NCBI GenBank assembly: GCA_930367215.1
Contig: OV884057.1
Coordinates: forward strand, 262,340,339 to 262,404,338
Length of the DNA: 64,000 bases
Direction: 5' to 3'
Source: Pollenia angustigena
Taxonomy: Eukaryota > Arthropoda > Insecta > Diptera > Polleniidae
The notes beneath the pieces are model-generated. The model made no database searches. It saw only the letters and a list, made by a program, of their open reading frames with translations, and was not told the DNA's origin. Position 1 is the first letter of the stretch. Each line of letters starts with the position of its first letter. Made by a program: the position numbers and the translations under genes. Shown piece after piece: positions 1 to 64,000 of the stretch.

Positions 1-1745
1 TTTGAAACTCCTAAGACTGATCAATTTCAAATGATACAGACAAATGGTGTTTTTGCACCACGTACGTGACTTTAGAATAGCATCCAAAAGAAACACAAAA
101 ATATAGCGCTAATCGAACTATATATTTGGTCTTTCCTCGTGGATCTTGTTCATTGTTGTTGTAACATTAATTTCAAAGCATAATTCCAGGGTTGCCAGTA
201 TCTGTATTTATTCGGCAGAATATTGAAAATTGCAGTAATTAAAAATGAATTAATGAGAAAGTGAGTAAAAACTTTTATTTTTTGCTTTTTAAACATTGTT
301 ATAAGCTATAAATACCTCGGCATAGTAAAGTTTGGGTGTTTTTTTCCTTTCTCCCATATTTGAAAAAAAGTTTCAAGCGTTTTAATTTTTGAGTCGTGGT
401 TGACATTCTCATGGAAATGCCCATATACGTTATGATATAGGGAATAAAAATGCATAAAAAACTCAATTTTGAAATGTTTGCAGATAGGTTATAAGGTCTT
501 TAAGATGACGATATGTAACGTTTATTCTGACTCTTTATGATGGCCTTTGGAAAACAGCGATGTGTTATTGTTATTATAAAATAAACGCGTAATAACAAAT
601 ATAATATTTATTGGTTTCATTTAAGAAGAGTTAAATTACTGCATACTTAACGATAAAATTGAGTTATGACACTTTTGAAGTAAATGGGCGATATGATCTA
701 CGTTAAATAAATAAAGATTGTCCAACTATAGTTTTTATTATTTTATAACTAGAAATACAAATAAACATTTTTATCAAGAATAAATTTTGTTTTGTTTATA
801 GTTCTTGAATTTATTATAGTAGTAAATTTGTATTTTTATAATCTTAAACCCTGATCTCAATTTACTTTAAAATTATGCTTTAAAAATTAAAAACTTTAAA
901 CTAAAACAGATTTAAACTAAAAGAGATTTCTTCACTTACCTATAAATAAAGTTATGCTCTAAACATTTATTACGTACATATATATTATTTATAATCACTA
1001 TGGGTTATCAAAGGCCATTTATTATCTTTAAATAGTTTGTACATTTGGTTAAGAATAAATATTTCTTGATAACGCTATTAAAAATCTTATTTCCTTTCGT
1101 AACATTCCTATTGAATAGTGTTGAACAATAGTAGTTTATTGTTTTGTAATAAAATAAATTTATTGATTTAAAATTGTATTCTTAATAAGCCAAAATTATT
1201 GTGAATCTACGTGGTTGTTTTTTTTTTCAATATTATTTAAAGCTTTCTTAACCCTACGGTCACAAAACATGTAACTATATATCTTTCATAATAACGATAT
1301 GGTCTTGAAATTTAAGATCGTCATAAATAATGTGCTCAAAACTATTCAACAATCTTAAAAAAAAAACTAAAAGTACATAGATTAACTTTTACAAATTTTT
1401 AAGACTGAAAATACATTTAAAAGTTGTCAGACATTCAAAAGTCTAAAGTATGTAATAAAATAGGTAATTAAAAATAAGCAGTCGCTGCCGAGAAATCATG
1501 CGAATGAAATTAAATCGATTGCAATCGTTTACAGCTCTGGTACAAAGATATGTATATATACACTGCCTTACAATTGAATAAACACAAATAATTGTTTTAT
1601 GAAATATTAATTTTTGTACAATTGTTTTAAATAAAATTCTTACACAACATAAGCTGATCTCCAGTTTGTAACAAATCTATTGTAACACGTCACTGAAATC
1701 CCCTTTAGCTTTTGTGGATTTTATAAGTTATTTTGCTTGTACAAC
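1..1745. other. AT-rich non-coding stretch
   Basis: No supportable gene. Very AT-rich with short homopolymer runs. No open frame has recognisable protein features, and I see no inverted-repeat element with flanking duplication. Confidence 0.5.
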
Positions 1746-2640
1746 TGCAGAAACTAAGGATGCCAATCAGGACTGTTTTACTACCCTTCACCGAAGATAA
1801 AGGGTAACAATATAAGTTTGTCATTCCGTTTGTAACTTCCACAATATTGATCCTAGACTTTATAATGTAAATACATTCTACCGTCTGTCTGCCCGTCTGT
1901 TGCAATGGGGTTCCGAAGACCCCATATATGATGGGATCGTTTGTATAAATTCATGTCAGATATGCTCATTTACATTTTGCTATTGAAATTTAGCCAGAAA
2001 TGAACGCGATATGAGCAAAAAACCGTGACTAAAATAAATCCCTTGTTGTTGTTGTTGTTTTTATCTCTTTTTGCCTGTAAATCTGCAGAACGGCGAGAGC
2101 CAACATTTCCAAAAGCATCTTGGTTATCAATACACCACCTCTCCAAAAAATTGGTTGATAAGAGTAGTGGGCGTGGCTCTTTCCATGCAAATACATTATA
2201 AATTTCTTTATACCTGTACCCATGTTCTGTTACTTTAGTGAGAACTTCTCGTATTGAAAAGATTTGAAACAAAATATTTCATCGTTTCTCGAAAAGTGAG
2301 AAAAAAGTGTGTCTCTAACTCATGTCGAAAACTATCAATAGCGATTACCCCACATTACGATTATCCCACAAACTGTTGCCGAAATTTGACAAGAGGGCGT
2401 GGCACTTATCTTACAAAGACATAGATTTTTGTATATCTGGAGTACGGCAAGAGCCAAAGTTTCAAGTATCTGGGCTATTAATGAAAAATCATCCGACAAC
2501 ATGATTGCGGAATTGGGAAATGTTTGCGGAAGTGTCACAAAATAGATTTATTTATATCTTAAGAACGGATTTATATAACTTTCTGCTCTTATCGCACCAT
2601 GGTGAAGGGTATATAAGATTCGGCATAGCTGAATTTTTCT
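1746..2640. repeat. Dispersed repeat, family R1-type 'CTTCACC…AAGGGTA' (no gene)
   Basis: The stretch opens with CCCTTCACCGAAGATAAAGG near 1784 and ends with ACCATGGTGAAGGGTATATA near 2599. Related sequence recurs in the window near 14,940-15,300, 59,570-59,780 and 60,780-61,260, including the block AAACTTTGGCTCTTGC and its reverse complement. Such family-wide recurrence marks an old dispersed repeat. I cannot assign a superfamily. Short open frames here are not coding by any sign I can see. Confidence 0.6.
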
Positions 2641-4229
2641 GTTTTTTTAATTCCGATCATCAGAATTTTTTTTAATAAATTGCGGGACTTTCCGAATCCG
2701 GCATTGTTATTTTCCGAAAAAAATAAAACTTAAAAAAAATCAAAAGTTACAAAATATAAACCAAAAAATATATATTTTATATACATTTTGAATGAATGGA
2801 CAATAAAATGAACAATAACCCATCAAATTTTGGGGTTTATTTTAATGTTAAATAATTCAAAAATACCTAATCCTTCAAAAAATACCCATTATGTATATCT
2901 AATTGTGGTATAAATAGTTGTCTCAATACTAATATTAAATTATTTTGTCAATTTAAGCGGGTACGCTATAAAAAATTGCTTTAGTTAGCGTAGAAATTAT
3001 TCGACAAACTTTTCGGCCTCGTCCCAAATGATTTAAAAAATTTTATATTTTTCACATTTTGACTTAATGTCCTAATTTTGGACGACATTAAAAATAGATA
3101 TATACACTATTTTATTTTTTATGCAAAAAAACGCATTAAGGAAATCTTGGTTTAAAATTTAGCCCAAAATCGCATAAAAAGTCATAAAATAAAAGAATTT
3201 AAAAACAATTCATTTATTTCATATGAAATACACATTTATCTGGCTAAACCAGTTTTATAAAAGTTAAAAAATTTACAAGTTATGTAAGAACGAGTGAGTT
3301 AAGTTAAAAATAGATTTCAATTAATTTGTTAAAGAACGAACTAGAGACAAAAAAAAAAAAAATAAATAAAAACATTACATTTTATAAGAATCGCTACTTG
3401 ATAAGGGTCTGATCTGCTTCTGAATTCGTGCAAAATTACTCTCATTGCTAGAGAGAGCAATCAAATCATCACTGTTGTCAACGCTAGATGAAAATCTATT
3501 AGCAAAAATTTCAAGTTGTTTCTATTGAATATTTATTTGGAATTTTTTTTTCTAACAAAAACTTCGAATACACAAAAACATGCGGATTTGAAAACACGTA
3601 TTTATGAATTATGTATCCGGATTAAAAAAATTTTGCATTTTCAATACCTGTCGAAACCTAGAACATACCTGAATATAAGATAAAACTTAATTAAACCATT
3701 TTTTTAGTTACCACTATTATTACTAATATTCGTAATGTATATTTATACATAAATTGCGTAATTAAGTATATTCTAAATTTACTGCATTATCTTCAAGTGA
3801 TTAAAAAATGATACTTCAGGATTAAAGTAGCAATAACGATCAAAAAATGATTAAAAAGTTTCCATGATATACTTGTGGATAAATTTAGTTCAAGTTCACA
3901 ATTATATATGATGACCTCTCCCTCAAGTCGCATTATTGAACGCACATGTCGTTGAAATATGGACCGATGACGACGCTATCCACATCAAACAGTGATTTTT
4001 CGTTAGGCATTGGACGATCTTCGATCTCATTTGGATCGACATTCAACAGATTTTGTTTAAACATTATGGCCGCTATCAGCCTTACTAAATATTAAATACT
4101 GTTATTTACGATATTCGTAAAATGTTAATACAATATAAAACATAATTTATGTATGTCATAAAAACTATACATTACCTTTACGTCATTAAACAAACTAAGA
4201 AACATTTTAACAACATTTTTAAAAGCATG
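2641..4229. other. AT-rich non-coding stretch
   Basis: No gene or bounded element recognised. Contains a 14-base A run at about 3349-3362 and many short A or T runs. Confidence 0.45.
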
Positions 4230-4235
4230 AAGCAT

Positions 4236-4337
4236 GCTAAATAAAATTGGCTGGTGGTGAAAATCACTTTTTCATGGCTAAACAAAATGAAAAAAATCGC
4301 TAAATTTAGCCAATAAACGCCAAAGTTGGTAACACTG
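4236..4337. mobile_element. hAT-type MITE relic, one end only
   Basis: The right end reads GTTGGTAACACTG, the reverse complement of the hAT-like terminus CAGTGTTACCAAC. The interior shares the wording TTTAGCCA and TGGCTAAACAAAATGA with the complete small element at 54,401-54,537. The matching left terminus is not visible, so this is probably a truncated copy. A similar fragment (TCATAGCTAAACAAGATGA ... AACAACACTG) lies at about 38,464-38,511. Confidence 0.45.
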
Positions 4338-4929
4338 ATTAAGGGTATAAACTATAAATTTCCTTCTTATAAATACATATTTATTTTACAGGTTGTTAAA
4401 CAAGTTATAACACTCGTTATAAGAGTCGTTTAAATGTCAACCTGGCATAAACAGCAGAAAGGAAGGAAGTTGTTATTTTGTTTTACTCTAGCATGTCATT
4501 ACCTTTTCTCGTAAAGGAGCTAAGTCCAATTTAATATTTTTTTAAATCTGTAAATGCAGTTTTGTTTTATGGACAACTAAATTGAATTAATTATGGATTT
4601 TGTTTTACAAAGGTTTTTGTGACTTAGCACCTTTTCTGTTCACTATTTTGTACTTTTAATGTTTTAAATTTTATATAACATAACTTATCTGAACCAAGGC
4701 CTATCCAATAGGTCTGCTTACCTTTACAGCAATACAAAAAAAACAACAGGCATTTTATTTGTGTAAAATTCCTCGCTGTTGTCAAAATCTTACTACTACA
4801 TAGAGGAAACAAAAGGAAAAATGTGTTTTGTTTGCATGTACATATGTGTTGCAAAATACCAAAAACCTAAACAAATATATACATGTATAAGGCAAATGTA
4901 AACAACTTTTGACATCGTTGAGGAATAAA

Positions 4930-5400
4930 CCAAATAAACATCTGGCTTGCGCAGACTTATGGGATAGACCTTTATGGTATAACAAAGACCGACTTCGCTA
5001 ACTAAAGCTTTTCTGCACAGACGGCCTTTGGGCGGGTGCAAGTTTTTTTTTCCTTTATGGTATAACAAGTACCGGTTTCGCTAAGTAAAGCTTCTAAAAT
5101 CTGCCTTGTTTCCGAACGAAGGCCGATTTCGCAGAGAAGCCTTAGTTAGCGAAGCCAGTATTTGTTATACCATAAAGGAGAAACTCCTTGCGCCCGTCCG
5201 AAGGCCGGCTATACAGAGAAGCTTTAGTTAGCGAAGCCGGTGTTTGTTATACCATAGAGGATTAAATCCTTGCGCCCGGCAGAAGTCCGGCTGTGCAGAG
5301 AAGCTTTAGTTAGCGAAGCCGGTACTTGTTTTATCAAAGAGGAGAAAATCCTTGCGCCCGGCCGAAGGCCGTCTATGCTTTCGAGTTTGTAAGCATGTTT
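4930..5400. repeat. 82-bp satellite in head-to-head arrangement
   Basis: The right part (from 5132) holds three units with a period of 82 bp, measured between successive CAGAGAAGC starts at 5132, 5214 and 5296. Each unit carries GCGCCCG, a short GC dyad (GGCCGAAGGCC type), CTTTAGTTAGCGAAGC and TTGTTATACCAT. The left part (about 4930-5100) carries diverged units in reverse orientation. The array ends at CTATGCTTTCGAGTTTGTAA near 5372. A shorter array with the same 82-bp period and the same exit sequence sits at 60,007-60,120 inside a Mutator-like MITE. No coding function is claimed. Confidence 0.8.
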
Positions 5401-5614
5401 TGGACATTATGACACTTTATAGAGTCCGTGGCTGTGATGGACATTATGGCACTTTTAAAAGTGTCAAAATCCATGGACACTGTGACACTTTTTGGAGTGT
5501 TATGTTTTTGGACGTTATGGCATGCCACCAAATAAGAGTCACATTTTCGAATTTTGGGTTGTCAACCTTTTTTTCGTCTTATGCTAATCCTAAGCTCTAC
5601 ATTTGTCTGCAGGA

Positions 5615-5700
5615 GACTAGAGTCTCTGGCGGGAATCGAACCCGCAACTCTCGGAACTGATGGCTCGTGGATAAGGGGCACGGGTGCAGTGTTCTATCTG
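5615..5700 (-). repeat. tRNA-like SINE relic
   Basis: The minus strand reads GGGTTCGATTCCCGCCAGAG, a perfect RNA polymerase III B box in a TΨC-arm context. The same 3' wording (CCCGCCAGAGAC) ends the tRNA-like modules at 6498-6575 and 58,541-58,615. The A-box half is not preserved, so this is a degenerate copy and not a tRNA gene. Confidence 0.55.
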
Positions 5701-5795
5701 AAGGATATAGATAGTAAAATATTATATGTGCTTCCAGTATATTTCTGGAAGAGGTTCTATAGATTTTGAAGGCCGTAGGGGACTATATATGTATG

Positions 5796-6062
5796 TGGAC
5801 AGCAAGGTGACTCTTACGGTCTTGATGGTGATGATGTTTTGTGAGTTCCAAGCTAGTGGATGATTGTAGAAGAGGTCAAAGGAAAATCTTAGGGTAGTAT
5901 GTAGCGAGGCTATGCTGGGTACCGGGCCACTGCAACACCACCTGTAATGAAATGGCAGACGAGTTGTTGCGATTGGGCTCGGAACTGTGGGATACTGACC
6001 CTTTGGAAATAGTCAGACCTCCAATATACTTTTATTTGGGAAAGATAAGAAAATGGTTATAA
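5796..6062 (+). pseudogene. LINE RNase H domain relic
   Basis: Frame from 5907 to a stop at 6062 reads LCWVPGHCN then NEMADELLRLGSEL. This is the C-terminal part of a LINE-encoded RNase H, with the WVPGH and NExADEL signature. Upstream, in another frame, YVDSKVTLTVL fits the substrate-side DSK motif of the same domain, with stops and a frame change between the two. A second relic with related motifs lies on the minus strand at about 22,310-22,530. RNase H in a LINE points to I-group or related clades and not to Jockey, but too little remains to name the clade. Confidence 0.7.
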
Positions 6063-6497
6063 ATTTCACATATCGTCAGCTCAGAATTGGTTTGGCGCAT
6101 ATGCCAAAAAGTCGGAGTGGAGAAAAATGACAAAAAAGATTTCCATGAAGATTTCTCAAAATGTACCCGATAGAATTTTTTATATTTTTACCACTGCTTC
6201 CGGTATATCCCAATAAAAAATGGAGCTTCCAACGAAGCAGGTTTGTAAGGGAGAAACATTAAAGTTTCGCTTACCATAGCGCTTACGGAAGACATGAATT
6301 TTATATGGCGAGTTCCCACAATAACCACATTATTCAGCGCATATAAAAATTGTTAAATGTAACGATCAGCTTAATACACTGAATGTTTTTTTTTTTAAAT
6401 TATTTTTGATGCTCTCCCTTCCAAACCTGCTTTTTTTTTTATTTTTTTTTTTTTATTATTTCTTATTTTACTTTATTTTATTTTTTAATTTTTTTTC

Positions 6498-6575
6498 TGT
6501 CTCTGGCGGGATTCGATCGCGCAACCTCGGTGCTGATAGACTAGCTCGCTACCAGCTAGTCTACCGGGGCAGTGT
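6498..6575 (-). repeat. tRNA-derived module (pol III A and B box like)
   Basis: The minus strand reads GGTAGACTAGCTGGTAG (A-box-like) followed about 35 bases later by CGATCGAATCCCGCC (B-box-like), then an A-rich tail. It is closely similar to 58,541-58,615. The cloverleaf is not intact enough to call a functional tRNA. It is best read as the head of a short SINE. Confidence 0.65.
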
Positions 6576-6642
6576 AGTTTTTGTATTAAAAAACTATGTT
6601 TTTTGACTATAATGACTATAATGACATTTTTATTGTCATAAT

Positions 6643-7151
6643 AAGGGTCTTCATGATATTGCTTAAAATTACCATTTGTGCAAATGGGTAAACTTGCGAG
6701 ACTCGTTTCATGAAGATCCTTTTTAATTTTTGTGTATTTTTAAACAATTAATGTCATTTCAATCAGAAACGTCAATAAAAAATATATTAAAAAAAAATAA
6801 TTAAAAATATAATAAAAAACTTGAAATTTGTAAATTATAAATGAAATTTGTTTTTAAACATGCATAAAGAAAGCCAAAAGACTAATATGCTTATATTATT
6901 ACAAGAATTTATTGTTTGTGATTTATTTACACTTGAAGTTTTCATTGAAAACGGCGGTAAGCATTAAAAAAATTTGTCTGTATAAATGCACAATTGAACA
7001 GCGCAAGTTTACGAGTCAAAATTGTTGGGCAAATTTAAGCAGTTTGTGTAAATGAATTCTCATAAAATTTTTGACAGTTCATTTACGAGGGTGTAAGAAT
7101 GCACAGTTTGCACAGTTTACGAGACTTATAAACGATATCATGAGGACCCTT
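6643..7151. mobile_element. MITE with AAGGGTC termini, Harbinger-like duplication
   Basis: Termini are AAGGGTCTTCATGATATTG on the left and the inverse AAGGGTCCTCATGATATCG on the right (right edge at 7151). The host copy at 58 kb lacks this segment and reads straight through ...CATAATGAAAAT. That gives an empty site and a duplicated AAT (6640-6642 and 7152-7154; TAAT cannot be excluded). A 3-bp duplication fits PIF/Harbinger, but no transposase is present, so the superfamily is inferred. Length is 509 bp. Confidence 0.75.
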
Positions 7152-7306
7152 AATGAAAATTAAAATTTTTCTGTATATTTAAGATATAATAATAAAGTTA
7201 TTATTTAATACATAACTAATAATCCAAAAAGTGGCGAATAAAGCTACAAAGTAATGAATTCTTGAAGTCATTAAAAGTAGGATTGTAAGTAAAGTTTTTG
7301 CTGGGT

Positions 7307-7910
7307 AATCCGAAAATGAGATTGATTTAAGTAAAACTAAGATTCAATCAATCTCAAAATGCGCTTGATTCAAGAATTATAAAATTGTTTTAATCCCAAC
7401 CCGTTCTTAAAATAATCCGAAAATGAGATTGATTTAAGTAAAATTAAAGGCAGAATTAGTCTTTACTTTCTGTTTCTGTTCTGTTCCGTGCCGTTCTGTT
7501 TCGAAATTGTAATAGTTACTTTTTCTGTAGCAACTTATCAGCCATTTATGACAAATTTATTAGTTTTGCACCGTCCATTGTTTCATTTCAATCACTTTAA
7601 TGCAAATAAATTTGAAGAAATTAAATTTTATGAATTCTTAAAATCAAAAATTAGTTTATTTCAACATAAATATGTATTTTTTATTATTTATTTTGCTGTC
7701 ACTTACAATAACTTAACAATTTTTTGATTTTAACAAACTGAACCGCAACAGAACAGAAAAACTAATCAATTTCACAGGTTTTTTAAACAAAAACAAATCA
7801 GCTGATTCGTAACAGAACAGAAAGTAAAGACTAACTGAGCCTTAAGATTGAATCAATCTCAAAACGCGCTTGATTCAAGTATTATAAAGTTGATTTTATC
7901 TCCAATTTGT
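7307..7910. repeat. 107-bp tandem duplication interrupted by a MITE
   Basis: AATCCGAAAATGAGATTGAT occurs at 7307 and again at 7414. The downstream block GAATCAATCTCAAAA and CGCTTGATTCAAG is shared as well. In the second unit the sequence is split at TTAA (7444-7447 and 7842-7845) by the element at 7448-7841. Confidence 0.7.
7448..7841. mobile_element. piggyBac-like MITE with TTAA duplication
   Basis: Ends are GGCAGAATTAGTCTTTACTT on the left and the inverse GGCTCAGTTAGTCTTTACTT on the right, flanked by TTAA on both sides. The intact first tandem unit (7307-7413) supplies the uninterrupted site. TTAA duplication with GG-rich ends is typical of piggyBac-type elements. There is no coding capacity. 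Length is 394 bp. Confidence 0.65.
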
Positions 7911-8296
7911 GCTTGAAAAAAACCAAAAAAATTAGAAATAAAAAATTATTATGATTGATTTACTTACCCGTTTAACACCTTAAAAAATGATAAAACACCA
8001 ACATCATGCCCTATAATGGTTTTTACTTTAAAAATCTTATGTACATATTTAACTAAAAATATAAACTAAATGAGCAGCAAGATTTCAAATATACTTTTTA
8101 ACCCTTCGTGATACACATGAGTCTGGCCAGACCTTTGTTAAATGTGTATAGATAATCAAAACATGCGTAAGCCGGAGGGTTAAACATGAAAATAATACAT
8201 ACATATATGTATATGTATATTAGGGATATAACTTTTTAACAATTTTTTAAAATATCAAAATTGGCATAGCACAGTCCGATAGAGCATAAACAACTA

Positions 8297-9600
8297 AAGG
8301 GTGGTTAAATTTCAAGGGCCGATGTTGATTTTGAATAAAACACAAACTATTTAGGAAATTATTGTAATTTTATTTTATTATGATATATTAGTATTACTCA
8401 ATTATGTACGGAACAAAATATCGGCCAAATGGGCGCCGCGACCACGGCGGCACACCTCCATCCGATGGTCCAAATTTTCGATGACCCTGAGGCATAATGG
8501 AGGTTCTATGCCGTTAATGTGCCGAATTATCTCATCCTTTAGCTCTTGAATTGTTGCTGGCTTATCGACGTACACCTTTTCTTTCAAATAACCCCAAAGA
8601 AAAAAGTCCAACGGTGTCAAATCACATGATCTTGGCGGCCAATTGACATCGCCATTACGTGAGATAACACGGCCATTGAATTTGTTGCGCAAAAGAGCCA
8701 TTGTTTCGTTAGCTGTGTGGCAGGTGGCACCGTCCTGCTGAAACCACATATCGTCCACATCCATATCTTCCAATTCGGGCCATAAAAAGTTCGTTATCAT
8801 CTCACGATAGCGAACACCATTCACAGTAACTGCCTGACCGGCCTCATTTTGGAAAAAATACGGCCCGATGATGCCGCCAGCCCATAAACCGCACCAAAAA
8901 GTCACTCTTTGTGGGTGCATTGGTTTTTCGACAATCACTCTTGGATTCTCATTCGCCCAAATGCGGCAATTCTGTTTATTGACGAATCCACTGAGGTGAG
9001 AATGTGCCTCATCACTGAAGATGATTTTCTTCGAAAATTGATCATCCACTGTTGCCATTTCTTGCCACCATTCTGCCCATTCACGACGTTTGGAATGGTC
9101 AAGAGGCTTTAGTTCTTGAGCCAATTGCACCTTGTAAGCGTGTAAATGCAAGTCTTTATGCATAATGTTCATCAACGACGAGCGTGAGAGGTGCAATTGT
9201 TGGGCACGACGACGAGTTGAGGTGGACGGCTCTTCAGCCACACTATCGCGAACAGCAGCAATATTTCCTGCAGTACGAGCTGTATGAGCATGCACTGGTG
9301 TTCTCACATCTTCTACAGACCCGGTTTGCTCGAATTTTTCCACGATTTTTGCGATTGTACGCACATTTGGACGATCAAATTGACCAAAAAAATCACGAAG
9401 TGCACGATATGCATTTTGATTTGAACGCCCATTTTCATAATAAGTCTGGATAACTTTAACACGTTGTTGGATTGTGTATCTCTCCATGGTTCAAATTGAG
9501 TAAGTCTGAAATAGAGAAATGTCAAATAAAATTCGGAAAAAAACTTGGCGTTTAGGTGTGGTTCACATTCAACATCGGCCCTTACAATTATAAGGGAACG
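8297..9600 (-). mobile_element. Tc1/mariner-superfamily element, DD41D group
   Basis: A 361-aa transposase ORF fills most of the unit. Both ends carry AAGGGCCGATGTTGA in inverted orientation (left near 8314, right near 9580), with similarity continuing outwards through a TTAAATTT/TATAATTG stretch. TA dinucleotides lie symmetrically outside both ends (8295-8296 and 9601-9602), as expected for TA target duplication. The outermost 8-10 bases do not match well, so exact borders are approximate. Confidence 0.75.
8402..9487 (-). CDS. DD41D mariner-like transposase, intact ORF
   Basis: Cut-and-paste DNA transposase of the Tc1/mariner superfamily. It would bind the terminal inverted repeats and move the element into TA sites in the nucleus. 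Residues about 1-60 form the first DNA-binding helix-turn-helix (QQRVKVIQTYYENG onward) and about 70-130 the second. The catalytic core shows D159 (FSDEAH), D252 (FQQDGATCHTA) and D294 (TPLDFFLWGYLK). With 41 residues between the last two acids this is the DD41D pattern, known from the rosa and Visitor groups, not mariner DD34D or maT DD37D. I see no internal stop, and the length suits the family. The start ATG at 9487 precedes the conserved N terminus. Whether it is active is unknown. A related but broken transposase lies at 23,767-24,760. Confidence 0.9.
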   Translation of the reverse strand: MERYTIQQRVKVIQTYYENGRSNQNAYRALRDFFGQFDRPNVRTIAKIVEKFEQTGSVEDVRTPVHAHTARTAGNIAAVRDSVAEEPSTSTRRRAQQLHLSRSSLMNIMHKDLHLHAYKVQLAQELKPLDHSKRREWAEWWQEMATVDDQFSKKIIFSDEAHSHLSGFVNKQNCRIWANENPRVIVEKPMHPQRVTFWCGLWAGGIIGPYFFQNEAGQAVTVNGVRYREMITNFLWPELEDMDVDDMWFQQDGATCHTANETMALLRNKFNGRVISRNGDVNWPPRSCDLTPLDFFLWGYLKEKVYVDKPATIQELKDEIIRHINGIEPPLCLRVIENLDHRMEVCRRGRGAHLADILFRT

Positions 9601-9602
9601 TA

Positions 9603-10158
9603 TATTTATTTTTTCGCTAAGGTCAAAAAAGTTAACGCACCAACCCCGATGAAGTTTTGAAAATTTTTAATTTTCTTTTTGGTTAAGAAAAATTAATAAT
9701 AAGTTTATTTAAAACAAAAAATTGCTCAAGTATGAAATTTCATTAATATTTAGAGATGGTAAGAGATTTTTCCGCCAACTAAAACGTATCTTTAACCTTT
9801 TTTAACAAAAAAAAAATTAAAAAAGAATAAAAAACACCGTATAAAATTATGAATATTCAATATTGCCTTGGTGTAGAAAAATCAATTGGTGCGTCAACTT
9901 TTTTGAGAAAAATTACAAAAGATTATGATTTTCGTGGTGACTAGGACATGGTTGACCTCATGGTACTATGCCAAAAAATTGGTTATACCCCTAATGTATA
10001 TGTTTTTCTTCTTGTTCTGTTGTTTTTGTTGTTACTACAAACAAAAAGCAAATCGTTTTTTTCGACCTTGTGTTGCGTTGTTGTAATTGTACAATAAATT
10101 TTGCAAAACACACACGAACGCACGCATAAAAGAATGCAATGCTGAGAGATGAGACTAA
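9603..10158. other. Non-coding stretch
   Basis: AT-rich with no gene recognised. A (TTG)n-like run near 10,020 is low complexity. Confidence 0.45.
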
Positions 10159-10648
10159 AGCTGGAGGTCCATACCACGCGTTTTCGCCTTCACGCAGCGC
10201 ATGCTCTTCTAACATTACTTGCGTTCTACGTTTCAAGTTACATGCAACGCTTTTTATGCAGCAGAAGCACAAGTAAAAATAAAATTTAATTTGTCAAAAT
10301 CAGCTGATTTGTTCTAACGCTGCTTGTGACGCTTATAAAAGTAGAAAGTAAATCTACTTTTCGCCTCAAGGCATCTACGCTTTTGTGCATGTTACTTAAG
10401 GCCGTTACACACTATCCCACAAAGTCGTTCGTATTTTATAAAAATGTAACCCTGTCATGATAAGTTGTTATTGTTTTTTGAAAATTTATAAACAATAATT
10501 TCATCAGGGAAGCATTTTCATAAAATACGTAAGACTTTGTGGGATAGTGTGTAACGGCCTTTGCTACGTATAACTACACAGATTCTACTTTTTTGACAGC
10601 TGCGTATGCTTCGAAAAAGTGATTAACGCGTGGTGTGGACCTCCAGCT
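10159..10648. mobile_element. PIF/Harbinger-like MITE, TAA duplication (copy A)
   Basis: Ends read AGCTGGAGGTCCATACCACG and, inverted at the right, AGCTGGAGGTCCACACCACG. TAA flanks both sides (10,156-10,158 and 10,649-10,651). A 308-bp sister at 53,397-53,704 has the same ends and also TAA flanks. The 3-bp TAA duplication fits PIF/Harbinger, which is an inference because no transposase is present. A 160-bp element is inserted inside at 10,400-10,559. Confidence 0.8.
10400..10559. mobile_element. Nested foldback MITE, GGCCGTTACACACTATCC ends
   Basis: The left arm starts GGCCGTTACACACTATCCCA at 10,400 and the right arm is its near-perfect inverse ending at 10,559. Similarity continues through ACTTTGTGGG and into TTTTATAAAA-type sequence, so the arms are about 48 bp each. 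The left flank is TTAA and the right flank TTTG. The sister MITE at 53,397-53,704 reads uninterrupted here, which shows this is a secondary insertion. The GGC ends and TTAA-like flank resemble the units at 7448 and 25,682. Confidence 0.75.
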
Positions 10649-10651
10649 TAA

Positions 10652-11745
10652 TAAGTTTTATGAGATTAAAACCAGTGATGCCAAATTGGTGCTTTTGGCA
10701 CTATTTATGGTGCTTTTTGATGCCACAAAACGCCAAATTATATCCATAGTGCCAAACTAAAAAAAAGCACTAACTTGGTGCTTTTTCAATTTTTCGTTAG
10801 TGCCTTTAGTGCTTTTTACAATTTTCATTTCTTTCTACCATTTTTTAAAACTGCGATTATATAGAGGATGATTAAGTTGAACTTTGCTATTTGGGGTACA
10901 ATTTTGAGAAGGCTTGTAAAGATTTCAAACGACAAAAAAGTGATAAAAGAAAGTTACATTCGTTTTACCAGAAACTTTATTTTAGGAAACGTTGCACTCT
11001 TTAGCGTTGACAACATATTTAGAAGTCGTAATAAAAACGATGTATTTCGGTAAAAAATTTTTTATAGATGTAGACACTGTTTCAAAAATATAATATGGAT
11101 TAGAAAACATTAGGAATTGTTAAAAAACATTCAGTCGGAAACCGTACAAAAAAAAAAAAAAAAAAAAAAAACGCAAAGATTTAAAAAAAAGAGCCGTAGC
11201 TTGGTATATGCAAAGTGTTTAATAAATTAAAAACAGCTGACAGAAAATACTTTTATAACAAGCATTGTGTAACCTGCCCTTTTTCATGCGCTTTAGTTTT
11301 CCACGTGTTGTGCACTTCTTCCTCTAGTGCTATTGAAAAAAGGTTTGACTAAGTATCAGAATGCAAACATACATGTTTTTTCTATTTTACACCTTATGCG
11401 TGTTCTTTATTCAGAAACGTACATATGTTAAAATAATTGGATAATATCATAAGCCAATTGTTTTATTAAACTTTGCACGATTTTAGCTTAGATTTTTTTA
11501 AACAATAAAATATAATGTTTATTAAAATATATGCTGTCATTAAGTTTTATAAACAATGGTCGGTCATTGCAAATTTTCGGTAATTGCAACAGGCCAGATT
11601 TTTTCGAGTTACGAAAATCGAGCTCGCACTGTATTACTTTAAAACTGTTTTATTGCCAATTTAAACTCCAAGTGATTTGGATGATATTATTTTTATTGAA
11701 GATAATAATAATACATTTAAAAATGTTTATATACAAATGTAAATA
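10652..11745. other. Non-coding stretch with hAT-like terminus
   Basis: CAGTGATGCCAAATTGG at 10,673 resembles a hAT-type end, but no partner end or duplication is visible. Repeated GTGCTTTTT words follow to about 10,825. A 23-base A run lies near 11,149-11,171. No gene recognised. Confidence 0.4.
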
Positions 11746-12212
11746 CAGTACTTTTCGCTTATAGTCACATTCTTTAGTTGCAACCATAACGTGGACTATA
11801 TCGCTAATGTGACTATAAGGTTAATCACATATATGCCACTATAAGTTATGTGAATATAGGAAATAAAAAATTCATATAAATTACACCGACATCAGGCTTA
11901 TAGTTTTACAACAGAGTTGCATACTGTATAAAAAATAGTTAAAATAATAACAAGATATTTCATAACTGATACCAACAGCAAAAACTAATTTTTACGAATA
12001 GAGAGTTGATGACAGGAATTAAATGATTTAATTCATTCTTTCTTTGGACGGATTTTTGATTCGAAAACTAAAAAGAACTTTGTAAATTTTGCTAATGTGA
12101 CTATAACGCGATTAATTCGCTTTACTTTTCCCTTTGACTACTGTTGATAAATGGCATATATGGCAAATGTGCTTATATCGCTAAATGGATTATAACGTTA
12201 ACATTTTATATT

Positions 12213-12696
12213 CTTCAATTCATATTTTATTGATAAATATAACATGGTAAATACACAATAATTTAATATTATATGTTAGTTAAGGGTTTAGTCTATTTTA
12301 TATGACTTTTCTACTTAATTATGTTATATCTGTACAATGTGATAAATTTCTTAAAAATTAATTTAATAAGTTAAGGAAAAATTTTAAAAAACCTTAAAAA
12401 AATAATAAAAAAAAGAAAGTTTTATAAAAACGGGAAAAGTTGATAGTTAAAAATACACGGTTTAAGAACATAAAGAACTGATGTGATCATGCGAGGACCC
12501 GGCACATCTATTAAAAAAATTTTCTGCTATAATAGATATCTTATCCTTGACTAGCGGGATATTAGAAAGTGAATGAAGACGCGATGTTGAAAAATAAGGT
12601 GGTAAATTATAAATAGTTTTTAGAAGTTTATTTTGGCTAACTTGCAACCTTTTCAGATGACATGTTGATGTATCATACCACGCAGGAGCAGCATAA
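12213..12696 (-). mobile_element. 5'-truncated Jockey-type LINE fragment, 13-bp target duplication
   Basis: Insertion in the pogo-like MITE, flanked by the direct repeat AACATTTTATATT at 12,200-12,212 and 12,697-12,709. Only the last part of the reverse transcriptase ORF and the 3' UTR are present, as expected for target-primed insertion with 5' truncation. Confidence 0.8.
12462..12696 (-). pseudogene. C-terminal end of a Jockey-type reverse transcriptase ORF
   Basis: The frame encodes YAAPAWYDTSTCHLKRLQVS followed by QNKLLKTIYNLPPYFSTSRL. This matches the C-terminal region of the LINE at 42,257-44,581 (GCPIWGD..KTHIKRLQIAQNKILK and PWHFSTSRLH). This segment lies after the RT domain in Jockey-group elements. 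The apparent start methionine comes from the duplicated target sequence, so this is not a gene in its own right. Confidence 0.8.
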
Positions 12697-12880
12697 AACA
12701 TTTTATATTAAATTAAATTATAGCGGCAAAATAAACAGATAAAATGGACTATATCGCTAATGTGACTATAAGCGTAGTGACTATAAACGAAAAGTACTGT
12801 ATATTTATTATTTAATCTTAAATGAAAATGGTCCCCATCAACGCCATCGCCTTTTTTTAAATTTCGGAAGTGTTTAATTA

Positions 12881-13035
12881 CCCTACAAGAAATGAATGAG
12901 TGAGTAGCCACATTTTTCATTTTGGTGTTAAGAAAATTATAGAAAGAAATGACCGAAATAAAGTTTTCGGTCACATTCGGTTACATAACACTAAAATGAA
13001 AAATGTGACTACTTGCTCATTCATTTCTTGTAGGA
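12881..13035. mobile_element. 155-bp foldback MITE, TA duplication
   Basis: Arms start CCCTACAAGAAATGAATGAG at 12,881 and, inverted, TCCTACAAGAAATGAATGAG at 13,035. Similarity runs about 50 bp inwards through CACATTTTTCATTTT. TA flanks both sides (12,879-12,880 and 13,036-13,037). It could fold into a long hairpin. No coding capacity. Confidence 0.75.
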
Positions 13036-13163
13036 TATTTTGTTAAAGGATTGTCAACTCAGGGACACCTGTTCTTCAGGTCTCGCTGCTACAACAACAA
13101 CAACAACAACAAGCTGTACGTTCAGATGGACATCATTAGATCAAGTCCGAAAGTGATTCTAAG

Positions 13164-13639
13164 GGCGGCATGAAATAGCCCCCCACGAAAAATGGCGGCG
13201 CGCGGTGAGCCCGCGCATACGCGGCAGGTGCGCTCTATATTGCATTTTATCCGCCGCTCTTCAATATATTGAAAGCATTTTTTTCTGTTGCTATAACCAT
13301 CATTTCAAGTTTTCTGGGATACTGTTCTTAGTTAAGAACTTATCAAAAGAGAAAGTAACGGTACTGACTATTGTATGAAGAAATGTTAGTTTATATCAGC
13401 ACGTTTTTTTATTATAACATGACATTATCAATTCAATATACTATCCGCATGTTACAAGCAAACATCATCAATCAACTTATTTCATATGAAATAACTCCCA
13501 AATATAAAAATGAAGTAAGTCCCCAAAAAAATTAAATAAATCCCCAAAAAACGTTGTTGTTGCCTCTTATATATTTTTTTGGGGAGTAATTTCATTTCCG
13601 TTTTGGGGACTTATTTCGTGGGGGCTATTTCATGCCGCC
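13164..13639. mobile_element. Mutator-like MITE, 9-bp target duplication (copy A)
   Basis: The termini are GGCGGCATGAAATAGCCCCC in inverted orientation. The 9-bp direct repeat GATTCTAAG flanks exactly at 13,155-13,163 and 13,640-13,648. A 9-bp duplication with GG ends fits Mutator-type elements. The right half carries repeated ATGAAATAAGTCCCCAA-type words in both orientations. A GC-rich patch lies at about 13,192-13,232. Length is 476 bp with no transposase. Related elements lie at 59,786-60,757 and from 62,315. Confidence 0.85.
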
Positions 13640-13791
13640 GATTCTAAGTCGATCGGTATACTAAAAGGTGTGTCAAGCAACATTATTGTTAAGTGTTACC
13701 CTCTTTTGGTGTGGGTATAAATATAAACTACATTCAATAATGTATGCAGAAAAAGAAATACATACAATATTTGTGGAACGAATGTATATAC

Positions 13792-14380
13792 CAGTGTTCG
13801 AAAATAAACACTAAGTATCTTTCCTTAGTGTTCGGTTCAGTATATTTGTGGAAAACACAAACACAAACGTTAATAGTGTTTGTTTAGAAAATCATTAATA
13901 AAATTACGTTTCCCTGTTTGTCATATTTCAAACTCAAAAATAATAGGGTTCTTATCCAAATCAACAAAAAAATGAGAACATTTAATTTCGTTTCATATTT
14001 TAAACTTCATTGTTCGGTTCAGCTAATTAATGTTCGTTCGTTTCTGTTGTGCGTAGCGCCCTTTTGACTGGTAAAAATCCAAACATTTTTACAAATGCAA
14101 AGTATACACAATACACAGACAAGCTGTTCGTGCTGCGGTCGCTGCTAAAATTTTTTGTTTGTTCATTTCTTTATCAATGTAAAAAAGAAATATTATAGAA
14201 CATTAAAATATAATGTTTGTCTACAGCATCAGTACAATTGTTCTGTTTTTTTAACGAAGAAAATAGTTAAGAACGGTATTAAGGGTTGTGTTCGTCTACA
14301 CAAACACTAAAAAAATAGATATTGTTCCTGGGTGTATGAGCCGAACGCTAAATAATGTTCCAGTGTACTTTCGAACACTG
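13792..14380. mobile_element. hAT-type MITE, 8-bp target duplication
   Basis: The ends are CAGTGTTCGAAAATAAACAC and, inverted, CAGTGTTCGAAAGTACACTG. They are flanked by GTATATAC (13,784-13,791) and GTATTTAC (14,381-14,388), an 8-bp duplication with one mismatch. The CAGTG start and the 8-bp duplication are hAT hallmarks. Additional internal TTCGGTTCAG and TGTTCG words occur near both ends. Length is 589 bp, non-coding. Confidence 0.8.
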
Positions 14381-14388
14381 GTATTTAC

Positions 14389-16517
14389 TATGTATTTTAA
14401 ATCTGTTGGATTTCGTTTTTTTTTACTTTTACAGTAGTTTAAACTAGAAGTTAAAAACAAAAACTTGTTTGTTTTTGGTTATTATCTATATTTGTTTATT
14501 TTTTGATAAAATTATTTTTTTAATGCCATACATAAATTTTCAGGGTCAACCGGTAATGAATTCAAGATCAGTGATGTTTTCATACCGTTGTTATTGTCGT
14601 TGATGTGGTTTTGGTTGTTGTCGTCAACTACTTGTATTAAATGAGTGATAGTCAAGTTCCAGAGCTAAAAATAACTTGTACATAATATTTATGTACGATA
14701 TTTTTTTTTTTGCATCTCCTACGTTTAATGAATCTTTAATTTCATTTTTTATATATTTGTGTACAAAAGTACTCATAATTAATATAAGAAAAATCAATTC
14801 GTTTCATATACGTTTTTGGAAGACATCCAGCAAAGTATTAGATAATTCAAAAGACATTTACTCTACTATATTTCTTGAAAATTTTAATTGCATACATACC
14901 ATCATATTAAAAAGACAACACAAACAAGTAAGAGTGCAATATTCGGCTATGTCGAATCTTATCTACCCTTTCTTCACCATGGTGGGATAAGAGCAGTTGA
15001 GTTGTAATAAATACAACTGGTTGTGAACAGTTGTAATTTTTGCTATGTTTTTGTTCACCGCAATTTAGCAAAGTTGTAAACCATAATGCAAAAATTAAAA
15101 AATTACAACTCAACTGAATTGAGTTGTAAACCGTAATAGGGGCCTTATATAATTGCTGTTTTTAAGATATAATTAAATCTATTTTGTAACACGCCCACTT
15201 CACTACTCCGACCCTCAATTGGTATTTATAACGAAAATGCTTGCAACTAATTTAGAAACTTTGGCTCTTCTCCAGATATACAGCAAAAAAGACAACGATG
15301 TATTGATGGGTAAATTAAGTGGCAGTTGTGGTTTTAGCATACATATATCTCATCCACTTGTGGACCGATCAGGCTGAATTTCATATGTGTACTTTTGATC
15401 TCAACGGTGCCACTAACTAAAATTTAGCTTAAGTCGATTTAAGCACTTTTTCCTTTTTACCACAGATAAACATATTTAATTATCGATGATAATTATATTT
15501 ATCATATTTTTTTATTATTTATTATCATTTATCACAATAGTGGAGAACGTATCGTTAGATCGACTTTCTGAGTTGATCTAACGATATTCCGACTGACAGG
15601 CATGCAGGCAGGCTGACTGTCCATTTAAAGGATAATTCGATAAAATTTGGCACATATGTTTTAATAGTCACAAGAACCAAGCCTCTTGAAAATTGAATCG
15701 GTCTATAATTTTACATAAATTATAAACAAGCTTTTGTTTATAATAATATAAACATATTAAAAAGAGAATTTAATAAATATAGAAAATAAAAATTAAGTTG
15801 TTCCCAAAAAAAAAAATATATATATCTTTAAAATATGAAAATATTGAAATCTTAAAATGCATTGCGTTGCTGACAGTCCCTAACTGTAGGGGTAATTGGT
15901 TCAAATTATAATAGCGTTTATAAAAGCTTGTTACAGGAATAGGGTCATTGTTCCCATAAACTTATTAAGACTTATTTGATCCCAACTAATTTTATTGTAA
16001 TCTTACCAAATTTTATTGGAATATGTCAACATTTGAGAATAGCTCTCATAGAAATACTACTCCCGAAACAAGCTTTTAATGCCATAACATCCTTATAAAT
16101 GTTAGTGTTACATAAAAATTGGCGACAATGACTTTTACGATAGCTACTATGACATGACAAAAATGTTGTTCTGGTGGGTTCAAAATTAATCATAGGTCCC
16201 ATGTAAACCGCCTTTTTTAAATCACTTAAATGAAAACAAATTTCATAAAGATGAAGATATCAGCAAACAACTTTCACATGAGTCCTAACCTCCTAACATA
16301 ATTTTGTTCCGGCGGGTCCATGATTGCCTGCGTTTCCCAATTAGTTTACACTTGCAAAAATTTGTTATTATATACTATGGGGTATGGTATCAATCATATG
16401 GTCAGGCTTGACCGACTATACATTCTTACTTGTTTTATATTTCTATTTTTATTTTATAGTTGAAAACATTCATAAACAATCTAATAAATAAGTCATTTTA
16501 ACAAATTAACATTGCGA
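14389..16517. repeat. Dispersed repeats and foldback, no gene
   Basis: At about 14,943-14,987 lies the sequence that ends the 1.7-2.6 kb family (GGCTATGTCGAATCTTATC then CCATGGTG). From about 14,990 to 15,140 inverted copies of GTTGAGTTGTAAT and relatives form a foldback. AAACTTTGGCTCTTCTCCAG near 15,257 is another shared block. The rest, to 16,517, is AT-rich repeat-like sequence with no frame I can support. Confidence 0.5.
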
Positions 16518-16522
16518 TGGCG
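16518..16522. other. Transib target-site duplication, left copy
   Basis: TGGCG directly precedes the left terminus and is repeated exactly at 20,157-20,161. A GC-rich 5-bp duplication is the signature of Transib insertion. Confidence 0.9.
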
Positions 16523-16561
16523 CACACTGGGGATTTTTGTATGGAGGTGAGGAAAAAAGTA
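16523..16561. repeat. Transib left terminus: heptamer, 23-bp spacer, A-rich block
   Basis: The heptamer CACACTG occupies 16,523-16,529, a 23-bp spacer 16,530-16,552, and AAAAAAGTA 16,553-16,561. The spacer starts GGGATTT as in the right end. The layout equals that of a 23-RSS (heptamer, 23, nonamer). Confidence 0.85.
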
Positions 16562-16583
16562 TATTTTTCAAAAAATATAATGA

Positions 16584-16915
16584 TTTCATTACAAATTTAG
16601 TTTTATTTATATAGTAATACACAAAAGTAATCAAAATAAAGAAAGTTAGAGAAATATATATCGTTACCTACAATGTAAAAAGCCCTAACTAACAAAAAAA
16701 ATGTAAATGATTTTTTTAATTCATTATTTATTTTAAATCTATTTTTAATTTCATCACAAACTTAGTTTTATTTATATAGTTATATACAAAAGTAATCAAA
16801 ATAAAGAAAGCTAGACAAATGTATATCGTTACCTACAATGTAAAAAGCCCTAACTAACAAAAAATTTAAATGATTTTTTTAATTTTTAATTTATTATTTA
16901 TTTTAAATCTACTTT
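16584..16915. repeat. 165-bp direct tandem duplication inside the Transib left flank
   Basis: The block starting TTTCATTACAAATTTAG at 16,584 recurs as TTTCATCACAAACTTAG at 16,749. Both contain CGTTACCTACAATG and AAGCCCTAACTAAC, at a period of about 165 bp. It lies between the left terminus and the stop codon of the transposase. It may be a duplicated 3' UTR segment. Confidence 0.75.
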
Positions 16916-16923
16916 TTAATTTA

Positions 16924-18774
16924 TTATTCTAAAAGAGCCTTAACTTCGTCGCTTATATCACTATGCTTTTTCTGGCTAAATGAAGGAGTCAAGTGTGAGA
17001 TCATGGGATCTGATGTTACCATCATTCGGTGCATAATATCTTCGTTCGTGGCAATTCGACTGCATTTTCTGGAGTGTCTAAGGCGATATTTTTTATAGTC
17101 TTTGTTACGACTTTCCTGAGCCTCTTCGGATAATAAGCCTACAGGAAAAATACACTTTTCAATTATATATTTTCCATGAATCAGAATTTTGTGGAGTGTT
17201 GGTGGCATATTGTACCACTCGTACAGTGCAACAAACTTTTTTGCCGTCTCCAGACAAAAATCACCAAATTTTTTCGGATCTAGTGCCTCGGTAATGGTTA
17301 TAGCTTCGAGAATTGTTGAAAACCTCTTGATTATGTCTTCATCTAGACCCGTGATTTCGGAAATCAAAGCAGGATTAGCAAAGAATCTTCGTGACGTATT
17401 TCCTGAATTTGTCGTACCAGAGCCTTGTTTAACAGTATCAACCTGTATTCCAATTTTCTCTTTAATTTCACGCTTTATCAAACATTTTCGGGCTTCTCTT
17501 ATCGGACGAGTATTTGAGTCGACTCTTCCACGTTTAAATTCAAGATTGTAAGCTACATGCAAAAGACACTCCATCAGCTTAATACGCGCATGAAGTGGTG
17601 ACATACCAAATTGCAGTGCTTGTTCATTTACGGGCATAGCTTGAACTTCTTCGATTTTATTCATCTTGGATGTTGTTGCTCCACAAATAAAACAAGAAGA
17701 TGCTGCTGGTGTCTCTGTTACTGATTGTGCTGTCTTGCCGTCAATCATTGTAAAATATAATTCATGTTTAACTTTAAAGTTACGATTATTTACTGTTAAC
17801 TCAAATTCTTTTAGTTGAGATATCTCCTCATCGACTCTTCTCTTTACTTCTCGTATAACTTGAGGCGTCTCTTTAACGTACGCAAACTGTAGTGTTCTAC
17901 AATATTGTGTGGAAGAAGGTTTATTGTTGTTCCATACTAATTTATTTATGTCATCACTCAATGATAATTTTAGTGGTACAACTGATGTCATATATAAATG
18001 AGAGTCAGAAATTTGATCATCTGAAAACCTCTGTTGGTATTCGCTTTGACCAGATGCCCCATCACATCCCCATTTATAGTACATTGTTAGATTTCCGCTT
18101 TCAATATTATTTATTTCCTTTACTGATTTGGTCTCTAGGACTCTTTTAGCAGTATGATCCAACAGATTTTGCAGAGGTACACTGCCTGAACTTTCAGTGA
18201 TAGAAATTTCTAGAGGATAACTGTAATTTTTTTTCTTTCGTGAGTTGTTTGTATGGTACGAGTATTCATTTTGTAACCAATGCATTAGATACTCGTATTT
18301 TTCTTTTGTAAGTTCAAGCTTTGTAAACATCCCCAAAGTTTTTAATGTACAAATTTTGTGGTTGGTTTTTGAAATATTAGAAGAAAAATCAATTACTTCT
18401 TGAGGAAACATAGAACGTACTTCATCCCTTTTGTATCGTTTGGTGCGATCACAGCACTCCTCAAACGATTTGCGGGGCCGACCAAGTGCAGAACTGGTAG
18501 AACATTCAGCCTCAGTAAACTTAATTGTAAATGTGCCTTCAAGCCAATTTACATTCTTTTTTTCAAATCGCGACTTCGTACGGTTAGAATCCTGCCATCT
18601 TTGTTTGAAGTTATAGTAAAAGCTTTTATATATGGTATCCAAAATTTCACATGCTCTAGTATCGTTTAAGCCAACGTGCAATTGTTGCAAAAACTGTTTT
18701 AATTTTGTTCTGTCTTTGTCAAATTCCAGAAGCTTCGAGCATAAAACCCCATGAGAAATAGAAAAACTTTCCAT
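16924..18774 (-). CDS. Transib transposase (RAG1-core homologue)
   Basis: A 616-aa open frame. It would cut at the CACACTG termini by a hairpin-forming DDE reaction and insert into GC-rich 5-bp targets. The first catalytic acid is D238 in KWGCDGASGQSEY and the second D345 in FTMIDGKTAQ. The third is one of E550, E551 or E554 in GLLSEEAQESRNKDY. Zinc-site candidates are C361-x2-C364 (CFIC) and H528-x4-H533 (LHKILIH), the same CxxC and HxxxxH layout as in RAG1. The C-terminal YRLRHSRKCSRIATNEDI followed by MVTSDPMIS is typical of the family. Residues 1-170 hold an N-terminal domain I cannot assign. The ATG at 18,774 is the first in frame, and an upstream non-coding exon is possible because GTAAGT lies on this strand at 19,081. 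There are no internal stops. Confidence 0.93.
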   Translation of the reverse strand: MESFSISHGVLCSKLLEFDKDRTKLKQFLQQLHVGLNDTRACEILDTIYKSFYYNFKQRWQDSNRTKSRFEKKNVNWLEGTFTIKFTEAECSTSSALGRPRKSFEECCDRTKRYKRDEVRSMFPQEVIDFSSNISKTNHKICTLKTLGMFTKLELTKEKYEYLMHWLQNEYSYHTNNSRKKKNYSYPLEISITESSGSVPLQNLLDHTAKRVLETKSVKEINNIESGNLTMYYKWGCDGASGQSEYQQRFSDDQISDSHLYMTSVVPLKLSLSDDINKLVWNNNKPSSTQYCRTLQFAYVKETPQVIREVKRRVDEEISQLKEFELTVNNRNFKVKHELYFTMIDGKTAQSVTETPAASSCFICGATTSKMNKIEEVQAMPVNEQALQFGMSPLHARIKLMECLLHVAYNLEFKRGRVDSNTRPIREARKCLIKREIKEKIGIQVDTVKQGSGTTNSGNTSRRFFANPALISEITGLDEDIIKRFSTILEAITITEALDPKKFGDFCLETAKKFVALYEWYNMPPTLHKILIHGKYIIEKCIFPVGLLSEEAQESRNKDYKKYRLRHSRKCSRIATNEDIMHRMMVTSDPMISHLTPSFSQKKHSDISDEVKALLE

Positions 18775-20117
18775 TGCCGTAAAACTCTTGGTCCTTAGTT
18801 TCAGTTATAATTAAATAATTTCGCGTTCGCCAGCACTTGTTGAATAACAAAAATCGATCAGTGAACACCTATAAATACTACGTAAGTTTCAACATTTTAC
18901 TGAAAGGTACTTATGAATTCGCGCATCTTTTAAGGGAGTCTATATACCTGTTTCGTGTGCGTTTAAAATTTTTCGAAACGTTCTAAAAGATGACCACTCA
19001 TAAATGTGGGTGCAATTTGTGTAAAAAAATCATGCAGGTAGCCAACGAAAAAAACCCAAATAATTAAAAAAGTGCACTTACCTTTTTTCCTTTAAATTTT
19101 CCACGCACATTTATTACCGCTTATTACTTTGCTACCGCAATCATAAAAATCAAATAACCTTTTGTTTATTGCTTTTTTTTTTAATTCTGAGAATCATAAA
19201 AAAAGTCATAAATGTTTTTGCAAAGAATTTTGTGCATATCTCGAGCAAATTTTTGAAATGCATACCTTCACTTAATTGTGAATAAAAGCGAAACGCGTTC
19301 ATCGATTTTCATGATTTATGTCTCATTTTTTTCATAGGTTATGCGACTTTACGTGAAAGTAATAAAACTTGAAACTTTTTTTTACTGTTTTGGATTTTTT
19401 ATGAATTAAAAATAAAAAATTTAAATTTTTTGGGCAAAAAATATTTTTTTTCTTCATACATTTATTTATAACTGCGAAACTGTTGCTTATGTAGCAAAAT
19501 GTTATATAAACAGATGAAAGTAATTGTAATTCTTGATTTTTCTAAATTTTTTTCAGCAAAATCCGACTAGTGGTTCTCGAGTTATGTTAAACAAAAGAGC
19601 CTTATCAGAATTGAGTCCCGAATCAATCAGCTGAAAAATGTTGTACTGTGTAATGCAAAAACTTGAGAGGTGGCACCTGGTGGCACTTGAAATTGATTAA
19701 TAATGTTAAAACAGATATAAGACAATGTATTCGGTGTGATTTCAAACTGAGGAAAAGTAAAGAAAAAATTCCAGGTCCAAATGTTTGGAGAAAAATGGGA
19801 TTTTTGTTATATGTCCATAAAAATACAAAAAAAAAAAAAAACTTAAGTCTCTGCAGATTTTTTTTTTCAATTTTAGTATACTGAAATATACTACTTTAAA
19901 TAGAAAAAAAAAGAAAAACGTTAGCTCACATAGTAAAATAATATTCGTATTTAAATTCTTAGGTTTAAATTAAGTTGGTTCGGTAAAACACACAAGTTCT
20001 GAGTTTGAGACGGATATAAAAAAAAACTGGCAGTCAGATCGGAGTAATTCTTTTTGATTTGATTGTACCATTTAGTCTAAAATTGCAACATATCACTGCA
20101 TATTGCTTGAAGACTAT
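18775..20117 (-). other. Transib 5' non-coding region
   Basis: AT-rich, with no second gene. On the minus strand a good splice donor (G|GTAAGTGC, intron starting 19,081) and an acceptor-like TTCAACAAG (AG at 18,837-18,836) would remove about 246 nt upstream of the ATG. That would give a 5' UTR intron. This is speculative. Short frames here have no recognisable features. Confidence 0.4.
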
Positions 20118-20156
20118 GTTGACAATTTGACTTTTTTCCGCGAAATCCCCAGTGTG
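20118..20156. repeat. Transib right terminus: heptamer, 12-bp spacer, A-rich block
   Basis: Read inwards on the minus strand: CACACTG (20,156-20,150), 12-bp spacer GGGATTTCGCGG (20,149-20,138), then AAAAAAGTC (20,137-20,129). The layout equals a 12-RSS. The flanking TGGCG is at 20,157-20,161. Confidence 0.85.
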
Positions 20157-20161
20157 TGGCG

Positions 20162-22290
20162 TTAGAACCCCCTGATAAAATAACGATTTGAACTCAATTT
20201 ATACGAAACGTCTTCATTCACCCCATTCATCATCAATGTTGCAAAGTGTTGTAAATACGTTGGTTTTTTGGTCGGAACATTTGTTTGTAAAGCAAATTTG
20301 TCATTGTTATTTGTAGACATTTAGCAGACATAATAAAATAAAACTTTTTTTTTTCTTTTTTTTCGAGATTTCAATTAAATTTCAATTGAAATCAATAAAA
20401 TTAAAAGCAATATATTCGACAAATTAAATATATGTATCTCTTTATAGCTGAATAAAATTTTTAAAATAAAATTAAAGCCAGATGTCTAAGAGTTTTGTTA
20501 TACATTTAATTAAAGCTAATTAACTACAACCTTTTGAATGCCTAATTAATACATTAATTCCGTATAAGTATGCATTTATTTTAGAATTTGCAAGTCGATT
20601 ATAATCGCAATCGTGATCGCAGTGAATTTTGAAATCGTAGTCGCGTAGAAATTACGATTTTAAATGCAATATTTTATAAAGCATTGTTTCAATTAAAAAT
20701 AAAGTATAAAAATGTTAAAATTTGAACTAACACTTCGATTAGATAAAAAGAATGACTAGTTAAAACAATACAGTTAATTTTGTAGCAATAATCATTAATT
20801 ACATTGTTGGATGGTGTTAATTTCGTTTGATTGTTTTTTATTTTGCAACGACTTTTGGTGACATATATCAACCTTTTTAGTCGTTCGATGGGTAACAAAA
20901 AAAAAAAAAAAAAACGTGCGAGCCTGAAAATGTGTGACCTAAAAATGCAACTGTGCGACAGATTTTTTTGTTAAGTCTGTTCGATTTGCAACCATTTTCA
21001 CAAAGTGTTATTTAGAATAGTTATGTTTGCATTTCAGAATATATGTATATAAAGTTTCTTATTAAATTCAATATTAACTGAGCTGGTTTTTATGTGAGGA
21101 AGATTTTTTGCTTAAATTATCCCGAAAATTTCAGTTTTTGGCCAATAAATTAAGAGATATTTTCCAAAATTGTTTTGCAATATCAAGTAAAAATACGAAA
21201 TCATTAAAACTGGGATTATTTAATAATTGCGATTAAGGAAATATTTTTATCGTGATCACATTAATAGAAAACTGCGATTAAATGCAAACCCTTATTAATT
21301 CGTTACATACATAAATGTGCTAAATGAAAAATTGTCTTAGGTCATGATTTATTATTTCCATTTCTTTTGTTTTCTTAACTGCTCCCCTCTCATTCATGTC
21401 AGTTTTAATTGCTGCTTTTCTTTTATTTATTTATTTAACTTTTAACTCATTTGCATTTTCTTAATTCTTTTACTTTAAAGTTTCTTCATATACTATTGAA
21501 TATAAATGTTGATTGCTTGTATAGTCGAAGATAAGATATTTTATTTAATAAAGTTTATCAGCTAGTAGCATTGGCTATATAGAACGTTATTTACCCTTTG
21601 AGACAATAAATGCTAATAAGAAAGATTAAAATAAAAAGTTTTAAACATTATTTTAAGAAATGTAATGAAAATACTTAACAAAAAAAAAAAAAAAAAGTAA
21701 TAATAAAACAGTAACATAAAACTGAACGAAATATTTTTACAGGCGATATATATGGAATGCTGTGTTTTATCGGAATCCATAGATTACTAAACTATTTAAA
21801 TTTTTTCTTGATCACTTGGTTTTTGTAAAACAACTGTATTTAAAAAAAAAACTGACTCTAGAAATCAGTTGTTTATAGACTAATACGGTTAATATTAAGC
21901 TTAGTTACGAAGTCAAGAGGGCTATTGTAATATTGGTAAGCCAAATAGTAAGTAACACAAAGGATTTATAACCACTATGAATCCCACTTATAAGAGGACG
22001 CATAAAAAAAATCAATCAACGACTTTTCTTAAATCAAATAGATTCAACTTCAAACTAGCCTAATGCTAGAAATTTCTCCTTGTTCATCAAAGAATTGTCT
22101 ACTCAACTATTTCAACCTTAACTTCTGTAACCTTGGTCCGGCGGCATATTATATGCTCTAATGTTACTAGTTTCTACAGAAATTCGATATGTCTTAGACC
22201 CATTTTTAAGCAAGGATATTGGCAGTGTCCTGTATGCCTATCATGATCCGTAGGATTATCCTGTTAAAGCTGAGAAGTATCTGAGAGTAT
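20162..22290. other. AT-rich non-coding stretch
   Basis: No gene or bounded element recognised. It has several long A or T runs (about 20,899-20,914 and 21,681-21,696). Some TTGCGATTA-like words near 20,590-21,290 hint at an old repeat. Confidence 0.4.
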
Positions 22291-23360
22291 GTTTTTTTTT
22301 TGAGTTCAAGCCATACGATTCATATCTGGGTTTTTCTGCTGAAAAACCATTTTACCAATGTTTCGTGCTAATTTATCGGCTGTCTCAGTATTGATAATGG
22401 TGCAATGTTCCGGTACACAGCACAGTCTCATATTGTTCTCATTAATGAGAACTTTTATTGCTTCCCTACAATTGCAAATTAGTCTAGAGTTTTTAAAGAG
22501 CTTTAAGAACCGCTTGGCAGGCTATCAACAGTAACATATTTTGCTTAGTAAGGAAGTTCTTGTGACTTTTCAGTATTATTATCAGTATGACAGACAGAAC
22601 AACCATACGTGATAATGAATAATCCTTATTTTTGATTATAGATGTTCTGAAAGTGTAATAAGCATTCAGTTTTTCCATTGTGTTCTTCTCGCTCGATGGT
22701 TGGAAGCATTTCCAAATATATTGTCTAACCGGACTGGGTTAGTTTCGTCTCTGCTATTACTGGTAAAATAAAACATCTACCTTATATTTCTTAGTAAAAA
22801 AATCCACATCTGTCTTAATCGGATTCACCCCTAAATTTTGTCAGTTTCCCAAGAAGACACTTTGTCGTGCATGATTTTGCTTCTCTACCAATCTGCATAA
22901 GGTTCCCATTGAGGGTCTCGAGCCACAGCAAGGGACAGAGGACTCGAATCTGCGGAGTCCCTAGTCATCAGTTTGATTAAAAATTGTTCGCCATTAGACA
23001 TTAGGACAAGCTACTCAATAAACAAGACTTGTATGTTTAATTCCTCCAAGAAACTGTTCGATATATAACTCACAAAAACATGAAGCGCGCTCTTAACAGT
23101 ATTATATTAAGGTAAGCCAGTTAGCACCAATTATGATGTTGTCTAACAACCCCTGGGTATTTTTCCGCTTGTCAGACACTCCTTAAATAGATTCACCAAG
23201 CAAGATACCAGTCAGTGAGGTTCTGCAGCATGGCGTGAAAAATACCATCCGGCCTAAGAGATTTATAAGACTCGAATGTCATTAACTCCCAAGCAACTAT
23301 ATCACGGAAGCATAATATATGCTTCTTAAACTTGATAGTAATTTGACCTAATCAATGGAC
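22290..23360 (-). pseudogene. Decayed RNase H-bearing LINE
   Basis: On the minus strand about 22,310-22,440 reads MRLCCVPEHCTI then TADKLARNIGK, a worn RNase H (canonical WVPGH and ADxLAR). Upstream at about 22,440-22,530 comes QAVLKAL..SRLICNCREAIKVL from the same domain. Near 23,200-23,270 RPDGIFHAMLQNLTDW matches the PDG.xPAMLQ start of a LINE reverse transcriptase, with stops and frame changes around it. The order RT then RNase H fits one old I-group-like LINE. The region between is too decayed to assign residue by residue. Confidence 0.6.
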
Positions 23361-23646
23361 TTACTGTATTTAACCCATGACGTTCTTTTCGCCCGTGCCC
23401 CTTGTACCTATCAAAGCTCACCTCACATGCAAGTTCGAAACCCCGCACCATTAAATTTTTTAACTGATCTTCGGTCATCTGGTGTTATGCAAAAAAAGAA
23501 AAAAGTTGTTTTCATCCTAAACGCTTACAACGAAGCTTTTCCTTAACCACTTCTCAAAAACTTTTTGCTTCTGAAATGTAACTTAAAAATTACTATTATC
23601 TATTTTATAAAAAAGAACTAAATGAAGTGATCGAAAAAATGATGTA
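23361..23646. other. Non-coding stretch
   Basis: Short spacer between the LINE relic and the next element. Nothing recognised. Confidence 0.4.
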
Positions 23647-24863
23647 TCGGGTGATTTTTTAGCTATTATCTTTTTGGCAACACTGGTTTAAACAGCTGAC
23701 GCACGTTTCGTGTTTCACTGTCAAACATCTTCAACATCTTCAAACGTATATAATTTAACCATTAAATGCGTGCTCTGTTAAGAAAGTTCATCGCGCGCTT
23801 CTTCCATTTTATGGTCAGTTTAATCGGCCCACTGAAGCGGCTATTCGGGCTATTGTGACTAAATTTCGCACAAAATTTACATTGTTGGACATAAAACCAC
23901 CAACACGCTTACGTAGAGTGCGAAGTGAAGAAAATATCACAGCTGTATCGGCCAGTGTTAATGATGACCATCAATTATCGATACGTCGACGTTCGCGAAA
24001 AAAACGTGGAAAGTTTTGCGAAAATATTTAGGTGTGAAGCATTTCAAAATACAGCTGGTGCAAGTATTGAAGCCGAACGACCTACCGCAACGTAGAATTT
24101 TTGGTGAATGGGCTCTTGGAAAGTTGTCCGAAGACCCACTTTTTTATCGAAAAATTGTGTTCAGCGACGAAGCTAATTTTTGGCTCAATGGGTACGTTAA
24201 TAAGCAGAATTGTCGATTTTGGAGTGAAGATCAGCCAGAAGCATTGCAAGAGCTACCAATGCATCCAGAAAAAGCCACAGTTTGGTGCGGCTTATGGGCT
24301 GGTGGCATCATTGGACCGTACTTCTTCAAAGATGATGCGAATCGTAACGTAACTGTGAATGGTGAGCGCTACCGTGAGATGATATCCAACTTTTTTTTGC
24401 CCAAAATGCAAGAGCTTGACTTGCATGGCATGTGGTTTCAACAAGACAGTGCCACATGCCACACAGCACGCTTAACAATGGACTTATTGAGAGGCGAGTT
24501 CGGTGAACATTTCACGTTCGGGACCGGTCAATTGGCCGCCTAGATCGTGCGATTTAACGCCTTTAGACTATTTTTTGTGGGGCTATGTTAAAGCTCATGT
24601 CTATACACACATGTCCGCTTCAATTGACGCATTGGAAGACAACATTGAAGCATTTATTCATGAGATACCGGAAAGAGTATGCCAATATTGGACTAAGCGG
24701 ATGGACCATTTGAGGCGCAGTCACGGTCAACATTTGCATGAAATAATCTTCAAACATTAAATTATATGGACCGTACTATCGATTCAAAAAAGATTTCATG
24801 CATTTTTCTGAATTTTATGTGTTTTTTTTTAAAACTTTCCTATAGCTCTTAAAAATCACCCTT
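23647..24863 (+). mobile_element. Second DD41D mariner-like element, inactive
   Basis: Ends carry GGGTGATTTTT in inverted orientation (left TCGGGTGATTTTTTAGC, right inverse AAGGGTGATTTTTAAG), flanked by TA at 23,645-23,646 and 24,864-24,865. Length is 1217 bp, with a broken transposase inside. It is a different lineage from the element at 8.3 kb: the protein sequence and the ends differ while the catalytic spacing is shared. Confidence 0.85.
23767..24760 (+). pseudogene. Broken DD41D mariner-like transposase
   Basis: Three frame segments. About 23,767-24,003 encodes the helix-turn-helix part (HRALLPFYGQFNRPTEAAIR). About 24,004-24,530 encodes the first two catalytic acids (VFSDEANFWLNGYVNKQNC and FQQDSATCHTA). 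About 24,515-24,760 encodes the third (SCDLTPLDYFLWGY) and the C terminus. A deletion with frame change near 24,003 removes part of the N-terminal region. A second frame break near 24,510-24,530 separates the second and third acids. The spacing across the break remains 41 residues. No intact protein can be made. Confidence 0.88.
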
Positions 24864-24865
24864 TA

Positions 24866-25681
24866 TATATTTGTTATCTCGTAAACTCCAACAAAGCAGA
24901 ATTCCACAGTGTAATTTTATTTATAATATATATTTTGAAGAGTTGATATTAAAATAATATTTTTAAAGTAAAGTTTTTCTAGTGCTGAAATAATTCAATT
25001 ATTTAATTAAATGCTGAAAGTAATTTAACATTTGTTCTTTTTTTTAAACATGTATTTTTTATTTAAAAAATTTTATTGTTATTATCATAAAAATCTGTAA
25101 ATAAAACAACAAATTTCCGGTTATTAATTGTCTAGTATTTAATTTGCACCTTTCGTAGTGCTTTGATGATGTTAACTGAGAGTTATTTGTATATAAAATT
25201 TTTAGTGTCCGACCGAAGTTTGGCAAAATTGGCTAAATTCGGCCGAACAGATGCCGAAGCTGAACTTTACTTATCCAAATTCATAACAAGAAAAAACTTT
25301 GACATTTTTGAGATCAATTAACTTATTAAACAGGAAAAACGCATTATTTATTAAAATTTTTGCTAAAAAAAAGAACAAACAATAAATTTTTATTAAACAA
25401 TATTTATATCAATGTACATATCGCTCCTTTATTATACATAAATAAGTCATATCTCAATAAATCAGAAATTTAAAGCTACTTAAGAAAAGAGGCTTTTATA
25501 CTTTCTCTATATGCACAAGGTATATTTTGAATACTTGAATCGCATATCTGCTACACATTGATTAATATTTAAAAGATTTGTGTTTTGATGACAACAGTAA
25601 CTTTTACTTCTGCGATTGGAATAAAACTGCCCAGCTGCACTAAACTTTTGCCCGTTGGCAACACTAGTTGGTGGTGCTAAA
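24866..25681. other. Non-coding stretch
   Basis: AT-rich with no gene. AGTGTCCGACCGAAGTTTGG at about 25,205 has a partial inverted partner near 28,290 (see findings). Confidence 0.4.
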
Positions 25682-26031
25682 GCCTAGATTACACTATCTC
25701 ACAAGTCTTACGTATTCCATAATACTTTGTGAGATAGAAATCTAATGAGTTTTGTTGCGACTGTCGAAAAATCTAATGTAACATGACAGTTTGTGTGCAC
25801 ACCATCACACAAAGTATAAACAGGCACACATGAAATAAAATGCAACCTTGATCCAATGAAAAGTATTATTGTTAGAAATTTTTCAAAAAACGATGAAGTC
25901 GTATGGGATGTCAAACTTTTTTCTTAATAATTGTTATTTTCGTGACACATTGCATTTACACTATCACACTTTGTCATATTACTTGTGTTTTTGACATGTA
26001 TTAATACAAAGTATAATAGTGTAATCTAGCC
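25682..26031. mobile_element. MITE with GGCTAGATTACACTAT-type ends
   Basis: The left end GCCTAGATTACACTATCTCA and inverted right end GGCTAGATTACACTATTATA are flanked by TAAA and TTAA respectively. Internal CTTTGTGAGATAG and related words are inverted partners of the left end. The ends resemble the 160-bp unit at 10,400-10,559, so the two are probably one broader family. Length is 350 bp, non-coding. Confidence 0.65.
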
Positions 26032-26036
26032 TTAAC

Positions 26037-26932
26037 TAGAGATGCAAATCCCGATCACGATAATCACGGTATTTTAATTTTTTAATCCTGGGATTTTCGG
26101 GATTTAGTAAATACCGAAATTAATAACAATATTTTTTTGTTTCATCTTTTTTATAAAAAGAAATTTGTCATGACATTCCCCCCTGAAAGTATAGGGAACA
26201 CAATATTTATATTTTATATTTATTTGATTAACTCTGTCTGCCATTGAAAACGACAGAGGAAAGTTAAATTTTGTTATACTTTTTAAGCGTGTCCAACAAT
26301 TATAAAGAAATTTTAACGTCAGAAGTGCAAAAAATAATTAAAGAAGAAAATTAATTAAAAAAATTTACAAAACAAAAAGAAAACCCCATAAATTCCGTGT
26401 GGTTTTATTTTCTAATTAATACTGGTGCACCAAATTCAAAAGTTAAACTTCACTCTTTACAGGGTTCGGATTATTAAATTATTATTTTTCGAGAGTGGGC
26501 AAAGGATCTACGGCAATTGATGGAGCGATTTCACGAGTGGTGGTTGGTATAAATAAGTGTTTTTGTTGAAATAAGATTTGTATGGTTAATTAATTTCGAA
26601 TTCAAATTTCAATTCATTTTATAAAAATTTTAATAGAATCTTTCAAATAAATCAATTACTAGTTTGCTATATGCAATTACAATATTTATAATTTTTTTAT
26701 TTAGTTTGAATCAACTGAGGTAATCGAATAAAATAAAGATTTTATTGTAGTTATTTTTTAATTGAATCTATTAACAAATTGTTTTAAATCGTACGTTATT
26801 TTTTATCATATTTGTATTTTAAACGTTTTTCAATTAAACATCTATAAAAAGCGTATATTCTTTTAAATTTCGAATACCCCGAATCCCGCAAAATCCCGAT
26901 ATCCCGGAATCGCGAGATTAGATTTGAGTTCT
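26037..26932. repeat. Probable MITE rich in ATCCCG words
   Basis: The left edge TAGAGATGCAAATCCCGATC and right edge (inverse) TAGAACTCAAATCTAATCTC are imperfect inverted repeats. Internal words such as AATCCCG, GGGATTTTCGGGATT and GATATCCCGG cluster at both ends. I see no clear duplication. It could be a hAT derivative. Non-coding. Confidence 0.45.
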
Positions 26933-26996
26933 ATCAGATATTTCATTGCTAATGCCTTTAAGTTTTTAAATAGACTTGCGTTTCAATACTTACTGT

Positions 26997-27131
26997 CAGG
27001 CCCACGATATCGACAATAACATTTCTTTCGCATATGTATATTGAAAACAAAAATAAAAAAACTAAAATTTGTTTTTGTTTTCAATACAAATATACGAAAG
27101 AAATGTTCTTGTCGACATCTTGGGCCTGGGC
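26997..27131. repeat. Foldback hairpin of about 130 bp
   Basis: CAGGCCCACGATATCGACAA at the left and the inverse CAGGCCCAAGATGTCGACAA at the right are followed inwards by AACATTTCTTTCG and ATTGAAAACAAAAA in both arms. The arms are about 60 bp with few mismatches. No clear target duplication. Confidence 0.7.
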
Positions 27132-30015
27132 TTTAAATTTATTAATTTACAAATTAGTCCTGCTTTTTCCCACAAGAAACATGAATTTGTTGTCCGCTTT
27201 TGTTTCTTCCGGTATTGCTTGCTTGTTTACCTTTTTTACATACAATATAATTTACCACAACCGAAGGAAAAAAGTTTTACAGCCGTATTCATAAAAAATT
27301 TCTTATTTTAAGCTTATAAAAATGTGTATTCATAGACGCATATTAACATCTCTTTAACTATTAACTGTTTGTGGCGATTTTTTGTTTAATTATGGCAACT
27401 TTCTTTATATTGCTAGTGATGCATGAAACTTCTATGCGGTTAACATGATATTCTATATTTAATATATTTTTTTATAATTTAAGATCTAAAAAATTATTCT
27501 TATAATATAAAAATACATATTATTTTAGTTTCTGAACAAAATTTTACCGAAATGTATTATAAAAATGTTTGTTTGAACTTCTTTTTAAATATTCGATAAG
27601 AAAGTATTCGAATGAAAAGTTTGTTTAGCTTTTATATGCATCACTATTATTTTGATTGCTTATTTTCCTTATTTTTTTTAATTTTTGAACAACAATTCGT
27701 TCTTTAAAATATTAAAAAAACTAATTGCAATAATTTTAAAAATAATAAAAGCGAATATCTGCATTTGCCTCTGTACGCATTCATTTAAAACATTTTACAC
27801 ATTTTTAAAATATTTTATAATATAACTTTAAATTGTTTGTCTAAAATAAAAAAAATAATTAAATGTATTAAACATCTCCATATTAATAAATAAAACTTTT
27901 TTTCCATTATTTTAAAACATATTTCACAAAAATAATATCGTAAAATGCAAACATTTATCAAAATGTAATTTTATTTTTTGTTTAAAGAAGGGTAAATCCA
28001 ACAATAAATTTTCTTACTTTATGAATGGTTCATTAAAGGTTCAATAGACAATTTTTCGTTTATGAATACAACTTTAGCAATTTTTCCTTAAATATGGTTA
28101 ATTAATCATCAATAAGTTTTTATGAATACGGCTGTTAGTTGATAATTTTAGCATGGCTTTGTTACATTTGCATTCCTACATATAATGGTATAAAAACGTT
28201 CGGCCTTTGGCAAAAATCGGCTAAATTAATAACGAACACCGTTTATTGGCCGATTAATAATTTTTGGCCGATACCGAAGCCGGTTAATCGGTCGGACACT
28301 AAAACTTGTAATCAAAAGAAATTTGCATATTTTTATTTTTAATAAGTATTCATTCATTTTATATGTACACATCCATGTTAAACTTTTGGGGTTGGTGATC
28401 TCATTCTATGTAAGTTTTTTAAACGAAGCAAATTAAACTCCGCAGACAGACAGTAACACTGAATCAACTTAAAATGAGACATACCAGAATTGTATAAATT
28501 CAGTAGGGCCGATAATAGTTTTATTAAAATGTATGTTTATATTTTTAATCGAACTTGGTATCACAATCTGCCCGTATATGGATATTTATCTTCAAATAGT
28601 TCAAAACAATAACTTATTTCTCTTTGTTTTTAATATTCTAACAAGGCAAATATCCTTAATACATTCTGTGCACTTCAATAAAACAAATGCACTCATAATA
28701 TTAATATTAAACAATAAAAGCAACAACAGCATAAAGTATATAAAAACAAAATTTCAGCCAGTCTCTACTTCCGTAAAACAATTATAGAACAGAACAAACT
28801 ATAGCAGCAGCCGCAACTTAAAGATCTGTTGAAGAGGAGGTGCAGGCTGCAGCAGCAACGATTTTCTTTGTCCTATACATAGATGTTTTTAGTTCATTGA
28901 CCGTTTTAACTGTGGAAGTGGTCCGAATGAATGTTTGCATTAAAATTATGTGAGATGATTGTTTTATGTGGGATTTAAATTGGAGCAATTTAATGTATTG
29001 TTCTTGCATTTGGAATTGCATTTTTATAATTAATAAGCCGAGGCAAGAAAAACAACAAAGACTACTGGCAGATTTCCTGCCCCCTGACAATGTTTTCCAT
29101 ACAAACGTTCCACATTTACATAAAAACATAACTTGCCTATTATAAAGGATACCCCAATTACTTTTTTGCGGAAACCAACACATTTACAAATGCATTCAAA
29201 GTTCTAATTATAAACTAAGTGCAAATCTTGGATAGCATAAAGTATAAAACTACTAAAAAGCTTGTTAATTACATACATACATACATCCATACATATTTGC
29301 TACAACTCATACTCGTGTATGGTTTCAATAAAAACACCAACATTTTATACAATTAATTTCTCCTTCTCCCTTGCTGCGATTTGTTTGTTAAATGTTATTT
29401 CATATTTTGTAACAGTTTTTTCTTTAAATATATTTTTATTTAATCGTAGTGGCGTCAAAGCACTTTAATGGATTTATTACAACGATCCAAACTGAACTAC
29501 ATACGGCACATGTACGAAATGTCAGAAGTATAGAAAAGGGGGAAAAAAACAGTGTGCCCAACAACGAGCAGAGAAAAAAGAATGTTAAGCGCACCTCGAA
29601 GCAATCGAAAGGTGGTGGTGGGGTGTTTCTGGGTCACAAATAGTTTGTTTGGAAAACAAAACAAAAGAAAAAGCACTCTATTGTTTCGCTGGTCAAGTGC
29701 AATGTCATTTTATTAACACTCAAATACTCTTAGACTCACATGCATACTAGCACATTAAAATTAGAATTTGCTGCATGCCAAAAGAAAATTAATTTGATAA
29801 ATTTTTATTGTTGTTGTGTAATTTAGGTCAACAGAATAAAAGAAAGAAAGCCAAGTTTTTCCATAGGCCCTGCAAGAAGAGTTGCAATTATTCTTGTTAA
29901 ATATAATTTTTTTGCTTAAAAAAATTTAATTAAAATACTCGTAGTGTGCAAGGATTTTAAATATGTAGACTAAAATGTATTTTTGTTTATTTTCATATGT
30001 TTTTTTTTCAACATA
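27132..30015. other. Non-coding stretch, least element-like part of the window
   Basis: I see no transposon ends here apart from the inverted GTCCGACCG-type sequence near 28,290. Open frames at 28,818-29,183 (minus, 121 aa) and 29,449-29,643 (plus, 64 aa, basic and glycine-rich at the end) have no recognisable domain. Base composition at 28,800-29,120 and 29,450-29,640 is less AT-rich than around it, so host exon or regulatory sequence cannot be excluded. Confidence 0.4.
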
Positions 30016-31096
30016 TCGTCACCTAAAATGAAGGCCGTAAGCGACAAAAAATTAAAAAATCGACTTTTGTTTTTATTGATTATAACACAGAAAAAATTAT
30101 TGCCGAATTATTTTCAAACAAACGCTTGTTTGAAAGTTTTTTTGATTTCTACAAATTTTTTTACTGATTCAATCAATATTTTTGTTTGATTTTTATTTAA
30201 CCAACAAAAAATGTGGACAACTCTTCAAAAATTTAATAAGCGCGCTATTGGTTTGAAGTTTTCATAATTTTGTATGAAATATTTAACGCTCTTTAATGTT
30301 GTCGTCTTTTTGCATTTTTTTATTGATTGTAAGCAACACTTCTTTATGTGAAATATAAGAACTACAACAAAAAAAACACATGCAGTCTATTTTTGGACGC
30401 TTTAAAAAAGTACAGCAATAAGAAAAATCACATTATAAGAAACAATATAAATTTTTGGTTGGTTTCAAAGTTGGTAAAAAAAAACAAAATCCCGTATTCA
30501 TTTTTTTCAAACAGTTTGTTTAAATACATCAAATACAAAAATAGAATGATGGCGGAAAACATATCGAGTCGGTCTGCCGCCGTTTTTGGTTACATTTCTT
30601 CTTCATTAGCAAAGGAAAGCATAAAGCAACAGTGAGTGATGAAGAAAAACACTGTGAGTATAAATATGACTTCGTTCAAAAATTATTCCAACAAAAAAAT
30701 GTGTCTCAAAGCTGCTTCATCTTCGCCAACAGTGCTTGCTTGTGTGCGCGGCATTGCTTGTGCCAAAACTTTTTTGTTTGATTCAGCAAAATTATTTGTT
30801 TGAAATTTATATGAATTTCAGTAAACTTTTTGTTTGATTCTGTAAAATTATTTGTTTGAAAAAATCGGCGTTTTTTTTCAATAAACAAAATGCAAATAAA
30901 TTGTTTGAATATGCGAATTTGTTTGTAGGACCGATTTTAGACAAAAAATTGTTTGATTCTACAAATTTTTTGTTTGAATTAGAAAAATAATTTTTTCTGT
31001 GTAATGTAATTAACCAAAATGTATACATTGTAATCAATTAAAAAGTCTGTTTAAATATTTTTTATCTCTTACCGTCTTTTGGATTTTATGTGACGA
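30016..31096. mobile_element. TIR element with TCGTCACCTAAAAT ends, TA duplication
   Basis: The left end is TCGTCACCTAAAATGAAGG and the inverted right end TCGTCACATAAAATCCAAA. TA flanks both (30,014-30,015 and 31,097-31,098). A 155-bp relative with very similar ends is at 41,775-41,929. Inside, a second pair of inverted ends (ACACAGAAAAAATTATT at about 30,086 and its inverse near 31,003) suggests a nested element rich in CAAACAA and TTGTTTGA words. A 95-aa frame at 30,348-30,635 is unrecognised. Confidence 0.65.
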
Positions 31097-31745
31097 TATG
31101 CATTTAAAAAAATCTTTGTATGTACTTATTTGAAAATTGGGTGTGAATATTTGCGATTTGTTCTTTTAATCTGTGCAATAACACTGTGCTACATTACGAA
31201 CTTCTTTTAACCGACAAGCTAGGCACCCGGTGGTTTAAACTAAAGCGACTTAGTACTTATGTAAGTATACACATATACTTGGGGCTAAATTTTTTACTTG
31301 GGCTAAGAAATTGTGTATGAAAATTTTTAAATTCACCAAATGCATTGTTCACCTTGTAAAATTGGAACTTTGATTCTAATTTATAAAATAAACCCTTTAT
31401 CGATAAACTTTTATTGTTAAATTTCGATATTTTTCAATTATGTTTGTCATTGGTCCAATACAAAGCTAAACTAGCAGTTGGCGCCATTGGATTCAGCGTA
31501 GTTGATTAAGTTTAACACATCGGGTGTCCCGCTTGCAGATTTTTGCACTAGTACAGTGTAATTAGCCTAGAGAGAAGAGAACTGACTCTAAAATATTTCC
31601 GCAATAGGTTCTTCGGTGGGAGAGACTGGTTTTTGTTCTTATTATATTTTTAAAAATCCCAGTCTCAGCTGTGTTGGAACAATTGACACAAAATCCCCAA
31701 ATTGATTAAAGAATGACATTTTCTATATTTTAAAATTTTAATTTA

Positions 31746-32115
31746 AACGAGGGCGGATCAAAAAGTCCGTACTTTTTTTTTTATCCCACCTCTTAACGGA
31801 TAGGGCAATACTTCTACTGTTAACAGCCAAGAATTGCTACGAATTTCTGCTTCATTCGCTCTATTCTCCCGATTTGGCCCCAAATTACTATTTCTTGGTT
31901 CCAAACCTGAAGAAATGGATTGGCGGAAAGAGATTTGACTCCAACAATGAAATCATCCCACAACCAAATGTGTATTATTTTGATGACCTTACAGATCTTA
32001 TTTTTGGAAGGAATAAACAAATTGCAGAAACAGACAAAGTGGATGGAGCTTAAAAAGACTACGTTGAAAAACATAATGTTTTTAATGTTTTTTAACTTAT
32101 TGACCCTCCTACGCA
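31746..32115 (+). mobile_element. Internally deleted mariner (DD34D type)
   Basis: Imperfect inverted ends (GGCGGATCAAAAAGT left, GGAGGGTCAATAAGT inverse right) have TA at the same distance outside both (31,744-31,745 and 32,116-32,117). Length is 370 bp against the usual 1.3 kb of mariner. Only the C-terminal quarter of the transposase is left. Confidence 0.75.
31835..32090 (+). pseudogene. C-terminal mariner transposase fragment
   Basis: The frame reads SLYSPDLAPNYYFLVPNLKK then GGKRFDSNNEI, the third-catalytic-acid region of mariner. The family's SDYxLF is NYYFLV here, so the acidic residue is lost. A stop interrupts just before KDYVEK, the usual C terminus. Everything N-terminal of this region is deleted. 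Confidence 0.8.
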
Positions 32116-32117
32116 TA

Positions 32118-32659
32118 TTTCTAATTAAGAGTTTGTATGCATCACTTTATTAAGGAGTTTTCATATTTTAAAAAGTAGGTCATACTTTCCAGTTCTATTC
32201 GCTTAAGGATATGTATAATTCCATAAAATGTAAACAGTTTTTTTTTGAAAATGGAAAGTACAAGTGCCTTTCCTTTCCAGAAAATATGATAGGAGCATCG
32301 TAAAGAATAAAACGGCGCTTTTCCACAAATTTGAGCAGTATGGCTCCAAAACAGTAAAGGGCACATTTGAAAATCCTATGTACGCGTGCATAGGCATAAA
32401 AATGCAGCTTGTGTGACGTCGACACATGTACACTATAAACTTCTTTGTGTGGTCTGTAACAATGTACGTTCGGCAGTTGCTTTGTTGTTATTTCGTCAAC
32501 ACAAGCATAAATAGGCGTGTGCCCTTCACTGCTCTAAAAAAAAGCTTAATTACTTGCTGGCTTAACGTGACAAAAAGTAGATTTGTATGTGGAAAAGCCC
32601 ATATACATACGTAACTAATAATTTTTTTTTTTTTTGTGGAATTATAAATTTAACACTTA
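32118..32659. other. Non-coding stretch
   Basis: AT-rich with no gene or bounded element recognised. Confidence 0.4.
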
Positions 32660-32788
32660 CAGCCTGTTCATCGATTTCGAACGATAACGTTCGAATAGAA
32701 GATTACATTTAAAGCAAAAACAAATTTTAGAACTTTATAATATAATTTTCTATGCGAACGTCGACGTTCGAAATCGATAAACAGGCAG
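32660..32788. mobile_element. 129-bp MITE with palindrome-bearing arms, TTA duplication
   Basis: Ends are CAGCCTGTTCATCGATTTCG and, inverted, CTGCCTGTTTATCGATTTCG, flanked by TTA (32,657-32,659 and 32,789-32,791). Each arm contains its own inner palindrome: CGAACGATAACGTTCG on the left and CGAACGTCGACGTTCG on the right. The 3-bp TTA duplication fits PIF/Harbinger. Confidence 0.7.
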
Positions 32789-32950
32789 TTAATAATTGAA
32801 GCACAGCCGCGAATAACGTTATAAGAGCCACTTTTTGCAAAGACTGTTTTTTTGCAGATAACCGTTAACATTACTCTCGTACACTGTTTAAACTTCAAAT
32901 CACCCAAAATTATGCACCTTAAAGTCCTTAAAAATTACATACTAAGAGTC

Positions 32951-33186
32951 TGTAATAAAAAGCGCTTTCTTTTTATTATTTATAAATAAAACTCTTTCAG
33001 GCTGTTAAGATAAAAGTTTTTATTTTATTAAAGACGACCTCTTGGTGTAAATACAATATGGCGAACTTAGTATCTTATAAAATAACGAGCCAACTTATCT
33101 AATTACTTTTAGCTAATTACATATATACTAGTGGTTACTTAAAGTAATGGTGTTGACAATATAGCGATTTTGCATACATATTTACA
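32951..33186 (-). repeat. 3' LTR of the gypsy-type element
   Basis: 236 bp, from TGTAATAAAA to TATTTACA with the terminal dyad TGTAA/TTACA. It matches the other LTR except at two sites (TTATTTATAA versus TTATGTATAA, and CATATATACT versus CATATGTACT). A T run at 33,190-33,212 (A-rich on the element strand) adjoins it in the polypurine-tract position. Confidence 0.92.
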
Positions 33187-33295
33187 CGCTTTTTTTTTTT
33201 TTTTTTTTTTAATAATAAAATATTATAATAAGTTTTTAGTAAGATTTATTAAAATAAGTGGCTAACATGTGGACAAAGAATCAACCCCATAATCT

Positions 33296-33853
33296 CTACC
33301 AAATCTTAGTGGCGGTCTCACAGTCCGACCACTTCTTATTGCTGGAATTCCCACGGTCGGCCCTATCGCTACTAATGTGTGAACTCGTGATTTCAGGATT
33401 CATTTCGACAGGGGCAGAGGCCCTCCTTGAAACAACTGGCTCGTTTATGCTACTTTGACCCTCAGATGTACCATTGTCACAAACCTCCCCTGATGATGGT
33501 CCGATGTCTGTAATTTTCTCCCCCGATCCCGTACCACCTTCTTCATATAACAAATCAGAAGCATTAAAATCATCATTCTTTGTTCTCACAATAAATCGTC
33601 TATTCCGCCTAAAATGATTGTCAAAGTTATCCTTAACAATATATGATCTATCATTGTAAGCCGACACTATCCTACCATAGTGCCATTCCTTCCCATCCTT
33701 TTTAAATAGAACTAGTTCATTGTCCTGCAACCTTGACAAAGGCTTAGCATTCCTATCATAATAGTACCTTTGCTTTTCCCTTTTGTTCTCAATTCTGTGT
33801 CTAATTTCCTGTTGATTCATGTTGTTCGGTTTAAGAAGTGAACCAGCAATTGG
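33296..33853 (-). pseudogene. Integrase C-terminal tail, cut off by an in-frame stop
   Basis: A 174-aa frame (33,296-33,820) continues the pol frame after one stop at 33,854. It begins with the basic QRYYYDRNAKPL region and a small barrel-like segment (LVLFKKDGKEWHYGRIV), as in gypsy integrase C termini, and ends in a Ser- and Glu-rich tail. It would tether integrase to target DNA. In this copy it would be translated only by readthrough. Confidence 0.75.
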
Positions 33854-35825
33854 TTATTTTGTTTTAACAAGTCTTCCAAAAAATAATTCAGATGGGGTAA
33901 CACGCATATCTGCCAATGGGGTTGTGTTGTATTCTAGGAGTCGATACTGAAATTGGTTTTCCTCCCCTGTCTTAACACAGCGCCTAAGGATATTTTTAGC
34001 AATTGAGACCCCCTTTTCCGCTAGTCCGTTACTTTGTGGATATCTTGGGCTTGAAAATCTAAATTGTACATTGTAATTCGCAGAAAATTTCGAGAATTCC
34101 CCAGACCCAAACGGACTATTATCGCACCTAATTACAGTCGGGTATCCCAAATGATTAAATATTCGGCAAATAGTATTTATGACATGCGCAGACGTCTTTT
34201 TGTGAATAGGTAAAGAAATAAGGAAGTTTGAATACGCATCGAACACTGATATATACGTGCGACCAGCATAATCAAAAAGATCCATTGCTACTATATGAAA
34301 TGGATAATTTGGAATCTCATCCTGAAGCAATGGTTCCTTTTGATTGTTTCTTTTAAATCCCTCACAGACTCTACAGGCAGTCACTAAATCTTTAATCTGT
34401 TTATTCATACCAGGCCAGTAGTAAAGTTTTCTTGCCCTGGCAAGCGTTTTTTCTATACCAAGATGCGGCGAATGAAGCCAAACTGCCATCTTGCGCTGCA
34501 TTTCAGTCGGTACAACTAATCTGTGATTTAAGAATAATAAACCATCTTCCACGTGTAATTCAGATTTGAGCTTGTAGAACATCTGACTCAACTTGTCAAG
34601 TTTGTGAAATCGGGGCCATCCCTTTACAACATAATTACAAATCCGTGAATATGCGCTATCACCTCTTAAGATTTCCTGATAGTACATGTAATTTTCTGGC
34701 GTTAAACAAACTGATTTTGTTACCGAGTGAATCACGCCAGAAAGTTCTTCCACCTCCATAACATCTGGCAATTGTGCCCTCGACAAACAATCAGCCAATA
34801 ATAATTCCCTGCCTGGTTTATAGACGACTTTCATTAATGGATATTTTAATAAAAACATAAACATGCGCTGAAGTCGCATCGTCACATCATCTATGTCGCG
34901 CTTTATTAAAGCTTCCAATGGCTTGTGGTCTGACTCCACAGTAAACTCCCGCCCATATAAGAAAAAATGAAAGCGCTGACAAGCGAACACAATTGCCAAA
35001 AGTTCCTTTTCGATTTGAGCCCATTTCTGTTCACTTTTACTCAGAGTTCTCGAAGCAAAAATCACAGGATGACCATTTTGGATAATGACACACCCCAGTC
35101 CATCCTTGGACGCATCCGTCTGCACTATTACAGGTGCCTTTGGATCAAATATAGCCAATACTGGCTCAGCCGTAACTATTCCCAATAAATTTTCAAACTC
35201 CCTTTCATGTGTACCCGTCCATTGAAATTCTACATTATTATGCGTTAACCTCCGCAATTCAGCGGATTGCCTTGAAAGATTTGGAATAAACCTTGCTAAA
35301 TATTTGAAAATATCTAAAAATCGCAAAACATCTGCCTTACTCTCAGGTCTTTTCATTCCCAACATAGCATCCCGATATTTCAAATCAGCCTTTATTCTTC
35401 CTTCACAAATAATATTTCCCATGAATTTTATTTCCTTTTGCCTATATTGAATCTTATCCGGGTTAAATCTTATGTTATTCGCCCTAGCCCTACTCATAAC
35501 TATTTCCATAATCGTATCATGTTCCTCCTCATTAGCTGCGCAAATTGCGATATCGTCAAAGTACACCAGAACTTCCTTTATGTCCCCAAAAATTCGGACC
35601 ATTTCCTGTTGAAACATTTCTGGCGCACAGTTTAGACCAAATGGCACTCGAATGAATCTGAACCTTCCAAAAGGAGTTAGAAATGTTGTTAAATCCGAAC
35701 TCCTTTTGTCCAGCTCCATGTGCCAGAACCCACTTTTCAAATCTAACACAGAAAAAACCCTTTTACTTTTTAATTTACTTACTAATTTTGAAGCTAGGTC
35801 ATCCAATGTAGGGATCAAAAAATAC
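33854..35825 (-). pseudogene. pol: reverse transcriptase, RNase H, integrase
   Basis: A 654-aa frame. RT: FSVLDLKSGFWHM and the catalytic YFDD at residues 86-89. RNase H: D235 (QTDAS), E272 (IEKE) and D297 (VESDHKP). Integrase: zinc-binding H449, H452, C482 and C485 (HSPHLG and CRVCEG), then D513 (AMDLFDY), D566 (IRCDNSPFG) and E601 (SNGLAEKG). All catalytic residues are present. The frame is broken upstream near 35,825-35,835 by a single-base frame change inside the first RT motif block and ends at a premature stop at 33,854. It copies RNA to DNA and integrates it in autonomous relatives. Confidence 0.88.
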
Positions 35826-36380
35826 TCGGGCTAATACAATTATTTAATGCCTTCGGGTCCAAGCAAATACGAAGCTCACCGTTCGGCTTCTCAACTATTT
35901 GTAAATTATTTACCCAATCTGTTGGGTAATCAACGGGAACAATTATACCCTCATTCACCATTCGTTTCAATTCACCCCTAAGTTTATCTAACAATGAATT
36001 TGGAACTCTTTTCCTATAGTGTAATACCGGATGAGAATCTTCCCTCAATGAAATCGAAAAAGTTTTTGGAAATTTCCCCACTCCCTGAAAAACATCCGCG
36101 TATCTATCCATGAATACTTCCTTATATTCAAAACTATTAGCATCTACACGTTTTACCAATCCAAATTTTTGACATGTTTCTAATCCAAGTATAGGTTCAC
36201 GACTCCGATCAACAATAACAAATTCAGCAATTTTCCCAATCCCCGAAATAGTTTCTACACACTTAAGAATACAAAAACCAAAAATCTTTATTCTATTATT
36301 ATTGTAATCCACAACTGAAATATTTCTATTCGTATGATATGCTTCAATTCCTAATTCCTTAACAATGTCAACTGTTTCCT
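35815..36380 (-). pseudogene. pol N-terminal part: protease remnant and start of RT
   Basis: The frame contains ILGLETCQKFGLVKRV, the C-terminal wording of retroviral-type aspartic proteases. It is followed by the linker and first RT motifs (VNNLQIVEKPNGELRICLDPKALN). The protease active-site triplet (D-S/T-G) is not visible in any frame between the gag stop (36,427) and 36,312. A stop also lies at about 36,381. The N-terminal protease half seems deleted or ruined. Confidence 0.75.
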
Positions 36381-36426
36381 ACTCTATAGTTCTTGGTCCA
36401 CTGCTTAGTCACCGCTGCTATTGTAT

Positions 36427-37340
36427 TTAACCTAAGAATATTTTTTTACTTAATATGTTATTTTCTAAAAATATCCTATTGTTATGTTTACCTACTACAT
36501 CGCTCCAGTTGAGTTCTGCTACTTTCGGTTTGGCATTACCGGTTTCATTTGCTGTTGATGGTTTTTTTGGCTTACGACACATGCGTTGGAAATGACCTTT
36601 CTTTTGACAGAAATAGCACGTTGCGTCTTTAGCTCGGCATTCCTTTACATGACTAGTAGTCCAAGAGCCCCCGCAGTTAAAACAAATTTTAGTGACTGGT
36701 TTGGTATGGTCGTCGGTTTTCAGTGCATTAACTACCGGCTGTTTGGCATCTAGTATACTTTTGTTTGAGTTCGCGGCTTCATGCGTTTTGCATATCTCAA
36801 TGACTCGACTCAATTGTTCATCACGGCCATCCAAAAGTTTGAGTTGTAACTTTTTGTCATGGACCCCCACAATGATCCGATCGCGTAACATTCGATCCTC
36901 ATATAGTTTGCCGCATTCACATTCATATGCGCAATAACGCAATTGAGTTCGCAATTCGGTTTCAAATTCCATAAATGATTGACCTTCTTTTTGGGAAATA
37001 ACATTAAACTTGTATGACTCCATTGCGATATTTCGCTGTGGTAAACAATGTCCATCGAATTTTACTAGGACATCATTAAGTGTACGTTGAGTCACATTTG
37101 TACCCACTGTAATGGTACCTAATAACGAATTTTTTGTTCCATCATTCGGGAACAAGGTGTTGTAGATATTAGCACCATCACTTCCGATTAACCAAATGAA
37201 ATTTGCAATTTTGGTATCTTCTGGTTCCTTGTCCTTTCCACTGGCAATCATATAGACTAAAAATTCCGCTTCCAGTCGGGCCACTCGTTGGCTAAGTTTG
37301 TACAATCTAACTCTGAAGGCAGACGATCATTCGATGCCAT
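36427..37340 (-). pseudogene. gag with two zinc knuckles
   Basis: The structural nucleocapsid precursor. The natural start appears to be ATG at 37,340 (MASNDRLPSEL), with EWPDWKRNF following. A one-base frame change near 37,257 leads into the long frame (LVYMIASGKDKEPEDTKI onward). Capsid-like helices fill the middle. The C-terminal part has CFNCGGSWTTSHVKEC and CYFCQKKGHFQRMC, two CCHC-type knuckles that bind genomic RNA. The frame stops at 36,427, just before the ruined protease region. Confidence 0.82.
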
Positions 37341-37422
37341 TTTCCACGTAGTGTTCTTCTCGATGAAAATTAATTAATATGTTCTTTTCTTGGGAAAATG
37401 ACAGGACACTTATTTCGCTGTA

Positions 37423-37439
37423 CCCCACATCTGACACCA
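37423..37439 (-). promoter_or_regulatory. Primer-binding site
   Basis: Directly after the 5' LTR, on the minus strand: TGGTGTCAGATGTGGGG. The TGG start is complementary to the CCA tail of a tRNA. The sequence is close to what I recall as the complement of insect tRNA-Leu 3' ends, an identification that needs a tRNA comparison. Confidence 0.75.
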
Positions 37440-37675
37440 TGTAATAAAAAGCGCTTTCTTTTTATTATGTATAAATAAAACTCTTTCAGGCTGTTAAGAT
37501 AAAAGTTTTTATTTTATTAAAGACGACCTCTTGGTGTAAATACAATATGGCGAACTTAGTATCTTATAAAATAACGAGCCAACTTATCTAATTACTTTTA
37601 GCTAATTACATATGTACTAGTGGTTACTTAAAGTAATGGTGTTGACAATATAGCGATTTTGCATACATATTTACA
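37440..37675 (-). repeat. 5' LTR of the gypsy-type element
   Basis: A 236-bp partner of the LTR at 32,951-33,186. Promoter and polyadenylation signals would lie here. TATAAATA near 37,470 (plus strand) and TTATTATAC-like words are not enough to place a start site. Confidence 0.9.
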
Positions 37676-38152
37676 GAGTCAGCTAGTGGAAGAACGTTGT
37701 AAGTTACTTACAAATGATACAAAGTAAATGGTTTTGAAACGTGGAATAACGTTTCAAATGACATTGGATTGTGGATATGAAACGTTTTTCCACTAAAAAA
37801 AGTTATACACTGTAAATTTGCATGTAATTTAAATTTCAAATTTGTTGATATTTTGCATAAAAATTTTTATTATCAATAGAAACTGGGAATTATTTCCTTT
37901 TGAAGGTTACTTTATATTATATTCAAATTGAAGGAATAGGACTATTACAAAAAAGCTTTATAAAATACATACTAAACTGAAATTTAGCTCATAGAATACA
38001 TTCGAAAAATAAAAAATGTTGAATTTTTGTTATCATTATTTTTAATAATGTAAAAAAATTAATAATCTTGCCTGATAAAAACGTTTTTTTGCTCTCCTGA
38101 AAAATAATTATTTTGTAACTTAAAACGTTATTCGCGGCTGTGCTTCAATTGA

Positions 38153-40242
38153 TTTTTTGAAAAAACTCTTTTGTTTTAATATTTGACTTTCCAATAATTA
38201 TGGGTTAACGTAGTTTCAAAATAATACGTAATTACTTGAAGTGGTAAGTAATTGTAACTTATTACATACAGAGAAAAACATATTATAAGAAAGAAATAGA
38301 CCAATCCGAAGCAAACTTTAAGAGTTCAACTGCGTGTATTTCATTTTATATGTTTAATTTTATTATTTTTTCGTAAAAAATTAATCAACAAAAAGTATAT
38401 AAAATAACATGTAAAAGGGATATAAATGTTCCAAAATATTTATAGAAGTAAAAAATTGAGTTTTTCATAGCTAAACAAGATGACTACCACTAAATTAACA
38501 ACACTGTTTTATAGGGTTATGACTCTTTAAAGATAACATATAAAAACGTTTGTATTCTAAAACACATATAACAATTCTACCCACATGTATATTTGGTCAT
38601 TATTCAATCGGTGTACTGATATACTAACTAAAACAATACTAATTCGTATGTATATTGAAATGATTATTGATAGCGAGACATTGAGAAAATAATATTCATT
38701 CTTATTTTTGAAATCAGAAGTAGTTACAGTTGTAGCAATAAAATGGTTGTAAATTACAACTTGTAATAGGAGCATTTTGAACACTTAAATTAAATTCTAT
38801 ATTCAGTCATGTAGTTTTACATGACTGAATATAGAATTTATTTCTAATAAGCAACTACTGGACAAAATTAAGTGTGATTTTAACTATAACTAATTAAATT
38901 TATTTTGTATGTCTAGCTGTTAAATATTTAACTAAATAGTTAATCACTACAATAATTATGTTTGGCAATCGATTTAAGTGTTTCACCTAAAATGTTAAAT
39001 TAATTTTGAATACGCTTTGGAATAATTATATAATCAATATTTTCGTTATTATTTAAAACAAAATAGAAAAATCTTGTAATTTATTCTAAAAAGAGCTTGT
39101 CAATAATTTTCGAAAATTCGGAGGTTTAAACAGAGTTTAAACCTCTTCTTTTAAAAAGAAGAATCGTCAATAGAAAAAACGCCAAGGGAAAAAATTTAAA
39201 AAGGGTAAAGTTTGTGCTCAAAACATGGGAAAAAGCTAAAAAAAAACTTTAAATATAAAAACAATTGACTGTCAAAACTTTTAGTTCAGGAAAAACAAAA
39301 ATGAAACAATAATATGTATTACAATTCATTAAATAGCAGAATAAGGGTAACTAGAGTGTGGGATTCCTTGCATTTATTATTGGCAAATGAGTGCATAAAA
39401 CATGCTTAAAAATAAGTAAAATATGCATTAACATAGTTTTAGCTAATTACTTTTAGTAAACTTGATTTTTATTGACTGCACTTAAAAGTAAAAAAAAATT
39501 TATTTTCTAACTAGATAAGTTATCTTTGCTTTAAAAATAATTTTGGCTTGGAAAAGTATTTCTGCTAAAAATTTTTCCTATTAAAAAAGTGCTGTAGAAA
39601 ATTCAACTTGTTCCTGGTGAATTTCATAGAATGAAGTTCTTTCTTTCTGGAACTAATTGTAGATTGTGTGTTTGACACTTTAAAAGTTAAGACACCAATT
39701 TAAGAATTTTGACATATATAAAAAATTTTTGCAAAACCATTAAAAATAACAAAGCAGATAAACGTCGAATGCTGATTTTGCAAGTGGGAAATGCAGCTTT
39801 AAGCTTTAAAGTAAGAGCAATTTTTTATTTCAACGAAGTTATTCATAGTACCCAATTTTTTTAAATTATTTATTAAATTTTTGTTTAAATGCTACAAGCT
39901 GTTTGGTTAAAAAAACAAAAATCATTTGAATAAAGCCAAAAGAAATGTGCAACATAACATGTGAATTATTATGCATTCTTAAACTTAATATGGCAAAAAT
40001 GTATAACCTGTAAAATATGCCGAAACAATTCAAAGGCATTTTTAAACCAATAACATGATTCGACCATTAAAGTCGACTACAAGACCTTAAGTTTGTAGAA
40101 GAAGATAATCAAATTAACAATCTCCTTAACTCTGTTTTTAACACAATTCTTGAGTATAGGAACGACGTACGTCAGTGTAATACGGCAACATAAATATCCA
40201 TATTTAATAGCAAACAACTTTAGATTTGTTAACGTTGCATAT
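38153..40242. other. AT-rich non-coding stretch
   Basis: No gene. Apart from the hairpins listed separately, only AT-rich sequence and a hAT-like fragment near 38,464-38,511. Confidence 0.4.
38792..38839. repeat. Perfect 22-bp hairpin
   Basis: AAATTCTATATTCAGTCATG-TA, a GTTT loop, then the exact inverse. All 22 pairs match. Nothing around it marks it as a transposon end. Confidence 0.85.
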
Positions 40243-40249
40243 GACTACA

Positions 40250-41395
40250 CAGTGCTGGACGTTGACACTTTTTTCTGTCAAGCGGGACCCCTGGCGGGTT
40301 AATCTAATTCGGCTACGCTGAATCCAGTGGTGCTAACCGTTTTTTTTAGGTTAGCACTTGTTTTCAAGATATACATACCGTTATTTCGAAAATGGAAGAT
40401 GTTGCAAAACATATATTCGGATAACTCAAAAACAGTTTCGTTTATTGAATAAACTAAAAAAACCGAAATTACGCTAAATTAAGGCTAAACTTTTTTCAAA
40501 TTTGCGCAGTCGTTTTAGAAACAAAAACAAATTTTAGCAAAATTTCTAAAGTTTTGTTTTTTAAAACGGTTTAAAAAATTAAAAAATGCTGCAATGTTTT
40601 TATTGTTTTTTACACGTATAGAAAACAAAACAAGCCATAATACTTAAAATCTGCCTGCAACTTTTAATTTTATTCACAAAAAATGAATAATTCTAATTAA
40701 ATTTAAGAATTTCAAAAATCCATATTTGTATGGGACCGCCTTCCTAAGGGGTGGAGATAAAGGGCAAGCATGTTTTGAGAAAGTAATTAGGACGAAAAAC
40801 TAATGAAGATCGGTCGTACATTTAACCCCTATAGGGGCGAATCCTAGACACTTGTGGGACTTTTTCTTCAATATATTTCTAGCCTATATTGAAAATTGTG
40901 TGTGGGAGCTCCCTTAAGAAATGGGGATAGCGGGGTAGGTATGTTGGAAACAAATTATGGGGATGAAAAATAAATTGGAGTTGGTCACAAATTTGACCTG
41001 TCTAGGGGCATCCTAGGCGCTGCAGAATTTCAATAAACCCCCATATTTGTATCGAGGCCCCCCTAATGGATGTTGACAAAGGAAAATTATGTTTTGAGAA
41101 AATGTTAAGAACAAAAAACTAATGACGGTCGTTCATACATTTTATCCCCCTAGGGGGACTCCTAGGCAGTTATTGTAAGAATACAATTCATATATACTGA
41201 AGAAAAAGTCCCATAACTGCAGATTAGAATGAAGTTTAGCCTTTCTAAAGGTCATTTTATTGCGAAATTTTTTTTTTTTTAATTTATTTAATAAACTAAA
41301 CTGTTTTTGAGTTACGCTAATATATGTTGTACAACCTCCTCTATTTTCGAAAACATGAGCTTACCTATAAAAGCGGTTAGCACCGACAGTTGACA
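40250..41395. mobile_element. Foldback element with three internal 150-165-bp tandem units
   Basis: The left arm (about 40,335-40,470: GGTGCTAACCG, then GCAAAACATATATTCGG and AACTCAAAAACAGTTTCG) is inverted at the right (about 41,275-41,390). Between them three imperfect units start near 40,720, 40,885 and 41,035. Each has CATATTTGTAT or similar, a GTTTTGAGAAA-like block, GATGAAAAA-type sequence and CCTAGG-type dyads. A partial relative lies at 46,760-47,120. No coding capacity. Confidence 0.65.
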
Positions 41396-41422
41396 GTTTT
41401 TTCAACAAGTAAGTGTTATTAT

Positions 41423-41633
41423 CAGGGGTGTTCTGGAAATCGAAAACGCAAAACGCAAGAATTTTAAACGTCGGTTTTTAATTAGATTTCTGTAATAAAA
41501 CAATTTTATGGCAAATATTATACAAACATTTCTCTATTAAACAAAATATTATAACAAAAATAAAATTAGAAGTGTATTAAAAATAACTTCCAAATTCTTT
41601 AATTTTGCGTTTTCGATATCCAGAACAGCCCTG
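41423..41633. mobile_element. 211-bp MITE with CAGGG ends
   Basis: Ends CAGGGGTGTTCTGGAAATCG and, inverted, CAGGGCTGTTCTGGATATCG continue inwards with AAAACGCAAA. The CAGGG start is hAT-like, but the 8-bp flanks (GTTATTAT and TATGATTC) do not match well. Confidence 0.65.
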
Positions 41634-41774
41634 TATGATTCACTTTTTTCAAAAACTCACGAGTTTTAAGTAAAAATTTAAATTATGAAAAGTCACAAAT
41701 AACAAACACTTACATTATTCTTTTTAAAGTTTATGGCGAACCTTTAGTTTGTTTTTCGTATACATAAGTACATA

Positions 41775-41929
41775 TCGTCACCTAAAATGCAAAAGGGCGT
41801 AACAACCAAAAAATTCAAAATCAAGTTTTGGTTGATTATGTTGCACTACATTGACTAAAATTATGACTATGATACACTATAAAATTAAAAAAAAAATGTT
41901 GTTACGCCCTTTTGCATTTTAGGTGTCGA
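41775..41929. mobile_element. 155-bp MITE, TCGTCACCTAAAATG ends, TA duplication
   Basis: Arms TCGTCACCTAAAATGCAAAA and TCGACACCTAAAATGCAAAA (inverse) have similarity through GGGCGTAACAAC, about 33 bp with one mismatch. TA flanks at 41,773-41,774 and 41,930-41,931. Same family as 30,016-31,096. Confidence 0.8.
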
Positions 41930-42245
41930 TATATACATTGCAAAATAAAGCAGAAAATTTACAAAAATAAAAAGGTTACTTTTTTTAATGTAGAATGTTA
42001 AAAAGAATACATTCTTTATTTATAAAATAAATTGTTTTTATTTTCATTGTAAATTATTTTGTAACTTAATTAGTTCAAACACAATATTCATGTCTTTTGC
42101 GGGACTTGAACGAAAGATATTGAGTTAGCCATGCATGTATGTATAAGTATGTATGTAATTTTAAAAATTTTATATATTATAATTAATTTAATTTAATTAA
42201 CTGATTTGACTATTTAAAAGTTTTTTGGTTTATTAAATAAATATT

Positions 42246-42256
42246 TAATCCTTCGT
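42246..42256. other. LINE target-site duplication, left copy
   Basis: TAATCCTTCGT, repeated exactly at 44,582-44,592. Confidence 0.8.
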
Positions 42257-44581
42257 CTTACCGGTATCTTTCAATCTCTCCACAATCTTCCCATTAGTGA
42301 AAAATTTAAAATACAATTTTGGAAATGCTAACTGGGGAGAATATAAAAATATTGTAAAGCGTTCTTTGAATGATGTCTTAATTACTAATTTGAATACAGA
42401 TGAGCTTATAGATCACAACGTAGAATGTTTTACAGGTATTTTATTAGAAGCTGTCAGACAATCAGTTCCTAAATCCTTACCTAGGATGAATTACCTGAAA
42501 CTTCCTGACTACATTTTACGTTTAATAAAACTACGGAATCAATTTCGTAGGGAATGGTCCAGGTACAGGCAATTTTCTGATTATAGTTTAATGAAAAAGT
42601 ACACTGTTCTTATTCGGAATGAAATCTCTTTGTACAAAAATCGACATTGGAATAACAAGTTAAGTGCTTTAGACAAGGGATCAAAACCTTTTTGGAATGT
42701 TACCAAAATTCTCCAGCGTAAGACCAATAAGTGCAACTTTCTGTTATCAAACGGAAACATTCTGATGTCTGACGAAGACAAGGCAAATGAATTTGCTAGG
42801 ACATTTGTGCTAAATCATAGGATTTCGGAAAACTTTTGTACAAATAGTCATGTAACGATCGTTAATCAGGCAATTCAAGAATTCGATTTATTGGAGGTAA
42901 TTACTCCTACTTCTGAGCTCATCACAAATGATGAAGTAGAATTTATAATAAAAAACCTAAGGAAAAGAAAAGCTCCCGGGATGGATGACGTAAATAACCA
43001 AATGTTAAAAAATCTTCCGAAAATTGCTATTCGTATTTCCCTAAAACATGGAAAACCGCTAAAGTTATACCTATTCCTAAGCCAGGCAAAATGCCAAATA
43101 GGGCAGACAACTACAGGCCAATCAGTTTGTTAAGTAGTCTAGGAAAAATTTTAGAAAAAATTATAAGTGAGAAGCTTACAGTATTTCTTGAAAATAATCA
43201 CATTCTACCTAATGAACAATTTGGATTCAGAAGGTCGCATTCGACTATTCATCAAGTCAAACGAATTTGTAACGATGTCAAGAGCGGCCTGGTATCAGGT
43301 AAATCCACTGCATTGGTGTTACTCGATGTTGAAAAAGCATTTGACTCAGTGTGGCATCATGGCCTAATATATAAACTTATAAATTTCCATATTCCCAAGT
43401 TTCTAGTTAAAATGATTAGAAATTTTCTTGATGATAGACTGTTTTGTGTTTCATTTGGAAATTGCTTCTCTGACTTGATCAAAATTCCTGCGGGAGTTCC
43501 GCAGGGATCGGTTCTCGGACCAATACTTTACAATGTTTTCTGTGCTGATATTCCTATAATTAACCCATGCAAATTTGCTGCATATGCTGATGATTTAGCG
43601 GTTTATTATACACATGAACTTAGTCAGAATATTCTGACTGAGATACAATGTGCACTAAATAGGTTAATAGAATTTTACTCCAAATGGAGGATAAAAATCA
43701 ATCCGGATAAAACACAAGCCATCTTTTTTACTAGAAAAAGAAAATCTTGCTTTTTACCCAATTATAAACTGGCTATTCAGGCCAATGAAATAAACTGGTC
43801 TAATAATATTAGGTATTTAGGTGTCTGTCTAGATCCCAAGTTAACTTTTAATAATCACATTTGCCATATCATAGATAAGGTTAACAAATACAAATATATA
43901 TTATATCCACTTATTAATAGAAATTCCATGCTTAGCAATCCAAATAAAATCCTGATTGTTAAAACAATTTTTCAGGCTATAATTCTATATGGTTGTCCGA
44001 TTTGGGGTGACTGCGCCAAAACACATATCAAACGACTACAAATTGCCCAAAATAAAATCTTGAAAATGGCCCTTAAATTACCTTGGCATTTCTCTACCTC
44101 CAGATTACATGTAATTAGCAACACTAAAACTGTGTCACAGGCTATTGAAAGTTTAACCACCCGTTTTGTATCCAAGTGTGATTCTTCGGAAAATCCACTT
44201 ATATCTACACTATATTAACTCTTATCTTTTTTATCTCTTTACTTTATTCGTACCCATGTATAATATTAAAAATTCTTATTTAAATGTAATATTACAACTT
44301 ATAGTTCGTTAAGTATACTTAATTTGTTATTTATAGAATTTTTGTATTTTCACTTAACCATGTTCATTGTATCATACTTGCATTTTGTCTTTTTTTTTTT
44401 CTCTCTCTCTTATTGAAGGTTTTTGTTAATAGTTTTCCTTCAGTCCAAATAATAATTTAAAATGATAATTCTTAGATTAATATATTTCATAATAATACTT
44501 TAGATATATGGCTCGGCCAATTCTGTGCAATTATACATTTTAGTCATAACAAATTTAAAATTCTGCTATTCTATAAATAAA
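42257..44581 (+). mobile_element. 5'-truncated Jockey-type LINE
   Basis: Bounded by an 11-bp duplication (TAATCCTTCGT). The 5' end starts inside the ORF at the endonuclease-to-RT linker, so the endonuclease and ORF1 are missing. The 3' UTR runs from 44,219 to 44,581 and ends in AAATAAATAA. The element is about 2.3 kb against roughly 4-5 kb for full-length Jockey-group elements. The fragment at 12,213-12,696 is a relative. Confidence 0.88.
42258..44218 (+). pseudogene. Jockey-type reverse transcriptase, truncated and frame-shifted
   Basis: The first frame (42,258-43,130) carries the RT-preceding domain and ends RKAPGMDDVNNQMLKNLPK, the RT0-1 region. A deletion near 43,020 then shifts to the second frame. 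That frame (to 44,218) begins YFPKTWKTAKVIPIPKPGK and RADNYRPISLLSSLGK and contains LLDVEKAFDSVWH, AGVPQGSVLGPILYN and the catalytic YADD in FAAYADDLAVYY. The C-terminal region has IKINPDKTQAIFFT and the ILYGCPIWGD segment. There is no RNase H, consistent with the Jockey group. Its reading direction and 3' end agree with the target duplication. It cannot encode a working protein. Confidence 0.88.
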
Positions 44582-44592
44582 TAATCCTTCGT

Positions 44593-45031
44593 TGTGACGT
44601 GATCCCAGTGATTTAATACAATTCTTTGAAAAGTCCTTATGCAGTCCAAAAATCCCCTATTTTTCCCTACGCGTTAAAAAAATTATCTCTACAAAAATCC
44701 CTACAACTTTTAAATGATAATATATCAATACAAATAAAACAATTTAATTTAAATTATAAATTAATCTCCTCAGATCACTTTTGATGATTAAAAACTGATT
44801 TATTACATGAGCGATTGAAAAAGGATTTATTTATGATTCATTGTCGACCATTGTCAATTAATAAAGTAAATAAAAGCGCGAATGGTTTCAAAATAAAATG
44901 TGTTCAAATAATCAAAAGCCATACTAGTGCTGTGTTTATTGGAGGAAAAATTAAAAAGATTACGATTAAAAATGATTTTAAATATAATCAAAAACTAATT
45001 TCAATTTTCGGGAATACAAAATTTTAATATC
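44593..45031. other. Non-coding stretch
   Basis: AT-rich. A 70-aa frame (44,815-45,027) has no recognisable features. Confidence 0.4.
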
Positions 45032-45383
45032 AAAAGATTTTGTTATTCGTGCTTAATTCCCAGTTTTTATTATTGATAAAAACACTTGAAATTTATTGTT
45101 GAATGTAAGATGAGATAAACCCACTGTTTATTGTTGATGTGTTTTGTTTAAACTTTGATATTATTACAAGTAGAACTGTTGCTATAAGTCTTAAACGCTT
45201 AACAGTTTTATTTGGTTTAATATCTTTAGTTTTTCTAAAATCTTTATGGATGAAGTTTCCTGATGATCTGGCCTAAGCAACCAGTGAAATGCGCATAGGA
45301 ATAGCTTATCCCATCAACAATAAATTCAAGTGTTTTTATCAATAATAAAAACTGGGAATTAAGCACGAATAACAAAATCTTTT
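45032..45383. mobile_element. Foldback MITE with arms of about 72 bp
   Basis: AAAAGATTTTGTTATTCGTG at the left and the exact inverse at the right continue through TTAATTCCCAGTTTTTATTA and TTGATAAAAACACTTGAA with almost no mismatch. The unique centre is about 200 bp. Diverged relatives of the arm occur at about 37,860-37,895 and 50,225-50,275. The target duplication is unclear. Confidence 0.75.
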
Positions 45384-46755
45384 ATAATCAAAAACTATAT
45401 AATTTACTATTGAAAAATTAGACGAAAAACATTCACCAATAATTTTAAAAACTACCATTAAATTGCTCAAAAAGAGATCAGAAAAATGTATCATAAATTA
45501 TTCTTTGAGGTGATTTATCAGTAGGGTATCATCTTCTAACAACAAGAGTATCATTTATGATCGAAAATTGAGTTTACATGCGTTTATTTCGCTTTTTACT
45601 ATTTCGACTTTACTGCAAAACTTTTTGATGCTAATATTTTACAAATTATCTATTTCTTGCTCTGTCAAATTAAGCTCAAAAGATTTCTATTCATGTAAAA
45701 GAGATTTTTACAAAATTATGTTGAAATCAAAGCTGAAATGAAGGCAAGCGATGACTCAAAGAAATTAAACAATTTGCCGTATATATAACAAATTGTAATG
45801 AAAAAAATTTGTCAAATTTATACAGTTTTCCAACACTACTGAAAAGTCCCTACATTTTAATTATTTAAAAAATCTGTCCTTTTTTCCCTACGGCCATTTT
45901 TTCAAAAGAAAATTCCAACAAATAGTGATTTTTCCCTACGAATATTATCACTGCCTAATCCCCACCTTAAGAAAAAGGAGTGCCCTTTTTGTATTCATTT
46001 TTATCATAAAAAAAAGATAATGTTGTCTTTGTTGCATTTAACACGTAACCTTTCATGCTTAGAATCCGTTAAATAACAAAAAAAAAAAAAAATAAAAATA
46101 ATAAGTATGTTTGGATTGTTATACTGTTCATTAAACTTGCCGTTAAAAGCATGTAAAAATCTTTTTTTGTTAAACATTTCAGCGTGTAAAAGTCTTTTTT
46201 TTTGGTAAACATTTCACCTCAATTGAAGAGTATTTTAATACAAATTTTTGAAAATTCAAAAATATTTTGAATGAAAAATTTCTTAACGCAAAAAATATAT
46301 AAAAATCAATTTTCAGCTAAAACGCAAAAGGCCCTATCTAACATTTTGGAAATTTTACAGGAGAAGCCAAAAACTATTTAATATGATAAATTACATTAAA
46401 CTGTATATAATTAATTGTTCTTCTATTTTTCATGTTAAACCTGCCAGTTGTTTTGTCAATTAAAAATGTATGTTGCATATCATACAAACTGCTAGTAGGG
46501 TAATTCCATGACAAATCAATCAAGAGTGGGACCGACCCCGTCGATTTTAATGAAATTTTGTGAGAGGGTTCCTTTTATCCTATAAGGAACATACATAAAC
46601 GAAAAATATATAATTTTTTTTTTTTCAAAAGTTATGTCATATTCAAAATGTCAAAATTTCGTCGAATTATCCAAATAAGATATAACTTTTTCTTTCTCAA
46701 CCTTTAAAAAATAATCTTAAAATAGAATTTAAATATTGTAATTTTGAGCAATAAG
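45384..46755. other. AT-rich non-coding stretch
   Basis: No gene. A repeat-like segment begins GGGTAATTCCATGACAAATC at about 46,498. Its other end is not identified. Confidence 0.4.
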
Positions 46756-47400
46756 TACACTGTGCTAGTTGAAAAAAAAATCAGACAAGCAGGGCACCTG
46801 GCGGTTTAACCTAATTCGGGCACGCTGATTCCTGTGGTTTTAACCGTTTTTTAGGTTAGCTCTTGTTTTCAAGATAAACCGTAAAATGTAGGAGGTTGCA
46901 TAACATATATTCGCGTAACGCAAAAACGGTTTAGTTTATTAAAATTACTAAAAAATCGAAATGCGGCATTAAAAAATAAAGTGGGGTTGGTCATACATTC
47001 GACCCATCTAGGAACCTCCTACGAGCTACAGGGGCCAAATTAAAGAATTTTATTAAAACGCCGTATTTGTATGGTTGAAATTAAATTTAGCCCCTACAGG
47101 CTGCTGATTCCTATACTACTGAACCGATTGTCCTGAAAATTTTACAGCAATATCACGTAAGCCTCGATGACAAAATGGGCTACTTATTTTTTTCGATTGG
47201 GGCAGGGAAAGTGGTATCCTTCATAGGATGCCAATATTAAGTTTCGCATATCTTAAAAGTCACTGCACCCATTTTCTTGAACTTTTTGTAATATGATCAT
47301 TTGATCCCAGAAATTGAAATAAGGTAGCATCCAGGGGAAGTGGAATTCCCCATAGGACGCCAATGTAAAATATCACATATCTTAGGAGTCACTTTTATGC
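46756..47400. repeat. Relative of the 40.25-41.4 kb foldback plus a 130-bp tandem pair
   Basis: GGCACCTGGCGGTTTAACCT and AACATATATTCGCGTAACGC match the left arm at 40,290-40,450. Further right, the block GGAAAGTGG ... ATAGGATGCCAAT ... CATATCTTA at about 47,207 recurs at about 47,335 as GGAAGTGG ... ATAGGACGCCAAT ... CATATCTTA. Confidence 0.6.
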
Positions 47401-50400
47401 TAAACAACACCTTTGAAAAGAAAAATTAAGGATGCATTTATTAAATATCGCGGAACTGAAGAACTAATTAAGCGAGAGTTTTCAAAAGCGGTTCAAGGCA
47501 CTATTAAAGTAAGCTATAAATTTCAAAATAAAAATGAGCGGGGAAGACGGAGGAGGAGCAGTACCCCCCATAGATGGTGTAGGTGCAGGGAAAGTAATAA
47601 ATATGTATATAAATATTAAAATTCGTATGTTTCTGTGATTGTTCCCTAGAAACTACAAAACGGATTTTCCTGAAATTGTCAAAGTCATTTCCTGATAACC
47701 TGACGTTTAACAAATAGTTTGGTTATCGATACAAAATATCTTGCAAAAATCGAGCTAGACTAAAAAAGGACAATATAAATGGGATTTGGGGGTAGCAAAG
47801 CACACCGGGTTAGGCCAGTTAATAAATAATTAAAGAATAATACAGTGAATTTCAAAAAAGCACGTTACTTTTTTTTATCGAAACAGTATAAAAACCACAT
47901 TACAGCAATGTGTATTTAATTTTTTTATTACTTCGTATCTTCTAAACGCCTGAATAATGTATTTCGACATTTTAGGTATTTAAAAAATACAAAATGGCGC
48001 ATTTATTGCTGGAATAATATTAAGCAAAAAAAAGAAAAAGGGATTATAAAAATGTATACATATAAGTTATATGTTGTAATTGAATTAAAAATAATAAATT
48101 AATTTAAGAAGGTTTTTCTTCAAAGATTTTAAGTATTTTATATGTTTTATTCTAGTCGTTATTAAAACTAGTATACACTGTCAACTCTGTTCTATTTTAA
48201 CCCTCTCTCTCTCTTTCTTCGCTTTTTTATGACATTTACAAATTGTATTCTTATTGCTAAATAATGCCAAGGGTCTTATGTTAAAAAAATATGAAGTGAG
48301 GTTTTTTTGTTTCCATTAGAGTGAATTTGCTTGTGGCACTACTCAAACCTGGAAGTGTACAATTATTTATAAATATTTAAATTTTGATTTTTTAGTAATG
48401 TTTTTGACAGAAAAATTTTGTTAAATAAATACTACATAAAGAAGGTTTAATTATTTTTGATTTGACCTATTTGACCTAAGGGACTCTTTAGTTTACATAT
48501 GTATGCATAGGAATATCTATTTAATATTTACGATTTATCATAATTATATCTTAAATCTCGTATGTATTCAATACATTTATCGATTTTCGATTTAATGCTG
48601 TTTTTGTTTTTTTCTTTCTTTTTTATTTTCCACATACGCAATTATGAACATTTTTTTCTTTAATGGGCACAAGTATGTTAAAGGTTTTGGTTGCAGTTAT
48701 TTTTTTGCTTTGGCCATATTTATTTTTTTAATGGTTGAATAAATAGAATCATTGTAGACGTGGCACGAGCTGTTTATTTTTTTATTCCCCGCGTTTTTTC
48801 ATTCAAATTGAAATCTTATTTAATTTAATGATTTTTAACTTACCATCATGCCCTTATTAAAACATTCCAAAAATAGTATCAGTTTATAGCAAGTTGCGTT
48901 TTTAAGTCAAATTTTTTAGACTTTTTGTTTGAAAAAAGTATTTGCCTGTTTCGCAATATTTATGGAGAAATAGGCAAAAAAGGTACATATTTTTCAATTC
49001 ACAATCAATTTCTTGATTAAAATATGAATAACAACAATCAACGACTGACTATATTAAGATTTGTGTGGCAATATTGGAAAATTTAAATAATATAGAAAAA
49101 TGTTTTGATCTGTAAGCTAATTGACAATTTAAATTTATAAACTTGATATAAAAATTATTTTCTTTATATTCAGCCAATAATAAAGTTCTTATTTGGTATA
49201 GAGTGATCCAATAAGACACTTTGCGAGCTACAGTTCAATGTACCCGAAAGTATGAAACAATCCTAAAAGTTATGTTAAAAAACTAAAGTCTCCGATTTTG
49301 ATGACAATAAACCAAAATAAAAAAAACACGTACATATTGTTTTGTTTTTCAAAAGCTTATTATATAAATTAAATATTGCATTTGATCTCTTTTTACCCGT
49401 TTGCAGTGTTGCCAATGAAGAGTTCGGAAATTATACATGATTGTGTCCCAAATGTTCAAGCTTAAGCAACATAAATTCTTAAAATTCGCTGTAAATTATT
49501 CTATTTAATGATAATAAACTTATTGAATTATGTATTGCCCACTCGATAATTTTTAAATAAATTGCGCAAATATTTCTGCGGAAATGAGTAAAAATTACTA
49601 AAGTCTATTTTTTAGTTTTTCAGAATGCAATTTACAGTTTTAAAGGTTATTTTTGAAAATATATTTTAAATCTGTTAAATTTTTTTAGGTTTTTATTCCT
49701 AATGCCCGTAAGTTCTACAAACAGATATCTGGTCTGTTCGTACCTAACAGTTACCTTTCCCTATTCGGTAACACGTTTGTTGTAATTTAAACGTTAATTT
49801 TGCCTACGTGAAGAAACTATCGAAAATCCATGGTGTAAAATGCACTACACTTTAACCCGTTGGTAAAAATACGTTTTATTTTAATTATTTTTTAATTATG
49901 AAAACTATAGATATCTTTACACAGACAGATATATATTTGCAGAAATCAGGGGCAAAAATACTCTTAACGTCTCAAATCAGAAGTAAACGTAAGCCTTTAT
50001 TCTTAATGATATTCCACATTGAAAAAGAAAACTAAGCAAAAAGTTATTTTGGTATAACTTCCTAAAAAAATCGTAGAAAATAATTGAAACTTTGACCGTG
50101 AATACGTTTAAGCATGGATATTACAAAGGTGGCATAAACTCAAATTTTGCTTAAGTTGACTTAAGAACTTTTCCTTTATGTTACGGACTTATGTGGTTAT
50201 TAACCAGGTTTCGTTTATAAGTGCGAAATTCCCAATTCGTACTATTGATAAACTGAAATATATTGTTGGTGGGGTAAGCTATTTTTTAATGAACTACTAG
50301 GAACTTACCTCTTAAATTCTAGAATCTATAGAATTATTAACTCGAGCAAAAAACAAATGTCAAGGAAATGACAATCACAAATAACATTTTATGGTAAAAT

Positions 50401-51351
50401 TTTTTTTCCGCTTCAAAAAACGTTTGAAAGGAAAAATTTGGCTGTCAAAAATAAATGAAAAAAATCGCAAAGTAAATTTACACACAGATTACACATCAAA
50501 CAAATTACACATGGGCTACACAAGTAGAAATTACACAAAACATGTACATGTGTAACTAAACACAGTTTGGCAACACTGTCGACTGGCAAGAAAACCAGCT
50601 AGCAATTTCAATCGTCTAGGAGTCTACTGGGAATCTCACAAAGAGTGTTTTTGATCGTCGACGAGCTCATTTTTTAACTGTATACGATTCCAAGCACGGG
50701 AGAAACTGTTACACGTGCAAATTCGTATGAGAGATTCTTCCATAACGCAGCGAAAGACGCTTCTATTTATCATAAATCGTTTATGATTTATGTAGAGATT
50801 ATCTAACGAGTGTTTTAAAAAGCATGCCAAGAGTCGTATGAGACTCATGTAGGGATTATTTTACAACTCGTGAAATGCTCAGCCGTATAACTGAGCTACC
50901 TAAAAAGGGACATCAAGCATATTTTTCACTTCAAAACTTCTAACTTTCATACAATTTATATGAAACAAACCTTAAGGTCGCGAAATCAGCACCATCCGGT
51001 CGGAAAATTCTTTTTACAGATCCTTAGGTCGGTCTGTTTTTTTAAAATTGTATTGACAATAGAAATTTTATATTTCAAAAACGCTCTTATTTAGGTAGCT
51101 CAGTAAGTGTTATATGACTCTTACAGAGAGTCGCAAAATGTTCACTCCAAGATTAAAAGACGAGCGTGTCAAAAAATTTATAAAAAAAAGTAATAAATAA
51201 AAAAAATTTAGATGTTTTTGTTACTCGTCAGATAATCATCAGAAGATTCTTTTGGGAGTTGTTTATTAATCATAATCATCAAACGAACAGCCTTTGCTAG
51301 CTGGGCAGTATGTATGCATGTATGTATGTATAATTGGATGTCTGTATGTAT
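47401..51351. other. AT-rich non-coding stretch
   Basis: No gene recognised. About 47,900-48,125 is a diverged copy of the repeat at 53,371-54,180. Isolated hAT-like termini (CAGTGTTGCCAATG near 49,406; TTGGCAACACTG near 50,566-50,577) have no partners I can find. (GTAT)n-like sequence lies at 51,308-51,351. Confidence 0.45.
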
Positions 51352-53356
51352 GTACATTAGACCGGACTTAAATTTTTTTTTAGCAAAAAAAGTGTACCGC
51401 CCCCTCAAATTGTTTCTTTTTACGCCAATAGGGAAACTCCAAAATCTTAGACTGATTGCCCCAGGTTAAGGCGTGGCACATGCCCACTAAAGTGGCTAAA
51501 ACTGGTTTATATGGACTTTTCAAGAGACAAGGCACGAACATATAAGTAAAATGTTTCATATATGTTTGTAATATTTTATTGAAATTAACTTACGTTTAAT
51601 GATTACTATTCTTGATAATCATTTAAACTTAATCGCAAAGGTCTGATTTATTAATGCTACCGTACTTTTACCTATAATCAGTTACTGTTTGCAAGATATG
51701 TATATTGTTTTTCTCTTTTTCGTTTTTTGTTAAAGCTGCATTATATTCTTCCATTAGTTTTACAAAACGCTCTGCAGTATCATTAACAACATGTTAGTTT
51801 TGTACAATATTCATTCCCTTTTGAAATTCGGATTCATTGTACCACTTGGAAGGGTCAAGTTTTAGAAAGTTAGTTTCAATATTAAATCTAAATACTTGGA
51901 ACTGTTCTTCGCCCTGCGTTTCTTTTCGCATAACCTCTTTTTCAATACGAATATTTCTTCGATTTTCTTTTTCAAATAATGAACGATCGCATCCCACGAT
52001 TGCGCCAGGTCTACCTTCTTTACGTTGATAATTCAAAAACTCTTTATCTTCTTCTATTTTAATTAAATCTAACGCATTTCCGTGCGCAATGTCAAATAAG
52101 TTTTCCATATTTTTAATAAACTCATCTTTTCGCCTTTTTTAAAGTGGTGTGCTACGTTTGCACGTTTCTTGCAGATTTTTCCATTGGTGATATAAAGATT
52201 CAACTTTTGAGCACTTCAATTTGACGAAATGGAATACGGGCTTTATTCCAATAAATTTCGGCCTCTTTGATAACCAGATATGCACTTGAACGAAGATCTA
52301 ATTTCACTTTGCGCATGTTATAAAACAAAACTTGTCCATTGGAAGGCAGCTTAGATCCAACAATTTGGCTTTCGTCATATCCTAATAAATAAATTTTTTC
52401 ACTTGCTCTTGTGTCCATTTTGCAAATACCATCAATATAAATTCTCTTTATACCAATAATGTTTCTATGATTCAAAGCTCAAAATACCTATGCCTATACA
52501 CTTCACTTTTTACACACTTTTATTAATTTCCACGTGGTTGACTTTACTCTATTGTTGCCAATATTTTATTAAGTAATCAAATATTTAGTTACAGAGTAAG
52601 TAAAAATGGGGGAACTGTGTTGCATGTACTGAGTTAGACACGCTTTGGTGTTGTCCCCCTGCAAATAAAATTGGAACACTTGATTCATTTTGATAAAATG
52701 GACTACTCCATGGACTGGTCCGATATAATGCAAGCATGGACCATGTCATTGTTAAAAAGTGTTTGTAGTGAGACGACATGTCTTCGTTTTTTAACGACAT
52801 GCTTTCGTTTTTTAAACGACTTCAAAACTAATCCTCTTGTGTATACCATGGTGTAGTCTTAAAACAACTCCTTAGTAGTCCAAAGTTGGATTATATGGTA
52901 CTGCCTTAGGACATTGTAATGTTAAATAGACCATGTTTTTTCCATACGTTTGGGTTACCTTTTGACTAGTCCTTGTCCCTTGTGGGCTACTCTTTACATG
53001 CGTGTTTGGACTGGTCCTATTATTTGCAGGGCCATAATCAACGTAAACAGCAAAAAACCGTGAGCATTTGCCGAAGAATAGTAATCATTAAACGTAAGTT
53101 AATTTCAGTAAAACAATATATTACAAACATACTTATATGAAACATTTTACTTAAATTTTCGTGCCTTGTCTCTTGAAAAGTCCATATAAACCAGTATTAG
53201 CCACTTTAGTGGGCATGTGCCACGCCTTAACCTGGCACAATCAGTCTACGATTTTGGAATTTCACTATAAGCGTAAAAAGGAACAATTTGAGGGGGCGGT
53301 ACACTTTTTTTGCAAAAAAAAAATTTTCCCATACAAAAAAAGTTCGGTCTAATGTA
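51352..53356 (-). mobile_element. Long-arm inverted-repeat element of unknown superfamily
   Basis: The left arm (51,352 to about 51,614) and right arm (about 53,078 to 53,356) are inverted copies over roughly 265-280 bp. They share CATTAGACCG, GTGTACCGCCCCCTCAAAT, GGCACATGCCCACTAAAGTG, GGACTTTTCAAGAGACAAGG and ACTTACGTTTAATGATTACT. The 1.46-kb interior carries a broken gene on the minus strand. TA lies outside both CATTAG ends, but microsatellite sequence on the left hides the duplication. No transposase motif is visible. Confidence 0.75.
51794..52475 (-). pseudogene. Broken gene of an unnamed repetitive insect protein family
   Basis: Three collinear frame pieces. 52,475-52,200 starts MNHRNIIGIKRIYIDG and contains KLPSNGQVLFY, RSSAYLVIKEAEIYWNKARI and IPFRQIE. 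After a frame change at about 52,200 comes ESLYHQWKNLQETCKRS. After a stop at about 52,149 comes KRRKDEFIKN, joined to the last piece (52,108-51,794: LFDIAHGNALDLIKIEEDKE, then EGRPGAIVGCD and a charged coiled tail). I recall this pattern (KLPxxxxVL, WxKARIPT, LFDIAHxxAL, EDxxFLxxQRxxGRxG) from repetitive uncharacterised insect proteins, but I cannot name it or give a function. The full protein would be about 230 aa. Confidence 0.65.
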
Positions 53357-53396
53357 CATACATTTCTTTATTACCTCGTAACTTCCAAACGCCTAA

Positions 53397-53704
53397 AGCT
53401 GGAGGTACACAACACGCGTTACACGCATTTTCGCTGTCTACGCAGCTGTCAAAAAGTAGAATCTGTGTAGTTATATGTAGCAAGTTACATGCGCAAAAGC
53501 GTAGGATGTATTGAGGCGTTGAATGCGAAAAGTAGGTTTACTTCGTTCGAACAAATCAGCTGGTTTTGACAAATGAAATTTAATTTTTACTTGTGGTGAT
53601 GCCGCATAAAAAGCGTTGCATGTAACTTGAATTATAGAACGCATGAAAGGTATAAAAATCATGAAATGCCATGAAGCGAAAACGCGTGGTGTGGACCTCC
53701 AGCT
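53397..53704. mobile_element. PIF/Harbinger-like MITE, TAA duplication (copy B)
   Basis: Ends AGCTGGAGGTACACAACACG and, inverted, AGCTGGAGGTCCACACCACG are flanked by TAA at 53,394-53,396 and 53,705-53,707. It is the sister of 10,159-10,648 and lacks the 160-bp nested element seen there. Confidence 0.82.
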
Positions 53705-53850
53705 TAAATAGATTTCGACATTACGTTGTATTCGTATAAGAAACCGAAGTGTACTTAGATTGGTTAAAAAAATACAAAATTGCATATTTTTTGTTCAAAT
53801 AATATGGAAAAAATTAAGCGAATTATAAAAATATAAACATAAAAGTTATA

Positions 53851-54103
53851 TCGATGGTTTTCTTCCGCAACCTCGTAACTCAAAAACAACTACTTTTCAG
53901 GAGAGACAAAATACTTTTTTTTTACCAAATATTTGAAAATTTTTCCTATATATTCTTTTATAATCCAAGAATTAGGAAAAATTCTGTTATTCCGCCAAAT
54001 AAAAAAATAGCAGAATTGTAAGGCGGTATTTCTGATTTCTTTTTCGGTTAAAACCAAAAATCGGAAAAAATCGAGTTACGTTGATGCGGAAGAAAACCAT
54101 CGA
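53851..54103. mobile_element. 253-bp MITE, TCGATGGTTTTCTTCCGCA ends, TA duplication
   Basis: Inverted ends are TCGATGGTTTTCTTCCGCA (19 bp perfect), then partial similarity through CGTAACTC. TA flanks at 53,849-53,850 and 54,104-54,105. The related locus at about 48,060-48,090 (AGTTATATGTTGTAATTG) reads through as an empty site. Confidence 0.82.
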
Positions 54104-54400
54104 TATGTTTTAATTTAATTATAAATAATAAATAAATTTAAGAAGGTTTTTTCTACAAAGATGTAGCAGATTACAAATACGAACATTTTGTTGTTGTGTT
54201 GCGCAAATGTGTGTATTATTGCCAGGGTTCAGAAATATTCATATATGAATACTTAAATTCAACCATTTATGATAAATTGTCAGGAATAATTCATCCAAAA
54301 CTGTTCGTGTTATTCTCGCACTGTAAAATGAATAGCTAAGAATTTTTTTTTCAGCACATGCATAAGAACCCATTTGTTTTTTTTTTCTATCAAGTACAAA

Positions 54401-54537
54401 CAGTGTTGCCAATTTAGGCATTTACTGACTAGATTTAGCCATTTTCACCTTGTTTAGCCATTAAAAACTGAGTTTAGCCATTAGGCATTTTTTCCGTAAA
54501 TTTAGCCATTTTTGGTCAGCAAGTTTTGGTAACACTG
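54401..54537. mobile_element. 137-bp hAT MITE, 8-bp target duplication
   Basis: Ends CAGTGTTGCCAATTTAGG and (inverse) CAGTGTTACCAAAACTTG are flanked by AGTACAAA (54,393-54,400) and AGTACATA (54,538-54,545), with one mismatch. Inside, TTTAGCCATT is repeated four times. Confidence 0.8.
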
Positions 54538-54545
54538 AGTACATA

Positions 54546-57500
54546 TACCGAGTGAGAAGAAAAAAATTTCCAATACTAAAATATGAGAGATTGTTACTCT
54601 CATTAATGTTTATAATAGGTGTGATCCCGTACTTAACGTTGGGAGCCCGCTAGAACCCAAACCTTACCGAAATCGTTCCCATACTCAAAGTTTGGTAAAG
54701 TGAGAGAGCTTTAAAGAGAAAAATATTCTTCTTCTTGCACGAAGTAGTGCGGGCCAGGGCTGTCAGATATGGCGATTTCTCGCCAAACATGGCAATTTTG
54801 AAACTGAATATTTAATTGTTTTTACTGAATATGGTGTTGAATTTTTGACAGTAAAATTTTATAAAATAACTGCATATTTATTTCTTTTTACGGAATATGT
54901 AGTTAATTTTTTGACAATAAATTTATATAAGATAACTGAATATTCATTTGTCTTTACGGAATTCGCGGTTGAATTTTTGACAGTAAAAATTAAATGAACT
55001 TTTCGTTGCTTTAAATTACATTTTTATTTAATTTAACATAAAGAAAAATTTAACTCAATCAACGGACAAAATTAACTGCAACTGAAAATCCGTATTAATA
55101 TGCACTTAGTTTTTTGAATAACTGTTAGAATCAGTTAAAAATAAATTTGCTTGGAATTTTAAATGTTTATTTATTTAAAAATGACTGAACGGAATATTTC
55201 TTAAATAAACTACAGTCCGGTACTGTAATAATATTGTGAGTGTAGTTTCTTGAGCAATTTTACTTTGTTAATAAATATAAATTAAACGTTAAATGTAAAA
55301 TTGTGTACTATACTAAGCAACACAATTTTCAATTCCCCAAAATAAGAATTCTCACACCCCAAATTTCTCCTCAAAGGTGTTCACCTTAAATCTTCTTCCA
55401 AATAAAAATACTTACATCTAGTGGTAAACCCACTTATATGACAACTTGGATAACAAATGATAATTAATCGAGTTGTATATATAAATATCTGAAATGGATT
55501 TATTTAATCAATTAATCAAATATTTACGTCGATTAAACTTGTAGATACGGCAATCAACCGCTGAGATTGCCGTGCATAGAAGAAGAAACCTTATTTAGTT
55601 TTCATTAAACAGATTTATATAAGATAACAAAATTTAGAAAATACAGCAAATACTATGAGCGCCAAAAGTTAGTCAACATCGGAAATAGCTTTTTTATTTA
55701 TTTTATTACTAAGTTGCAATTATTAAAAAAAAAAAACTAAAAAATAGAACAACAACTTTTAAATGACAAAACAAAAATTAAAATGCATTCGTAACTGAAC
55801 TGGTATGGTAATTAAAATATTTTTTAATTTGAATTATGTACATAGAATGTTATGTAGTTTTATATCTTCGGTATTTTTTAATGGTATGATGGCTACGGAG
55901 ACTTGTTATCATAATAAACATATAAATAATTATTTGGCTACGTTCATTTCTATAGAGAATAACTTTTGATTTTGCTCGAAAATTAAAAACCAAAAACTAA
56001 CACTCAATTTACATAATGAATTTTATGACGTTATTTTGTTAATAAAAATTAAAAAATAACTCAAATAATTCAAAATCATAACTTTTATTCTTGCTCGAAA
56101 AAATAAAAATCAAAAAATTAATTTTATTCTTGCACGAAAAAATAAAAATCAAAAAATAACTGTTATCATCTGAATTTAATAAAAAAGGATTGATTGTCGT
56201 CCCTGGTTTATTCTGATTGACAATAGAGAGATAATTGCATGATAAAAAGTTTGTCATAAACAAAATAAGGGAGCAACATAATAATTGTCATTATTTTTGC
56301 ATTCAAAATGTAATGACTTAACTTTCCATATGGCTTAAATTTTTATTTAAAGAATATTTAAACAAATTTTTTAATGGAATGTAAATACATAAAGTACAAG
56401 TCTATTTTGAATGCGCATAATAACTAATTTGTTTCAATTTATTAGTGACATAATAAGCATAAAACACCTTGATTTGTTTTTATGTTCTTTTTGAGTTATT
56501 CCGGCTGTCAATATGCATTTATTTATATGAGTGAATATGCGTCATTTACTAACATACCATTTAAAAGCTATTTTCTCTTTGGCATATTTTTTATGTTTTT
56601 TTTATATATTTTGTTTAAAACATTTAAGACTCGGAAAAAGATAGTTCATTTGCTATTTTGTTTTTGCTTATTGTTATTATTCTTTCAGACAAATAATTCT
56701 TATTTTAATCTGTCTTGCCATTCATCTAATGCACGCATATTCTCGAATACAAAAATACATGAATAAAATTCGAAATACTTCCTCCTGCACACTATTTATT
56801 CAGTTTTTTTGATACAATTTCTATGAACATTTGCACGAGGATTGTCAGAAAAGTCTGTTCAGAATCAATTATTACATATTTCGTTCCGGACACGAGTCAA
56901 TAAAATTATTGGCAGGTATTCCATTTGATATATAAACAAGTTGCTTTTTAATTTTTTTAAATGAAGTCCCTTAAGGCTAAAAGTTTTAGGATAGGGCTAG
57001 GCTAGGTCTTAAGGAGGATGAAGCATCAGAGATGCAACCTCATATCAGTACGATATACTCCTAGGCCACAACCGGGCCTGTTGTGCCCTCCTTCAGAAAC
57101 ATGGAAATTTAGGTGGGTAGTAATGCCACTACCTATAGGGAGGGGGTAAACGTCCGTCAAGAAACTCCGTTCCCGTATTATTTTTAACAAATAGAATTTA
57201 AAAACTTTCCTATCATAAAGTATATAATTATTCCCTTAATTTTTTAAAAGTATTTTTAATTCAAGCTTAAGTTAAGCTTATACCTAAATGTTCTATTCTT
57301 ATAATCTTTAACATATTTTTACTTATTTAGCCTACTTTTTATTAGCAATAAAGCTCTATTTAGCTAAATTTAGGAATACATATTTATGGATATTAAATAA
57401 AAATGTCGAGCTTCATTTATAACAAAAGCTCGGCTATAGAAAAAGTGCCTAAAATGTTGCAGAAATATGACTAAAAAAGTCTCGATAACTTGATCAGAGA

Positions 57501-58318
57501 AAATGTTCAAAAATTCAAGAGTTCATATTAACAAGGTTCAAACTATTTACAGAGTGTAAAAACTGAAATCTTGGATTCATTCATGCGTTCCGAACAAATT
57601 TTTTTTACTGACAGTGCTCTGCAGAAAGATTCACCCATTTCGGGAAATTTGTCCGGAAAAACAAAGCTACCGTATGGTTTACTGATGTCAACAATTATAC
57701 AAAATGGCAGCACAACAAGCAAACTACTTTGAATTGTTTTCTAAAAATATGTTAAAGAAAATGGAAGAAAACGGAAACTGATTTTTTTATTTTGAATTAT
57801 ATTTATTATTTTAATTTAATTATTCAGCGATATGTAATAAAAATTCAAAAACACTTTGATATGGCAGCTTAATTTAACTTTTATGTAAAAATTGAAAAAA
57901 GTTGTTCTGAACAAGAATCAAAATTAAACCAATTCCAGAAAAAACTTGCCGAAAACAATAATTTCTCTCTCTCTCTATCTCTTAAAAGTAAGACATCAAA
58001 CTCAATATAAAAAAATATTGTTCGGAACGCTGGGTTGAATCGAACTTTAAAATCTAAAACGTCGGCTAGCAAGAGTATAAAACAAATGATTATTTAATTT
58101 CTATTTATTCTTTCAGTAAGCACATCACATTAAAATAATTATAGCGTGGCAAGATACCATTTCAACAATGTCAAATTACCGAAAAGACCAAATTACATGG
58201 ATTTTTCTTATTTCGTCATTGTTTTCAAGGGACCTATGAAACTGTTTAAATTACCGAGAGATAAAAATTAACGAGTTTTAAAAGTCAATAGTCAATTGTA
58301 TAAGCAAAAGCTGTATAA
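54546..58318. other. AT-rich non-coding stretch
   Basis: No gene recognised. A 39-bp unit is duplicated in tandem at 56,084-56,161 (TTTATTCTTGC..CGAAAAAATAAAAATCAAAA). A less AT-rich patch at 56,970-57,175 (AGGAGGATGAAGCATCAGAG) may be an old retroelement piece but has no frame I can defend. Confidence 0.45.
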
Positions 58319-58950
58319 CCCAGCAAAAACTTTACTTACAATCCTACTTTTAATGACTTCAAGAATTCATTACTTTGTAGCTTTTTTCACCACTTTTTGG
58401 ATTATTAGTTATATATTAAATAATAACTTTATTATTATATCTTAAATATACAGAAAAATTTATATTTTCATTATGACAATAAAAATGTCATTATAGTCAT
58501 TATAGTCAAAAAACATAGTTTTTTAATACAAAAACTACACTGCCCCGGTAGACTAGCTGGTAGAGAGCTAGTCTATCAGCACCGAGGTTGGGGGATCAAA
58601 TCCCGCCAGAGACAGAAAAAAAAATAAATAAAAAATAAAATAAAATAAAGTAAAATAGAATAAGAAAAAATAAAAATAAAATAATTAAAAAAAAAAAAAA
58701 AATAAAAATTAAAAAATTAAAAAAAAAAATAAAAAATTTTTTACTTTATTGACTTTGTGTAACTATTATAAAAATTTTAAGTATAAAAAAAACATATTAT
58801 TTTTTAGATTATAATAGGCTAAATTATAAAGGATTACTTTTGGGACATCTCGAACAAAAATAAGTACTTTTTCTAGTAGAAAAGTAAGTAGACGGCTCGT
58901 CAAATTCTCATTATTTTTCTGCTTATTTTGTAAGCAAAGTTTTTGCTGGG
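58319..58950 (+). mobile_element. Composite repeat with inverted CCCAGCAAAAACTTT termini and a tRNA-like core (copy 2)
   Basis: The left end CCCAGCAAAAACTTTACTTA and right end inverse CCCAGCAAAAACTTTGCTTA bound 632 bp. In the centre the tRNA-like module (58,541-58,615) is followed by a long A-rich tail (to about 58,740). The copy at 6430-7305 shares everything from the left end to the A-rich tail. It may be a SINE retroposed into a TIR element, or a single chimeric unit. Confidence 0.7.
58541..58615 (+). repeat. tRNA-derived SINE module
   Basis: GGTAGACTAGCTGGTAGAG is A-box-like. GGGATCAAATCCCGCCAGAG is B-box-like with an intact TΨC-type stem. An A-rich tail follows immediately. The mutated B box (GGATCAAATCC) and missing acceptor pairing argue against a working tRNA. 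Confidence 0.7.
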
Positions 58951-59090
58951 AAATTAAAAGATTGTAAGTTTTATGTAAAAAAGTTTTAAATTTTATTTAA
59001 AAATTAAAAAAAAAAAATAAAAGCTATTATGTGGGATTTTCCCCTTAACAATTTCTTTAACGGCTTGTTTTAATTACTAATGAGTTGTGC

Positions 59091-59198
59091 CCAGGTTACA
59101 AGCAATTGATTGTGTAGTAAAATTTATATGAAAAGCACTCAAAAAACAGAGTGATTTTCATATAAAATTTTCTACACAATCAATTGTTCGTAACCTGG
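59091..59198. repeat. Near-perfect 108-bp hairpin
   Basis: The left arm CCAGGTTACAAGCAATTGAT and right arm inverse CCAGGTTACGAACAATTGAT continue through TGTGTAG, AAAATTTTATATGAAAA-type sequence and CACTC. The arms are about 48 bp around an 8-base A-rich loop. It is either a tiny MITE or a hairpin-RNA source. Confidence 0.8.
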
Positions 59199-59785
59199 AA
59201 ACACTACATAAGTCTCCAAGAATTTACCATGGTGCGATAATAACAGAGAGTTAAATACATTAATATTGTTAACCAAGATCCCGCGGGAAAGTGTAATCAA
59301 AAGGAACCGAGAAAGTTATACATATCTTCTATAATATTTGATTCCAGAATTCATTACTCTTAACACAGAACATGTCCTAGGATTGTAATAAATTATTAAA
59401 ATGTATCATGGTAATCAATTTAATAATTCATCCTTGTTCTGCAAATGTGGTAATATATTTGGTAATCAATTTGTCTGATAAAATTACCTTCTCGAATCCA
59501 ATGACTACATTATTATTCTTTCGAAAATAATACATTATTTTTTTTTATTATTTATGTAATCAATTCCTCATTTTCCGGCTGGGATGCTTGTACCTATTTT
59601 AGAAACTTTGGCTCTTGCCGTTCTCCAGATAGCAGACATCTTTGATGTCCTTATATGTTAAGTGCGACGTCCACTTGTTCAATCTCGCCCAAATTTTTTG
59701 GGATATGGTGTATTGATAACCAAGATGGTTGTACCTAATATGAAAACTTTGGCTCTTGTTTTCTTCAGATTTAAAGAAATCTTTA

Positions 59786-60757
59786 GGCGGTGTGAACTAA
59801 GTCCCCAATGAACTAACTCCCCAAACCCAAAATGAACTAAGCCCCTAAAATTGGGGACGTCGTTCATTTATGGAAAAAACTCGAAAAAGCCAATATGAAT
59901 TAAGCCCCCAAACAGGTGAACCAAGTCCCTAAACAGGAATGAACTAAGACCCCAATTTTACCAAATTTCCACAAGAGTAAAAAAAGGAGGAGAAAATCGT
60001 TGCGCTCGGCCGAAAGCCGGCTATACAGAGAAGCTTTAGTTAGCAAAATCGGTCTTTGTTATACCATATATGAGAAAATCCTTGCGCCTTGCCGAAGGCC
60101 GGCTATGCTTTGGAGTTTGTAAACATGTTGTGACGGGACCGCCGCAAGCCCCACGATCGCCCGCCGGACGCGCTCCCTCGTTTCACTCAATAGAAGTTGA
60201 GTACACAAATGTTTTCTTTACAACGGCCCCTTGCAATAAAATGCAAAATTTAAAAACCTTTAAGAAATTAACTAAGTCCCCAAAATGAATTTAGGGGTTT
60301 AGTTTATTACTACTATTTGGGGACTTCGTTCATATGTACTAACTCCCCAAATAATAAAATAAACGATGCCCCCAAAAACGTGAACGAAGTCCCCAAATAT
60401 CGTTGTTGTTTTTTCACATATCGAGCCCTAATAGAAAAAATTATGTAACCAACAAAAATAAAATTTTACAGGAGAGTGTTTTTTTTATTTGATTTCAAAT
60501 AAATTTTGTAGGAAATTTGTCGGTTACCTCAAAATTGTTCTTGCTATAAAATCGTAACGGTGCCTTATGTGACCACGACATTTTAGGAGGTGATGCAAGT
60601 GTTGCCAATAAAGTCATTTATTAAAAAAAAAACTAAAATTGAATTGAATTATGTCGCTTACATCATTTTTGCTATTAGGGCTCGATATAGTCGTTTGGGG
60701 ACTTAGTTCATTTTGGGTTTGGGGAGTTAGTTCATTGGGGACTTAGTTCATACCACC
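59786..60757. mobile_element. Mutator-like MITE, 9-bp target duplication (copy B)
   Basis: Inverted ends (GGCGGTGTGAACTAAGTCCC left, GGTGGTATGAACTAAGTCCC right inverse) match over about 53 bp. They are flanked by AAATCTTTA at 59,777-59,785 and 60,758-60,766. The word TGAACTAAGTCCCCAAA and its variants recur in the ends and the middle (about 59,870-59,960 and 60,260-60,400). The interior includes two partial 82-bp satellite units and a GC-rich patch at about 60,125-60,172. Length is 972 bp with no transposase. Confidence 0.85.
60007..60120. repeat. 82-bp satellite segment inside the Mutator-like MITE
   Basis: CGAAAGCCGGCTA at 60,011 and CGAAGGCCGGCTA at 60,093 are 82 bp apart. GAAGCTTTAGTTAGC and TTGTTATACCATA lie between. 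The segment exits through CTATGCTTTGGAGTTTGTAA, as the array at 4930-5400 does. Confidence 0.8.
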
Positions 60758-61132
60758 AAATCTTTAATGTCTTTGTATGGGAAGTGCTACGACCACTTTT
60801 CTAATCTCGCACAAATTTTGTCGGAAGTTGTGATTTGATAATCAAGATGCTTGTACCTATTTTGAAAACTTTGGCTCCTGCCATTCTCGAGATAAACATT
60901 AAAATAAAATAGAAAAACATCAACAACAAGGGATTTTTAGTTAAAATCAGAGGGATTTTTGTTTATATCTTAGACATCTGTCGACCGTTCGGCTGAATTT
61001 CAATAGCAAACAATGCCGAACTATATTTGTCATAAATTTATAACAACCGAGTTCCCATCGTATTCGGAAACCCCATTTGAACTGACAGACGGACATCGTT
61101 AAATCATCTTCTTCGCTCCTCATAAGGATCCA

Positions 61133-61134
<2 letters not shown>

Positions 61135-61187
<53 letters not shown>
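61135..61187. repeat. (AT)n microsatellite
   Basis: Uninterrupted AT repeat of about 26 units at the right side of the dispersed repeat. Confidence 0.95.
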
Positions 61188-61189
<2 letters not shown>

Positions 61190-61260
61190 AGATCAATATT
61201 GTAGAAATTACAAACGGAATATACCCTTTTACCTGCGGTGAAGGGTATAACAACTAAAAC

Positions 61261-62314
61261 CAATAGATGTGTAAATATATTTTTTTGAACAGCAACGATG
61301 ATCTTGTTCAAGCGCATTTTAGACTGCGCTCGTATATTTTCTTTTTTTTAATGTACGGTGCTTCTTGTCGTACTCGTTAATTTAAAATACATGTGTATAC
61401 ATATTTCTACATTTATTTATTAATGTTTGCGTGTATATTTAGTTTGTCGGAGTATTCAGAGATAAACTAGGTTATTAAGTAAAAAACTTTAAAATACACA
61501 AACAACAAAGCAGTGAATAGAGATGACGATTAATCAAACATACTTCAGTACGTAGCACATTTAACATACAACATATTTTATACATAAATAGATCTATGTA
61601 ACAATATTATTCAAGCTATTTGATAAAAGACCTAAGGGACAAAATATTTTAAATAATCTCTGCACAATCTTTATTTAGCCCCTGATGAGATATTTCCAAT
61701 CATACACAGATCAGAGTTTTAACTTTCTTCATTGAATCTTAATTCTGTGGTTTTTATAGGCAACTGCGTATGTCCATGTTTTCGATTTTGAGATGTTGAT
61801 GCCATATTGCTTATTTTAAAGCGCTCTGTCCATGCTTCGAAAAATTTCTGAAAAAAGATGGACCAATTCGGATATTTTAAAATGATAACTTAGTTCAAAA
61901 AGTTCATACTTTGATCTAGAATGATTTTTCGGCTTTCCTGAAAATTTTGATTTAAAGACATACGCGGTTGAGCAAGAAAACTACGGAATTATGGATATTT
62001 TCTGCAGCGCTAAAACCGTATTTAAATCAAAACATAGGTCTTTTTGTCATTAAGTGATTATTCTAAAGAAATGTTTTAGCTAAAAAAAGCAAAAAGTAAA
62101 TCTCAATGGATTTGTGTAGTGATGATGATGAGTGTATTTCATCATTGTTTTTATTTCTATGGGTTTTTGTTTGCAAAGTGTTAAGTTACAGCTGTAGTTG
62201 AAGTAAAAACACATTTATACATTTTTATGCACATTAGGGGAATAACTTTTTGCAAGGTGAAACCCTGCAGGGCATTGAAAAATATATAAAGAACTGCGTT
62301 TTTATTTTTTTTTT
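61261..62314. other. Non-coding stretch
   Basis: No gene or bounded element recognised. Confidence 0.4.
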
Positions 62315-63440
62315 GGTGCCATGAAATAGCCCCCCACGAAATAAGTCCCCAAATCGGAAAATGAAATAACTCCCCAAAAAAATATATGAGAAGCAACAAC
62401 AACGTTTTTTGGGGATTTATTTCATTTTTTTGGGGACTTATTTCTTTTTCATATTGGGGAGCAGTGAAGCCAGAAGTGCAGATTTATCTGCATTTTGAAG
62501 ATTTTATACCCCAAAATTTGCCAAAATGCAGATTTGAAGATTTTTAGTTTAAAATTTCAGATTGCTAGCTCGATGGAAACCTCTTTACATTGTCACTTAT
62601 GTTTGTACTATTTCCACTTGTTGCAATGATAAATTAAATATATCAACCATTCATGGAAGAACAGTGTTGAAATAGATTCATTAGTGGAAATATTATTTAC
62701 AAAAGATTACTTAAAAATTCGCATTGTGTTGACACATTGATATCGCCGGACTTATGCCATCTGAGTTTACACGAAATTGTATGCATATGAACGTTAAACG
62801 TAAATATTCATATGAATTTATGTATAAATATCTTTAATAGTTTCAATATTTGATCTCTTTTCAGTTGTCAATAAGACCATTGATAATTTAAATAACATGT
62901 CAAGCAATAACATGTCAAGCAATTTACTTTTAATTTGTTGTTTAAAATAACAGATGTGATTAATCCGTACTCAGCCTGAGTAATTAAATTTGAATAGATA
63001 TTTTAAATGTATAATTATTCAAACATTCTCACTCATGGTCTGAAAATCACATTCGAGTTAAATTAAAATCGAACAAATTTTTATAACTTTTCTGTGTTGA
63101 AATTTTAAAAAAAATATTTTCTTTTTATGCCTCGTGCTTCGAAGACCACTTATAGATATTTCGATTCAAATTCCAGAACATTGGCCGTATATTTTGAAAA
63201 TAATTGTTATATCTTTTTCTAAATAACCTACATTAAAATTGTAATAAATGTGTTTTGAATATTTATTGACGCAGATTTTGCAGATTTTTTAATGGAAAAT
63301 TATGGTTTTTTGCTGATTTTACTTCTAAAAGTTCTGGCAACATTGTTGGGGAGTTATTTCATATGAAATAAGTCCCCAAAAATCTAAAATGAAATAAGTC
63401 CCTATAAATATTTTGGGGACTTTTTTCATTTTCAAATTTA
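62315..63440. mobile_element. Mutator-like element, left end only (copy C)
   Basis: Starts GGTGCCATGAAATAGCCCCC, then repeated ATGAAATAAGTCCCCAA-type words. About 140 bp matches the right half of 13,164-13,639 in inverse orientation. The match is interrupted at 62,462-63,345 by a hAT element and resumes as TTATTTCATATGAAATAAGT. No matching right terminus or 9-bp duplication is seen before the window ends. Confidence 0.65.
62462..63345. mobile_element. hAT-type element, 8-bp target duplication, nested
   Basis: Ends CAGTGAAGCCAGAAGTGC and (inverse) CAATGTTGCCAGAACTTT are flanked by TTGGGGAG exactly at 62,454-62,461 and 63,346-63,353. The empty site exists in the 13.5-kb relative (TATTTGGGAGTTATTTCATA). 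The interior repeats GCAGATTT words. Length is 884 bp with no transposase. Confidence 0.85.
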
Positions 63441-64000
63441 TTCCAAAATCGTCAAAAATGCAGATTATGTCCCGTTATAATATGTAAACAAAACTTGTAT
63501 TAATGAATGGAATGAAAACTCGATAAATGTAGTGTCGAGTTACTCGATGTCGAATGCTATTATTTCAAATTCAATACATTTCATTCGATATCGAGTTTCA
63601 AGATACCAAAATAAATAATTTCGATGAATTTTGCTCGATATCGTATGCGGTGATTATACCCCAGTATTTCTGTTATAACTCATACAAATTTCCGACATTT
63701 TGATATATAAGTCATATCCATAGGACGTATAGCAGCCCTAAAATTTAGGTTTTTATAAAAATTTTGATGTTTTTTAGCCCATTTTTTGAGTATTTTGCTC
63801 ATAAATTACCCATTGTCTAACCGATTTGATAGTTTTATATACCGACGTGTTAAGGAAGAATTTTACCATTTACTTAAGTTATATTTATATATAAACATTT
63901 ATATAAACTTGTAAATATATATTTTAACAAAGTTAATTATAAAAAAGAGTAATTTTTGTGGATTCAGTATTTCGGTTATAACTCTGCCATTTTTTAACCG
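63441..64000. other. Non-coding stretch with repeated words
   Basis: CTCGATATCGA-type words cluster at 63,500-63,650. CAGTATTTCTGTTATAACTC at about 63,662 recurs as CAGTATTTCGGTTATAACTC at about 63,966, suggesting a long repeat that continues beyond the window. Confidence 0.45.

Follow-up and report, generated by a model that had tools for sequence, protein, structure and literature searches.

The window, a 64-kb stretch of DNA, contains a Transib element of 3,634 bp at positions 16523–20156, referred to here as family A. The element is bounded on both sides by a perfect TGGCG target-site duplication (TSD; 16518–16522 and 20157–20161, unstranded), confirming these as the true ends, as a first-pass annotation had proposed. 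The left terminus, 3' of the gene and on the plus strand, reads CACACTG-23-AAAAAAGTA. It consists of the heptamer CACACTG (16523–16529), a 23-bp spacer of sequence GGGATTTTTGTATGGAGGTGAGG (16530–16552) and the nonamer-like block AAAAAAGTA preceded by GG (16553–16561). The inverted right terminus, 5' of the gene and on the minus strand, reads CACACTG-12-AAAAAAGTC, with the heptamer at 20150–20156, a 12-bp spacer of sequence GGGATTTCGCGG at 20138–20149 and the nonamer-like block AAAAAAGTC, again preceded by GG, at 20129–20137. The annotated layout of 23 and 12 bp followed by A6 blocks is therefore exact in this copy. The spacers had also been described as starting alike and then differing by 11 bp; indeed, the outer 14 bp of the two ends are identical, after which they diverge and then share the 10-mer GGAAAAAAGT, shifted by 11 bp. 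The labels 12 and 23 count the second element from its first A, and the 11-bp difference is independent of this register. Just inside the left end, a 140-nt block occurs twice in direct orientation (16560–16864, plus strand; spacing 165, 87% identity) and forms a 165-bp tandem repeat whose copy number differs between elements, with fewer copies in loci L107 and L131 and more in L130.

The shared block was compared with Markov simulations of end pairs. Out of 20,000 pairs, 66 had a common block of at least 10 bp at some position, and 3 had such a block offset by exactly 11. A6 occurs at 861 of 128,000 positions when both strands of the window are counted, and the two further CACACTG sites in the 64 kb are followed by an A-run in neither case.

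The element encodes a 616-amino acid Transib transposase (16924–18774, minus strand) that belongs to the Transib/RAG1-core DDE transposases. Residues D238, D345 and E554 are unchanged in every relative with a residue at those positions, and family A displays both the 5-bp GC-rich TSD and the CAC-heptamer terminal inverted repeats (TIRs) of the Transib superfamily. A stretch around residues 171–183 (18226–18264, minus strand) is out of frame relative to the relatives, although the frame remains open. At residues 98–101 (18472–18483, minus strand), a GRPR motif was aligned by profile to the GGRPR nonamer-binding motif of RAG1, as a weak stretch of ~9 bits within a multi-part match; GRP is present in 43 of the 86 alignment rows with that column. 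In the structure model, the motif is followed by helices at 109–122 and 125–137, the order of GGRPR and then helices known from RAG1. The nonamer-binding region of families A and B (below) is ~30–36 residues shorter than that of RAG1 and of families C and D. The missing residues may correspond to the part of RAG1 that dimerizes, and because they are absent, dimerization through this domain is uncertain in A and B.

Residues 1–85 (18520–18774, minus strand) form an N-terminal folded domain (pLDDT of the block mostly 81–93) that is common to many full-length Transib relatives. No fold in the PDB matched this domain at E ≤ 0.001, including when residues 1–140 were folded alone. A Pfam scan of the window protein returned no family above cut-off; among five relatives scanned, PF12940 (RAG1) was hit by P0004 with a score over the curated cut-off and by P0001 with one under it. 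PF26100, precomputed on many relatives, is absent from the Pfam scan run here. The unspliced ORFs of at least 80 amino acids in the element are the transposase itself and three frames that lie antisense inside it, with no RAG2-like gene among them. Searches of viral_contigs and genome_contigs confirmed no locus encoding a relative, and 71 exact 14-mer matches in viral_contigs were taken as chance. A Heliothis virescens protein (P0003) shares 74% identity over the full length, which would hint at horizontal transfer if the hosts are distant.

Several other mobile elements lie in the window. A 362-amino acid transposase frame with a DUF4817 helix-turn-helix (8402–9490, minus strand) and a transposase frame with no Pfam match (23968–24543, plus strand) are both presumably Mariner/Tc1-like. 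Gypsy-like retrotransposon frames, one with a zinc knuckle, occupy 33296–37326 (minus strand), the pol frame having its best named matches in ant and mosquitoes (59–61%). Two overlapping frames at 42249–44218 (plus strand) encode a LINE-type reverse transcriptase.

A scan for family A covered the genome of the window itself, 1.37 Gb in 31 contigs. The terminal 14-mer occurs 1,082 times compared to 2 for the reversed control, and the 12-type end pattern CACTGGGGATTT-N5-A6 occurs 526 times compared to 0, placing the family at hundreds of copies. Forty loci were fetched. Thirty-five were picked for having both 14-mers intact from the first 100 listed places, all on contig 1, and the remaining five were taken as singletons, for which a partner end was found in three (including L140) and none in L138 and L139. 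The first-pass annotation had held that copies with one spacing at both ends, or without a conserved A6 block, would reduce the layout to a chance indel in one copy. All 38 two-ended loci combine one 12-type with one 23-type end, in either genomic orientation, and none is 12/12 or 23/23. These 38 include some from one tandem array (L117), in which there are five 23-type ends and the closest one was used as the partner. As family A copies share their ends by descent, 38 of 38 does not amount to 38 independent tests.

The A6 block is likewise conserved. Among 77 distinct classified ends, on whose division into 38 of the 23-type and 39 of the 12-type the balance of types rests (one more, L098, is unclassified), A6 begins at exactly +23 in 36/38 and at exactly +12 in 34/39. 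In the other two 23-type ends a T comes first and A6 starts one base on. Individual departures include a 23-type spacer that reads 22 through a 1-bp deletion (L137), a 12-type end with A5 (L139) and a 12-type heptamer mutated to AAC (L140). TSDs of 5 bp are perfect in 32 of 37 pairs and carry at most one mismatch in 36, the exception being L134 with three; 22 of the 37 left-hand copies match CGNCG. At L117 (G000:C1:89002650-89008300), the tandem array at positions 2739–5060 is marked by five 23-type ends that all point the same way. Each is followed by CGGCG and the same start of the flank, their spacing is 461–462 bp except for one gap of 937, and the repeated unit spans the boundary between element and flank.

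Family A is a recently amplified cut-and-paste Transib. Identity to the window element is 97–99% for near-full-length copies and mostly 85–97% for pieces of an older subfamily, and of at least 71 transposase matches scored in the genome, 50 of those 71 are stop-free. One genomic copy has an intact open frame of 619 amino acids. Element lengths range from 1.2 to 6.4 kb, and 18 of the 35 elements compared have lost more than 500 bp of interior relative to the window element, with both ends kept. Beyond the selected 14-mer, neither spacer contains an indel in the compared ends, and 3–4% of cells at positions 101–200 are gaps. Substitutions in this part of the 23-spacer are rare (0.010). The pairwise difference in the 12-spacer beyond the 14-mer is 0.041, compared to 0.046 at positions 42–100 and 0.058 at positions 101–200, and so is not clearly lower.

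Several distinct Transib families, A to D, coexist in this genome. With the relative P0023 as query, 67 matches were scored; they are of several kinds, and six loci of three kinds (L142–L147) were read. Family B, with 24 matches at 503–504 bits among the matches listed, was read at L142 and L143, which are 3,380 bp long, 99.8% identical to each other and flanked by the TSDs CGGCG and CGTCG. Its core shares 44.5% identity with the window protein over 476 amino acids. The 5' end is CACAGTG-12-CAAAAAGTC and the 3' end CACAGAG-23-CAAAAAATA; the spacer sequences differ from those of family A, yet the spacer is again 12 bp long at the 5' end and 23 bp long at the 3' end. In family B, the GRP motif falls within the open frame but before its first Met, and an in-frame stop separates this frame from sequence resembling the N-terminal domain, suggesting that the gene likely contains an intron. 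Family D (L146 and L147; TSDs TGACG and CGCCG) also has the GRP motif and is symmetric, with ends CACAGTG-23-AAGAAAGTC and CACAGTG-23-AAGAAAGTA. In family C (L144 and L145), the 3' end is CACAGTG-23-CAAAAATTT, and no 5' end was found at these two loci.

When GGAAAAAAGT was scanned through five ends of families B, C and D, the unique best offsets were 12, 23, 23 and 23, and one end gave a 22/23 tie. In 20,000 base shuffles per end, which keep base content only, a unique best offset of 12 or 23 arose in 2.8–2.9%, and an equally high score at 12/23 arose in 0.005–0.33% for the four unique ends; the two family D ends do not count as independent. The spacing is thus either 12 or 23 in families A, B and D. 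A midpoint-rooted tree of 25 proteins groups A and B in a clade of 14 (support 0.988), with C and D outside and the nodes separating A from B weakly supported. Since A and B share one clade, the 12/23 layout may have arisen once. Because family D is 23/23 and retains the GRP motif, asymmetry is not required by Transib chemistry. The asymmetric layout noted in the first-pass annotation is real, family-wide in the sample and common to family B, but it is a family trait and no universal need of Transibs.

We consider it probable that family A carries a 12-signal at its 5' end and a 23-signal at its 3' end, with a transposase that likely reads each signal bipartitely and is predicted to pair unlike ends. 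The catalytic core would cut at the CAC heptamer through the nick-hairpin route of RAG and Transib, and the GRPR region near the N terminus would grip the A-tract, which lies one or two helical turns inward of the heptamer. Spacers of 12 and 23 would put the A-tract on one face of the DNA, one turn apart, and a dimer gripping both A-tracts could set the allowed spacings about one turn apart. From the sequence, we infer that 12/23 pairing may act as a functional rule. Weighing against this reading are the 23/23 ends of family D, the shared descent of the family A copies and of A with B, 12-spacer substitutions that are not clearly rarer, the shorter nonamer-binding region of A and B and the symmetric TIRs described for HzTransib.

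Two other accounts of the spacing deserve weight. In one, the ends are recognized in two parts (heptamer and A-tract, on the same DNA face) but bound independently, the unequal spacing giving unequal affinities as in many transposons. This is quite possible: as 11 bp is about one helical turn, the face presenting the A-tract barely shifts between the spacings of A, B and D. The strict heterotypic composition of the loci speaks against it, but does not separate it from the pairing of unlike ends. In the other account, which we think unlikely, a historical 11-bp indel in one end was inherited with no role in pairing, the transposase recognizing the heptamer with its neighboring bases and accepting both spacings. 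The recent common descent of family A copies, the placement of A and B in one clade, the TSD-flanked 23/23 ends of D and the substitution level of the 12-spacer all agree with such an indel. It fits less well with spacings that fall on 12 or 23 in three families, with the retention of spacer lengths and 5'/3' assignment in B despite different spacer sequences, or with the lack of symmetric derivatives among 38 loci although about half of the elements compared (18/35) have lost interior sequence. Chance A-runs in the AT-rich termini of one copy have a vanishingly small probability. A6 is common in the window, but the block is conserved between copies and recurs in another family at the same register; the simulations, the 38 loci and the register of B and D rule out both a chance A-run and an indel confined to one copy, because the layout is family-wide in the sample and common to a second family.

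Returning to the pairing of unlike ends, such a rule can be tested in this genome because of the copy number, the open frames and the symmetric relative. Two 12/23 families, one of them young and high-copy, stand here beside a 23/23 family of the same register and make up a natural matched set. This set bears on whether a RAG1-like enzyme without RAG2 enforces 12/23 and hence on whether the rule came with the transposon. A broader proposal, possible but rather doubtful, is that the 12/23 rule predates RAG2 and that a lone Transib transposase enforces it through its own GRPR domain, whose form (short in A and B, long in D) sets 12/23 versus 23/23.

Family A resembles the vertebrate RAG1/RAG2 system, whose 12/23 layout serves in joining antibody genes, in the heptamer, the 12/23 spacers, the A-rich second element, the DDE residues and the GGRPR-like motif. 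In PMC8289069, the vertebrate RSS consensus is CACAGTG-12/23-ACAAAAACC; compared by eye, AAAAAAGTA matches this nonamer at 5/9 and AAAAAAGTC at 6/9 positions. Counted from the heptamer, the A-run begins after 12/23 bp in the window element and after 14/25 bp in the vertebrate consensus, which puts it 2 bp nearer the heptamer in family A (1 bp in family B). Family A differs further in its shorter nonamer-binding region, in being a transposon rather than a recombinase locus and in that no RAG2 gene was found in the element. PMC6941560 describes the AT-hook-like GGRPR of RAG1 in the minor groove of the nonamer, with helices 2 and 3 dimerizing, and PMC8355894 states that the vertebrate 12/23 asymmetry is recognized only by RAG1 complexed with RAG2. 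ProtoRAG/RAGL elements share with family A a RAG1-like transposase, CAC ends, a 5-bp TSD and asymmetric ends (27/31 in ProtoRAG), and ProtoRAG works better with asymmetric ends, according to PMC8289069. They differ in the second element and spacing, and family A has no unspliced RAG2-sized frame.

Among Transibs, HzTransib from Helicoverpa zea reportedly leaves a hairpin at the flanking DNA and cuts its signal end blunt (PMC6941560). PMC8289069 describes its TIRs as symmetric and as having little or no similarity to the nonamer, in contrast to the asymmetric ends of family A. The HzTransib chain (PDB 6pqn/6pqx) aligns from window residue 138/139 (chain residue 21), which leaves no room in the deposited chain for the N-terminal domain and GRPR region. 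The open-licence literature, in the excerpts available, contained no description of family A, of pairing at the level of copies or of 12/23 beside 23/23 families. Most Transib TIRs are called symmetric in PMC8289069. According to PMC9435367, all Subgroup I Transibs have asymmetric TIRs and Subgroup II has both kinds, both subgroups having a nonamer-binding domain that includes GRP. PMC8355894, citing Kapitonov & Jurka 2005, lists 12/23 TIRs for Transib5 of Drosophila melanogaster and for Transib2, N1, N2 and N3 of Anopheles gambiae, families that by this description are likewise 12/23. RSS-like Transib ends had thus been discussed before, as the first-pass annotation noted, and because 12/23 ends are published for these other dipteran families, family A is a further case of a kind of Transib already in print, to which it adds.
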